This document shows, in pieces, positions 1 through 34,463 of a stretch of DNA of 34,463 nt. The translations under genes and the position numbers were made by a program. Positions within the stretch are counted from its first letter, which is position 1, and the number at the start of each line of letters is the position of its first letter. Source of the stretch: Candidatus Limnocylindria bacterium (GTDB lineage: Bacteria; Chloroflexota; Limnocylindria; P2-11E); assembly GCA_036523395.1 (NCBI GenBank), contig DATDEH010000006.1:1-34463 (forward strand). Direction: 5' to 3'. Below the pieces are notes generated by a model. The model saw only the letters and a program-made list of their open reading frames with translations, made no database searches and was not told the DNA's origin.

Positions 1-1
1 C

Positions 2-688
2 GCGACTGCCGTCGCGGGCGGCGCAGCCGGTGCTACCGCTGCGGTCCTCAGCCCGCCGAAAGAGCGTGGGAGCTTCCCGTGGCGCCGGGCGATCGTGCCC
101 GCGGTCCTCGTGCTCGTCCTCGCCATCCTCGCGCTGCGCGGAGGCACCGAACGAAACGCCGCCGCCGATCGCACCAACGCGCCGCAGCGGACGCTGCAGC
201 AGACCGTGGCCCCAACTGTTGCGCCGACGATCGCACCAACCGTCGCGCCCACGATCGCTCCCACCATCGCTCCCACCGTAGCGCCGACCGTAGCGCCGAC
301 CGTAGCGCCGACCGTCGCGCCGACGCCACCTGCGACAGCGACCGAGACCGAGCCCAATAACGCACCGGCGACCGCCAATCTCATCACGGTCGGCACGCAT
401 GCCGGAACGATCGCGCCGGTGGATGACGTCGACTTCTTCCGCATCACGGTCCCCGACAACACGACGGTGGCGCTGACGCTCCGCGCCGACACGCTACCCG
501 GCGGTGCGATCGCGCTCTTCAACGCTGCCGGCGTGGAGGTCGCCCCTGAGGTCAACACCGGAGCCGACCGCGTCGCGCGCGTGGATTACGTCGTTCGCGA
601 TCCGGGCGCGTACTTCATCCGCGTGCGCGCGGCGCGCGGCGCCGGTACGACCGGGACGTACACGCTGAACTACACCGCGTCACGCTGA
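2..688 (+). CDS. Membrane-anchored protein with Thr/Pro/Val/Ala repeat linker and PPC domain (5' partial)
   Basis: The frame is open to the window edge, so the true start lies upstream; a GTG at 95 would fall inside the membrane segment and is unlikely to be the start. An Ala/Gly-rich stretch ending in a basic patch (about 60-90) precedes one hydrophobic helix (about 91-140), then a linker of roughly ten VAPT/IAPT four-residue repeats (about 200-330). The C-terminal domain begins with a TEPNN motif, carries a DVDFFRI strand and ends in a GTYTLNY strand. These are hallmarks of the bacterial pre-peptidase C-terminal (PPC) beta-sandwich. Topology suggests the PPC domain is outside the cell, held off the membrane by the linker. 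The missing N-terminus could be an intracellular domain such as a kinase or FHA domain, but nothing visible says which. PPC domains usually assist secretion or substrate binding, so no specific function is assigned. Confidence 0.75.
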   Translation, partial: ATAVAGGAAGATAAVLSPPKERGSFPWRRAIVPAVLVLVLAILALRGGTERNAAADRTNAPQRTLQQTVAPTVAPTIAPTVAPTIAPTIAPTVAPTVAPTVAPTVAPTPPATATETEPNNAPATANLITVGTHAGTIAPVDDVDFFRITVPDNTTVALTLRADTLPGGAIALFNAAGVEVAPEVNTGADRVARVDYVVRDPGAYFIRVRAARGAGTTGTYTLNYTASR

Positions 689-698
689 GAACCGCGAG

Positions 699-1142
699 CT
701 AGTGCCGAGCGGTGACCTCGGCGTGCTGCGCCTCGGCGTTGCGGATGCGGCGGGTCAGGATCGGGAGTAACGCCAGCGCGATCTGCGGGTGGCTTTCGAG
801 GATGCCGCGGAAGTGCCAGCGCTGGATGCCGAGCGCCGTCGTCGGCTCGACCGCCCGCGCGCTCGCTGAGCGCGGGAACTCATCGAGGAGCGCCATCTCG
901 CCGAATACCTCTCCCGGACCGAGCGTCGCGAGCTTGACCTCTTTGCCGCCCTTGTCCTGGACGATGTCGACCTTCCCGGATCGGATGATGAACGCTCCGA
1001 CGCCGGTGTCCCCCTGACGCACGATCTCCTGCCCCGGCTGGTAGCGCTGCTCGACGGCCGCGTTCGCGATCGCGTCGAGCGACTTCTGGTCGAGGTCCTC
1101 GAACCAGGAGACTTTCTTGAGGAATTCGGTGCTGACCGGCAT
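699..1142 (-). CDS. Cyclic nucleotide-binding domain protein
   Basis: A 147-residue protein made of a single cNMP-binding (Crp/EPAC-type) domain. The phosphate-binding cassette is clear (FGEMALLDEFPRSAS), preceded by beta-roll strands such as the RQGDTGVGAFIIRSGKVDIV-like segment. There is no helix-turn-helix after the domain, only a C-terminal helix, so it is not a CRP transcription factor. It more likely serves as a stand-alone sensor or partner protein. The ATG at 1142 is chosen because the family usually begins with a short helix (TEFLKKVSWF) and because starting further upstream (1226) would run into the divergent GNAT gene. A TACCAT hexamer lies 9 nt before this ATG. The gene is convergent with the PPC-protein gene, whose stop is 10 nt away. 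Confidence 0.8.
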   Translation of the reverse strand: MPVSTEFLKKVSWFEDLDQKSLDAIANAAVEQRYQPGQEIVRQGDTGVGAFIIRSGKVDIVQDKGGKEVKLATLGPGEVFGEMALLDEFPRSASARAVEPTTALGIQRWHFRGILESHPQIALALLPILTRRIRNAEAQHAEVTARH

Positions 1143-1151
1143 GACGGCGGG

Positions 1152-1157
1152 ATGGTA
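1152..1157 (-). promoter_or_regulatory. Candidate -10 box, cNMP-binding protein gene
   Basis: TACCAT (TANNNT pattern) ends 9 nt before the ATG at 1142 and no Shine-Dalgarno is visible. This fits a leaderless or very short-leader transcript. No convincing -35 element was found. Confidence 0.3.
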
Positions 1158-1168
1158 ATGGTCCGCGA

Positions 1169-1174
1169 GATACT
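1169..1174 (+). promoter_or_regulatory. Candidate -10 box, GNAT gene
   Basis: GATACT lies 8 nt before the GTG at 1183 with no Shine-Dalgarno. The same hexamer with the same spacing precedes pyrE on the other strand at 23394-23399. Confidence 0.35.
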
Positions 1175-1182
1175 TCGCACCT

Positions 1183-2031
1183 GTGTCATTCCGGATCGAG
1201 ACCGCGCGCGACATCGGCGCCTGCACCGCGACTGTGCCGATCCAGGAAGAGGTGTGGAGCGGAGACGTCGTCGTTCCGCCGCAGCTCCTCCTGGCGACCT
1301 GTCACAACGGCGGCTTCGTCGCGCTCGGGTACGCCGACGGTGACGAGCGCCCGGCCGGCTTCGTCTTCGGCTTCCTCGGCATCTACGATTACCACTTCCG
1401 TCACCACTCGCACATGCTCGCGGTGCGCGAGGCGTACCGCGGAAGCGGACTCGCGAAGGCACTCAAGGAAGCGCAACGCGATCACTGTCTCGATCAGGGC
1501 ATCGAGGTCATCGCGTGGACCATGGACCCACTCGAGGCGCGCAACGCGACCTTCAACTTCGCGAAGCTCGGAGCATTCACGCGCGAGTACCACCGCGACT
1601 TCTACGGTCCGATGCCCGACAAGCTGAACGCGGGGCTGCCATCCGATCGCATCTACGTCGAGTGGCCAATCGGCCACGACCGCACGTACAAGCGGCTGAA
1701 GGGCGAAGATCGTCCGCCGTCGCTCGAGGACGCTGAGCGCGAAGGCATCAAGTACACGCTGCGTGCGGACGGCGAACGCCCGGGGATGGTCGCGCCGGCC
1801 GGCGACGAGACGCATCTGCTGATGGAGATACCCGCCCGCTTCCAGGAGCTCAAAGCGCGCGACGGGAAGCTGGCGCTCGCGTGGCGCCTCGCCGTGCGCG
1901 AAGCGGTCGAGGCTGCGTTCGCGCGCGGCTACGCCGCGGTCGAGTTCCTGCGCGGGCAGGACGGTCGGGGCGCGTATCTTCTCGTGCCGCAGCCAAGACG
2001 CGATGCGGAGGTCGTTGACACCGATGAGTGA
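1183..2031 (+). CDS. COG3375-like GNAT N-acyltransferase, probable N-succinyltransferase partner of NSAR
   Basis: A 282-residue GNAT-fold protein resembling the COG3375 group. Visible marks are the SHMLAVREAYRGSGLAKALK acyl-CoA pyrophosphate loop (about residues 78-97), the following QRDHCLDQGIEVIAWTMDPL segment and the ARNATFNFAKLGA strand-helix. The GTG at 1183 is the first plausible start and matches the family N-terminus. The stop is 3 nt before the ATG of the enolase-superfamily gene, so the pair is almost certainly co-transcribed. In Geobacillus a GNAT of this kind N-succinylates D-amino acids, and NSAR then racemises the product (known pathway). Assigning the same substrate here is inference. 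The residues after about 195 form an extra C-terminal region that may contact a partner or substrate. Confidence 0.8.
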   Translation: MSFRIETARDIGACTATVPIQEEVWSGDVVVPPQLLLATCHNGGFVALGYADGDERPAGFVFGFLGIYDYHFRHHSHMLAVREAYRGSGLAKALKEAQRDHCLDQGIEVIAWTMDPLEARNATFNFAKLGAFTREYHRDFYGPMPDKLNAGLPSDRIYVEWPIGHDRTYKRLKGEDRPPSLEDAEREGIKYTLRADGERPGMVAPAGDETHLLMEIPARFQELKARDGKLALAWRLAVREAVEAAFARGYAAVEFLRGQDGRGAYLLVPQPRRDAEVVDTDE

Positions 2032-2034
2032 GCC

Positions 2035-3255
2035 ATGCGTATAGAGCGCGTCGAGCTGTTCGTCCTGCGCCTTCCGCTGAAGCGTGCGTACGAAACGAGC
2101 GGCTCGCGGGAGACGCACCAGACCCGCGTCATCGCGCGCGTCGAATCGGAGGGCGCGGTCGGTTGGGGCGAGAGCGTCGCGCCGGAGCTGCCGTGGTACT
2201 CGGGCGAGACGCCCAAGACCGTTTGGTACGCGCTCGACGAGATCATCATCCCGGCGCTACTCGCGGCTGACCTGCACCAGCCCGAGGACACCGAACGCGT
2301 CCTGGCATGGATCCGCGAGCACCGCATGGCAAAGGCGACGCTCGAGATGGCGATCTGGGACCTCTTCGCCAAGCGCGACGGCCGGTCGCTGTCGAAGCTG
2401 CTCGGCGGCACGCGGGACCGCATCCTGTGTGGCGTCGCGATCGGCATCCAGCCGTCGATCGACGATCTGCTGGAGACGATCAAGCGCGAGCTCACCGCGG
2501 GCTATCAGCGAGTGAAGGTGAAGATCAAACCGGGCTGGGACGGCTCCGTCGCGGAGGCGATACGGGGCGAGTTCCCGGATCTACCGTTCATGCTCGACGC
2601 GAACTCCGCGTATACGCTCGCCGACGCGCCGCTCTTCAAGCGCATCGATGCGTACAGCCCGACGATGATCGAGCAGCCGCTCGCGCACGACGACATCGTC
2701 GACCACGCCGCGCTGCAGCGCGAGATCAAAACCCCGATCTGCCTTGACGAGTCCATCCATACCGGCGACGACGCGCGCAAGGCGATCGAGCTCGGAGCCA
2801 CGCGGGTCATCAACATCAAGGCCGGCCGGGTCGGCGGTCTGACGTCGGCGCGGCGCATCCACGACGTGTGCCGTGAGGCTCGCATTCCGGTGTGGTGCGG
2901 CGGCATGCTCGAGATGGGTATCGGCCGCGCGCACAACGTCCATCTCGCTTCGCTGCCGAACTTCAGCCTCCCCGGCGACGTGTCGGCCTCCGAGCGTTAC
3001 TTCGCGACGGAGATCATCGGCGAGCCGTTCACCGTTCGGGCCGACGGAACGATGGGCGTTCCGACCGGTCCCGGGATCGGCGTCACGGTGCTCGAGAAGC
3101 TCATCCGCAAGATCGCCGTGGAGACCAAGCAGTACCGGCCGGCACGAAAGGCGAAGGCGAAGCCGCGCTCGCCGAGGGCTAGCGCGGTGAAGCGGGCTGA
3201 TCGGCCTTCTGGGGTGCGGCGTCCTCGGTCGGCCACACCACGATCTCGTCGATGA
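2035..3255 (+). CDS. Enolase-superfamily enzyme: N-succinylamino acid racemase / o-succinylbenzoate synthase
   Basis: A 406-residue member of the muconate-lactonizing subgroup. All catalytic elements are present: KVKIK (161-165, general acid/base Lys163), metal ligands Asp188 (in DAN), Glu213 (MIEQP) and Asp238 (LDES), and the opposing base Lys262 (INIKAGR). The GGMLEMGIGRAHN segment and the NFSLPGDVSAS segment near residues 287-322 are typical of the OSBS/NSAR family, also called menC-like. Catalytic sequence alone cannot separate the menaquinone step from N-succinylamino acid racemisation. The immediately upstream GNAT gene and absence of men genes here favour racemase. The conserved fold ends near residue 365; the remaining basic Arg/Lys/Pro tail overlaps the 3' end of the opposite-strand gene by 77 bp and is probably not part of the catalytic fold. 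Confidence 0.85.
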   Translation: MRIERVELFVLRLPLKRAYETSGSRETHQTRVIARVESEGAVGWGESVAPELPWYSGETPKTVWYALDEIIIPALLAADLHQPEDTERVLAWIREHRMAKATLEMAIWDLFAKRDGRSLSKLLGGTRDRILCGVAIGIQPSIDDLLETIKRELTAGYQRVKVKIKPGWDGSVAEAIRGEFPDLPFMLDANSAYTLADAPLFKRIDAYSPTMIEQPLAHDDIVDHAALQREIKTPICLDESIHTGDDARKAIELGATRVINIKAGRVGGLTSARRIHDVCREARIPVWCGGMLEMGIGRAHNVHLASLPNFSLPGDVSASERYFATEIIGEPFTVRADGTMGVPTGPGIGVTVLEKLIRKIAVETKQYRPARKAKAKPRSPRASAVKRADRPSGVRRPRSATPRSRR

Positions 3256-3667
3256 CCGTGCCGAAGGCGTCAACCAACCGCGCGTAATCGCCACGCGTCC
3301 ACATGAGACGCGCTGCGCCGACCGGACCGGCCACATACACGTGCTTGCGACCTGAAGCGAGATCGTCGGCGAGCGGATGCGTGGCCGCGCGCACGCGCGA
3401 TCCGGAGTGGATGCGGTAGATCTCGCCGGCGCGCACGAACGACGGCGATCCCCACGTGTACACCCACTCCCACTCCACCGGCTTTGAGACGGTCTCGCGC
3501 CAGAGTGCGCGCAGGTGCTGCAGCCGCCAGTTCGCAAGATCGCTGTCGAGGGTCACCTGGACCTCGATCCATTCCGCGTTCGCGTCCTCCACCGCCGTCG
3601 CCGCAGACGCGGGGCGGATGCTGAGGATACGTGCCTTGGCTGCCTCGACGGGACGGAAATCGGCCAC
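3179..3667 (-). CDS. Hypothetical protein, tail-to-tail with the NSAR gene
   Basis: About 162 residues from a GTG at 3667; the open frame runs further upstream but would cross the aquaporin start and loses coding-like composition. The protein has a mixed alpha/beta look with several Trp residues (EWVYTWGSPSF, WTRGDY, VVWPTED) and no signal peptide, membrane segment or motif I recognise. G/C-rich third positions support coding between about 3260 and 3660. It lies divergently from the aquaporin, 37 bp apart, so the two could share a control region. Its last 25 codons overlap the 3' end of the NSAR gene. Function unknown. Confidence 0.55.
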   Translation of the reverse strand: MADFRPVEAAKARILSIRPASAATAVEDANAEWIEVQVTLDSDLANWRLQHLRALWRETVSKPVEWEWVYTWGSPSFVRAGEIYRIHSGSRVRAATHPLADDLASGRKHVYVAGPVGAARLMWTRGDYARLVDAFGTVIDEIVVWPTEDAAPQKADQPASPR

Positions 3668-3690
3668 GCGTGGACAATACCCGACTGAGT

Positions 3691-3697
3691 TGGGAGG
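3691..3697 (+). promoter_or_regulatory. Ribosome binding site fixing the aquaporin start
   Basis: TGGGAGG ends 7 nt before the ATG at 3705. The site selects this ATG over the much longer in-frame extension back to 3456, which would be antisense to the neighbouring gene and lacks the family's N-terminus. Confidence 0.6.
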
Positions 3698-3704
3698 GAA
3701 CGCG

Positions 3705-4394
3705 ATGAGCGAGCACAACCGCGCCCTGTTGGCGGAGGCCGCCGGCTCGTTCTGGTTCTTCTTCATCGGAGCAGGCGCCATCATCGCCGACGCGAACGGG
3801 AGCGGCGGCGGTCTCGGCGCGATCGCGTTCGCGCACGGCATCACGCTCGCCCTGGCCGTATCCGCGTTCGGCGCGATCTCGGGCGGGCACTTCAATCCCG
3901 CGGTGACGTTCGCCCTCGCGATCGCGGGCCGGCACCCATGGTCACGCGTGCCCACCTATTGGATCGCGCAGCTCGCTGGAGGCCTGCTTGCGGGCTTCGC
4001 GCTCCGCAGCGTTTTCGACTTCGCCCTCGCGGCGATCGACAAGACGCACCTCGGGACGCCGGCGCTCGCGAACGGCGTGAGCGTCCCGGTCGGCATCGGC
4101 GTCGAAGCGCTGCTCACCATCTTCCTGGTATGGGCTGTCTACGGCACCGCGGTCTCCCCGTTCGCGCCGCGCATCGCGGGCTTCGGGATCGGGCTCACCG
4201 TGGCGACCGACATCCTGATGGGCGGACCGCTCACCGGCGCGGCGATGAATCCCGCGCGCCATGTCGCGACCGCGATCCCCGCCGCGTTCTTCGACAACTG
4301 GTACGTCTACTGGATCGGTCCGCTGCTTGGCGCCGCGATCGGCGGCCTATCGATCCGCTACCTCTTCGCGCCCGCGAGCCCGCCTAAGCCCTAG
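3705..4394 (+). CDS. Aquaporin / MIP-family channel
   Basis: A 229-residue integral membrane protein with the six-helix major intrinsic protein layout. The two half-helix NPA motifs are intact: GGHFNPAVTFA (NPA at 64-66) and AAMNPARH (NPA at 182-184, with the selectivity-filter Arg185). The N-terminal EAAGSFWFFFIGAG helix carries the conserved Glu of the first repeat. Length is typical of bacterial AqpZ-type water channels. A glycerol or gas-permeable variant cannot be excluded without aligning the aromatic/Arg filter. The gene appears monocistronic, divergent from the hypothetical gene and convergent with the cupredoxin gene. Confidence 0.9.
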   Translation: MSEHNRALLAEAAGSFWFFFIGAGAIIADANGSGGGLGAIAFAHGITLALAVSAFGAISGGHFNPAVTFALAIAGRHPWSRVPTYWIAQLAGGLLAGFALRSVFDFALAAIDKTHLGTPALANGVSVPVGIGVEALLTIFLVWAVYGTAVSPFAPRIAGFGIGLTVATDILMGGPLTGAAMNPARHVATAIPAAFFDNWYVYWIGPLLGAAIGGLSIRYLFAPASPPKP

Positions 4395-4399
4395 CTTCG

Positions 4400-4416
4400 T
4401 TCGCGACCAGCGCGAA
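4400..4416. terminator. Small inverted repeat between convergent genes
   Basis: TTCGCG-ACCAG-CGCGAA forms a perfect 6-bp stem with a 5-nt loop. It sits in the 39-bp gap between the aquaporin and cupredoxin stops, so it could act as a weak bidirectional terminator. There is no T-tract. Confidence 0.3.
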
Positions 4417-4433
4417 TTCCATGCGCGACTCGA

Positions 4434-4811
4434 CTAGCTACAGGCACCGTCACAGACACGCACGACCCCCGTCATCTGCGGATGGACGCCGCAGTGATAT
4501 GCGTACACGCCCACCTTATCGAATGTGACGGTCGCGCTCTTGCCGCTGTCGAGCCCGACATCGAATGGCCTGCCCTCGTCGCTCGAGGTCACGGTATGGA
4601 ACTCCTTGCCCATGTTCACGAACGTGACCGTCGTGCCAGCGGACACGCGGAGCTCATGCGGCGCGTACGTCCACGCGTCCTCTCTGCCCACCGGCTCGAT
4701 CACCTGGACCTCGTTGGGCCGCACCGGTCGCGCGGCGGTCGCGCCGCTGCACGCGGCCAGCACGAGCAGGAGAACGCACGCCGCGGCGCGGAAGGTCCAA
4801 CGGAGGGTCAC
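4434..4811 (-). CDS. Cupredoxin (plastocyanin-like) lipoprotein
   Basis: A 125-residue secreted type-1 copper protein. A signal peptide ends in a LAAC lipobox (Cys21 lipidated). The copper ligands are all visible: His72 (KEFHTV), Cys107 and His110 (YHCGVHPQM) and Met113. The protein is predicted to sit on the outer face of the membrane and carry single electrons or bind copper. The start is a GTG at 4811; no other start leaves an intact signal peptide. That GTG lies inside the 3' arm of a perfect 12-bp inverted repeat (4804-4837), which is unusual. It follows the lamin-tail-domain gene on the same strand after 37 bp. Its redox partner is not evident nearby. Confidence 0.88.
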   Translation of the reverse strand: MTLRWTFRAAACVLLLVLAACSGATAARPVRPNEVQVIEPVGREDAWTYAPHELRVSAGTTVTFVNMGKEFHTVTSSDEGRPFDVGLDSGKSATVTFDKVGVYAYHCGVHPQMTGVVRVCDGACS

Positions 4812-4837
4812 GACGATCGTACGTGCGTCGTGACCCT
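4804..4837. promoter_or_regulatory. Perfect 12-bp inverted repeat spanning the cupredoxin start codon
   Basis: Arms AGGGTCACGACG (4804-4815) and CGTCGTGACCCT (4826-4837) are exact reverse complements separated by 10 bp. The arm centres are about 22 bp (two helical turns) apart, which suits a dimeric repressor. Alternatively, in the mRNA the hairpin would bury the GUG start codon of the cupredoxin. A TACGAT -10-like hexamer lies in the spacer region on the minus strand. Confidence 0.6.
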
Positions 4838-4848
4838 GCGGATGTGTC

Positions 4849-5811
4849 CTAGAGCAGGTCGGCCAGGCTGATGAGAGCCGTCGCGTCCGCGTCGCTGATC
4901 GCCTTCCCGCGCTGAGCCTCGACCTCGTTGCGATACGCGCTCAGCTGATTCGCCCGGGCGGTGGTGTTCCCGCGAGCGCCCGAGGCTGCGGCGGCATCGA
5001 GCTTGGCGCAGAGCGACTTCGCGATGGGTGAACGTCGTCGGTCCGCCGCCAACGGTCGCTGTGTGCGCGCCGCTCGCCGGACAGCTGATCGTGAACCACG
5101 TACCGGTGACGGTGGCTGGCTCGCTGAATGTGATGCCGATGTTCGTGTTGAGCGGGACGTTCGGCCCGGAGGGGGTCGTCGACGCGACGCTGATCGGATA
5201 GTCGGCAGTCGCTCGTGGGGCCGCGAGGCCGAAGTGAAGTCATCCAGATTGCTGTCGGTGTCCTGCGCGCCGCTCGCCTTGCGTTGCGCTGAGTTTGCGT
5301 TGTTCAACGTTGGCGTTGGCCCGAGGCCTTCGAAGCAGTTCGCCACGGTGCCATAACCGACGAAATCAGCGACGGCGGCGCCAGAGGACACGTCCCGGAC
5401 AACTGCGTACTCAGGTTCGAGGGCCACCTTTCCAGCCGTGGCGCTCATCGGAATCGTTCCTGCCGCGTGCGGCGTGGGAAGGTTCGCAGAGCCTCCGGCG
5501 CCCTGCGCCTCCTGAACGAGGTAGTAGCGGCCGGGACGGATCCAGCCCGTCAGCGTCGTGATCTGCCACGTGCTGCCTGCGCTCGACGCGTTCTGGACAG
5601 ACCAGCCAGTCACGTTCACGGCGAGTGAGCCGCGGTTGAAGAGCTCGATGAAATCGTTCCTGTAGGTCGCGGCCGGGGCGCCTGTGTTTCCACCGCCGCC
5701 GTAGACCTGGCTGATCACGATGTCGGCTGAGATTCCGGCGGCGCGATCCGAACCCAACGGGAACAGCCCGAGCATCGCGCAAGCGACCGCGGCGATGCGA
5801 AGACGACCCAT
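4849..5811 (-). CDS. Secreted lamin-tail-domain protein, apparently frameshifted/partly deleted
   Basis: The visible open frame codes 320 residues. A signal peptide (about 1-28) is followed by a lamin tail domain (about 30-185) with the typical VISQVYGGGGN, DFIELFNRG and LTGWSVQNAS elements. From about residue 195 the frame turns Arg/Ser/Pro-rich and looks non-coding. Over 5024-5215 the adjacent minus-strand frame instead encodes a good bacterial Ig-like (Big_5/SbsA-type) domain start: STTPSGPNVPLNTNIGITFS continuing to about GGGPTTFTH. The original frame then resumes with a C-terminal helical module (KSLCAKLDAAAASG to ALISLADLL). So the gene looks like LTD + Ig-like + helical domain, damaged by a one-base loss near 5222 and a second event near 5023 that also truncates the Ig-like domain. 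It may be a pseudogene or a sequencing error. Confidence 0.65.
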   Translation of the reverse strand: MGRLRIAAVACAMLGLFPLGSDRAAGISADIVISQVYGGGGNTGAPAATYRNDFIELFNRGSLAVNVTGWSVQNASSAGSTWQITTLTGWIRPGRYYLVQEAQGAGGSANLPTPHAAGTIPMSATAGKVALEPEYAVVRDVSSGAAVADFVGYGTVANCFEGLGPTPTLNNANSAQRKASGAQDTDSNLDDFTSASRPHERLPTIRSASRRRPPPGRTSRSTRTSASHSASQPPSPVRGSRSAVRRAARTQRPLAADRRRSPIAKSLCAKLDAAAASGARGNTTARANQLSAYRNEVEAQRGKAISDADATALISLADLL

Positions 5812-5826
5812 CCCAACCCCAAAGGC

Positions 5827-5842
5827 GACGTGAGCTCACGTC
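5827..5842. promoter_or_regulatory. Perfect 16-bp palindrome in a divergent intergenic region
   Basis: GACGTGAGCTCACGTC is its own reverse complement over all 16 bases. It lies 16 bp upstream of the lamin-tail-domain gene start and 40 bp upstream of the FAD oxidoreductase start, where an operator shared by both genes would sit. The regulator is unknown. Confidence 0.5.
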
Positions 5843-5882
5843 AGCCAGACCCAACGGAAGCAGCGGTCAGACTAACGCAGGC

Positions 5883-7007
5883 ATGGAACAGTCCGCGACG
5901 ACGAGTCTCTGGCTCGACGGGGTTTCGCGCTCCTATCCACCGCTCGATGCCGATGTAACGGTGGATGTCGCGATCGTGGGCGCGGGCATCGCAGGCGTCG
6001 CGACCGCGTACTTCCTCGCTTCGACCGGCGCGAAGGTGGTCGTCCTCGAAGCGCGCGGTGTGGCCGAGGCGGCGAGCGGGCGCAACGCCGGATTCCTCCT
6101 CGCAGGCGTTGCCGAAAACTTCGTCGCCGCCTCACGCCGTTACGGCGAGGGCAACGCGCTGAGGATCTGGCGCTTCACGAAGCGCACCCAAGCGCTGGTG
6201 CGCTCATTGGTCGCCGAGCACGGCATCAACTGCCGGCTGAGCTGGAACGGGTCGGACCAGATCGCGGGAGACGACGATGAGTGGCGCGAGATACAAGAGA
6301 GCGCGCGCCGACTTGCCTCCGAGGGGGTCGCCGTGGCCGTCGATCCAACCGAACGTCGCGCAACATACGCCGAGGACGGAGAGTTCCACCCGGTCCGATG
6401 GGTCCGCGGGCTGGCCGCGGCCTCGGTGACGAACGGCGCGAAGATCCACGAGTCCACGCGCGTGAGCGCGATCCGGCAGGGTCAGGCGCTCACTTCGGGC
6501 GGGACCGTCCGCGCCGGCGCGATCGTGCTTTGTACGAACGCGTATACCGCGCACCTCGCGAGCTCGCGGGTGCGGCCGGTCAGGGGACAGATGCTCGCGA
6601 CCGCGCCCACGACGCCGTTCTTCGCCCGCCCGGCATACGCGAACCGTGGCTACCGGTATTGGCGCCAGCGAGCGGACGGGCGGGTACTCGTAGGCGGGTG
6701 GCGCGACACCGCCGCTCAGGAAGAGGTCGGCGAGGAGGAACGCACGACGGGCGCGATCCAGCGGCAGCTCGAGACCTTCTTACGCGAGCACGGCATCACC
6801 GCGGAGGTCACGCATCGCTGGGCCGGGACCATGGGCTTCTCGCACGACGCGCTCCCCTACATCGGCGCCGTCGCGCCGGGCGTGTTCGTGTGTGGCGGCT
6901 TCACCGGGCACGGAATGGCGTTCGGGCCCGCATCCGCCGAGCTCGTCGCGACACTCGTGCGTGGCGCCACACATCCAGACGCCGATCTCTTCGATCCATC
7001 GCGCTGA
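5883..7007 (+). CDS. FAD-dependent amine oxidoreductase (DadA/glycine-oxidase-like)
   Basis: A 374-residue flavoprotein of the D-amino acid/sarcosine oxidase (DAO) fold. The N-terminal dinucleotide-binding motif is VGAGIAG (Gly33, Gly35, Gly38), followed by an acidic residue ending strand two (VVVLEARG) and the ASGRNAGFL flavin-contact motif. Towards the C-terminus are a second flavin segment (DALPYIGAVAPGVFVCGGFT) and GHGMAFGPASAELVATL. It probably oxidises an amine or N-methylated/secondary amino acid, yielding imine and reduced FAD; the substrate cannot be read from sequence. The ATG at 5883 gives the normal spacing to the FAD motif. A 16-bp palindrome lies just upstream and an 8-bp inverted repeat follows its stop. 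Confidence 0.85.
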   Translation: MEQSATTSLWLDGVSRSYPPLDADVTVDVAIVGAGIAGVATAYFLASTGAKVVVLEARGVAEAASGRNAGFLLAGVAENFVAASRRYGEGNALRIWRFTKRTQALVRSLVAEHGINCRLSWNGSDQIAGDDDEWREIQESARRLASEGVAVAVDPTERRATYAEDGEFHPVRWVRGLAAASVTNGAKIHESTRVSAIRQGQALTSGGTVRAGAIVLCTNAYTAHLASSRVRPVRGQMLATAPTTPFFARPAYANRGYRYWRQRADGRVLVGGWRDTAAQEEVGEEERTTGAIQRQLETFLREHGITAEVTHRWAGTMGFSHDALPYIGAVAPGVFVCGGFTGHGMAFGPASAELVATLVRGATHPDADLFDPSR

Positions 7008-7021
7008 TCCTTCGCATACAC

Positions 7022-7051
7022 ACGGACCGCGTGATGTCTGTGACGGTCCGT
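7022..7051. terminator. 8-bp inverted repeat after the FAD oxidoreductase gene
   Basis: ACGGACCG and CGGTCCGT are perfect arms around a 14-bp spacer, beginning 15 bp after the oxidoreductase stop. It may be a factor-independent terminator-like hairpin, without a T-tract, or an operator for the membrane protein gene that follows. Confidence 0.35.
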
Positions 7052-7093
7052 AGTTATCCAATGAGAGGCCGAGCGCACTCGGCGCAACGCAAC

Positions 7094-7100
7094 AGGAGGG
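7094..7100 (+). promoter_or_regulatory. Strong Shine-Dalgarno before a CTG start
   Basis: AGGAGGG ends 4 nt before the CTG at 7105. It decides the start of the following gene, because no ATG, GTG or TTG occurs in that frame between the upstream stop (7051-7053) and 7201. Confidence 0.6.
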
Positions 7101-7104
7101 AAAC

Positions 7105-7650
7105 CTGCACGCTTCGGCCCTCCCGTCGTTCGGCGACATCGGCGGGCTGCTCGCCTACGTCTTCGGCAATCCCTACCTCTTCATCAGCTCGACGACGGCG
7201 ATGACCAGCGGTCTGCTCCTCGGCGCCGCGCTTGTCAGCGTCCTCCCTCGGCGCGCATACACGCTCCGTCGCGTCGCGCCGACCCTGGCCGTGATCCTCG
7301 CCTACTTCGGTCTCGGGAGCATCGTCCTCTCGACGGAGATCCTCCTGCGCTTCCACGACACGATCCCGAACGAGACCGAGGTCCAGTTCGTCAGCGGGCT
7401 GGGCCATCTCGTCGAAGCCGCTCTCGGGATCGCGCTGCTCGGTTCGTATCTGCGCGGGCGCACGCGTGTGGAATGGCTCTGGGCACACACGCTCGCGCTC
7501 GGGTACTGGACCTTCCAGGTCGCGGTCCTGACGCCACCGTGGTTCGCGTTCCAGGGTCAGCGCGAGGTGGTGCTGCAGGTCGTGCTGCTGATGCTGATCA
7601 TCGCGGCGGCGCTGAACGTCCTGCTGTGGAGGACCACCGCGCGGCGGTGA
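7105..7650 (+). CDS. Small multi-pass membrane protein, likely CTG start
   Basis: About 181 residues with four or five hydrophobic helices (for example in the segments SGLLLGAALVSV, TLAVILAYFGLGSIVL, VEAALGIALLGSYL, YWTFQVAVLTPPWF and VLLMLIIAAALNVLL). I recognise no family. The conventional ATG at 7201 would begin almost inside the first helix. The 32 upstream codons have the same G/C-rich third positions as the rest of the gene and lead back to a CTG directly behind an AGGAGGG ribosome site, so CTG is the preferred start (149 residues if 7201 is used). Its TGA stop shares three bases with the 3' end of tRNA-Lys on the opposite strand. Confidence 0.6.
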   Translation: MHASALPSFGDIGGLLAYVFGNPYLFISSTTAMTSGLLLGAALVSVLPRRAYTLRRVAPTLAVILAYFGLGSIVLSTEILLRFHDTIPNETEVQFVSGLGHLVEAALGIALLGSYLRGRTRVEWLWAHTLALGYWTFQVAVLTPPWFAFQGQREVVLQVVLLMLIIAAALNVLLWRTTARR

Positions 7651-7719
7651 GCCCGCCGGGATTCGAACCCGGAACCAAGGGATTAAAAGTCCCCTGCTCT
7701 ACCGTTGAGCTACGGGCCC
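7648..7719 (-). tRNA. tRNA-Lys (anticodon UUU)
   Basis: The minus strand folds into a full cloverleaf of 72 nt. The acceptor stem is GGGCCCG/CGGGCTC with one G-U pair and the discriminator is A. The D-stem is GCTC/GAGC, the anticodon stem GGGGA/TCCCT with loop CTTTTAA, the variable loop TGGTT, and the T-stem CCGGG/CCCGG with loop TTCGAAT. CCA is not encoded (CCG follows). Positions U8-A9-G10 are also the TAG stop of the upstream GAF-EAL gene, and the 3' end overlaps the stop of the convergent membrane protein gene. Confidence 0.97.
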
Positions 7720-8966
7720 AGCATTCCGGCCATTTTCTCATCAATGGCCTCTGCTGGGCGCTCCGTGCGCCACGTCGCCGCGGCGGCGGGCCGACCCATG
7801 AAATATCCCTGGCCTGTTGTGACTCCCAGCGAGATGAGCGTGGCGAGCTCGGCCTCGGTCTCGATCCCCTCGGCCACGACGGTGGTCCCGCTCTTGGCGG
7901 CGAATGAGACCAGCGCCGTTGCCATCGCCTGCCGCGCGACGTCCGTATCGATGTCCCGTACGAGGCTCAGGTCCAGCTTCACAAAATCCGGAGCCAGGCT
8001 GACGACGTGCCGGAGGCTCGCATATCCCGCACCGGCGTCATCGATCGCGAGGCGAACACCACGGCGGCGCCACCCTTCGATCGCGGTGCGCAGCGCCGGG
8101 TAGTCCTCCACGACGACGTGCTCCGTGATCTCGAAAACGACTCCGGTGAGGTCGCGATCAGCAAGTGTCCACGCCAACCGCTCGTGCGCCAGCGTCGTTG
8201 GGGACATGTTGATCGAGATGAATGCCGGACCGGCGAGGGAAGTCGCGGCCGAGAGCGCGCGCTCGATCGCCGCGATCTCCATGTCCACGCCGCGACCGAG
8301 CCGAGCGGCGTCGCTGAACCACGCATCGACAGGACGCGAGGGCTCGGCAGCGAAGCGCGCGAGCGCCTCATAACCAAGGCTCACCCGCGACGCGAGATCT
8401 ACGATCGGCTGAAAGACGATCGACGGGTCCCCGAGTGCCAGTGCCGCGTCGAGGCGGGCGGCCATCGCGTGCTCGGCGCGATCTCGCGCTCGCCCACCCT
8501 CGAGGCGCCGACTGAGTATCGCCGCGAGGAGGCGCATGACGCGTGCGTCCTGCTCCTGCAGGCGGGGCTCCAGCGCGCTGCGAAAGCACGAGAAGGTCCC
8601 GTACAGCGCGCCGTCCGCCTCGTAGATCGGCACACCGATGTAGGCGCCGATGCGCAGCTCGCGGGTGACCGCCAGGGCCTGCGCGGCCGCGACCGCGGAG
8701 ACATCCGGCATGAGCTCGGGCATCTCGCCGGCGACGATGCGGCGGCAGTACGTTTCCTCCAGCAGCGTCTCGCTTTGGTCGGCCATGGGCGGGTCGCCGA
8801 TGCACTCGATGAAGCGGTTGATCCGGACCCCCTCGCGGAATTCGCCGATGAACGCGATGTCCATCTCAAGATGCTCGCGCGCGGCGCGAACGATCGCGCG
8901 CACCTCGCTCGCATCGGCGAGGAGCATCGAGGGAGAGGGATCGGGACGCGCGGTCACCAGGCTCAC
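7710..8966 (-). CDS. GAF-EAL cyclic di-GMP phosphodiesterase
   Basis: A cytoplasmic protein of about 418 residues. An N-terminal GAF domain is followed by an EAL domain with every catalytic signature in order: EALAR, INMSP, EITE, DDAGAGYASL, VKLDLSLVR, AEGIET and QGYFMGRP. It is therefore expected to hydrolyse c-di-GMP to pGpG under control of the GAF ligand. There are no GGDEF or membrane segments. The start is uncertain: an ATG at 9056 would sit inside a 16-bp operator-like palindrome. The GTG at 8966 has GAGGAG 12 nt upstream and is preferred, and an ATG at 8927 is also possible. The final codons and TAG stop lie inside the tRNA-Lys gene. C-di-GMP usually governs the switch between motile and attached life, which may matter next to a buoyancy operon. 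Confidence 0.88.
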   Translation of the reverse strand: MSLVTARPDPSPSMLLADASEVRAIVRAAREHLEMDIAFIGEFREGVRINRFIECIGDPPMADQSETLLEETYCRRIVAGEMPELMPDVSAVAAAQALAVTRELRIGAYIGVPIYEADGALYGTFSCFRSALEPRLQEQDARVMRLLAAILSRRLEGGRARDRAEHAMAARLDAALALGDPSIVFQPIVDLASRVSLGYEALARFAAEPSRPVDAWFSDAARLGRGVDMEIAAIERALSAATSLAGPAFISINMSPTTLAHERLAWTLADRDLTGVVFEITEHVVVEDYPALRTAIEGWRRRGVRLAIDDAGAGYASLRHVVSLAPDFVKLDLSLVRDIDTDVARQAMATALVSFAAKSGTTVVAEGIETEAELATLISLGVTTGQGYFMGRPAAAATWRTERPAEAIDEKMAGMLGP

Positions 8967-9054
8967 GTTCGTGTGCTGCTCCTCTAGGTCCCGTGGCTCT
9001 CCACCTTGAGCCGCGGGTAGGCAACCAATGCTGATACCGAGTCCAACCGGCGAC

Positions 9055-9070
9055 ATGACCGTTCGGTCAT
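9055..9070. promoter_or_regulatory. Operator-like palindrome upstream of the GAF-EAL gene
   Basis: ATGACCG-TT-CGGTCAT has perfect 7-bp arms around a 2-bp centre. The TGACCG(NN)CGGTCA form resembles operators of TetR-family repressors. It sits about 90 bp upstream of the preferred GTG start. Confidence 0.5.
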
Positions 9071-9087
9071 CCCGCGGTCGCGGATCG

Positions 9088-9120
9088 CGCTTGCTACACG
9101 CCTGCTACGCGCCTGCTACC
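9088..9120. repeat. Three tandem 11-bp repeats
   Basis: CGCTTGCTACA, CGCCTGCTACG and CGCCTGCTACC follow one another with an exact 11-bp period, so each unit falls on nearly the same face of the helix. They lie between the palindrome upstream of the GAF-EAL gene and the 3' end of the small membrane protein gene. Confidence 0.6.
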
Positions 9121-9135
9121 AGGTGGGCCTCCGCG

Positions 9136-9342
9136 TCACTGCGGCGGCGACGTCGGCGCCGGGACGTTCGCACCGACGACCTTGCGCCGCGCGACGGCGA
9201 TCGCGGCGGAGATGAAACCGGTGAGCAGCGCCATCGCGATCGTCTGTGGGGTCGCGACGTCCAGCTGAAGCGCAATGACCGCGGCGACCGCGCCGGCAAT
9301 GCCGCCCTCGATGATGTCGCGGATCACCTGTCCGACTGCCAC
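9136..9342 (-). CDS. Small membrane protein, 68 residues
   Basis: From a GTG at 9342 this frame codes a short protein with two hydrophobic helices (about 12-27 GGIAGAVAAVIALQL and 33-50 TIAMALLTGFISAAIAV), a basic RRK after the second helix, and a Pro-rich tail. Third positions are G/C-rich. It has the look of a small two-helix integral membrane protein, but I recognise no family. It is read in the same direction as the GAF-EAL gene, with a repeat-bearing 165-bp gap between them, so it probably has a separate transcript. Confidence 0.45.
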   Translation of the reverse strand: MAVGQVIRDIIEGGIAGAVAAVIALQLDVATPQTIAMALLTGFISAAIAVARRKVVGANVPAPTSPPQ

Positions 9343-9674
9343 GACGCGAACTGCTTCATGCGCTGCGGAAGTTACGGCGCAACGCGTGGAGGGTCTTCGG
9401 ACCGTTCACAGCAGTCAGCTCCGAATCCGCAAAGTCATACCGACCACGCGACGCCACGGCCGGCGACGTGCTTCCGTCGGTCGACGAGCACTGGCGCGGG
9501 CGCTCGCCAGTACGGATCGACGCCGAACCGCTGCGCTCGCCGGAGGGAACGGTGCGTGCGGTGGTGGCCTCGCTCACGGAGGTCGTGTCGGCGTCAGCCT
9601 GACCGGACGACCGAGCGAGCGCCGGCTGGGCAGTCGCTCGCGTCACGCGCAGCGCACCCGTAAAGTGACGGGCC
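9343..9674. other. Region upstream of the gas vesicle operon, with one doubtful short frame
   Basis: This 332-bp gap has no gene I can name. The plus-strand frame ending with TGA at 9600-9602 keeps a very G/C-rich third position from about 9447 (through LPSVDEHWRGRSPVRIDAEP to VVASLTEVVSASA). The only normal start in it is a GTG at 9468 (44 residues) with no ribosome site, so it may be a small protein gene or a remnant. The last 70 bp before 9675 should hold the promoter of the gas vesicle operon. Confidence 0.35.
9657..9672. promoter_or_regulatory. Inverted repeat enclosing the candidate gvp -10 box
   Basis: CCCGT-AAAGTG-ACGGG (5-bp arms, 6-bp spacer) ends 2 nt before the first gvp start codon. 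The TAAAGT hexamer at 9661-9666 fits TANNNT and lies 8 nt before the ATG at 9675, with no separate Shine-Dalgarno. A protein bound here, or a hairpin in a short leader, could control the whole operon. Confidence 0.4.
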
Positions 9675-10493
9675 ATGGATGCGGTGAAGGTGCAACCGCC
9701 AAGCGACAAGCCCGCCTCGGGCGAGGGCATCTACGTCTACTGCATCATCGAATCGGCCGACCCGCGGGCTTTCGGAAAGATCGGGATCGGCGGCCGCGGC
9801 GACGAGGTCTACACCGTGCACCACCAGGACCTCGCGGCGGTCGTGAGTCGCAGTCCGCTCTTGGTGTACGACCCCACACGCGAGAACGCCCTCACTCACG
9901 AGCACGTGAACGAAGTCGTGATGATCGACAACAACTTCACGCCCGTCCCGATGAGCTTCGGGACGCTCTTCAAGACGGAAGATGACACGAGAGAGTTCCT
10001 GAAGGACACCTACAAGGAGCTTCGCGACGTCCTGGTCAAGATGAAGGACAAGCTGGAGTTCGGTCTCAAGGTGAACTGGGACCGCGAGTCGGTGCTCACC
10101 GAGGTCGAGCGTGACTACGAGGAGATCCGCCGACTCAAGGCACAGATCGAGACGAACCAGCAGTCGTCCACGTACTTCGCGCGGATGCAGCTGGGCCGTC
10201 TGGTCGAGCAGGCACTGGCCGAGAAGTCCGAGTCCTACGTCCGCGAGATCTACGAGGAGCTGGCGGAATCGGTCATCGCGTCGCGCTCGAACAAAGTGAT
10301 CGGCGACCGCATGATCATGAACGGCGCGTTCCTGGTCGCGCGCGATCGGGCGGGCATGTTCGATAAGAAGGTGCAGGAGATCGGAAAGCGCTTCGAGGGC
10401 AAGCTGTCCTTCAAGTACACCGGACCGTGGCCGCCCTACAACTTCGTCACGATCCGTTTGAAGCTGGAGCGCGCCGCCGGGTCAGGCGCGTGA
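9675..10493 (+). CDS. gvpF: Gas vesicle protein GvpF/GvpL, paralogue 1
   Basis: A 272-residue protein of the GvpL/GvpF family and the first gene of the gas vesicle operon. The N-terminal half opens with EGIYVYCIIESADP and carries the family's TPVPMSFGTLFKTEDD segment. Coiled, Lys/Glu-rich helices fill the middle and the end has the signature GPWPPYNFVTIRL. GvpF and GvpL line the GvpA assembly site as accessory proteins, and GvpF is known to contact GvpA. Sequence alone does not separate F from L, and three paralogues occur here; this one is closest to the general F/L type. The short Ser/Pro N-terminal leader before GEGIYVY is extra. The TGA stop overlaps the GTG of gvpG (GTGA). Confidence 0.92.
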   Translation: MDAVKVQPPSDKPASGEGIYVYCIIESADPRAFGKIGIGGRGDEVYTVHHQDLAAVVSRSPLLVYDPTRENALTHEHVNEVVMIDNNFTPVPMSFGTLFKTEDDTREFLKDTYKELRDVLVKMKDKLEFGLKVNWDRESVLTEVERDYEEIRRLKAQIETNQQSSTYFARMQLGRLVEQALAEKSESYVREIYEELAESVIASRSNKVIGDRMIMNGAFLVARDRAGMFDKKVQEIGKRFEGKLSFKYTGPWPPYNFVTIRLKLERAAGSGA

Positions 10494-10810
10494 TCCTCTT
10501 CAAGCTCCTCGCGCTGCCCGTGACGGCGCCGGCGGCCGGTATCCGCTACTGCCTCGAAAAGGTCCTCGAGGTCGCCGAGCACCAGATGTGGGACGAGGAT
10601 CCGGTCCGCGAGCAGCTGATGATCGTGAACGAGGCCTACGAGGAGGGCCGGATGCCCGAGGCCGAGTTCGGCGAGCGTGAGGCCGAGCTGCTCGCGCGCT
10701 TGCGCGAGATCCGCGAGCACAAGAAAGCGGTCGCGCAGGCGCGGCTCTCCGCGATGCCAGACGACGGTGCGCGCCAGGTCGTCATCGAGCTCCCTGACGA
10801 GATCCGATGA
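10490..10810 (+). CDS. gvpG: Gas vesicle protein GvpG
   Basis: A 106-residue small accessory gas vesicle protein. The N-terminus (ILFKLLALPVTAPAAGIRY) and the following EKVLEVAEHQMWDEDPVREQL helix match the GvpG family. The second half is charged helix (EAYEEGRMPEAEFGEREAEL, then ARLREIREHKKA). The GTG at 10490 overlaps the gvpF/L stop; the longer frame from 10427 lies inside that gene and lacks the family's start. The stop overlaps the next ATG (ATGA). GvpG is essential for vesicle formation in characterised clusters and is usually encoded beside gvpF, as here. Confidence 0.9.
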   Translation: MILFKLLALPVTAPAAGIRYCLEKVLEVAEHQMWDEDPVREQLMIVNEAYEEGRMPEAEFGEREAELLARLREIREHKKAVAQARLSAMPDDGARQVVIELPDEIR

Positions 10811-11583
10811 GCCGGCTGCGGTACGTGTACGGCATCGCGCGGGCGAGCGACGCTTCGCGCGTCGCATCCGCGGGACTCACGGGCATCGATGAGAGCCCGG
10901 TCGGCTACGTCGTTGAGGGGCCACTGCTTGCCGCGACGAGCGACGTCGACGAGGCGGAGTACGGGGAGGCCGCGCTGAACGAGCACGTGCGCGATCTGGA
11001 TTGGCTCGCGGCGCGCGCCGCGCAGCATCAGGCCGTGAACGGGCGCCTGCTCGAGCTCCTCGGTACGGTCTTGCCGCTGTCATTCGGCGCGATCTACCGG
11101 GACGACGACCGCGTGCGGCAGATGCTGCGCGAGGACGCGAAGGACCGGAGCGTCCAGCTCGCCTCGCTCGCGGGTCACGCTGAGTGGGTGGTGACGGTCT
11201 CGCGCGACGCGAACGCGCCCGCCGACGATGCGGACGTTCGCGCGCTCGATGCGCAGATCGCCGCGAGCCCGCCCGGCCGCGCGTTCTTGTTGGACAAGCA
11301 GCGCGGCACGACCCTGTCCCGCTCCACCCTGAAGCGCGACAGCGACGCGGCGAATACAGCGCTCGAGGCCCTCGAGGGGATCGCGGTGCGCACCTACCAG
11401 GAGTCCGTCGTGGCCGGCGGCTCCGACGCGGTGGCGCTGCGCGCATCGATCCTCGTCGCCCGCGAGCGTGAGCCGGCGCTGGCGAAGGCGATCGGCGAGC
11501 TCGAGAGTCAACTCGATGCCAGCGGGTATCGCGTGCGCGCGAGCGGGCCATGGCCCGCATACCGTTTCGGAGCGATGCCTTGA
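10807..11583 (+). CDS. gvpL: Gas vesicle protein GvpF/GvpL, paralogue 2
   Basis: A 258-residue GvpL/F-family protein beginning RLRYVYGIARASD. It carries the central VLPLSFGAIYRDDDRVRQML segment, equivalent to TPVPMSFGTLF in paralogue 1, and ends with GPWPAYRFGAMP, the family's closing motif. It is diverged from paralogue 1 and richer in Ala and Asp. It probably works in vesicle nucleation or GvpA handling; the F/L letter is provisional. It overlaps gvpG by ATGA and the following gvpS-like gene by TTGA, showing translational coupling. Confidence 0.88.
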   Translation: MSRLRYVYGIARASDASRVASAGLTGIDESPVGYVVEGPLLAATSDVDEAEYGEAALNEHVRDLDWLAARAAQHQAVNGRLLELLGTVLPLSFGAIYRDDDRVRQMLREDAKDRSVQLASLAGHAEWVVTVSRDANAPADDADVRALDAQIAASPPGRAFLLDKQRGTTLSRSTLKRDSDAANTALEALEGIAVRTYQESVVAGGSDAVALRASILVAREREPALAKAIGELESQLDASGYRVRASGPWPAYRFGAMP

Positions 11584-11765
11584 CGCACGAGCCCGCGACG
11601 CTCGATGTGCCCCTGGTGGAGCTGGTGGACCGCTTGCTGAACCGCGGCGTCGTCCTGACCGGCGAGCTCACGATCTCGGTCGCGGGCGTAGACCTCATCT
11701 ATCTCGGACTCAGCGTGGTCCTGTCGTCCGTCGACACGATCCGGCGGACAGGTGCGGAGGTATGA
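11580..11765 (+). CDS. gvpS: GvpA-family minor structural protein, GvpS-like
   Basis: About 61 residues of the GvpA/J/M/S family. The core VPLVELVDRLLNRGVVLTGE, ISVAGVDLIYLGLSVVLSSVDTI keeps the helix-strand-strand-helix pattern of the vesicle wall protein. A TTG at 11580 is preferred: it overlaps the previous stop (TTGA) and has GGAG 7 nt upstream. An ATG at 11550 would add ten residues. The LDVPLVELVDRLL start and lack of a long C-terminal tail fit GvpS, a minor form found in actinobacterial-type clusters. GvpJ is the other possibility, but the gene at 12750 fits GvpJ better. Confidence 0.82.
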   Translation: MTHEPATLDVPLVELVDRLLNRGVVLTGELTISVAGVDLIYLGLSVVLSSVDTIRRTGAEV

Positions 11766-12430
11766 CGCTGCTCCTTCGCGCGATCGTCGCACCGGAGGAC
11801 GCGGGCATCGCTGAGGAACTGGGGCTGAGCGCGGTGTCGGGAAGCCTGTTGGCGGCGCTGGCTTCGCACTGGGAAAAGGCGCTCGTCGCCGGAGAACCGG
11901 AGCTGCTCGATCACCATCGCATCATCCAGTCGGTGTTCGAGCGCGTGCCGTGTCTCCCGGCGCGGTTCGGCAGCGTGTTCGACGACGAGGACGCGCTCCG
12001 CACCCGTCTCAACCAGCGCGACGTCGACCTCGCTTCACAGCTCGCACGTCTCGGGCATCGGTGCGAGCTCGCGATCACGTGTGCGTGGCGTGATAAAGGA
12101 GTGATCTCGCCGGTCTCGATCATGACCGCCGGCAGCGGGCGGGCCTACCTCGAGCGCGGTCTGCAGCAACGGCGCAGCGACCGGGAGCGGGTCGTCCGCG
12201 CCGAAGCGATCGTTGCCCGTCTTCTCGGTGAGCTGGCGACCGAGCCGACCCTCGTGCGCCACCGGACTTGCCCTCGACCGGCGGTGGCCGTTTCAATGTC
12301 CGCCTTGGTGACGCGCGACGAGATCGACGGGTTGAGTTCGCGCCTCGAGCGACTCGGCGCGCAGCTTCCCGACGTCACGATCGTCGTGCAGGGACCCTGG
12401 GCTCCGTACACGTTCGCGGTGAGCGAATGA
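11762..12430 (+). CDS. Gas vesicle protein GvpF/GvpL, paralogue 3
   Basis: A 222-residue, shorter and more diverged GvpL/F-family protein. The diagnostic segments are present: CLPARFGSVFDDEDALRTRL in the centre and the closing VVQGPWAPYTFAVSE. The ATG at 11762 overlaps the gvpS-like stop (ATGA) and the family N-terminus starts here; a longer frame from 11468 would run through the two previous genes. Three F/L copies in one operon suggest divided roles in vesicle assembly. Which copy is F and which is L cannot be decided by eye. Confidence 0.85.
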   Translation: MTLLLRAIVAPEDAGIAEELGLSAVSGSLLAALASHWEKALVAGEPELLDHHRIIQSVFERVPCLPARFGSVFDDEDALRTRLNQRDVDLASQLARLGHRCELAITCAWRDKGVISPVSIMTAGSGRAYLERGLQQRRSDRERVVRAEAIVARLLGELATEPTLVRHRTCPRPAVAVSMSALVTRDEIDGLSSRLERLGAQLPDVTIVVQGPWAPYTFAVSE

Positions 12431-12753
12431 CCGCGCCCGAAACCACGCAGATCGAGCTCGAGCTCCGCGAGGAGATCACGCGTCTGCGATCGCTGCTGCC
12501 AGAGCGCATCGACCTCGAGCCGGAAGACATCGAGCGCGGTCTCGTGGGCCTGGTACTGACACTGGTGGAGTTCCTTCGGCAGGTGCTGGAGCGCCAAGCG
12601 ATCCGGCGGATGGAGGGCGGCGCGTTGAGCGATGACGAGGTGGAGCGAGTCGGGCTCGCACTGATGCGGCTCGAACAGAAGATCGGCGAGATCGCCGTGC
12701 AGTTCGGCCTCGACGAAGACGACATCCAGCTCCGGGTCGGAGCCGCATCATGA
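12427..12753 (+). CDS. gvpK: Gas vesicle protein GvpK
   Basis: A 108-residue all-helical protein matching GvpK. The family core runs RIDLEPEDIERGLVGLVLTL, then VEFLRQVLERQAIRRMEGG, LSDDEVERVGLALMRLEQKI and a FGLDEDDI tail. GvpK is an essential accessory protein of gas vesicle formation whose exact biochemical role is unsettled. The ATG at 12427 overlaps the preceding stop (ATGA) and its own stop overlaps the gvpJ ATG, so translation is coupled on both sides. Confidence 0.93.
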   Translation: MTAPETTQIELELREEITRLRSLLPERIDLEPEDIERGLVGLVLTLVEFLRQVLERQAIRRMEGGALSDDEVERVGLALMRLEQKIGEIAVQFGLDEDDIQLRVGAAS

Positions 12754-13067
12754 GCATGGGCCGGCTTCCACCAGGCGCTCAGCACGAGTCCGCAACGCTC
12801 GTCGATCTCCTCGACCGCGTCCTCGACAAAGGACTCGTCGTCGCCGGCGACGTGAGTGTGTCCCTCGCCAACGTGGAGCTGCTCACGATCCGGATCCGGC
12901 TCCTGGTGTGCTCGATCGACAAGGCCGAGCAGATCGGCCTCAACTGGTGGCGGAGCGAGCCGGCGTTCGGCGGTCGCAAGACCGACGGGATCGGCGCCGG
13001 CGAGGTGGCACGCCTCGAAGCGCGCATCGCGCAGCTCGAGCGGCAACTCAAGACAAAAGGGGGCTAG
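12750..13067 (+). CDS. gvpJ: Gas vesicle protein GvpJ (GvpA-family)
   Basis: A 105-residue GvpA-family protein. The wall-type core TLVDLLDRVLDKGLVVAGDV, SLANVELLTIRIRLLVCSID is followed by the KAEQIGLNWWRSEP segment typical of GvpJ, and by a charged coiled-coil-like tail (EVARLEARIAQLERQL) that GvpA lacks. GvpJ is a minor tip or initiation protein in current models. It ends 3 nt before the gvpA start. Confidence 0.9.
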   Translation: MSMGRLPPGAQHESATLVDLLDRVLDKGLVVAGDVSVSLANVELLTIRIRLLVCSIDKAEQIGLNWWRSEPAFGGRKTDGIGAGEVARLEARIAQLERQLKTKGG

Positions 13068-13070
13068 CAG

Positions 13071-13352
13071 ATGGCGGTCGTAGAACGCAGTCCCGGTGGC
13101 TCGAGCCTCATCGACGTGCTCGACCGCATCCTGGACAAAGGAATCGTCATCGACGCTTGGGTCCGCGTGTCGCTCGTCGGGATCGACCTGATCACCGTCG
13201 AGGCGCGTGTCGTCGTCGCCTCCATCGACACCTACCTGCGGTACGCGGACGCGCTTGGCCTCTCGCCGCGCCAGGCGACCGGAACGCTTGGCGCTGGCGC
13301 GGGCTCGGCGGACACCGCGACGAGCCGAGCACGTACGACGCAGGAGCGGTAA
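13071..13352 (+). CDS. gvpA: Major gas vesicle wall protein GvpA
   Basis: A 93-residue protein with the near-invariant GvpA core: [20 protein letters not shown], then [20 protein letters not shown] and [13 protein letters not shown]. It polymerises into the ribbed, gas-permeable, water-excluding vesicle shell. The start is an ATG behind an AGGGGG-rich ribosome site (13057-13063), the clearest one in the operon, as expected for the most abundant product. Unlike the usual GvpA of about 70 residues, it has roughly 20 extra C-terminal residues rich in Gly, Ala, Ser and Thr ([16 protein letters not shown]). It is the last gvp gene; the kinase gene begins 14 bp later with no terminator between. Confidence 0.95.
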
Positions 13353-13366
13353 GCCCGACGCCGGAC

Positions 13367-15412
13367 ATGCGGGACGTGGTCGAGCGAGAACCGGAGCCGA
13401 CCACCGGGCGTGACCCGCGCGAGACGCTCGAGCCGATGCTCGACGATCTCGTGCGCGGTCTGGGTTACGACAAGGCGGTCGTCCTCGTCTACGACGAGCC
13501 GAGCGCATCCCTGCGTGGGCTGTTCGGCTGGAACGTCACGGACGATCAGGCGCGGCGGCTCACGATCGGCGTCGCGGGTTCGGACAATCCGCTCGTCGTC
13601 GCACTGCGCTCGGGCGCGCCACAGCGCGTCGACCCGGGCGACGGTGTGAAGCTCGACGAGAACACCGGCGCCACGCTCGCCGAGATGGGCATCGGCGGCT
13701 TCGTCGCTGCGCCTCTTCGCTCCACGACCGGCCGTAGCGACGGCCCGCGTGCGGTCGTCCTTCTCTCCCGCAAGGACGGAGTGCGCGAGGCGGACCTTGA
13801 GCGGCTCGTCCCGTTCGCACGGCAGGCGAGCGCCGCGCTCATGCGCGAGCAGGACGTCCAGGTGCTGCGTCAGGCGAGCGAATCGCACGCCGTCGAAAAG
13901 GAATGGCTCTGGTGGATGGTGAACTCGGTCGCGGACCCGGTGCTCGTGACCGACGCTCGGAACGACATCCTCCACCTGAACCGCCGCGCCGAGCACCTGT
14001 TCCGGTCGAGCGACGAGGACTCCGCGGGTAAGCGGCGAGCGGTCTGGATGAACAATTTCCTCTTCACCGCGGCGCTGTCGGCATGGAATCTCGACACGGC
14101 GAGCCGCGCGACGAACCGCGAGGTGACGCTCGTCGATCCCGTGGAGGGCACCGAGCTCATCTACGAGGTCATCACGATGCTGGCGACCAACCACCGCATC
14201 GGTGAGCGCGGCGTGGTCTCGGTGCTCAAGGACGTCACCGATATCCGCCACATGACCGAAGAGCTCGCGCGCAGCGCGGAACGGATCCAAACGGCTGACC
14301 TTCAGATCCGCGCCGAGCGCGACCGTCTCGACCTCGTCCTCCGGAGCGTGCCGAACCCGATCATCGTGGTCGACAAGGACAACGAGATCATCACGCTCAA
14401 CGAGGCGGCGCAGCGTCTCTTCGCACCGACGCAGTACAGCACCCGGCACGATCAGATCGCTCTCGCGAACGATGCGCGCTTCACCTCGTTCCTGTCGCAG
14501 CTCCGTCTCGAGCCCTCATCCACGAGGCGCGGAGAGGTCATGCTCACCGACCCCGAGACGGAAGAGCACCTGGAGATGGAGGTCACCGCCGCCGACGTGC
14601 GCGGGCCCCACGGTTCGGTGGTGGCGACCGTCTCGGCGATGCAGGACGTCGGCCGCCTCCGCGAGCTGGAGCGCCGTCGGCTGGAGCAAGTGCTGTTCGA
14701 CACCGAGAAGCTTGCCGCAACGGGCCGGCTTGCGGCCTCGATCGCGCATGAGATCAACAATCCGCTCGAGGCGGTGCAGAACTCGCTCTATCTCTTGTCC
14801 CGCGCCGTTCCCGAAGGAGCGCCGGAACGGTCGTTCCTCGACATCGCGACGCGTGAGACGCAGCGCATGTCGCGCATCCTTCGCCAGATGCTCGGCTTCT
14901 ACCGCCCGACGACATCGATGGGACCGACGGATGTCAACGCGCTGGTGCTCGAAGCGGAGACGCTCGTCGCAAAGCGTCTGCGCGAGAACGGCGTGCGGAT
15001 CGAGAAGGAGCTCCTCCCGACCCTGCCGCTGATCCGCGCGTCGGCCGACCAGCTGAAGCAGGTGCTCCTGAATCTGTTCCTCAACGCGACGGAGGCGATG
15101 CCAAAGGGCGGGCGGCTGATCGTCGCGACACAGACCGGAGGCGCCAGCGAGCTGGATGCGTATTCTGCCGACGTGGTCCGGATCGACGTGCGCGACACCG
15201 GCACGGGGATCAGCGAAGAAGCGGTCGCGCGGATATTCGAGCCGTTCTTCTCGACCAAGATGGAAAAGGGGACCGGCCTCGGCCTATGGGTGTCGCACGG
15301 CATCGTGCAGGCGCACGGCGGGACGTTGAAGGTGCGGAGTCGTACCGGCCACGGGACCACCTTCACGATCACACTTCCGATCGCGGGACCGCAGGACAAT
15401 GGCGGCCAGTAA
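13367..15412 (+). CDS. Soluble sensor histidine kinase, GAF-PAS-PAS-HisKA-HATPase
   Basis: A 681-residue cytoplasmic kinase without membrane segments. In order: GAF (about 20-160), PAS (about 180-295, SVADPVLVTDARNDILHLN), PAS (about 318-430, SVPNPIIVVDKDNEIITLN), HisKA with phospho-acceptor His461 (ASIAHEINNPLEAVQNSL) and HATPase (about 555-675: N-box NLFLNATEAM, G1 DTGTGI, FEPFFSTK, G2 GTGLGL). The HEINNPL form is typical of NtrB/AtoS-like kinases. The ATG at 13367 is chosen because the frame further upstream lies across gvpA and gvpJ. It starts 14 bp after gvpA, so it belongs to the gas vesicle transcript, and overlaps the next gene by 14 bp. The GAF/PAS ligand is unknown. Confidence 0.92.
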   Translation: MRDVVEREPEPTTGRDPRETLEPMLDDLVRGLGYDKAVVLVYDEPSASLRGLFGWNVTDDQARRLTIGVAGSDNPLVVALRSGAPQRVDPGDGVKLDENTGATLAEMGIGGFVAAPLRSTTGRSDGPRAVVLLSRKDGVREADLERLVPFARQASAALMREQDVQVLRQASESHAVEKEWLWWMVNSVADPVLVTDARNDILHLNRRAEHLFRSSDEDSAGKRRAVWMNNFLFTAALSAWNLDTASRATNREVTLVDPVEGTELIYEVITMLATNHRIGERGVVSVLKDVTDIRHMTEELARSAERIQTADLQIRAERDRLDLVLRSVPNPIIVVDKDNEIITLNEAAQRLFAPTQYSTRHDQIALANDARFTSFLSQLRLEPSSTRRGEVMLTDPETEEHLEMEVTAADVRGPHGSVVATVSAMQDVGRLRELERRRLEQVLFDTEKLAATGRLAASIAHEINNPLEAVQNSLYLLSRAVPEGAPERSFLDIATRETQRMSRILRQMLGFYRPTTSMGPTDVNALVLEAETLVAKRLRENGVRIEKELLPTLPLIRASADQLKQVLLNLFLNATEAMPKGGRLIVATQTGGASELDAYSADVVRIDVRDTGTGISEEAVARIFEPFFSTKMEKGTGLGLWVSHGIVQAHGGTLKVRSRTGHGTTFTITLPIAGPQDNGGQ

Positions 15413-16547
15413 GATCCTCGTCGTCGACGACGAGCAAAGCGTCGCGACGACGATCAAAGCCATCCTGCAGCTCGACGGCAACGAGGTCACCGCCGTCACG
15501 AGCGGCAAGGAGGCGTTGGCGTTGCTGAAAGAGCACGAGTTCGACGTTGTGCTCACCGACCTTCGGCTGGACGATCTCGACGGCATCGAGATCCTCCGCG
15601 AGACGCAGAAGCTCTGGCCCGACACCGTGTCGATCATGCTCACCGGCTACGCATCGCTCGAGTCGGCGGTCACCGCGCTGCGCAGCGGCGCGTACGACTA
15701 TCTCATCAAGCCGTCGGACGTGGACGAGCTTCGCGCGACGGTCGGGCGCGCGCTCGAGCGGCGCAGGCTGCGCCAGCGCCTTGTCGAGCTGGAGCAGCTC
15801 GACAAGCTCAAGACGCAGTTCCTCTCGATGGCCTCGCACGAGCTGCGCACGCCACTGACCGCGGTGAGCGGCTTCATGCAGATCGCGCGGCGCCGCATGG
15901 GACGCCTCGGCGCGGCGACCGACGTGCCGGCATCATGGCGCGAGGAGGCGCAGAAGGCGGACGCGACGCTCGACATGGCGAACCGCCAGGCGAAGAAGCT
16001 GGCGCGCCTCATCGACGAGCTCCTCGACGTGTCCCGCCTGCAGCAGGGGCGAGTCGAGATGCGGCTCGCGGAGATCGAGCTCGGGGACGTCGTTCGTGAG
16101 GTCGGGGAGCGGATGAACCTCCTCAGCAAGGGCCACGAGATCGAGACGACGGTCCAGGGGACGGCGCCCATCGTTGCGGACCGCGACCGCATCGAGCAGG
16201 TCTTCGAGAACCTCGTCGGCAACGCGATCAAGTACTCGCCGGAGAACGGCCGCATCGAGATGTCATTGCACGTGAACGGCGCGAACGCGATCGTGTCGGT
16301 GCGCGACCAGGGCATCGGCATCGCGCCGGCCGAGGTCGAGAAGATCTTCGGTCTCTTCTACCGTTCGCCAGATCCCCGCGCCGATCACGTCGGCGGTCTC
16401 GGGCTCGGGCTCTACATCAGCCGCGAGATCGTGTCGCGGCATCACGGAAAGCTCTGGGCCGAGCGCAACCCTGACGCGGGCACGACGTTCCACGTGACGC
16501 TGCCGCTGGCGCACGTCAGATCCCGCGAGGAGGCTCGGACAGCCTGA
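15399..16547 (+). CDS. Hybrid response regulator-histidine kinase (REC-HisKA-HATPase)
   Basis: A 382-residue soluble protein. The N-terminal receiver domain has the acidic pair Asp10/Asp11, phospho-acceptor Asp54 (VLTDLRL), Thr82 and Lys104 (LIKPS). It is joined by a short coiled linker to HisKA with His147 (MASHELRTPL), then HATPase (NLVGNAIKYS, DQGIGIA, GLGLGLY). The likely scheme is that the upstream kinase phosphorylates Asp54, which switches this protein's own kinase on or off. No DNA-binding output domain or further receiver is encoded nearby, so the final target is unknown. The start ATG overlaps the previous kinase gene by 14 bp. Its stop overlaps the next gene's likely CTG start (CTGA). 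Confidence 0.93.
   Translation: MAASKILVVDDEQSVATTIKAILQLDGNEVTAVTSGKEALALLKEHEFDVVLTDLRLDDLDGIEILRETQKLWPDTVSIMLTGYASLESAVTALRSGAYDYLIKPSDVDELRATVGRALERRRLRQRLVELEQLDKLKTQFLSMASHELRTPLTAVSGFMQIARRRMGRLGAATDVPASWREEAQKADATLDMANRQAKKLARLIDELLDVSRLQQGRVEMRLAEIELGDVVREVGERMNLLSKGHEIETTVQGTAPIVADRDRIEQVFENLVGNAIKYSPENGRIEMSLHVNGANAIVSVRDQGIGIAPAEVEKIFGLFYRSPDPRADHVGGLGLGLYISREIVSRHHGKLWAERNPDAGTTFHVTLPLAHVRSREEARTA
16527..16533 (+). promoter_or_regulatory. Shine-Dalgarno before a second CTG start
   Basis: GAGGAGG ends 10 nt before the CTG at 16544. No ATG, GTG or TTG occurs in the YdeI frame between here and 16646, yet the family's conserved N-terminal helix is encoded in that interval. Confidence 0.6.
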
Positions 16548-17119
16548 CCCGCCCGACCTCCGCTGCCGACCTTCCACGTTTCCACGCGAAGACGCTCGCC
16601 GAGTGGCGTCGGTGGCTGCGCGACCACCACGACAAGGAGCCGGGCGTGTGGCTCGTCTCGTACAAGGCCGCCACCGGCAAAGCTCGACTCACGTACGAGG
16701 AGTCCATCCCGGACGCCTTGTGCTACGGCTGGATCGACAGCGTGAACAAGCCGCTCGACGACGAGCGCATGGGTCTGCTCTTCACGCCTCGGAGGCCGGG
16801 CAGCGGATGGTCGCGCTCGAACAAGGTCCGCATCGCGCGCCTCATGAAGGAGGGGCGGATGCAGCCGGCGGGGCTGGCCAAGATCGCGGCCGCGAAGAGA
16901 GACGGCTCGTGGACCCTTCTCGACAGCGTCGAGGCGATGCAGGTCCCGAAGGATCTGCGACGCGCACTTGGTACGGCGGGTATGCGGAAGTTCGACGCGC
17001 TCACGCCGGGACGCAGGAAGGAGCATCTGCGGATGCTCGTGACGGCGAAGAAGCCTGAAACACGTGCGAAGCGCATCGCGGACGTCGTGCGCGTCGTGAC
17101 CCATGCAGTGGCTCCGTAG
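16544..17119 (+). CDS. YdeI/OmpD-associated family protein, likely CTG start
   Basis: About 191 residues. The family signature is clear: AKTLAEWRRWL near the N-terminus, then PGVWLVSYKAATGKA, LTYEESIPDALCYGWIDS, FTPRRPGSGWSRSNKVRI and LMKEGRMQPAGLAKI. The conventional GTG at 16646 would remove the first 34 residues, including the conserved tryptophan helix. The only start that keeps them is CTG at 16544, behind GAGGAGG and overlapping the kinase stop. Bacterial YdeI-family proteins are linked to stress and bacteriocin or peptide resistance, but the molecular role is not established. It seems to be the last gene of the gas vesicle-kinase transcript. Confidence 0.82.
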   Translation: MTRPTSAADLPRFHAKTLAEWRRWLRDHHDKEPGVWLVSYKAATGKARLTYEESIPDALCYGWIDSVNKPLDDERMGLLFTPRRPGSGWSRSNKVRIARLMKEGRMQPAGLAKIAAAKRDGSWTLLDSVEAMQVPKDLRRALGTAGMRKFDALTPGRRKEHLRMLVTAKKPETRAKRIADVVRVVTHAVAP

Positions 17120-17193
17120 TTCGTTCGAAGCCGTAATAGATCGCGACCCCAACGCTGACGCGCGGGCGCCGCCCCCAGGTCCACGATGACGAC

Positions 17194-17688
17194 GTGCTGA
17201 GAATGGCACTCGCGCTCTGCCTTGTCCTGGTGCTCCTCCTCGCCCATCCCGTGCCGGCGGCCGCCTGCGGCGCGGGACCCTTCGACCCGCGCGAGCACAC
17301 GGAGCTGCTCGTGCTGGGGCGTGCGCGTTCGATCGAGCTCGACGCCCGCACGAACACCGACTTCGTCGAAGCCACTGTGACGCTGGAGATCCTCCGTATC
17401 TTTCGCGGCTCGACGGCGTCGCCGCTCCGCTTCGTCGACAGCAGCAGCGTGTTCTTGTATCGGGACCCGTACACCGGAAAAGACAAGATCGAGTTCGCGG
17501 GCGGCAGCGGCGCGTGCGGAACGATCGACGACGACCCGATCGACAGGTACGTGCTCATCGCCCTGGCCAGAGGCGAGGACGCACGATGGCATGCCAATCG
17601 CCTGTACGGAGCGATCTACCCGATCAACCGGACTACGCGAAGTACCGCTGGTTGCTGGAGCGCCACGGCGTGCCGGTTCCGTTCTTGA
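17194..17688 (+). CDS. Secreted hypothetical protein with an apparent C-terminal frameshift
   Basis: The intact frame codes 164 residues. It has a signal peptide (hydrophobic stretch about 4-22, cut after PAAA), then a mature region starting CGAGPFDP with beta strands (ELLVLGRARSIEL, VEATVTLEILRIFRGS) and a GSGACGTIDDD segment. From about 17625 this frame becomes atypical (TTRSTAGCWS). The frame one base over continues with normal codon use as DYAKYRWLLERHGVPVPFLI and ends in TGA at 17739-17741, after LVPDAGVFGTALAP. A single-base loss near 17622-17630 would explain this, so the ancestral gene is 17194-17741. An ATG at 17203 is an alternative start. I recognise no family. The paired Cys residues suggest a disulfide outside the cell. 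Confidence 0.65.
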   Translation: MLRMALALCLVLVLLLAHPVPAAACGAGPFDPREHTELLVLGRARSIELDARTNTDFVEATVTLEILRIFRGSTASPLRFVDSSSVFLYRDPYTGKDKIEFAGGSGACGTIDDDPIDRYVLIALARGEDARWHANRLYGAIYPINRTTRSTAGCWSATACRFRS

Positions 17689-17748
17689 TCACCGGACTCG
17701 TTCCAGACGCCGGCGTCTTCGGGACCGCGCTCGCACCCTGAGAGCGGT

Positions 17749-18006
17749 TCAGATCCCGCGGAGCAGCTCGGACAGGGTGACGTCGAGCCGTCGCGCGAAA
17801 TGCGCGAGCGCAGCGAGCGACGGCGCGACGCGGCCGGTCTCCATCTTCCACACGTACTGCCGCTCGAAATAGACCCGGCCGCGCTTGTCGGCGCCAAGCT
17901 GCGCCATCGTGAGTCCACGTTTGCGACGCAGCGCGCGCAGGCGCTTACCGGTGCGTTTCAGCAGCAGCGGCTCGCCGGGCACGTCCGGGTTCACCCGGGC
18001 GGGCAT
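17749..18006 (-). CDS. XRE-family helix-turn-helix regulator
   Basis: An 85-residue Cro/C1-type DNA-binding protein. The helix-turn-helix region spans about 19-80, with RLRALRRKRGLTMAQLGA, YVWKMETGRVAPSLAALAHF and ARRLDVTLSELL. A somewhat longer than usual turn (DKRGRVYFERQ) separates the recognition segment. The N-terminus is a short Pro-rich arm. The ATG at 18006 overlaps the stop of the alpha/beta hydrolase gene (ATGA), so the two are translated from one mRNA, and it may regulate that mRNA. There is no sign of a paired toxin gene. Confidence 0.85.
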   Translation of the reverse strand: MPARVNPDVPGEPLLLKRTGKRLRALRRKRGLTMAQLGADKRGRVYFERQYVWKMETGRVAPSLAALAHFARRLDVTLSELLRGI

Positions 18007-18653
18007 CAGACCCCCCGCGCCACGAAGTCGATGATCGCCCCCGTCGCTTCGGTTCCGTAGGGCGCCGCGAACATCCCGCGTGAGTGCTCACTCCCGCCGA
18101 ACAGCACGAGCGTCTTCGGCTTGGACACGACGTCGAAACAATGGACGACGTGAGGCGCCGCGCCGAGCGAGTCGCCATCGGCGCAGACGAAGAGCTTCCG
18201 ACCGGTCACGCGCCGTGACAGCTCGTCCGGCACTGCCGTGACGGGCGCTGAGATGGAGACGATGGACTCAACGTCGGCCTCGAAGCTCGAAGCGAGGATC
18301 GCGTGGCCACCCATCGACGCGCCGACGAGCGCGATCTCCCGGGCGCCCCGCTCGCGGAGCAGCGCCTTCGCCGCGCGCAGATCGGCGATCGGCGACCACG
18401 GCGCGGGAGGAGCGAAGTCGTTGGTCTTGCCGCTCGAGCCGTCATAGCCGCGCAGATTCAGGGCAAGCGCCGGGACACCGCGCGCGACCAGGAGCTGCGC
18501 GACGTCGCGCCATCCGCTGGCATCCCAGTTCAGACCATGGACCAGGACCGCCGCGCGCCGTGACGGAAGGGCGCCATACAGATCAGCGAGGAGCGTCTCC
18601 CCCTCGCTGGCGATGCGCACGGTCTCAGGCATGACGCGCGCGGCACCGCTCAC
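18006..18653 (-). CDS. Alpha/beta hydrolase (dienelactone hydrolase/esterase-like)
   Basis: A 215-residue single-domain serine hydrolase. The oxyanion-side motif VLVHGLNWDASGW (about 37-48), nucleophile elbow GASMGG (Ser113), acid Asp159 (VCADGD) and His190 (GSEHSRG) complete a catalytic triad. No lid insertion is apparent, and length fits small cytosolic esterases or lipoprotein-free hydrolases. The substrate cannot be inferred. Start is either 18653 or the second ATG at 18632 (METV-like PETVRI start); neither has a clear ribosome site. It forms an operon with the XRE gene and is divergent from the transketolase-like gene. Confidence 0.85.
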   Translation of the reverse strand: MSGAARVMPETVRIASEGETLLADLYGALPSRRAAVLVHGLNWDASGWRDVAQLLVARGVPALALNLRGYDGSSGKTNDFAPPAPWSPIADLRAAKALLRERGAREIALVGASMGGHAILASSFEADVESIVSISAPVTAVPDELSRRVTGRKLFVCADGDSLGAAPHVVHCFDVVSKPKTLVLFGGSEHSRGMFAAPYGTEATGAIIDFVARGV

Positions 18654-18680
18654 GTCGCAAATGGTGCTACAAAAAGCCCT

Positions 18681-21047
18681 GTGGCTCGCACCATCACTTC
18701 CGAGGTCGAGCGCCTCTTCACGGAGTCAGCATCGGCCTTCCCGCTGTGGGAGGTCACGAAGGACGTCGTCGACGAGTTCATCGACCTGTCGCTGAATTAC
18801 CGGCAGAGCGGCCATCCCGGCGGCTCGCGCTCCAAGGTCCACCTGCTCCTCGCCCTCGTGCTGTCCGGCGCCATGCGCCACGACGTGCTGCGGCCGTGGC
18901 GACGATTCGGCGATCGCTTCATCCTGTCGGCCGGCCACACGGTGCCTCTCATCTACGCGACGCTCGCGACGCTCAACGAGGCGATGCGCGTGCGGCACGC
19001 GCGCACTCACGACGAGCGCTTCGCGTTCCCGTTCGACGGAAAGTTCGCGTTGACCTGGGAGGATCTGCTGGGACTGCGCCGCCACGGCGGACTTCCCGGT
19101 CACGCCGAGATGGCGGGCAAGACGCTGTTCCTCAAGTGGAACACGGGACCGTCGGGACACGGCATGCCGCCGACGGTGGGCGAGGCGGTCGCGCTCAAGA
19201 TCGCTGGGGCCGAAGAGGTCAAAGTGTTCGCCGTTGAAGGGGAGGGCGGGCTCACACCGGGCGCGAGCCACGAGACGCGCAACTCGGCGTGGGGTCTCGG
19301 GCTTTCGAACCTGGTGTTCCTCCTCGACTGGAACGACTTCGGCATCGACGTGAACGCCGTGTCGAGCGTGGTCCACGGCACGCCGCGCGATTGGTTCGAG
19401 CCATACGGGTGGCGCGTCGTGGGGACCGAGAAGGGCAGCGACTGGGACGACGTGACGAAGGTGGTGCTCGACGCTGCCCGCGGCGACAACCCCGAACGCG
19501 TTCCGAGCATCGGATGGTTCCGCACCCGCAAGGGTCGCGGCTATCTCAAGTACGACTACGCGTCGCACGGGACCGCGCATGCGATGAACCACGAGCTCTT
19601 CTGGCAGCTCCGGAAGGAGTTCCAGAAGAAGTACGGCGTCGAGTACGAGGGAGTGGACGGGCCCGCGCCGAAGGATGCGCAGGCGATACAGGCGCAGGCG
19701 CGCCGGAATCTCGGGGTCGCCGCGTCGGTCCTGAGCTCTCGCCGCGACGTGAGCGATTACCTCTCTGATCGCCTGACCGAGATCGCGGGCAGCGTGCCGG
19801 ACGAGATACCGACGTTCTTCCTCGGCGGCAAGGCCAAGGACGTCTTCAAAGACGAGCGCATCCTCGACTACGAGCGCTACCCCGAAGCGATGTGGGCAAA
19901 GCCGGGCGAGAAGAAGCCGAACCGCGCCGCCCTCGCGACCTGGGGATCCTGGGTGAACAGCTATGCGCGGACGGAGTACGGGCGGCCGCTGTTCATCGCG
20001 ATGTCAGCGGACCTCGCGGAGTCGACCAACATCGCCGGCTTCATGAAGGGATTCGGCGACGCCCCGGGGTGGGGCTGGTACCAGCGCGACACGAACATCC
20101 ACGGCGCTCTCCTACCGCAGCAGATCACCGAGTTCACGAACTCAGGTGTCGCCTGCGGGATCGCGTCGGTGAACCTCGCCGGAAATCCGTTCGAGGAGTT
20201 CAACGGGTTCTGGGGCGCGTGCTCGACGTACGGGGCGTTCTCCTATCTGAAGTACGGCGAGATGCGTCTATTCAGCCAGCTCGCGCAGGACTGCGAGCTC
20301 CGCGTCGGCAAGGTGCTGTGGATCGCCGGGCACTCCGGACCGGAGACCGCCGAGGACTCGCGCACCCACTTCGGCATCTTCGAGACCGGTGTGACGCAGC
20401 TGTTTCCGGACGGCGCCGTCATCGATCTGCACCCGTGGGAGTACAACGAGGTCCCGGTCGTGCTAGGGGCGGCGCTCCGCCAGAAGGCCCCTATCGTCGC
20501 GCTGCATCTCACGCGACCGAATGTCGACATCCCGGACCGCAGGGCGCTCGGCATGGACTCGCACTTCGCCGCCGCGCGCGGCGCGTATTTCATCCGCCGC
20601 CATCGAGCCGATAAGCCGCGGATGGGCACCGTCTTCGTGCAGGGCACCTCGACGACGGCGAACCTCGTGAAGATCCTGCCGCAGCTCGACGAGCGCGAGC
20701 TCAACGTGAAGATCGTCGCCGCGATCAGCCCGCAGCTCTTTGCGCTCCAGGATCCGCGCTACCGCGACGAGATCGCGTCGGCCGCGGACCGTGTCGATGC
20801 GATGGTCATCAGCAACCGCTCGCGGCGCGTCATGCGCGACTGGATCGAGCATCCCGTCGTCGCCGAGTACTCGCTGACCTCCGACTGGGACGACCGCTGG
20901 CGCACCGGTGGGACGGTCGACGAGGTCATCGCCGAAGCGCATCTCTCGCCGCGGCATCTGCTCGCGGGCATCGAGCGCTTCGTGGCCGATCGCAAGCGCC
21001 GCCTGGCGCGGATCCGCGACGCGGTCGACGCGGCCCTCGCCGACTAG
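18681..21047 (+). CDS. Transketolase-like thiamine diphosphate enzyme (788 residues)
   Basis: A large TPP-dependent enzyme of the transketolase family. The N-terminal part has SGHPGGSRSKVH (43-54), SAGHTVPLIYA (83-93) and the cofactor segment EGEGGLTPGASHE (186-198), ending in the WND of LLDWNDFGID, which replaces the usual GDG...NN motif. The middle (about 430-560) is the pyrimidine-binding domain, with SADLAESTN and PFEEFNGFWG, and the rest is the C-terminal domain. It is about 100 residues longer than ordinary transketolases, and GEG/WND differ from GDG/NN, so it probably belongs to a less studied subgroup. It may transfer two-carbon ketol units between sugar phosphates or act on another acceptor. 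The GTG at 18681 has a TACAAA hexamer 7 nt upstream and no ribosome site. Confidence 0.85.
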   Translation: MARTITSEVERLFTESASAFPLWEVTKDVVDEFIDLSLNYRQSGHPGGSRSKVHLLLALVLSGAMRHDVLRPWRRFGDRFILSAGHTVPLIYATLATLNEAMRVRHARTHDERFAFPFDGKFALTWEDLLGLRRHGGLPGHAEMAGKTLFLKWNTGPSGHGMPPTVGEAVALKIAGAEEVKVFAVEGEGGLTPGASHETRNSAWGLGLSNLVFLLDWNDFGIDVNAVSSVVHGTPRDWFEPYGWRVVGTEKGSDWDDVTKVVLDAARGDNPERVPSIGWFRTRKGRGYLKYDYASHGTAHAMNHELFWQLRKEFQKKYGVEYEGVDGPAPKDAQAIQAQARRNLGVAASVLSSRRDVSDYLSDRLTEIAGSVPDEIPTFFLGGKAKDVFKDERILDYERYPEAMWAKPGEKKPNRAALATWGSWVNSYARTEYGRPLFIAMSADLAESTNIAGFMKGFGDAPGWGWYQRDTNIHGALLPQQITEFTNSGVACGIASVNLAGNPFEEFNGFWGACSTYGAFSYLKYGEMRLFSQLAQDCELRVGKVLWIAGHSGPETAEDSRTHFGIFETGVTQLFPDGAVIDLHPWEYNEVPVVLGAALRQKAPIVALHLTRPNVDIPDRRALGMDSHFAAARGAYFIRRHRADKPRMGTVFVQGTSTTANLVKILPQLDERELNVKIVAAISPQLFALQDPRYRDEIASAADRVDAMVISNRSRRVMRDWIEHPVVAEYSLTSDWDDRWRTGGTVDEVIAEAHLSPRHLLAGIERFVADRKRRLARIRDAVDAALAD

Positions 21048-21055
21048 CCCGTCAC

Positions 21056-21637
21056 ATGCCGCGCAAGAAGAAGCAGCGGATCGCGTCGCGGGCGAAGGTC
21101 GCGAGCAACTACCCGTGGCATAGGCGCGTGCCGTGGCTCGCGATCGGCGCCGGTGCGGTCGTTCTGGTGATCGGCGTGCTCATCGCTCGCTCGTTCGGCG
21201 TCGGCGAGAGCGCCGGTCGCTACACAGGTCCGGGCGGCGGGGTCGGCAACCACATCACCGAAGGTCAGGCCATCGCGTATCCGTCTTACCCGCCGACGTA
21301 CGGGCCGCACTGGCCGGCCCCGACGACCTGGGGTCTTCACACCGAGGTCGTTCCGGACGAGCGCGCCGTGCACAGCCTCGAGCACGGCGGTGTCGTCGCG
21401 TCGTACAACAACATCACGGCGGATGCGCTCGCGGCGCTGCAGGCACTGCTCACGACGTACCCGAAGGACAAGTACGGCGAGGTCAAGCTCTTGATCCGGC
21501 CGTACGACAAGATCCCGCCGGGCACGATCGCGCTCACGGCGTGGAACTGGATCGATGAGCTGACGACCTATGACGACGCGCGCGTGCGCCGTTTTCTCGC
21601 CGCGCACATCGACCAATGCTGCGAGGATGTTCCCTGA
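21056..21637 (+). CDS. DUF3105 membrane-anchored protein
   Basis: A 193-residue protein with a basic N-terminus (PRKKKQR), one transmembrane helix (about 27-45, LAIGAGAVVLVIGVLIA) and an extracytoplasmic DUF3105 domain. The domain's conserved elements are visible: YPSYPPTYGPHWPAP, VPDERAVHSLEHGGVVASYN and a C-terminal WNWIDEL. It lies 8 bp after the transketolase-like gene and overlaps the methyltransferase gene. The family has no established function. Conserved His, Glu and Trp residues suggest a ligand-binding or metal-binding role, which is inference. Confidence 0.88.
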   Translation: MPRKKKQRIASRAKVASNYPWHRRVPWLAIGAGAVVLVIGVLIARSFGVGESAGRYTGPGGGVGNHITEGQAIAYPSYPPTYGPHWPAPTTWGLHTEVVPDERAVHSLEHGGVVASYNNITADALAALQALLTTYPKDKYGEVKLLIRPYDKIPPGTIALTAWNWIDELTTYDDARVRRFLAAHIDQCCEDVP

Positions 21638-22536
21638 CGCGGCGCGCCGCATTCGACGAGGTCGGCGAGCACAACAGGCGGATGTGGGAGCGCCTCGCGG
21701 AGGCGGGCATCCCCTACACGCGTCCGATCGGCAAGCCCCCGCGCGACGCCCGCGGCAAGCGGCGTTTCCTCGACGAGCTGACGCGCGGACGACTGCGCGG
21801 CGTCGACCTCGAGCGCAAGCGTGTGCTCTCCCTCGCTGGTGGCGGAGGCTGGGACGCCGTCCTGTTCGCCGAGCTCGGCGCGACGACGACGCTCTTCGAC
21901 ATCTCGAAGCGCCAGCTCGCCACCGTGCGCGCGCTCGCGCGCGACCGCGGAACGAGGCTGCGCTTCGTGCAGGGCGACATGCGCGATCTCTCGGCATTCG
22001 CGAAGGAAGAGTTCGACATCGTGAATCACCATCACTCGATGGTCTTCGTTCCGGACGCGACGCGTGTCATCGGCGAGGTCGCACGGATCCTCGCGTTTGG
22101 CGGGATCTACGTCTTCTCGACCATGCATCCGGTCGCGCTGCGCATGCAGGAGACCTGGACCGGGACTGGCTGGGGTTTCAAGCAACGTTACTTCGATGAC
22201 GGAGCGGTCCCGTTCGACGATGCGGTCTGGGAATTCGGGAAGGTGAAGGTCGAGGCGCGAACGCTCGAGTATGGGCACCGCACGAGCGATCTCGTCAACG
22301 CGTGCGCGAAGAAGGGTCTGCTCGTGGATGGCCTCTGGGAGTATTCCCCGAGCTACGAGGGCGGCGAACCGGGGTCAGCGGACGAGCTCGAGCGGTTCCT
22401 TCCCGCGTATCTGGAGATCAGGGCGCGTCGCGCGGCGCCCGGGACGAGTCGCGTAGCGGGCGGGGCTCACCCTGCCGCGCCACCCGGCGGCGCAGGTCGG
22501 CGCTCGACTCGGCGTACTGCGACACGATCTCGCTGA
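21616..22536 (+). CDS. Class I SAM-dependent methyltransferase
   Basis: The open frame codes 306 residues, of which about the first 275 look conserved. The Rossmann motif I is VLSLAGGGGWDAVLFAELGA, the acidic motif II is TLFDIS, motif III-like is FVQGDMRDL and post-motifs include FDIVNHHHSMVFVPD and LAFGGIYVFSTMHP. The acceptor is unknown; small-molecule methylation is most likely. The ATG at 21616 overlaps DUF3105 by 22 bp. A CTG at 21634, overlapping that stop (CTGA) with GAGG 7 nt upstream, is an alternative start that matches two CTG cases elsewhere in the window. The Arg/Pro/Gly-rich tail after about 22440 overlaps the opposite-strand gene and is probably read-through rather than fold. 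Confidence 0.85.
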   Translation: MLRGCSLTRRAAFDEVGEHNRRMWERLAEAGIPYTRPIGKPPRDARGKRRFLDELTRGRLRGVDLERKRVLSLAGGGGWDAVLFAELGATTTLFDISKRQLATVRALARDRGTRLRFVQGDMRDLSAFAKEEFDIVNHHHSMVFVPDATRVIGEVARILAFGGIYVFSTMHPVALRMQETWTGTGWGFKQRYFDDGAVPFDDAVWEFGKVKVEARTLEYGHRTSDLVNACAKKGLLVDGLWEYSPSYEGGEPGSADELERFLPAYLEIRARRAAPGTSRVAGGAHPAAPPGGAGRRSTRRTATRSR

Positions 22537-22792
22537 GCTTTCGGGCGGCGACCGGGATGTTCACGGCCCAGCCGACACCGAAGACTTTCTCCGAGAAGAC
22601 CAGATCGCTGTCCGGCGCCCAGTACGCCTCGCGCAGGCGATCCAGCGTCGGGATCCGGAAGTCGTAGGGAACGACTCCCGCGACCTTGCCGTTCCAGGTA
22701 CGCGCTTCGGGCGGTTTGCGTAGCTCCTGATAGATCGCTGCGGCGAACGCCGTCCACGCGAGCGTGCGGATGAGCTTCACGAGATCCTTCAC
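22418..22792 (-). CDS. DUF5808-type hypothetical protein
   Basis: A 124-residue protein. A short N-terminal hydrophobic helix (KLIRTLAWTAFAAAIYQEL) is followed by the domain core WNGKVAGVVPYDFRIPTLDR, LREAYWAPDSDLVFSEKVFG and VGWAVNIPVAARKL. This closely resembles the DUF5808 pattern (VPYDFR...TL...W.P.......FGVGW.VN). The GTG at 22792 overlaps the pyrE stop (GTGA). The Arg/Pro-rich tail overlaps the methyltransferase 3' end by 119 bp. The function of the family is unknown; coupling to pyrE does not by itself imply a role in pyrimidine synthesis. Confidence 0.8.
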   Translation of the reverse strand: MKDLVKLIRTLAWTAFAAAIYQELRKPPEARTWNGKVAGVVPYDFRIPTLDRLREAYWAPDSDLVFSEKVFGVGWAVNIPVAARKLSEIVSQYAESSADLRRRVARQGEPRPLRDSSRAPRDAP

Positions 22793-23385
22793 TTGCGCAC
22801 CACCTGAGCAGAGGTCGTGCCAGGCTTCGTAAGCCGCACGCCGTCCGCGCATTGTGGGCAATCTTCCGGAAGATGTGTGGGCATGTCGACGGTCCACAGC
22901 GCATGCAAGGGCACATCGAGCGTCGCTGAGCCACCGGAGCGATCAACGAGCACCGCCGCGCCCACGACGGGCGCGCCGGCGCGCCGCACCGCATCGATCG
23001 TCTCCTGAACGGAACCGCCGGTCGTCATGATGTCGTCGACGACGAGAACACGCTCTCCGGTGTCGAGCTCGAACCCGCGCCGGAACTCTCTGCCGCGACC
23101 GTTCTCGATCCGCTCGGCATAGACGGCGCGCAGGTCCATCTGGCGCGCGACCTCATGCGCGAGGATGATGCCGCCGGTCGTCGGTCCTGCGACGGTTCGC
23201 GGTGCGAGGGACCGTGCCCACGCCGCGATGTCGGCGCAGAGAGCGGCGGTGCGCACCGGCCACTGGAGTACCTGGAACTTCTCGAGGTAGCGCGACGAGT
23301 GCTTGCCCGACGCGAGGACGAAGTGTCCTTCGCGGAAGGCACCGGCTTCGCGGAAGATGAGCTCGACCTCGCGCGGCGTCACCAT
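22789..23385 (-). CDS. pyrE: Orotate phosphoribosyltransferase
   Basis: A 198-residue enzyme that transfers ribose 5-phosphate from PRPP to orotate, giving OMP in pyrimidine synthesis. The PRPP-binding motif VLVVDDIMTTGGSV is intact. Upstream are GHFVLASGKHSSRYLEKF and the substrate loop YAERIENGRGREFRRGF. A C-terminal PEDCPQCADG segment with two Cys occurs in one PyrE subgroup. The ATG at 23385 is preferred over 23406: it has a GATACT box 8 nt upstream, whereas 23406 would place that box inside the gene. It is divergent from the glucose dehydrogenase gene, 42 bp apart. No other pyr genes lie in the window. Confidence 0.93.
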   Translation of the reverse strand: MVTPREVELIFREAGAFREGHFVLASGKHSSRYLEKFQVLQWPVRTAALCADIAAWARSLAPRTVAGPTTGGIILAHEVARQMDLRAVYAERIENGRGREFRRGFELDTGERVLVVDDIMTTGGSVQETIDAVRRAGAPVVGAAVLVDRSGGSATLDVPLHALWTVDMPTHLPEDCPQCADGVRLTKPGTTSAQVVRK

Positions 23386-23393
23386 CGCGCGAC

Positions 23394-23399
23394 AGTATC
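23394..23399 (-). promoter_or_regulatory. Candidate -10 box, pyrE
   Basis: GATACT lies 8 nt before the ATG at 23385, with no Shine-Dalgarno; it points to a leaderless transcript. Confidence 0.35.
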
Positions 23400-23415
23400 G
23401 CCGCATGGATGCTCA

Positions 23416-23421
23416 TATGCT
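23416..23421 (+). promoter_or_regulatory. Candidate -10 box, glucose dehydrogenase operon
   Basis: TATGCT ends 6 nt before the GTG at 23428, with no Shine-Dalgarno. Transcription would begin at or next to the start codon of the first gene of the six-gene sugar operon. Confidence 0.4.
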
Positions 23422-23427
23422 CCGCCC

Positions 23428-24492
23428 GTGCGTGCGCTCACGGTGATACCGGGTCGCGCGGGCTCCGGCGCGGTGCGCGACGTCCCCGAACCACAGGTCG
23501 CCGAAGGCGAGGTGCTCGTCGACGTCGTGCGCGTCGGGCTGTGCGGCACCGATGCGGAGATCGAACGCGGCGAGTACGGCCAGGCACCCGATGGTGCGGA
23601 CGTGCTGGTGCTCGGTCATGAGAGCTTCGGACGTGTCGCGCGCGACGCGGGCGCCCTCAAGGCTGGGACGCCGGTCGTCGCGAGCGTCCGCCGCCCCGAT
23701 GGCTGTCCGAATTGCCGCGCGGGCGAACAGGACATGTGTCTTTGGGGGCAGTTCCGCGAGCGCGGTATCAAGTCCCTTCACGGTTTTTGCGCGGAGCGTT
23801 TTGCGGAACGCAGCGATTACCTCTTCGTCGTGCCCGAGGCGATCGTCGACGTCGCCGTCCTCCTCGAGCCGCTCACCATCGCCGTAAAGGGATGGCGCCA
23901 TCTCTCGACCGCGCAGCGTCGCATGACGGTATGGGAGCCGCGAACCGCCATCGTCGCGGGCGGCGGTCCGGTCGGGCTCCTCGCGGCGACGAAGCTTCGT
24001 CTTCAGGGTCTCGACGTCACCGTCGTCGAGCGCCAGCACAAGCCCGAGAAGGAGGCCCTGCTCGCGCGGATCGGGGCCGGCTACGCCGCGACGAGCGTCA
24101 CGCCGCTGGCGAAGATCGCGGAACGCTCGAAACGCATCGATGTCGTGATCGAAGCGACCGGGAATTCCGCCGTCGCGTTCGAGTGCCTGCGGCTCGTTGG
24201 TGCGAACGGCGCCGCGCTCCTGACCAGCGTCACCGGGGCGAAGCGATCGCTCGAGGTGCCAGCGGATCTCATCAATCAGACGCTCGTGCTGAACAACGTG
24301 CTCGTGATCGGGACCGTGAACGGGAAGGCCGATGACTTCCGGCAGGGGATCTCCGACCTATCGGACGCAGAGCGCCGGTGGCCGGGGTTCCTCGGCGCGC
24401 TCATCACGCGACGGGTTCCGCTTGAGGACGCGGCACGCGCGTTGCCGCACGATCCTTCGCAGATCAAGACAGTGGTGGAGGTGCGCGCTTGA
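23428..24492 (+). CDS. gdh: Glucose 1-dehydrogenase (zinc MDR family)
   Basis: A 354-residue medium-chain dehydrogenase of the archaeal-type glucose dehydrogenase group. The catalytic zinc site uses Cys39 (GLCGTDAE) with His64-Glu65 (LGHES) and Glu150-region (LLEPLTIAVKG). A Cys-rich lobe CPNCRAGEQDMC has Cys93, Cys96 and Cys104. The NAD(P) fold has GGGPVGLLAA (178-187). NGKADDFRQGISDL near the end is typical of glucose dehydrogenases rather than alcohol dehydrogenases. It oxidises glucose (possibly other aldoses) to the lactone, the first step of a non- or semi-phosphorylative Entner-Doudoroff route. The GTG at 23428 matches the family start. Its stop overlaps the next gene (TTGA). Confidence 0.88.
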   Translation: MRALTVIPGRAGSGAVRDVPEPQVAEGEVLVDVVRVGLCGTDAEIERGEYGQAPDGADVLVLGHESFGRVARDAGALKAGTPVVASVRRPDGCPNCRAGEQDMCLWGQFRERGIKSLHGFCAERFAERSDYLFVVPEAIVDVAVLLEPLTIAVKGWRHLSTAQRRMTVWEPRTAIVAGGGPVGLLAATKLRLQGLDVTVVERQHKPEKEALLARIGAGYAATSVTPLAKIAERSKRIDVVIEATGNSAVAFECLRLVGANGAALLTSVTGAKRSLEVPADLINQTLVLNNVLVIGTVNGKADDFRQGISDLSDAERRWPGFLGALITRRVPLEDAARALPHDPSQIKTVVEVRA

Positions 24493-25130
24493 AAGTGCAC
24501 GACGTGTCGCTGGTGATGCGCGCGGACATGCCGACCTGGCCCGGCGAGGAGGGGCCGAAGACCACACCGCTACGGCGGATCGCGAACGGCGATTCGGCCA
24601 ACGTCTCCGTGGTCTCGTTCGGCAATCACACCGGAACGCACGTCGATCCGCCCGTGCACTTCATCGAAGGCGCCGGCACCGTCGACAAGCTGCCGGTCGA
24701 TGCGCTCGTCGGACCGTGTCGCGTGGTCGAGTTCGATGGCCCGCGTCACATCAGCGCTGCATGGCTCGACCTGGCCGGCATACCGGCGGGGACGGAGCGC
24801 ATCCTCTTCAAGACGCGCAATAGCGAACGCTGGCGCGAGCCGGTGAAGCCGTTCGACCGCGACTTTGTCGCGCTCGACCGCACCGCAGCACGCTGGTGCG
24901 TTGACCGCGGCATGAAGCTCGTCGGCATCGACTACCTCTCGATCGAGCCTCAGGGGCCCGAGAAAGAGGGATACCCCACGCACAAGCAGCTCCTCGGCGC
25001 GAGGATCGTGATCATCGAGGGGCTCGATCTAAAGGACGTTCGGCCCGGTCAGTACGACCTCGCCTGCGGTGCGATCAAGTTCGAAGGCGGTGACGGTGCA
25101 CCCGCAAGGGTCTTCCTCATCGAACGCTGA
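24489..25130 (+). CDS. Cyclase-family (kynurenine formamidase-like) metal-dependent hydrolase
   Basis: A 213-residue protein of the cyclase/KynB fold. The metal-binding motif HTGTHVDPPVHF is intact at 47-58 (His47, His51, Asp53, His57). Further family elements are PTHKQLLGARIVIIEGLDL and a closing Glu/Asp-rich strand. Characterised relatives hydrolyse amide or ester bonds of small rings (N-formylkynurenine, isatin). The TTG at 24489 overlaps the glucose dehydrogenase stop. Because glucose dehydrogenase makes a lactone, this directly coupled hydrolase could open it to gluconate. That is an inference, and no kynurenine-pathway gene is present to support the KynB role. Confidence 0.85.
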   Translation: MKVHDVSLVMRADMPTWPGEEGPKTTPLRRIANGDSANVSVVSFGNHTGTHVDPPVHFIEGAGTVDKLPVDALVGPCRVVEFDGPRHISAAWLDLAGIPAGTERILFKTRNSERWREPVKPFDRDFVALDRTAARWCVDRGMKLVGIDYLSIEPQGPEKEGYPTHKQLLGARIVIIEGLDLKDVRPGQYDLACGAIKFEGGDGAPARVFLIER

Positions 25131-26835
25131 CACTCGCGGCGCGGACGAGGTCGAGATCGGCCAGGCGCCTAGTCGTTTCGAGCGTGCGATCACGTGGACG
25201 CGCATCGCGGGCGCGGTCGCGGCGCTGCTCATCGCCCCGCTCCTTCCGAACCTGGGACTCCCATACGTGCTCGCGCTCTCGGGCTTCCTGGTGGCGTGGG
25301 CGGTCGTGCTGCATGTCCTGTCCGGACGCGCGAGCACCCCGGCGGATCTCGAGCAGACCTCGAAGGTGGCCTTCGTCGGGGACTGCATCGTCATCTTCCT
25401 CGGGATGCTGGTGGTCACGCCTGACCCGAACTGGGTCCTGTTCCCGATCTTCGCCGTGCTGTTCATCATCACCGCCGCGTTCCGACTCGGCGATGTCGGA
25501 GCGGGCGCCGCGACGCTCATCGTGTCGCTCGAATTCCTCGGCCTTGCGATCTGGCGCGAGCGTGCGCTGGGTCTGCCGATCACGCTTCCCTACCTGGCGT
25601 TCATCGTCGTCCTCTACGGACTTACCGCGCTCATCGTCTCGGCGATGCTGCGCGAGGTGGGCGTCATGCGGCGCGAGCGCACGGCGCTCATCCGCGACGC
25701 GAGCGATGCCCTGGAGCTGCGACGCGCCGACCGCGAACGCCGCGAGCTGCTCGATCGCGAACGCGCCGCGCGAACGGAGGCGGAGATCGCGACGGCGCGG
25801 CTTGAGGCGCTGCAGCGGATCACCGACGCCGCGCTTGCGCGCAGCGGGCTCGACGACCAGCTGTCCGAGATGCTGCGCCGGATCATGCCTGTCTTCGACG
25901 CCCGTGCCGCGCTCGCGCTCGTACCGAGCCTCCCTGCCGGAAGCTTTTCGGTGCGCGCCGCGGTCGGGATCGATCAGATGCTGCGTGCGCCGGTGCGCGT
26001 GCATGGCGGCGACGCGGAGCGCGCGATCCAGGCGCACCGGCCGATGCCGATCCTCGATCTGTCCGCTGCGGAACTGGACGCGCTCGTCGGCTCATCGGTG
26101 CAGGCGTCGGTCGTCGCGCCGCTGCACGCCGAGGGCGAGCTCGTCGGTCTTTTGTACCTCGCCAGTGACCACGGGCACGCTTTCACGTCCGACGAGCTCG
26201 GCCTGCTCCGTCTCATCGCCGAGCGCGTAGCGGGCACGATCGATCGTGCGGCACTCCTTGAGTCCGAGAGGCGCGCACGCGGGGCGGCAGAAGCGGCGGA
26301 AGGTCGCATGCGATTGCTGCTCGAAGCGGGCGAGGCGCTCAGTGAGGAGACCGCCGTGCAGCGCCGCCTCGAGCAGATCACGCGGCTCGCGGTGCCGAAG
26401 CTCGCGGACTTCTGCGCGATCGATCTGCTCGAAGAGGATGGATCGCTGCGGCGCGTGGCCCTCGCGGCATTGGAAGTCGATGTCGAGCGTGCGAACTGGG
26501 CTGTCGCGAGCCGCTACCGGCGCGATCCGCTAGGAACGCATCCGGTGTGGGAGGTGCTGCGCGACGCGCGGCCGCTCGTCTGGGACGAGGTCGACCCCGA
26601 CCGTCTGCAGCGCCTCGCTCGGAACGGCGACCACCTGCGCCAGCTGCTCGAGCGCGGCATCTGCTCCTGGATGGGCGTTCCGCTGAGGGTGGAGGGTCGG
26701 GTGCGCGGTGCGATGTCGTTCACCAACGCGGAGTCGCGGCGCCGTTTCGCACCGGACGATCTCGCGACCGCTGAGGAGCTTGCCGGCCGCGTGGCGGCGG
26801 CCATCGCGCGGTCACCGGGCGATACGATTGCCTGA
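25096..26835 (+). CDS. Six-TM membrane sensor with two GAF domains and no output domain
   Basis: About 579 residues. Six transmembrane helices (roughly residues 35-165) are followed by a charged coiled coil (about 170-225, RRERTALIRDASDALELRR onward). GAF1 then covers about 230-385 and GAF2 about 410-570; the protein stops right after GAF2. Comparable proteins usually continue into a histidine kinase, GGDEF or PP2C phosphatase domain, which is absent here with no sign of a frameshift downstream. The start is uncertain (GTG at 25069, 25090 or 25096, all inside the cyclase gene); 25096 has GAAGG 8 nt upstream. The gene ends 1 nt before the KDPG aldolase ATG, so it is part of the sugar operon and may sense sugar state or act through a protein partner. 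Confidence 0.82.
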   Translation: MHPQGSSSSNADTRGADEVEIGQAPSRFERAITWTRIAGAVAALLIAPLLPNLGLPYVLALSGFLVAWAVVLHVLSGRASTPADLEQTSKVAFVGDCIVIFLGMLVVTPDPNWVLFPIFAVLFIITAAFRLGDVGAGAATLIVSLEFLGLAIWRERALGLPITLPYLAFIVVLYGLTALIVSAMLREVGVMRRERTALIRDASDALELRRADRERRELLDRERAARTEAEIATARLEALQRITDAALARSGLDDQLSEMLRRIMPVFDARAALALVPSLPAGSFSVRAAVGIDQMLRAPVRVHGGDAERAIQAHRPMPILDLSAAELDALVGSSVQASVVAPLHAEGELVGLLYLASDHGHAFTSDELGLLRLIAERVAGTIDRAALLESERRARGAAEAAEGRMRLLLEAGEALSEETAVQRRLEQITRLAVPKLADFCAIDLLEEDGSLRRVALAALEVDVERANWAVASRYRRDPLGTHPVWEVLRDARPLVWDEVDPDRLQRLARNGDHLRQLLERGICSWMGVPLRVEGRVRGAMSFTNAESRRRFAPDDLATAEELAGRVAAAIARSPGDTIA

Positions 26836-26836
26836 G

Positions 26837-27511
26837 ATGGCCACCGTGCAGCAGCCCCTCGCACTGCGCCGCGACCTCGTCCGGATCTTCGGCGAGGACC
26901 GGCTTGTCGCGGTCGTCCGGACCGCCACGCCCGAGATCGCCGAGCGCGCCGCACGCTGGGTGGCCGAGGCGGGCGTCCGTCTTGTGGAGATCACGCTCAC
27001 TGTGCCCGACGCGTACGAGCTCATCGCGAAGCTCGCGACCGACGACACGTTCGCCAAGCAAGGCGCGATCGTCGGGGCCGGAACGGTGCTCTCCGGCGCG
27101 CAGGCCGAGGATGCCGTGCTCGCGGGCGCGCGATTCCTCGTCAGCCCCGCGCTGGTCCCCGAGATGCTCGCCGTCGGCCGCGCACGCGACGTGATGACGA
27201 TGCCAGGAACGATGACCCCGAGCGAGATGCTGAAGGCCGCCGAGCTCGGCGCTGACTTCATCAAGATCTTCCCCATCGCGACGATCGGCGGTCCCGACTT
27301 CGTGACGAACGTCCGTCGCGCGCTGACGCACCTCCCGCTGGTCGCGACCGGGAACGTCGAATACGACGAGATCCCCGCGTACTTCAAGGCAGGCGTCGTC
27401 GGCTTCGGCATCGGCGGCCCGCTCATCCGTGGCGATCTCCTGGATCGCGGGGATCACGCCGGCGTCGTAGCCAACGCGAAGCGGTTCCTCGCAGCGACGC
27501 GCAGGGCCTGA
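26837..27511 (+). CDS. eda: 2-keto-3-deoxy-6-phosphogluconate aldolase
   Basis: A 224-residue class I aldolase. The Schiff-base Lys143 lies in FIKIFPI and the catalytic Glu51 in LVEITLT. GAGTVLSGAQAEDAVLAGA and the PGTMTPSEML loop are typical of the KDPG/KHG aldolase family. It splits KDPG into pyruvate and glyceraldehyde 3-phosphate, and possibly also KHG or the non-phosphorylated sugar. The ATG at 26837 matches the family N-terminus; the frame upstream is inside the sensor gene. It sits between the sensor gene (1 nt gap) and the GH15 gene (1 nt gap), joining polysaccharide breakdown to the lower Entner-Doudoroff pathway. Confidence 0.92.
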   Translation: MATVQQPLALRRDLVRIFGEDRLVAVVRTATPEIAERAARWVAEAGVRLVEITLTVPDAYELIAKLATDDTFAKQGAIVGAGTVLSGAQAEDAVLAGARFLVSPALVPEMLAVGRARDVMTMPGTMTPSEMLKAAELGADFIKIFPIATIGGPDFVTNVRRALTHLPLVATGNVEYDEIPAYFKAGVVGFGIGGPLIRGDLLDRGDHAGVVANAKRFLAATRRA

Positions 27512-27512
27512 T

Positions 27513-29528
27513 TTGCCTCGCGACCTCCCGCTCGGCAACGGCGACTTCCTCGTCACGTTCGACGCGCGCTATCAGCTGCGCGACATCTACTACCCGCACG
27601 TCGGTCAGGAGAACCACACCGTCGGCGCGCCCTGCCGGTTCGGCGTCTGGGTCGACGGCAAGTTCAGCTGGGTCGGAGACGAAGCCTGGGAGTGCCACAT
27701 CGAGTACGAGCACGAAACGCTCGTGGGCGACACGGCGCTCCACAACGCGGCGCTCGGCCTGCGGCTGCGATGCCGCGACGCCGTGGACTTCGACCGCAAC
27801 ATCTACTTCAAAGAGGTCACGGTCGAGGACGAGTTCGGGCGCGAACGCGAGATACGCGCGTTCCAGCACTTCGACGCGCACCTGTTCGGGAACGAAGTCG
27901 GCGACTCGGCGTTCTACGATCCGCGCTCGCAGTCGATCGTCCACTACAAGGGACGCCGCGCGTTCCTCCTCTCGGGCACGGCGGGCGGGCACTCCTTCGG
28001 GCTGACCTCGTTCGCGATCGGACAGAAGGACGCACCAGGCAAGGAGGGCACCTGGCGCGACGCGGAGGACGGCGTGCTGTCACGGAACGCCGTGGCGCAG
28101 GGCTCCATCGACAGCGTGGGGATGCTGAGCTTCCGCGTGCCGGCGAACGGAAGCTCGACGGTCGTCTTCTGGATCGGGGCCGGCGCGTCGTACGACGACG
28201 TGCGTGAGCTCGACAAGCTCGTCCGCGAGCGCGGGCCGGCATCGTTCCTCGCCCGGACGAAGGACTACTGGCGGCTCTGGGCGAACAAGGACGAATCGGT
28301 CGCTGACCATCTGCCCGCGGAGATCGCCCGGCTTTACAAGCGATCCACGCTGATCATCCGCACCCAGGTCGACAACCGCGGCGCGATCATCGCCGGGAAC
28401 GACTCCGACGTCCTTCGCTTCAACCGCGACACGTATTCGTACCTCTGGCCGCGTGACGGCGCGCTCGTCGCGGATGCGCTTGACCTCGCCGGCTATGGCG
28501 AGGTGACGCGCCGCTTCTTCTTCCTCTGCGGCGACCTGATGACGCGGGAGGGCTACCTGCTGCATAAGTACAACCCCGACGGTTCGCTCGGCTCGTCGTG
28601 GCACGCCTGGTCCACTCCCGAAGGGCGGCTCGAGCTGCCGATCCAGGAGGACGAGACCGGTCTGCCGATCTGGGCGCTCTGGCAGCACTACGAACGCGAC
28701 CGCGACATCGAATTCATCCGCCCGCTGTACCGCAAGCTCGTTCGCACTGGCGCCGATTTCATGGCGACGTTCCGCGAAGTGCACTCGAAGCTTCCGGCGC
28801 CCTCGTTCGATCTCTGGGAAGAGCGCCGCGGGATCCACGCCTTCACGACCGCGGCGGTGTGGGCGGGCCTCACGGCCGCACGTAACTTCGCGGTCGCCTT
28901 CGGCCAGCACGAGCTCGCGAAGCGCTACGCGGTCGCCGCGCAGGAGATCCGCGAAGCGGCGCTCACACATCTCTGGGACGAGGATCGAGGCCGGTTCGTG
29001 CGTACCGTCGCGGTGCTGCCCGACGGCATGATCGTCAAGGACGCGACGATCGACATCTCGTTGGCCGGCATCTTCCTCTTCGGCATGCTGCCCGCCGCGG
29101 ATCCGCGCGTGGTCGCGACGATGAAGGCGATCGAGCAGCGCCTGACGGTGCGGACGCCCGTCGGTGGCATCGCGCGGTACGAGAACGACTACTACTTCCA
29201 GATCTCGCAGGACGTCGCCACCGTACCCGGGAATCCCTGGTTCATCAGCACGCTCTGGCTCGCTGAGTGGTACATCGCGACGGCGGCGACGCTCGACGAC
29301 CTCGAGCGCCCCCTCGGGCTGCTCCGTTGGTGCGCGAGCAAGGCGCTGCCCTCGGGCGTTCTCGCGGAACAGGTGCATCCGTACAGCGGCGAGCCGCTAT
29401 CGGTCTCGCCGCTCACCTGGTCCCACGCCGCGTTCGTGAGCGCCGTCCAGCATTACGCTCGCGCGTCCGCTCGGATCAAGGGACGCGCCCACGAGCGCGT
29501 CGTCCGCTCCGGAGAAGTCATCGCGTGA
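27513..29528 (+). CDS. Glycoside hydrolase family 15 (glucoamylase/trehalase type)
   Basis: A 671-residue inverting alpha-glucosidase with no signal peptide, so probably cytoplasmic. An N-terminal beta-sandwich (about 1-270) precedes the (alpha/alpha)6 barrel. The -1 subsite motif is YLWPRDGALVADAL (about residues 309-322). The general acid Glu lies in SFDLWEERRG, and the catalytic base region is GVLAEQVHPYSGEPLSVSPL near the end, followed by TWSHAAF. Substrates in this family are starch or glycogen ends, dextran-type glucans or trehalose; all yield beta-glucose, which would feed the glucose dehydrogenase four genes upstream. It starts with TTG 1 nt after eda, and its stop overlaps the TolB-like gene (GTGA). 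Confidence 0.93.
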   Translation: MPRDLPLGNGDFLVTFDARYQLRDIYYPHVGQENHTVGAPCRFGVWVDGKFSWVGDEAWECHIEYEHETLVGDTALHNAALGLRLRCRDAVDFDRNIYFKEVTVEDEFGREREIRAFQHFDAHLFGNEVGDSAFYDPRSQSIVHYKGRRAFLLSGTAGGHSFGLTSFAIGQKDAPGKEGTWRDAEDGVLSRNAVAQGSIDSVGMLSFRVPANGSSTVVFWIGAGASYDDVRELDKLVRERGPASFLARTKDYWRLWANKDESVADHLPAEIARLYKRSTLIIRTQVDNRGAIIAGNDSDVLRFNRDTYSYLWPRDGALVADALDLAGYGEVTRRFFFLCGDLMTREGYLLHKYNPDGSLGSSWHAWSTPEGRLELPIQEDETGLPIWALWQHYERDRDIEFIRPLYRKLVRTGADFMATFREVHSKLPAPSFDLWEERRGIHAFTTAAVWAGLTAARNFAVAFGQHELAKRYAVAAQEIREAALTHLWDEDRGRFVRTVAVLPDGMIVKDATIDISLAGIFLFGMLPAADPRVVATMKAIEQRLTVRTPVGGIARYENDYYFQISQDVATVPGNPWFISTLWLAEWYIATAATLDDLERPLGLLRWCASKALPSGVLAEQVHPYSGEPLSVSPLTWSHAAFVSAVQHYARASARIKGRAHERVVRSGEVIA

Positions 29529-30541
29529 ACAACGCTCGCACGGTGACGACCGGGGGCCTTCGGTGGCAACTCCTCGCTGCGCTCTTGGCTCTCCTCTTGT
29601 CGGCGTGCCAGTCCGTCACATCGTCCCCCTCATCGAGCGCACCGGTCGCTCCGGGAGTGGGGTCGCAGGCGACGTTCATCCTGGCGAATCCCGGCGGCCT
29701 GCTCGCGCTCGATAACACCGCCCGCACGCTCGGGCGCATCGTCGACCTCCCCCCGCAGAGCGCGCCATCCACACCGTCTCTCCATCCAGGCGGTAAGGCA
29801 GTCGTCTTCGCGCTCACGCCCCAGCCGGATCCAAAACGCGGCTTCGGCTCGGACCTGTACGTGGTGAACGTGGACGGCACGGGCCTGCGAGCCGTGGTGC
29901 AGCACGAAAGTGACAACGTCTTCTACGCGAGCCCGCGTTTCGACGCCACCGGCAACGTCATCTACTTCCACCGCCGCGCCGCGATCATCGCCAACGGCTC
30001 GTTCACCGGGAACGATGACGCCATCGAGCGTCTCGACCTGCGCACCGGCGAACGCAAGCGGATCGTGAAGGACGGCGCCGATCCGACCATCAGCCCGGAC
30101 GGCAAGACGATCATCTACGTCCATCTGAAGGACGGGCAGGTCGATGCGCTGTGGCGCGCCGACATCGACGGTGCGAATGCGCGGCCTTTACTCCAGTCAC
30201 GCGACACGTTCTGGTACCTGCAAGCGCCCAGGTTCTCTCCGAACGATTGCCTGATCGTGTTCTCGGCGGCTGGACACACCGTGGTACGCGGCGGCGTGGA
30301 CGGCAAGCTCGCCCACCTCAGTGTGCCGTCGGACCTCTTCCTTGTTCCCTGCGACGGGACCGGTCTGAAGTCGATCGGCCAGACCGGAGATGACGTCGTG
30401 CCGGCCTGGTCGCCGGATGGGACGAAGCTCGCGTACGTCGGCCAGGGCGGGTTCTTCGTGCTAGACGTGAAGTCGGGAGTCGCCCGCACGGTCGCGCAGG
30501 GTCAGGACTTCTTCTTCGGCGACCTGCTCTGGCTCAGATAG
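29525..30541 (+). CDS. TolB/WD40-like beta-propeller lipoprotein
   Basis: A 338-residue lipoprotein. A hydrophobic signal ([13 protein letters not shown]) ends in a lipobox Cys near residue 28, followed by a Ser/Pro linker. The mature part contains repeated propeller strands of the TolB/PD40 kind, for example [48 protein letters not shown] and [17 protein letters not shown]. It probably folds as a 5- or 6-bladed propeller on the outer face of the membrane, binding protein or carbohydrate. The GTG at 29525 overlaps the GH15 stop and is the only start that leaves a signal peptide. It ends the sugar operon and overlaps the Rieske gene tail-to-tail by 8 bp. Confidence 0.85.
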
Positions 30542-31067
30542 CCACGCGGATCTCCAGGTAGCGGTCGTCCCACTCGTCCCCACGATCGATGACGTTCAGG
30601 GGATTGGTGTCGACGACCAGCGAGCCACTTGGCGACTCGCTGATGTGGAAGAGCTGGAGCGGTTTCGGCGCGGGCGTCCTCACCACGACCGCGGTGTGCT
30701 TGTCGAAGCGCGAGCCGTGGCACGGACACTCGAACAGGTCCTTCTCTGCGTTGAACGGGACGGTGCAACCGAGATGCGTGCATTTCCGGTACGCGGCGAC
30801 GATCCCGCCCGGCGCGTGGAGCAGGAAGAAGCGCCCTTCACGGAACAGGATCGGCCGATCGTTCGTGGCGGCGAACTGCTTCAGGATGTCGCTCGCCGTG
30901 CCGACCGCGACGGGCGCTCCGAGACCGATGATCCGCGTCACGCGCAGGTAGGGAACGATCGAAGCGGCCAGCTCGGTCGCGCCGAGCGCCACCGCGGCGA
31001 GGAAGCCGACGCGCAGGAGTTGACGCCGTTGGATGCGCGCCCTCGTGACGGAAGGAAGGCGGATCAC
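30534..31067 (-). CDS. Rieske [2Fe-2S] iron-sulfur protein
   Basis: A 177-residue membrane-anchored Rieske protein. The N-terminus has a twin-arginine-like signal/anchor ([18 protein letters not shown], about 13-30). Both cluster-binding boxes are intact, CTHLGC and CPCHGS, with the two Cys and two His ligands, and the box-lining GSRFD follows. Such proteins pass electrons from quinol to cytochrome c or serve as subunits of other oxidoreductases. No cytochrome b or c gene is adjacent, so a complete bc complex is not encoded here. The GTG at 31067 has a CAGAAT box 6 nt upstream. Confidence 0.9.
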
Positions 31068-31073
31068 TCGGCG

Positions 31074-31079
31074 ATTCTG
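31074..31079 (-). promoter_or_regulatory. Candidate -10 box, Rieske gene
   Basis: CAGAAT ends 6 nt before the GTG at 31067 and no Shine-Dalgarno is visible. Confidence 0.3.
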
Positions 31080-31100
31080 TTCGCTCTCATTACTGGCAGT

Positions 31101-31130
31101 CGAATAGCGATTGGGAATGGTCGCGATTCG
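31101..31130 (-). terminator. Hairpin directly after the adenosine deaminase stop
   Basis: CGAATAGCGA and TCGCGATTCG pair at 9 of 10 positions around a 10-nt loop. It begins 1 nt after the adenosine deaminase stop codon and lies before the Rieske gene's own -10 box. No T-tract follows. Confidence 0.4.
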
Positions 31131-32234
31131 CTAGGCACTCGGCGGCAAGCGGTACCCGGCCAGGGCGGGCTCGCCACGCAGCTTCGCGAACCCGGGCTTG
31201 ATCTTGCCGTAGATGTGCTCCAGACGTTCGTCGTAGCCGATGAATGCGCTCTTCATCGCGTTGAGCGTGAGCTTCTCGACGTCGTTCAGCGTGAGCGCGA
31301 ACGCTCGCGAGAGCCTGCGCAACTCTTCCGAAAGCGTCACGTCCGACATGAGCCGGTTGTCCGTGTTCACCGTCACGCGGAACCGCTGGTCGATGAAATG
31401 GCGGATCGGATGCTCCTCGAGCGAGGGCACGGCACCGGTGTCCACGTTGCTCGACGGGCAGAGCTCCAGTGGGATGCGCTTGTCGCGGATGTACGCAGCC
31501 AGCGGTCCGAGCTTCACGACGGTCTGATCGACGATCGCCATGTCCTCGATGAGGCGGACGCCGTGTCCGATGCGATGCGCACCGCAGTACTGCAGGGCCT
31601 GCCAGATCGAGGGCGGACCAAAGGCCTCCCCGGCGTGGATCGTGATCGAGAAGTTCTCGCGCCGGCACAGCTGGAATGCTTCGAGGTGCGCCTTGGGTGG
31701 GTGCCCCGCCTCCTCGCCCGCGATGTCGAAGCCGACCACGCCCTGCTCGCGGTGCGCGATAGCTAGTTCGGCCATCTCGAGCGAGTCGGTGCGGTCGCGC
31801 ATCGCGCAGATGATCTGGCGCAGCGTGATCGGATAGCGCGCTTCAGCGCGCTCGAACCCACGGACGACCGCGGTGACGACCTGCTCGAGGTTCAGTCCAC
31901 GCTGCGTGCTGAAGACCGGCGCGTACCGGACCTCGGCGTACACGATGCCGTCGTGCGCCAGATCCTCACCGCACTCGAACGCCACGCGCTCGATCGCGTC
32001 GACCGTCTGCATGACCGCGATCGTGTGCGCGAAGCCCCGCAGGTACACCGGTAACGACCCGCTTGCCGCACTCGCATGGAACCAACGGGCCAGCTCCGCC
32101 GAATCCGTCGTTGGAAGGCCGCCGTACTTCTGGTCGCGCGCGAGCTCGATGACGGTTCCTGGCCGCAGGCCGCCATCGAGGTGATCGTGCAGCAGTACTT
32201 TCGGCGCGGCTCGGAGCGTCTCGAGAGACAGCAT
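31131..32234 (-). CDS. add: Adenosine deaminase
   Basis: A 367-residue zinc hydrolase that converts adenosine (or deoxyadenosine) to inosine. The zinc ligands His16 and His18 lie in HDHLDGGLRP, the next His and catalytic Glu are in TIHAGEAFG, HRIGHGVRL follows, and the last Asp is in VNTDNRLMS. In classical enzymes that motif is NTDDP; the NTDNR form is common in the actinobacterial-type subgroup. The segment SSNVDTGAV is also conserved. The ATG at 32234 gives the usual short lead to HDH; a CATCAT hexamer lies 8 nt upstream. It lies 75 bp downstream of the molybdenum hydroxylase gene on the same strand, suggesting purine breakdown. Confidence 0.93.
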   Translation of the reverse strand: MLSLETLRAAPKVLLHDHLDGGLRPGTVIELARDQKYGGLPTTDSAELARWFHASAASGSLPVYLRGFAHTIAVMQTVDAIERVAFECGEDLAHDGIVYAEVRYAPVFSTQRGLNLEQVVTAVVRGFERAEARYPITLRQIICAMRDRTDSLEMAELAIAHREQGVVGFDIAGEEAGHPPKAHLEAFQLCRRENFSITIHAGEAFGPPSIWQALQYCGAHRIGHGVRLIEDMAIVDQTVVKLGPLAAYIRDKRIPLELCPSSNVDTGAVPSLEEHPIRHFIDQRFRVTVNTDNRLMSDVTLSEELRRLSRAFALTLNDVEKLTLNAMKSAFIGYDERLEHIYGKIKPGFAKLRGEPALAGYRLPPSA

Positions 32235-32308
32235 CGCGGTGAATGATGCGCGCGCGGCAAGCGCTGCGTCAGCGCGCCGCGGGTCCTGCCGCGGCTCGGG
32301 GTTCGGCG

Positions 32309-34463
32309 CTAGCGCGCCCGCATCGCTCGGCGGGGATCGTCGCCGGGGGCGACGCGCCAGCCGGAGTGCGAAGACGGCCCAAACACGATGTCGTCCGGCC
32401 GCACCGGGACGCGCTCGAGCGCGCGACCAGTCGCGGCGCGGATGGCGGCGACGATCGCGGGCGTGCTCGAGATCGTCGGCGGCTCGCCCACCCCTTTCGC
32501 CCCATACGGTGCGTCGGGATGCGGGAACTCGATGAGATCGCAGACGACCGGGGGCATGTCGAGCATCGTCGGCAGCAGGTAGTCGGTGAACGACGCGTTG
32601 CGCACGGCGCCGTCCTTCAGCTGGACCTCCTCCATGACTGCGAGGCCAAGGCCCTGCGCGATCCCGCCCTCGAGTTGACCGATCACCGCGAGCGGGTTGA
32701 TCGCCTTGCCGACGTCCTGCGCCGTCGCGATCTGCACGACCTTCACCAGGCCCGTGTCCACATCGACGTCGACGACCGCGCGATGCGCGGCGAACAGGAA
32801 CGCGACGTGCCCATCGTTCTGGGTGGTGTCGTTGCGCTTCTCCGTTGGCCGATGCCTGTGCGTGACCACGCGCTCGGCCGGCGTGTCGAGCAGCTCGGCG
32901 AGCTCGACCTGATCCACGCGCTTGCCGCGCACGGCGGCGCGCTTCGCGAGCTCGGCCTTCACCTCACGACACGCCGCGAGCACGGCACCGCCGGTCATCC
33001 ACGTCTGCCGCGACGCCGACGACGAGCCCGCAGAGCCGATCGTCGTGTCCGGCGTCTCGACGATGACTCGCTGGACGCCGAGCTCGGTGCGCGCGATCTG
33101 CTCGCAGACGAGGACGATCCCCTGCCCCACCTCCGACGCCGCGGTGTGCACGCGGACGACGACGCCGTCACGGTCGCGCTCGACGCGCACGCGCGCGGTC
33201 GAGAAGTCATCGAACGCATGGGAGTAGCAGACGTTCTTCATACCGACCGCGAAACCGACGCCGCGACGCACTCCCTCGCCGTGCGTGAGATTGCCCGCGC
33301 CGCCCGGAAGATCGAGCGGGTCATCCGACGTCCGGTGCGGCGGCAGCGGCAGCGCCGCGCAGCGCGCGATCACCTCGGCGACGGGTGCCGATCCCTCGAC
33401 CGGCTGGCCCGTGATGATGCGATCGTCGTTCACCAGTGCGTTGCGCGCTCGCAGCTCCACCGGATCGATGTGGAGCGCCGCGGCGAGCTTGTCCATCTGC
33501 GCCTCGTAGCCGAAGCACGACTGCACCGCGCCGAACCCGCGCATGGCGCCGGTGGGCGGGTTGTTCGTATACGCGCCGACGGCGTGAATGAGCGCGTTCG
33601 GGACGCGGTAGGGTCCCGCGCCAAAGCACGCCGCGTTGGCGACGACGGCGAACGTCGACGACGCGTACGCGCCTCCGTCGAGGACGATGGACGCGCGAAC
33701 GAAGACGAGCTTCCCATCGCGCGTCGCGCCGTGCTGGTACCACATCCGCGCGGGGTGGCGATGCACGTGCCCGTAGAAGGACTCCTCTCGGCCGTACGTC
33801 ATCCGCACCGCGCGCTTTGTCGCGAGTGCGAGAAGGCACACGTGGATCTGGAGCGTGACGTCCTCGCGCGCGCCGAACGCGCCACCCACACCCGCGAGCA
33901 CCAGGCGTACTTTCTCCTCCGGAAGACCCAGGCAGGGCGCGATCTGACGCAGGTCCTCATGGAGCCACTGGGTCGCGACGTGGAGCGTGACTCCGCCGTC
34001 CTGACCCGGGATCGCGAGACCCGCCTCGGGCCCGAGCGCAGCCTGGTCCTGCATCGCGACCTCGTACTCGCCCTCGACGACGACGTCGGCCTTCGCGGCG
34101 GGATCGCCGTGCACGACACGCACGTCCTCGATGACGTTGCCGTCTTTCGGGTCGTGCAGCTTCGGAGCATCCGGCTGTAGCGCGGCGACCGCGTCGGTGA
34201 CCGCGGGCAGGAGCTCGTATTCGACCTGGATCGCCTTGGTCGCGAGGCGCGCCTGTTCCGGGTCATCCGCCGCGACGAGAGCGACCGGCTCGCCGACGTA
34301 GCGCACGACGCGCGTCGCGAGCATCGGCTGATCTGCGCGCATAAGGCCGAACTTCTCCTGTGTCGGGAGATCGTCCGACGTGATCACCGCGCGCACGCCC
34401 GGCATGCCGCGCGCGGCCGCGACGTCGACACGAACGATGCGCGCGTGCGCGTGCGGGCTCCGC
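32309..34463 (-). CDS. Xanthine dehydrogenase-type molybdopterin-binding subunit (5' partial)
   Basis: About 717 residues are visible; the frame continues past the window edge, where it reads SPHAHARIVRVDVAAA, the normal early part of this family. Recognisable parts are the Ald_Xan_dh a/b hammerhead region (VITSDDLP, RYVGEPVALVAADD), GVGGAFGAREDV, the substrate-channel TGAMRGFGAVQS, ASEVGQGI, and the active-site Glu in GAKGVGEPP. It hydroxylates an N-heterocycle or aldehyde using a Mo-cytosine-dinucleotide-type cofactor. The CoxL-specific VAYRCSFR loop is absent, so it is not a form I CO dehydrogenase. Neighbouring adenosine deaminase favours a purine substrate (hypoxanthine or xanthine). The FAD and iron-sulfur subunits would lie outside the window or elsewhere. 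Confidence 0.9.
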   Translation of the reverse strand, partial: RSPHAHARIVRVDVAAARGMPGVRAVITSDDLPTQEKFGLMRADQPMLATRVVRYVGEPVALVAADDPEQARLATKAIQVEYELLPAVTDAVAALQPDAPKLHDPKDGNVIEDVRVVHGDPAAKADVVVEGEYEVAMQDQAALGPEAGLAIPGQDGGVTLHVATQWLHEDLRQIAPCLGLPEEKVRLVLAGVGGAFGAREDVTLQIHVCLLALATKRAVRMTYGREESFYGHVHRHPARMWYQHGATRDGKLVFVRASIVLDGGAYASSTFAVVANAACFGAGPYRVPNALIHAVGAYTNNPPTGAMRGFGAVQSCFGYEAQMDKLAAALHIDPVELRARNALVNDDRIITGQPVEGSAPVAEVIARCAALPLPPHRTSDDPLDLPGGAGNLTHGEGVRRGVGFAVGMKNVCYSHAFDDFSTARVRVERDRDGVVVRVHTAASEVGQGIVLVCEQIARTELGVQRVIVETPDTTIGSAGSSSASRQTWMTGGAVLAACREVKAELAKRAAVRGKRVDQVELAELLDTPAERVVTHRHRPTEKRNDTTQNDGHVAFLFAAHRAVVDVDVDTGLVKVVQIATAQDVGKAINPLAVIGQLEGGIAQGLGLAVMEEVQLKDGAVRNASFTDYLLPTMLDMPPVVCDLIEFPHPDAPYGAKGVGEPPTISSTPAIVAAIRAATGRALERVPVRPDDIVFGPSSHSGWRVAPGDDPRRAMRAR

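Follow-up and report, generated by a model that had tools for sequence, protein, structure and literature searches.

Short overlaps between a protein gene and a tRNA gene are classic in mitochondria and occur occasionally in compact bacterial genomes. Mitochondrial transcripts depend on excision of the tRNA, and their stop codons are completed by polyadenylation. The papers we found when searching for bacterial coding sequences whose stop lies within a tRNA were mostly mitochondrial as well. The locus described here, in a window of 34,463 nucleotides (the whole stretch of DNA analysed) from a Candidatus Limnocylindria bacterium, resembles the known short overlaps in that the coding sequence runs only a few bases into a tRNA gene, such that the stop would be lost on processing of the tRNA end; unlike the mitochondrial arrangement, this tRNA seems to be served by a promoter of its own, with no sign of dependence. 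With regard to transcription, most tRNA genes of the actinobacterium Propionibacterium acnes are transcribed individually, and its vegetative promoters carry a TAnnnT -10 box and a weak -35 (PMC3848588). Most tRNAs of the present genome show such a box; unlike in P. acnes, the candidate box at tRNA-Lys is located among the codons of the preceding gene.

The tRNA-Lys(UUU) gene was delimited by ARAGORN (7646-7719, minus strand) and by Rfam RF00005 (7648-7719, 74 bits). It does not encode CCA, the letters reading ACC-G, and it is single copy, no second tRNA-Lys(UUU) appearing in the tRNA inventory of the genome. The initial annotation had placed it at 7648-7720; the 7648 end stands, and the other end is one base off. 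The 3' end of the GAF-EAL gene reads ...ATG CTG GGC CCG TAG, with the G of CTG at tRNA nucleotide 1, GGC at 2-4, CCG at 5-7 and TAG at 8-10. That is, a same-strand frame enters the tRNA and finds its first stop there, which defines an overlap with a tRNA-supplied stop. As initially annotated, the GAF-EAL stop (7712-7710, minus strand) is U8-A9-G10 of the tRNA, and the end of the coding sequence together with TAG makes up tRNA nucleotides 1-10, nucleotide 1 being the last base of CTG. Any full-length EAL mRNA must carry these first 10 nucleotides, and an RNase P cut would therefore make it nonstop. The earlier expectation that such a cut would leave an mRNA without a stop agrees with the sequence, the predicted remnant ending in ...GGA ATG CT and holding no in-frame stop. 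The opposite-strand neighbour had also been said to overlap the tRNA 3' end with its stop, and its TGA (7648-7650) is indeed the complement of U71-C72-A73 (Table 1).

Table 1. Positions in the window, or loci, of the features discussed.
Feature	Location	Strand	Basis or remark
Convergent conserved membrane-protein gene	7105..7650	+	Orthologues in five relatives
tRNA-Lys(UUU) gene	7648..7719	-	G1 = 7719, A73 = 7648
EAL/tRNA overlap, 10 nt	7710..7719	-	EAL gene end = tRNA nt 1-10; read from sequence
GAF-EAL protein, 448 aa, putative c-di-GMP phosphodiesterase	7710..9056	-	Pfam, coding-frame score
Candidate -10 box GAAAAT of tRNA-Lys promoter	7732..7737	-	In last EAL codons
3' part of gene directly preceding tRNA in G002/G004	9161..9336	-	blastn
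Leader-element loci	L037, L039 (own tRNA-Cys, tRNA-Met); L061/L092 (G004 tRNA-Lys); L209, L214, L216 (G002); L265-L284		

The GAF-EAL ORF matches the Pfam EAL (2.4e-48) and GAF (1.4e-7) domains, and the catalytic motifs (the E of EAL, DD, K, EGIE, Q) are present by eye, in keeping with a putative EAL-domain c-di-GMP phosphodiesterase. By a codon-usage model for which long ORFs from the window and relatives served as training set, its frame is clearly coding up to the tRNA (0.23 versus 0.01 for the next best frame). The tails that follow the domain in EAL homologues are unrelated to one another and mostly 3-48 residues long; given this variability in relatives, a tRNA-encoded end would be tolerable and is probably harmless. 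The one match from a search of genome contigs for a closer GAF-EAL orthologue was at 45%, in an Acidimicrobiales assembly. The convergent ORF is considered real because its orthologues in five relatives are 57-78% identical; these stop outside tRNA sequence, and the C-terminus before the stop is NVLLWRTTARR here versus NVLLWTSAARGRS in G004. The gene probably starts at the CTG at 7105, after AGGAGG, the first ATG being at 7201. Its orthologue starts with GTG in G004 and with ATG in the others.

To follow the junction across the family, we searched 28 genomes, including that of the window, with a query composed of tRNA-Lys and 141 nt of EAL sequence. The tRNA-Lys part matched in all 27 other genomes and the EAL-tRNA junction in none of them; the overlap is found only in the window's own genome, and the conservation in relatives expected of a regulatory RNase P coupling is not seen among these 27. 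G002 and G004 belong to the same genus; in both, the stretch some 145-320 nt ahead of the tRNA corresponds to window sequence 1442-1617 nt ahead of it (84% identity to -318..-143 in G002 and 83% to -309..-147 in G004, relative to their tRNA), which is the upstream edge of the approximately 1.4 kb holding GAF-EAL here. With the upstream gene directly before the tRNA in both relatives, this 1.4 kb would have been either gained here or lost there; judged from these alignments, the simpler account is that this lineage gained it, and loss at the site in both G002 and G004 is possible. On the other flank, homology to G004 restarts at the convergent gene, two bases past the tRNA; the G004 copy of this gene sits 1.3 kb further from the tRNA. 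Following rearrangements at either edge of the tRNA, both neighbours thus have their ends in tRNA sequence.

A generic sigma-70 promoter scan returned nothing near the tRNA and was replaced by a position-weight matrix obtained by expectation-maximisation on the other 40 tRNAs of the genome. The resulting -10 motif is TAnaaT/TAnaCT, and 76% of the genome's own tRNAs score above the 95% background level for it. At tRNA-Lys, the box GAAAAT, a weak match, stands 12 nt before G1 (score 6.26; p 0.011 relative to a background of random 60-mers). The element GATGAGAAAATG upstream of tRNA-Lys is common to the window, G002 and G004, the latter two without GAF-EAL there, and the leaders that follow it in G002 and G004 are longer than in the window. 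These features suggest that tRNA-Lys is likely transcribed on its own, from within the EAL 3' end. We found no intrinsic terminator between EAL and the tRNA, which makes transcription reading through into the tRNA plausible.

A stop at this point of a tRNA is a frequent occurrence. TAG stands at nucleotides 8-10 in 23 of the 41 tRNA genes of this genome, because tRNAs almost universally carry U8, A9 and G10, and in the frame starting from nucleotide 2 a stop begins within the first 24 nt in 25 of the 41, so that entry into a tRNA in that frame often closes an ORF at once. The specific stop is therefore expected once the ORF enters the tRNA in that frame; only the ORF's reaching the tRNA needs explaining. 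At least two domain-bearing genes end inside other tRNAs of the genome, an HNH gene (L042, Pfam 3.6e-7) at the TAG at nucleotides 8-10 of tRNA-Met and a GGDEF gene (L043, 8.9e-10, a partial domain match) at nucleotides 13-15 of tRNA-Glu. The 236-aa GGDEF ORF, with its weak frame margin (0.24 versus 0.21), was counted on the Pfam match; at the other tRNA-Glu, an ORF of 197 aa (0.22 versus 0.20, no Pfam match) was left out of the count. Like GAF-EAL, these are unrelated genes ending early in a tRNA, and the different tRNAs and gene families involved argue for a generic cause. One more HNH-like ORF of this genome, with no match in Pfam, has its end in tRNA-Pro. In the relatives, the codon model called no gene ending in any of the 31 tRNAs of G001 or the 31 of G011 and one weak case among the 29 of G002, counts that are lower bounds, the HNH genes being missed by the model too. 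At some loci (among them L032, L050, L055, L064, L068, L069, L071 and L104), ORFs of 80-240 aa run to tRNA +10; these were dropped, their codon-position G+C not being convincing for genes; those of the window's own genome were not called coding by the codon model.

We favour, with a probability of roughly 0.85, an incidental overlap in a compact GC-rich genome, the tRNA being transcribed mainly from its own promoter. The GAF-EAL gene would have come to sit next to tRNA-Lys, with a conserved small gene on its other side, or the relatives would have lost it; its variable C-terminal tail would run through the tRNA promoter and stop at the first in-frame stop, U8-A9-G10, and the convergent neighbour would likewise take its stop from the complement of the tRNA 3' end. 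The promoter inside the EAL 3' end would be the main source of the tRNA, RNase P would cut read-through phosphodiesterase mRNAs as a mere side effect, and tmRNA, the gene for which is present in the genome, would clear ribosomes from the cut messages. Promoter activity, the transcript ends and the lack of a regulatory role are what we infer from the sequence. Nothing indicates selection for nonstop mRNA formation, and occasional coupling through read-through transcripts is possible. Several points stand against an incidental overlap: the box GAAAAT is weak and the generic sigma-70 scan gave no promoter, the missing intrinsic terminator makes read-through into the tRNA plausible, and with tRNA-Lys(UUU) in single copy, interference would matter. 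The initial annotation had gone further and proposed that tRNA maturation and phosphodiesterase synthesis compete: on a shared GAF-EAL/tRNA-Lys transcript, RNase P would destroy the message, and ribosomes at U8-A9-G10 would block folding of the tRNA. Such coupling would draw on the exactness of the overlap and the nonstop product of the cut, on the lack of a detectable terminator between the genes, on the presence of tmRNA and on the general consideration that a ribosome terminating at U8-A9-G10 would cover the D-arm. However, the junction occurs in no other family genome searched, the promoter-like box between the EAL domain and the tRNA has a counterpart in relatives, genes of unrelated types (HNH, GGDEF) overlap other tRNAs in the same way, and relatives without GAF-EAL at the site have an ordinary tRNA-Lys gene. 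We therefore regard the coupling as unlikely, and the proposed competition is unsupported, given the promoter-like box in the EAL gene and a junction found in no other family genome searched; a tRNA promoter within the EAL gene and a relative lacking the overlap had themselves been named as evidence against the proposal, and, as far as can be read from the DNA, a -10-like box lies there and the 27 other family genomes lack a match to the junction. If real, the coupling would be an unusual link from tRNA processing to c-di-GMP signalling.

It is highly improbable that the overlap gained a function in this one lineage, with phosphodiesterase made only if ribosomes beat RNase P to the tRNA; c-di-GMP breakdown would then drop whenever tRNA-Lys processing is fast. 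We give just as little credence to a misassembly that joined the flanks of two related populations at a 74-base tRNA identical in relatives. The assembly comprises 128 contigs, and G004 has the tRNA at 100% identity, as do G002 and G022 over 73 nt, but a join across the tRNA may mix flanks and cannot create either overlap, because each stop sits at the tRNA edge beside its own flank; moreover, both sides have intact coding frames, and both flanks match the same genus. Under the favoured incidental overlap, the near-universal U8-A9-G10 and the tRNA 3' end act as ready-made stops for adjoining genes, and the locus is a caution that a striking overlap need not imply regulation.

Separately, other tRNAs of the genome and of relatives bear a hairpin leader, composed of a copy of tRNA nucleotides 1-8, a loop, the reverse complement of nucleotides 1-8, the motif GTCGTCG, an inner hairpin and, immediately adjacent to the tRNA, CTCCTA, with variants at Ala, Arg and Trp tRNAs. 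The core, GTCGTC(G)-inner hairpin-CTCCTA, is accompanied by an outer stem whose sequence varies but whose complementarity is kept; where the element precedes a tRNA, the 5' acceptor strand of the tRNA (nucleotides 1-8) forms the 3' strand of this stem. A second, upstream copy of nucleotides 1-8 would allow mutually exclusive folds. A strict copy-plus-complement test identified 4 of 41 tRNAs here, 4 of 29 in G002 and 0 with shuffled tRNA labels; it was used in place of a looser decoy/anti test (7 of 8), which gave 15 against a shuffled mean of 4 and did not clear its control well. A pattern scan for the leader was too noisy, and a covariance model was used instead, which matches at E <= 0.01 in 26 of the 28 family genomes, many of the weakest matches probably being chance. 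Some of its strong matches lie before tRNAs and others away from them, notably in G009, where most of those inspected among 21 matches are not at tRNAs; the element is thus repeat-like. The leaders of six loci, compared with Rfam, matched no family. At tRNA-Lys the leader is full in G004, shortened in G002 and missing in the window. The element may be a mobile hairpin of the REP type or a regulator acting in tRNA leaders.

Near the GAF-EAL locus, a GvpL/GvpF-family gene lies at 9675-10493 (plus strand, Pfam 5.7e-73), and the ORFs that follow it, within 9675-12430 (plus strand), resemble it by eye, making this part of the window a possible gas-vesicle cluster.
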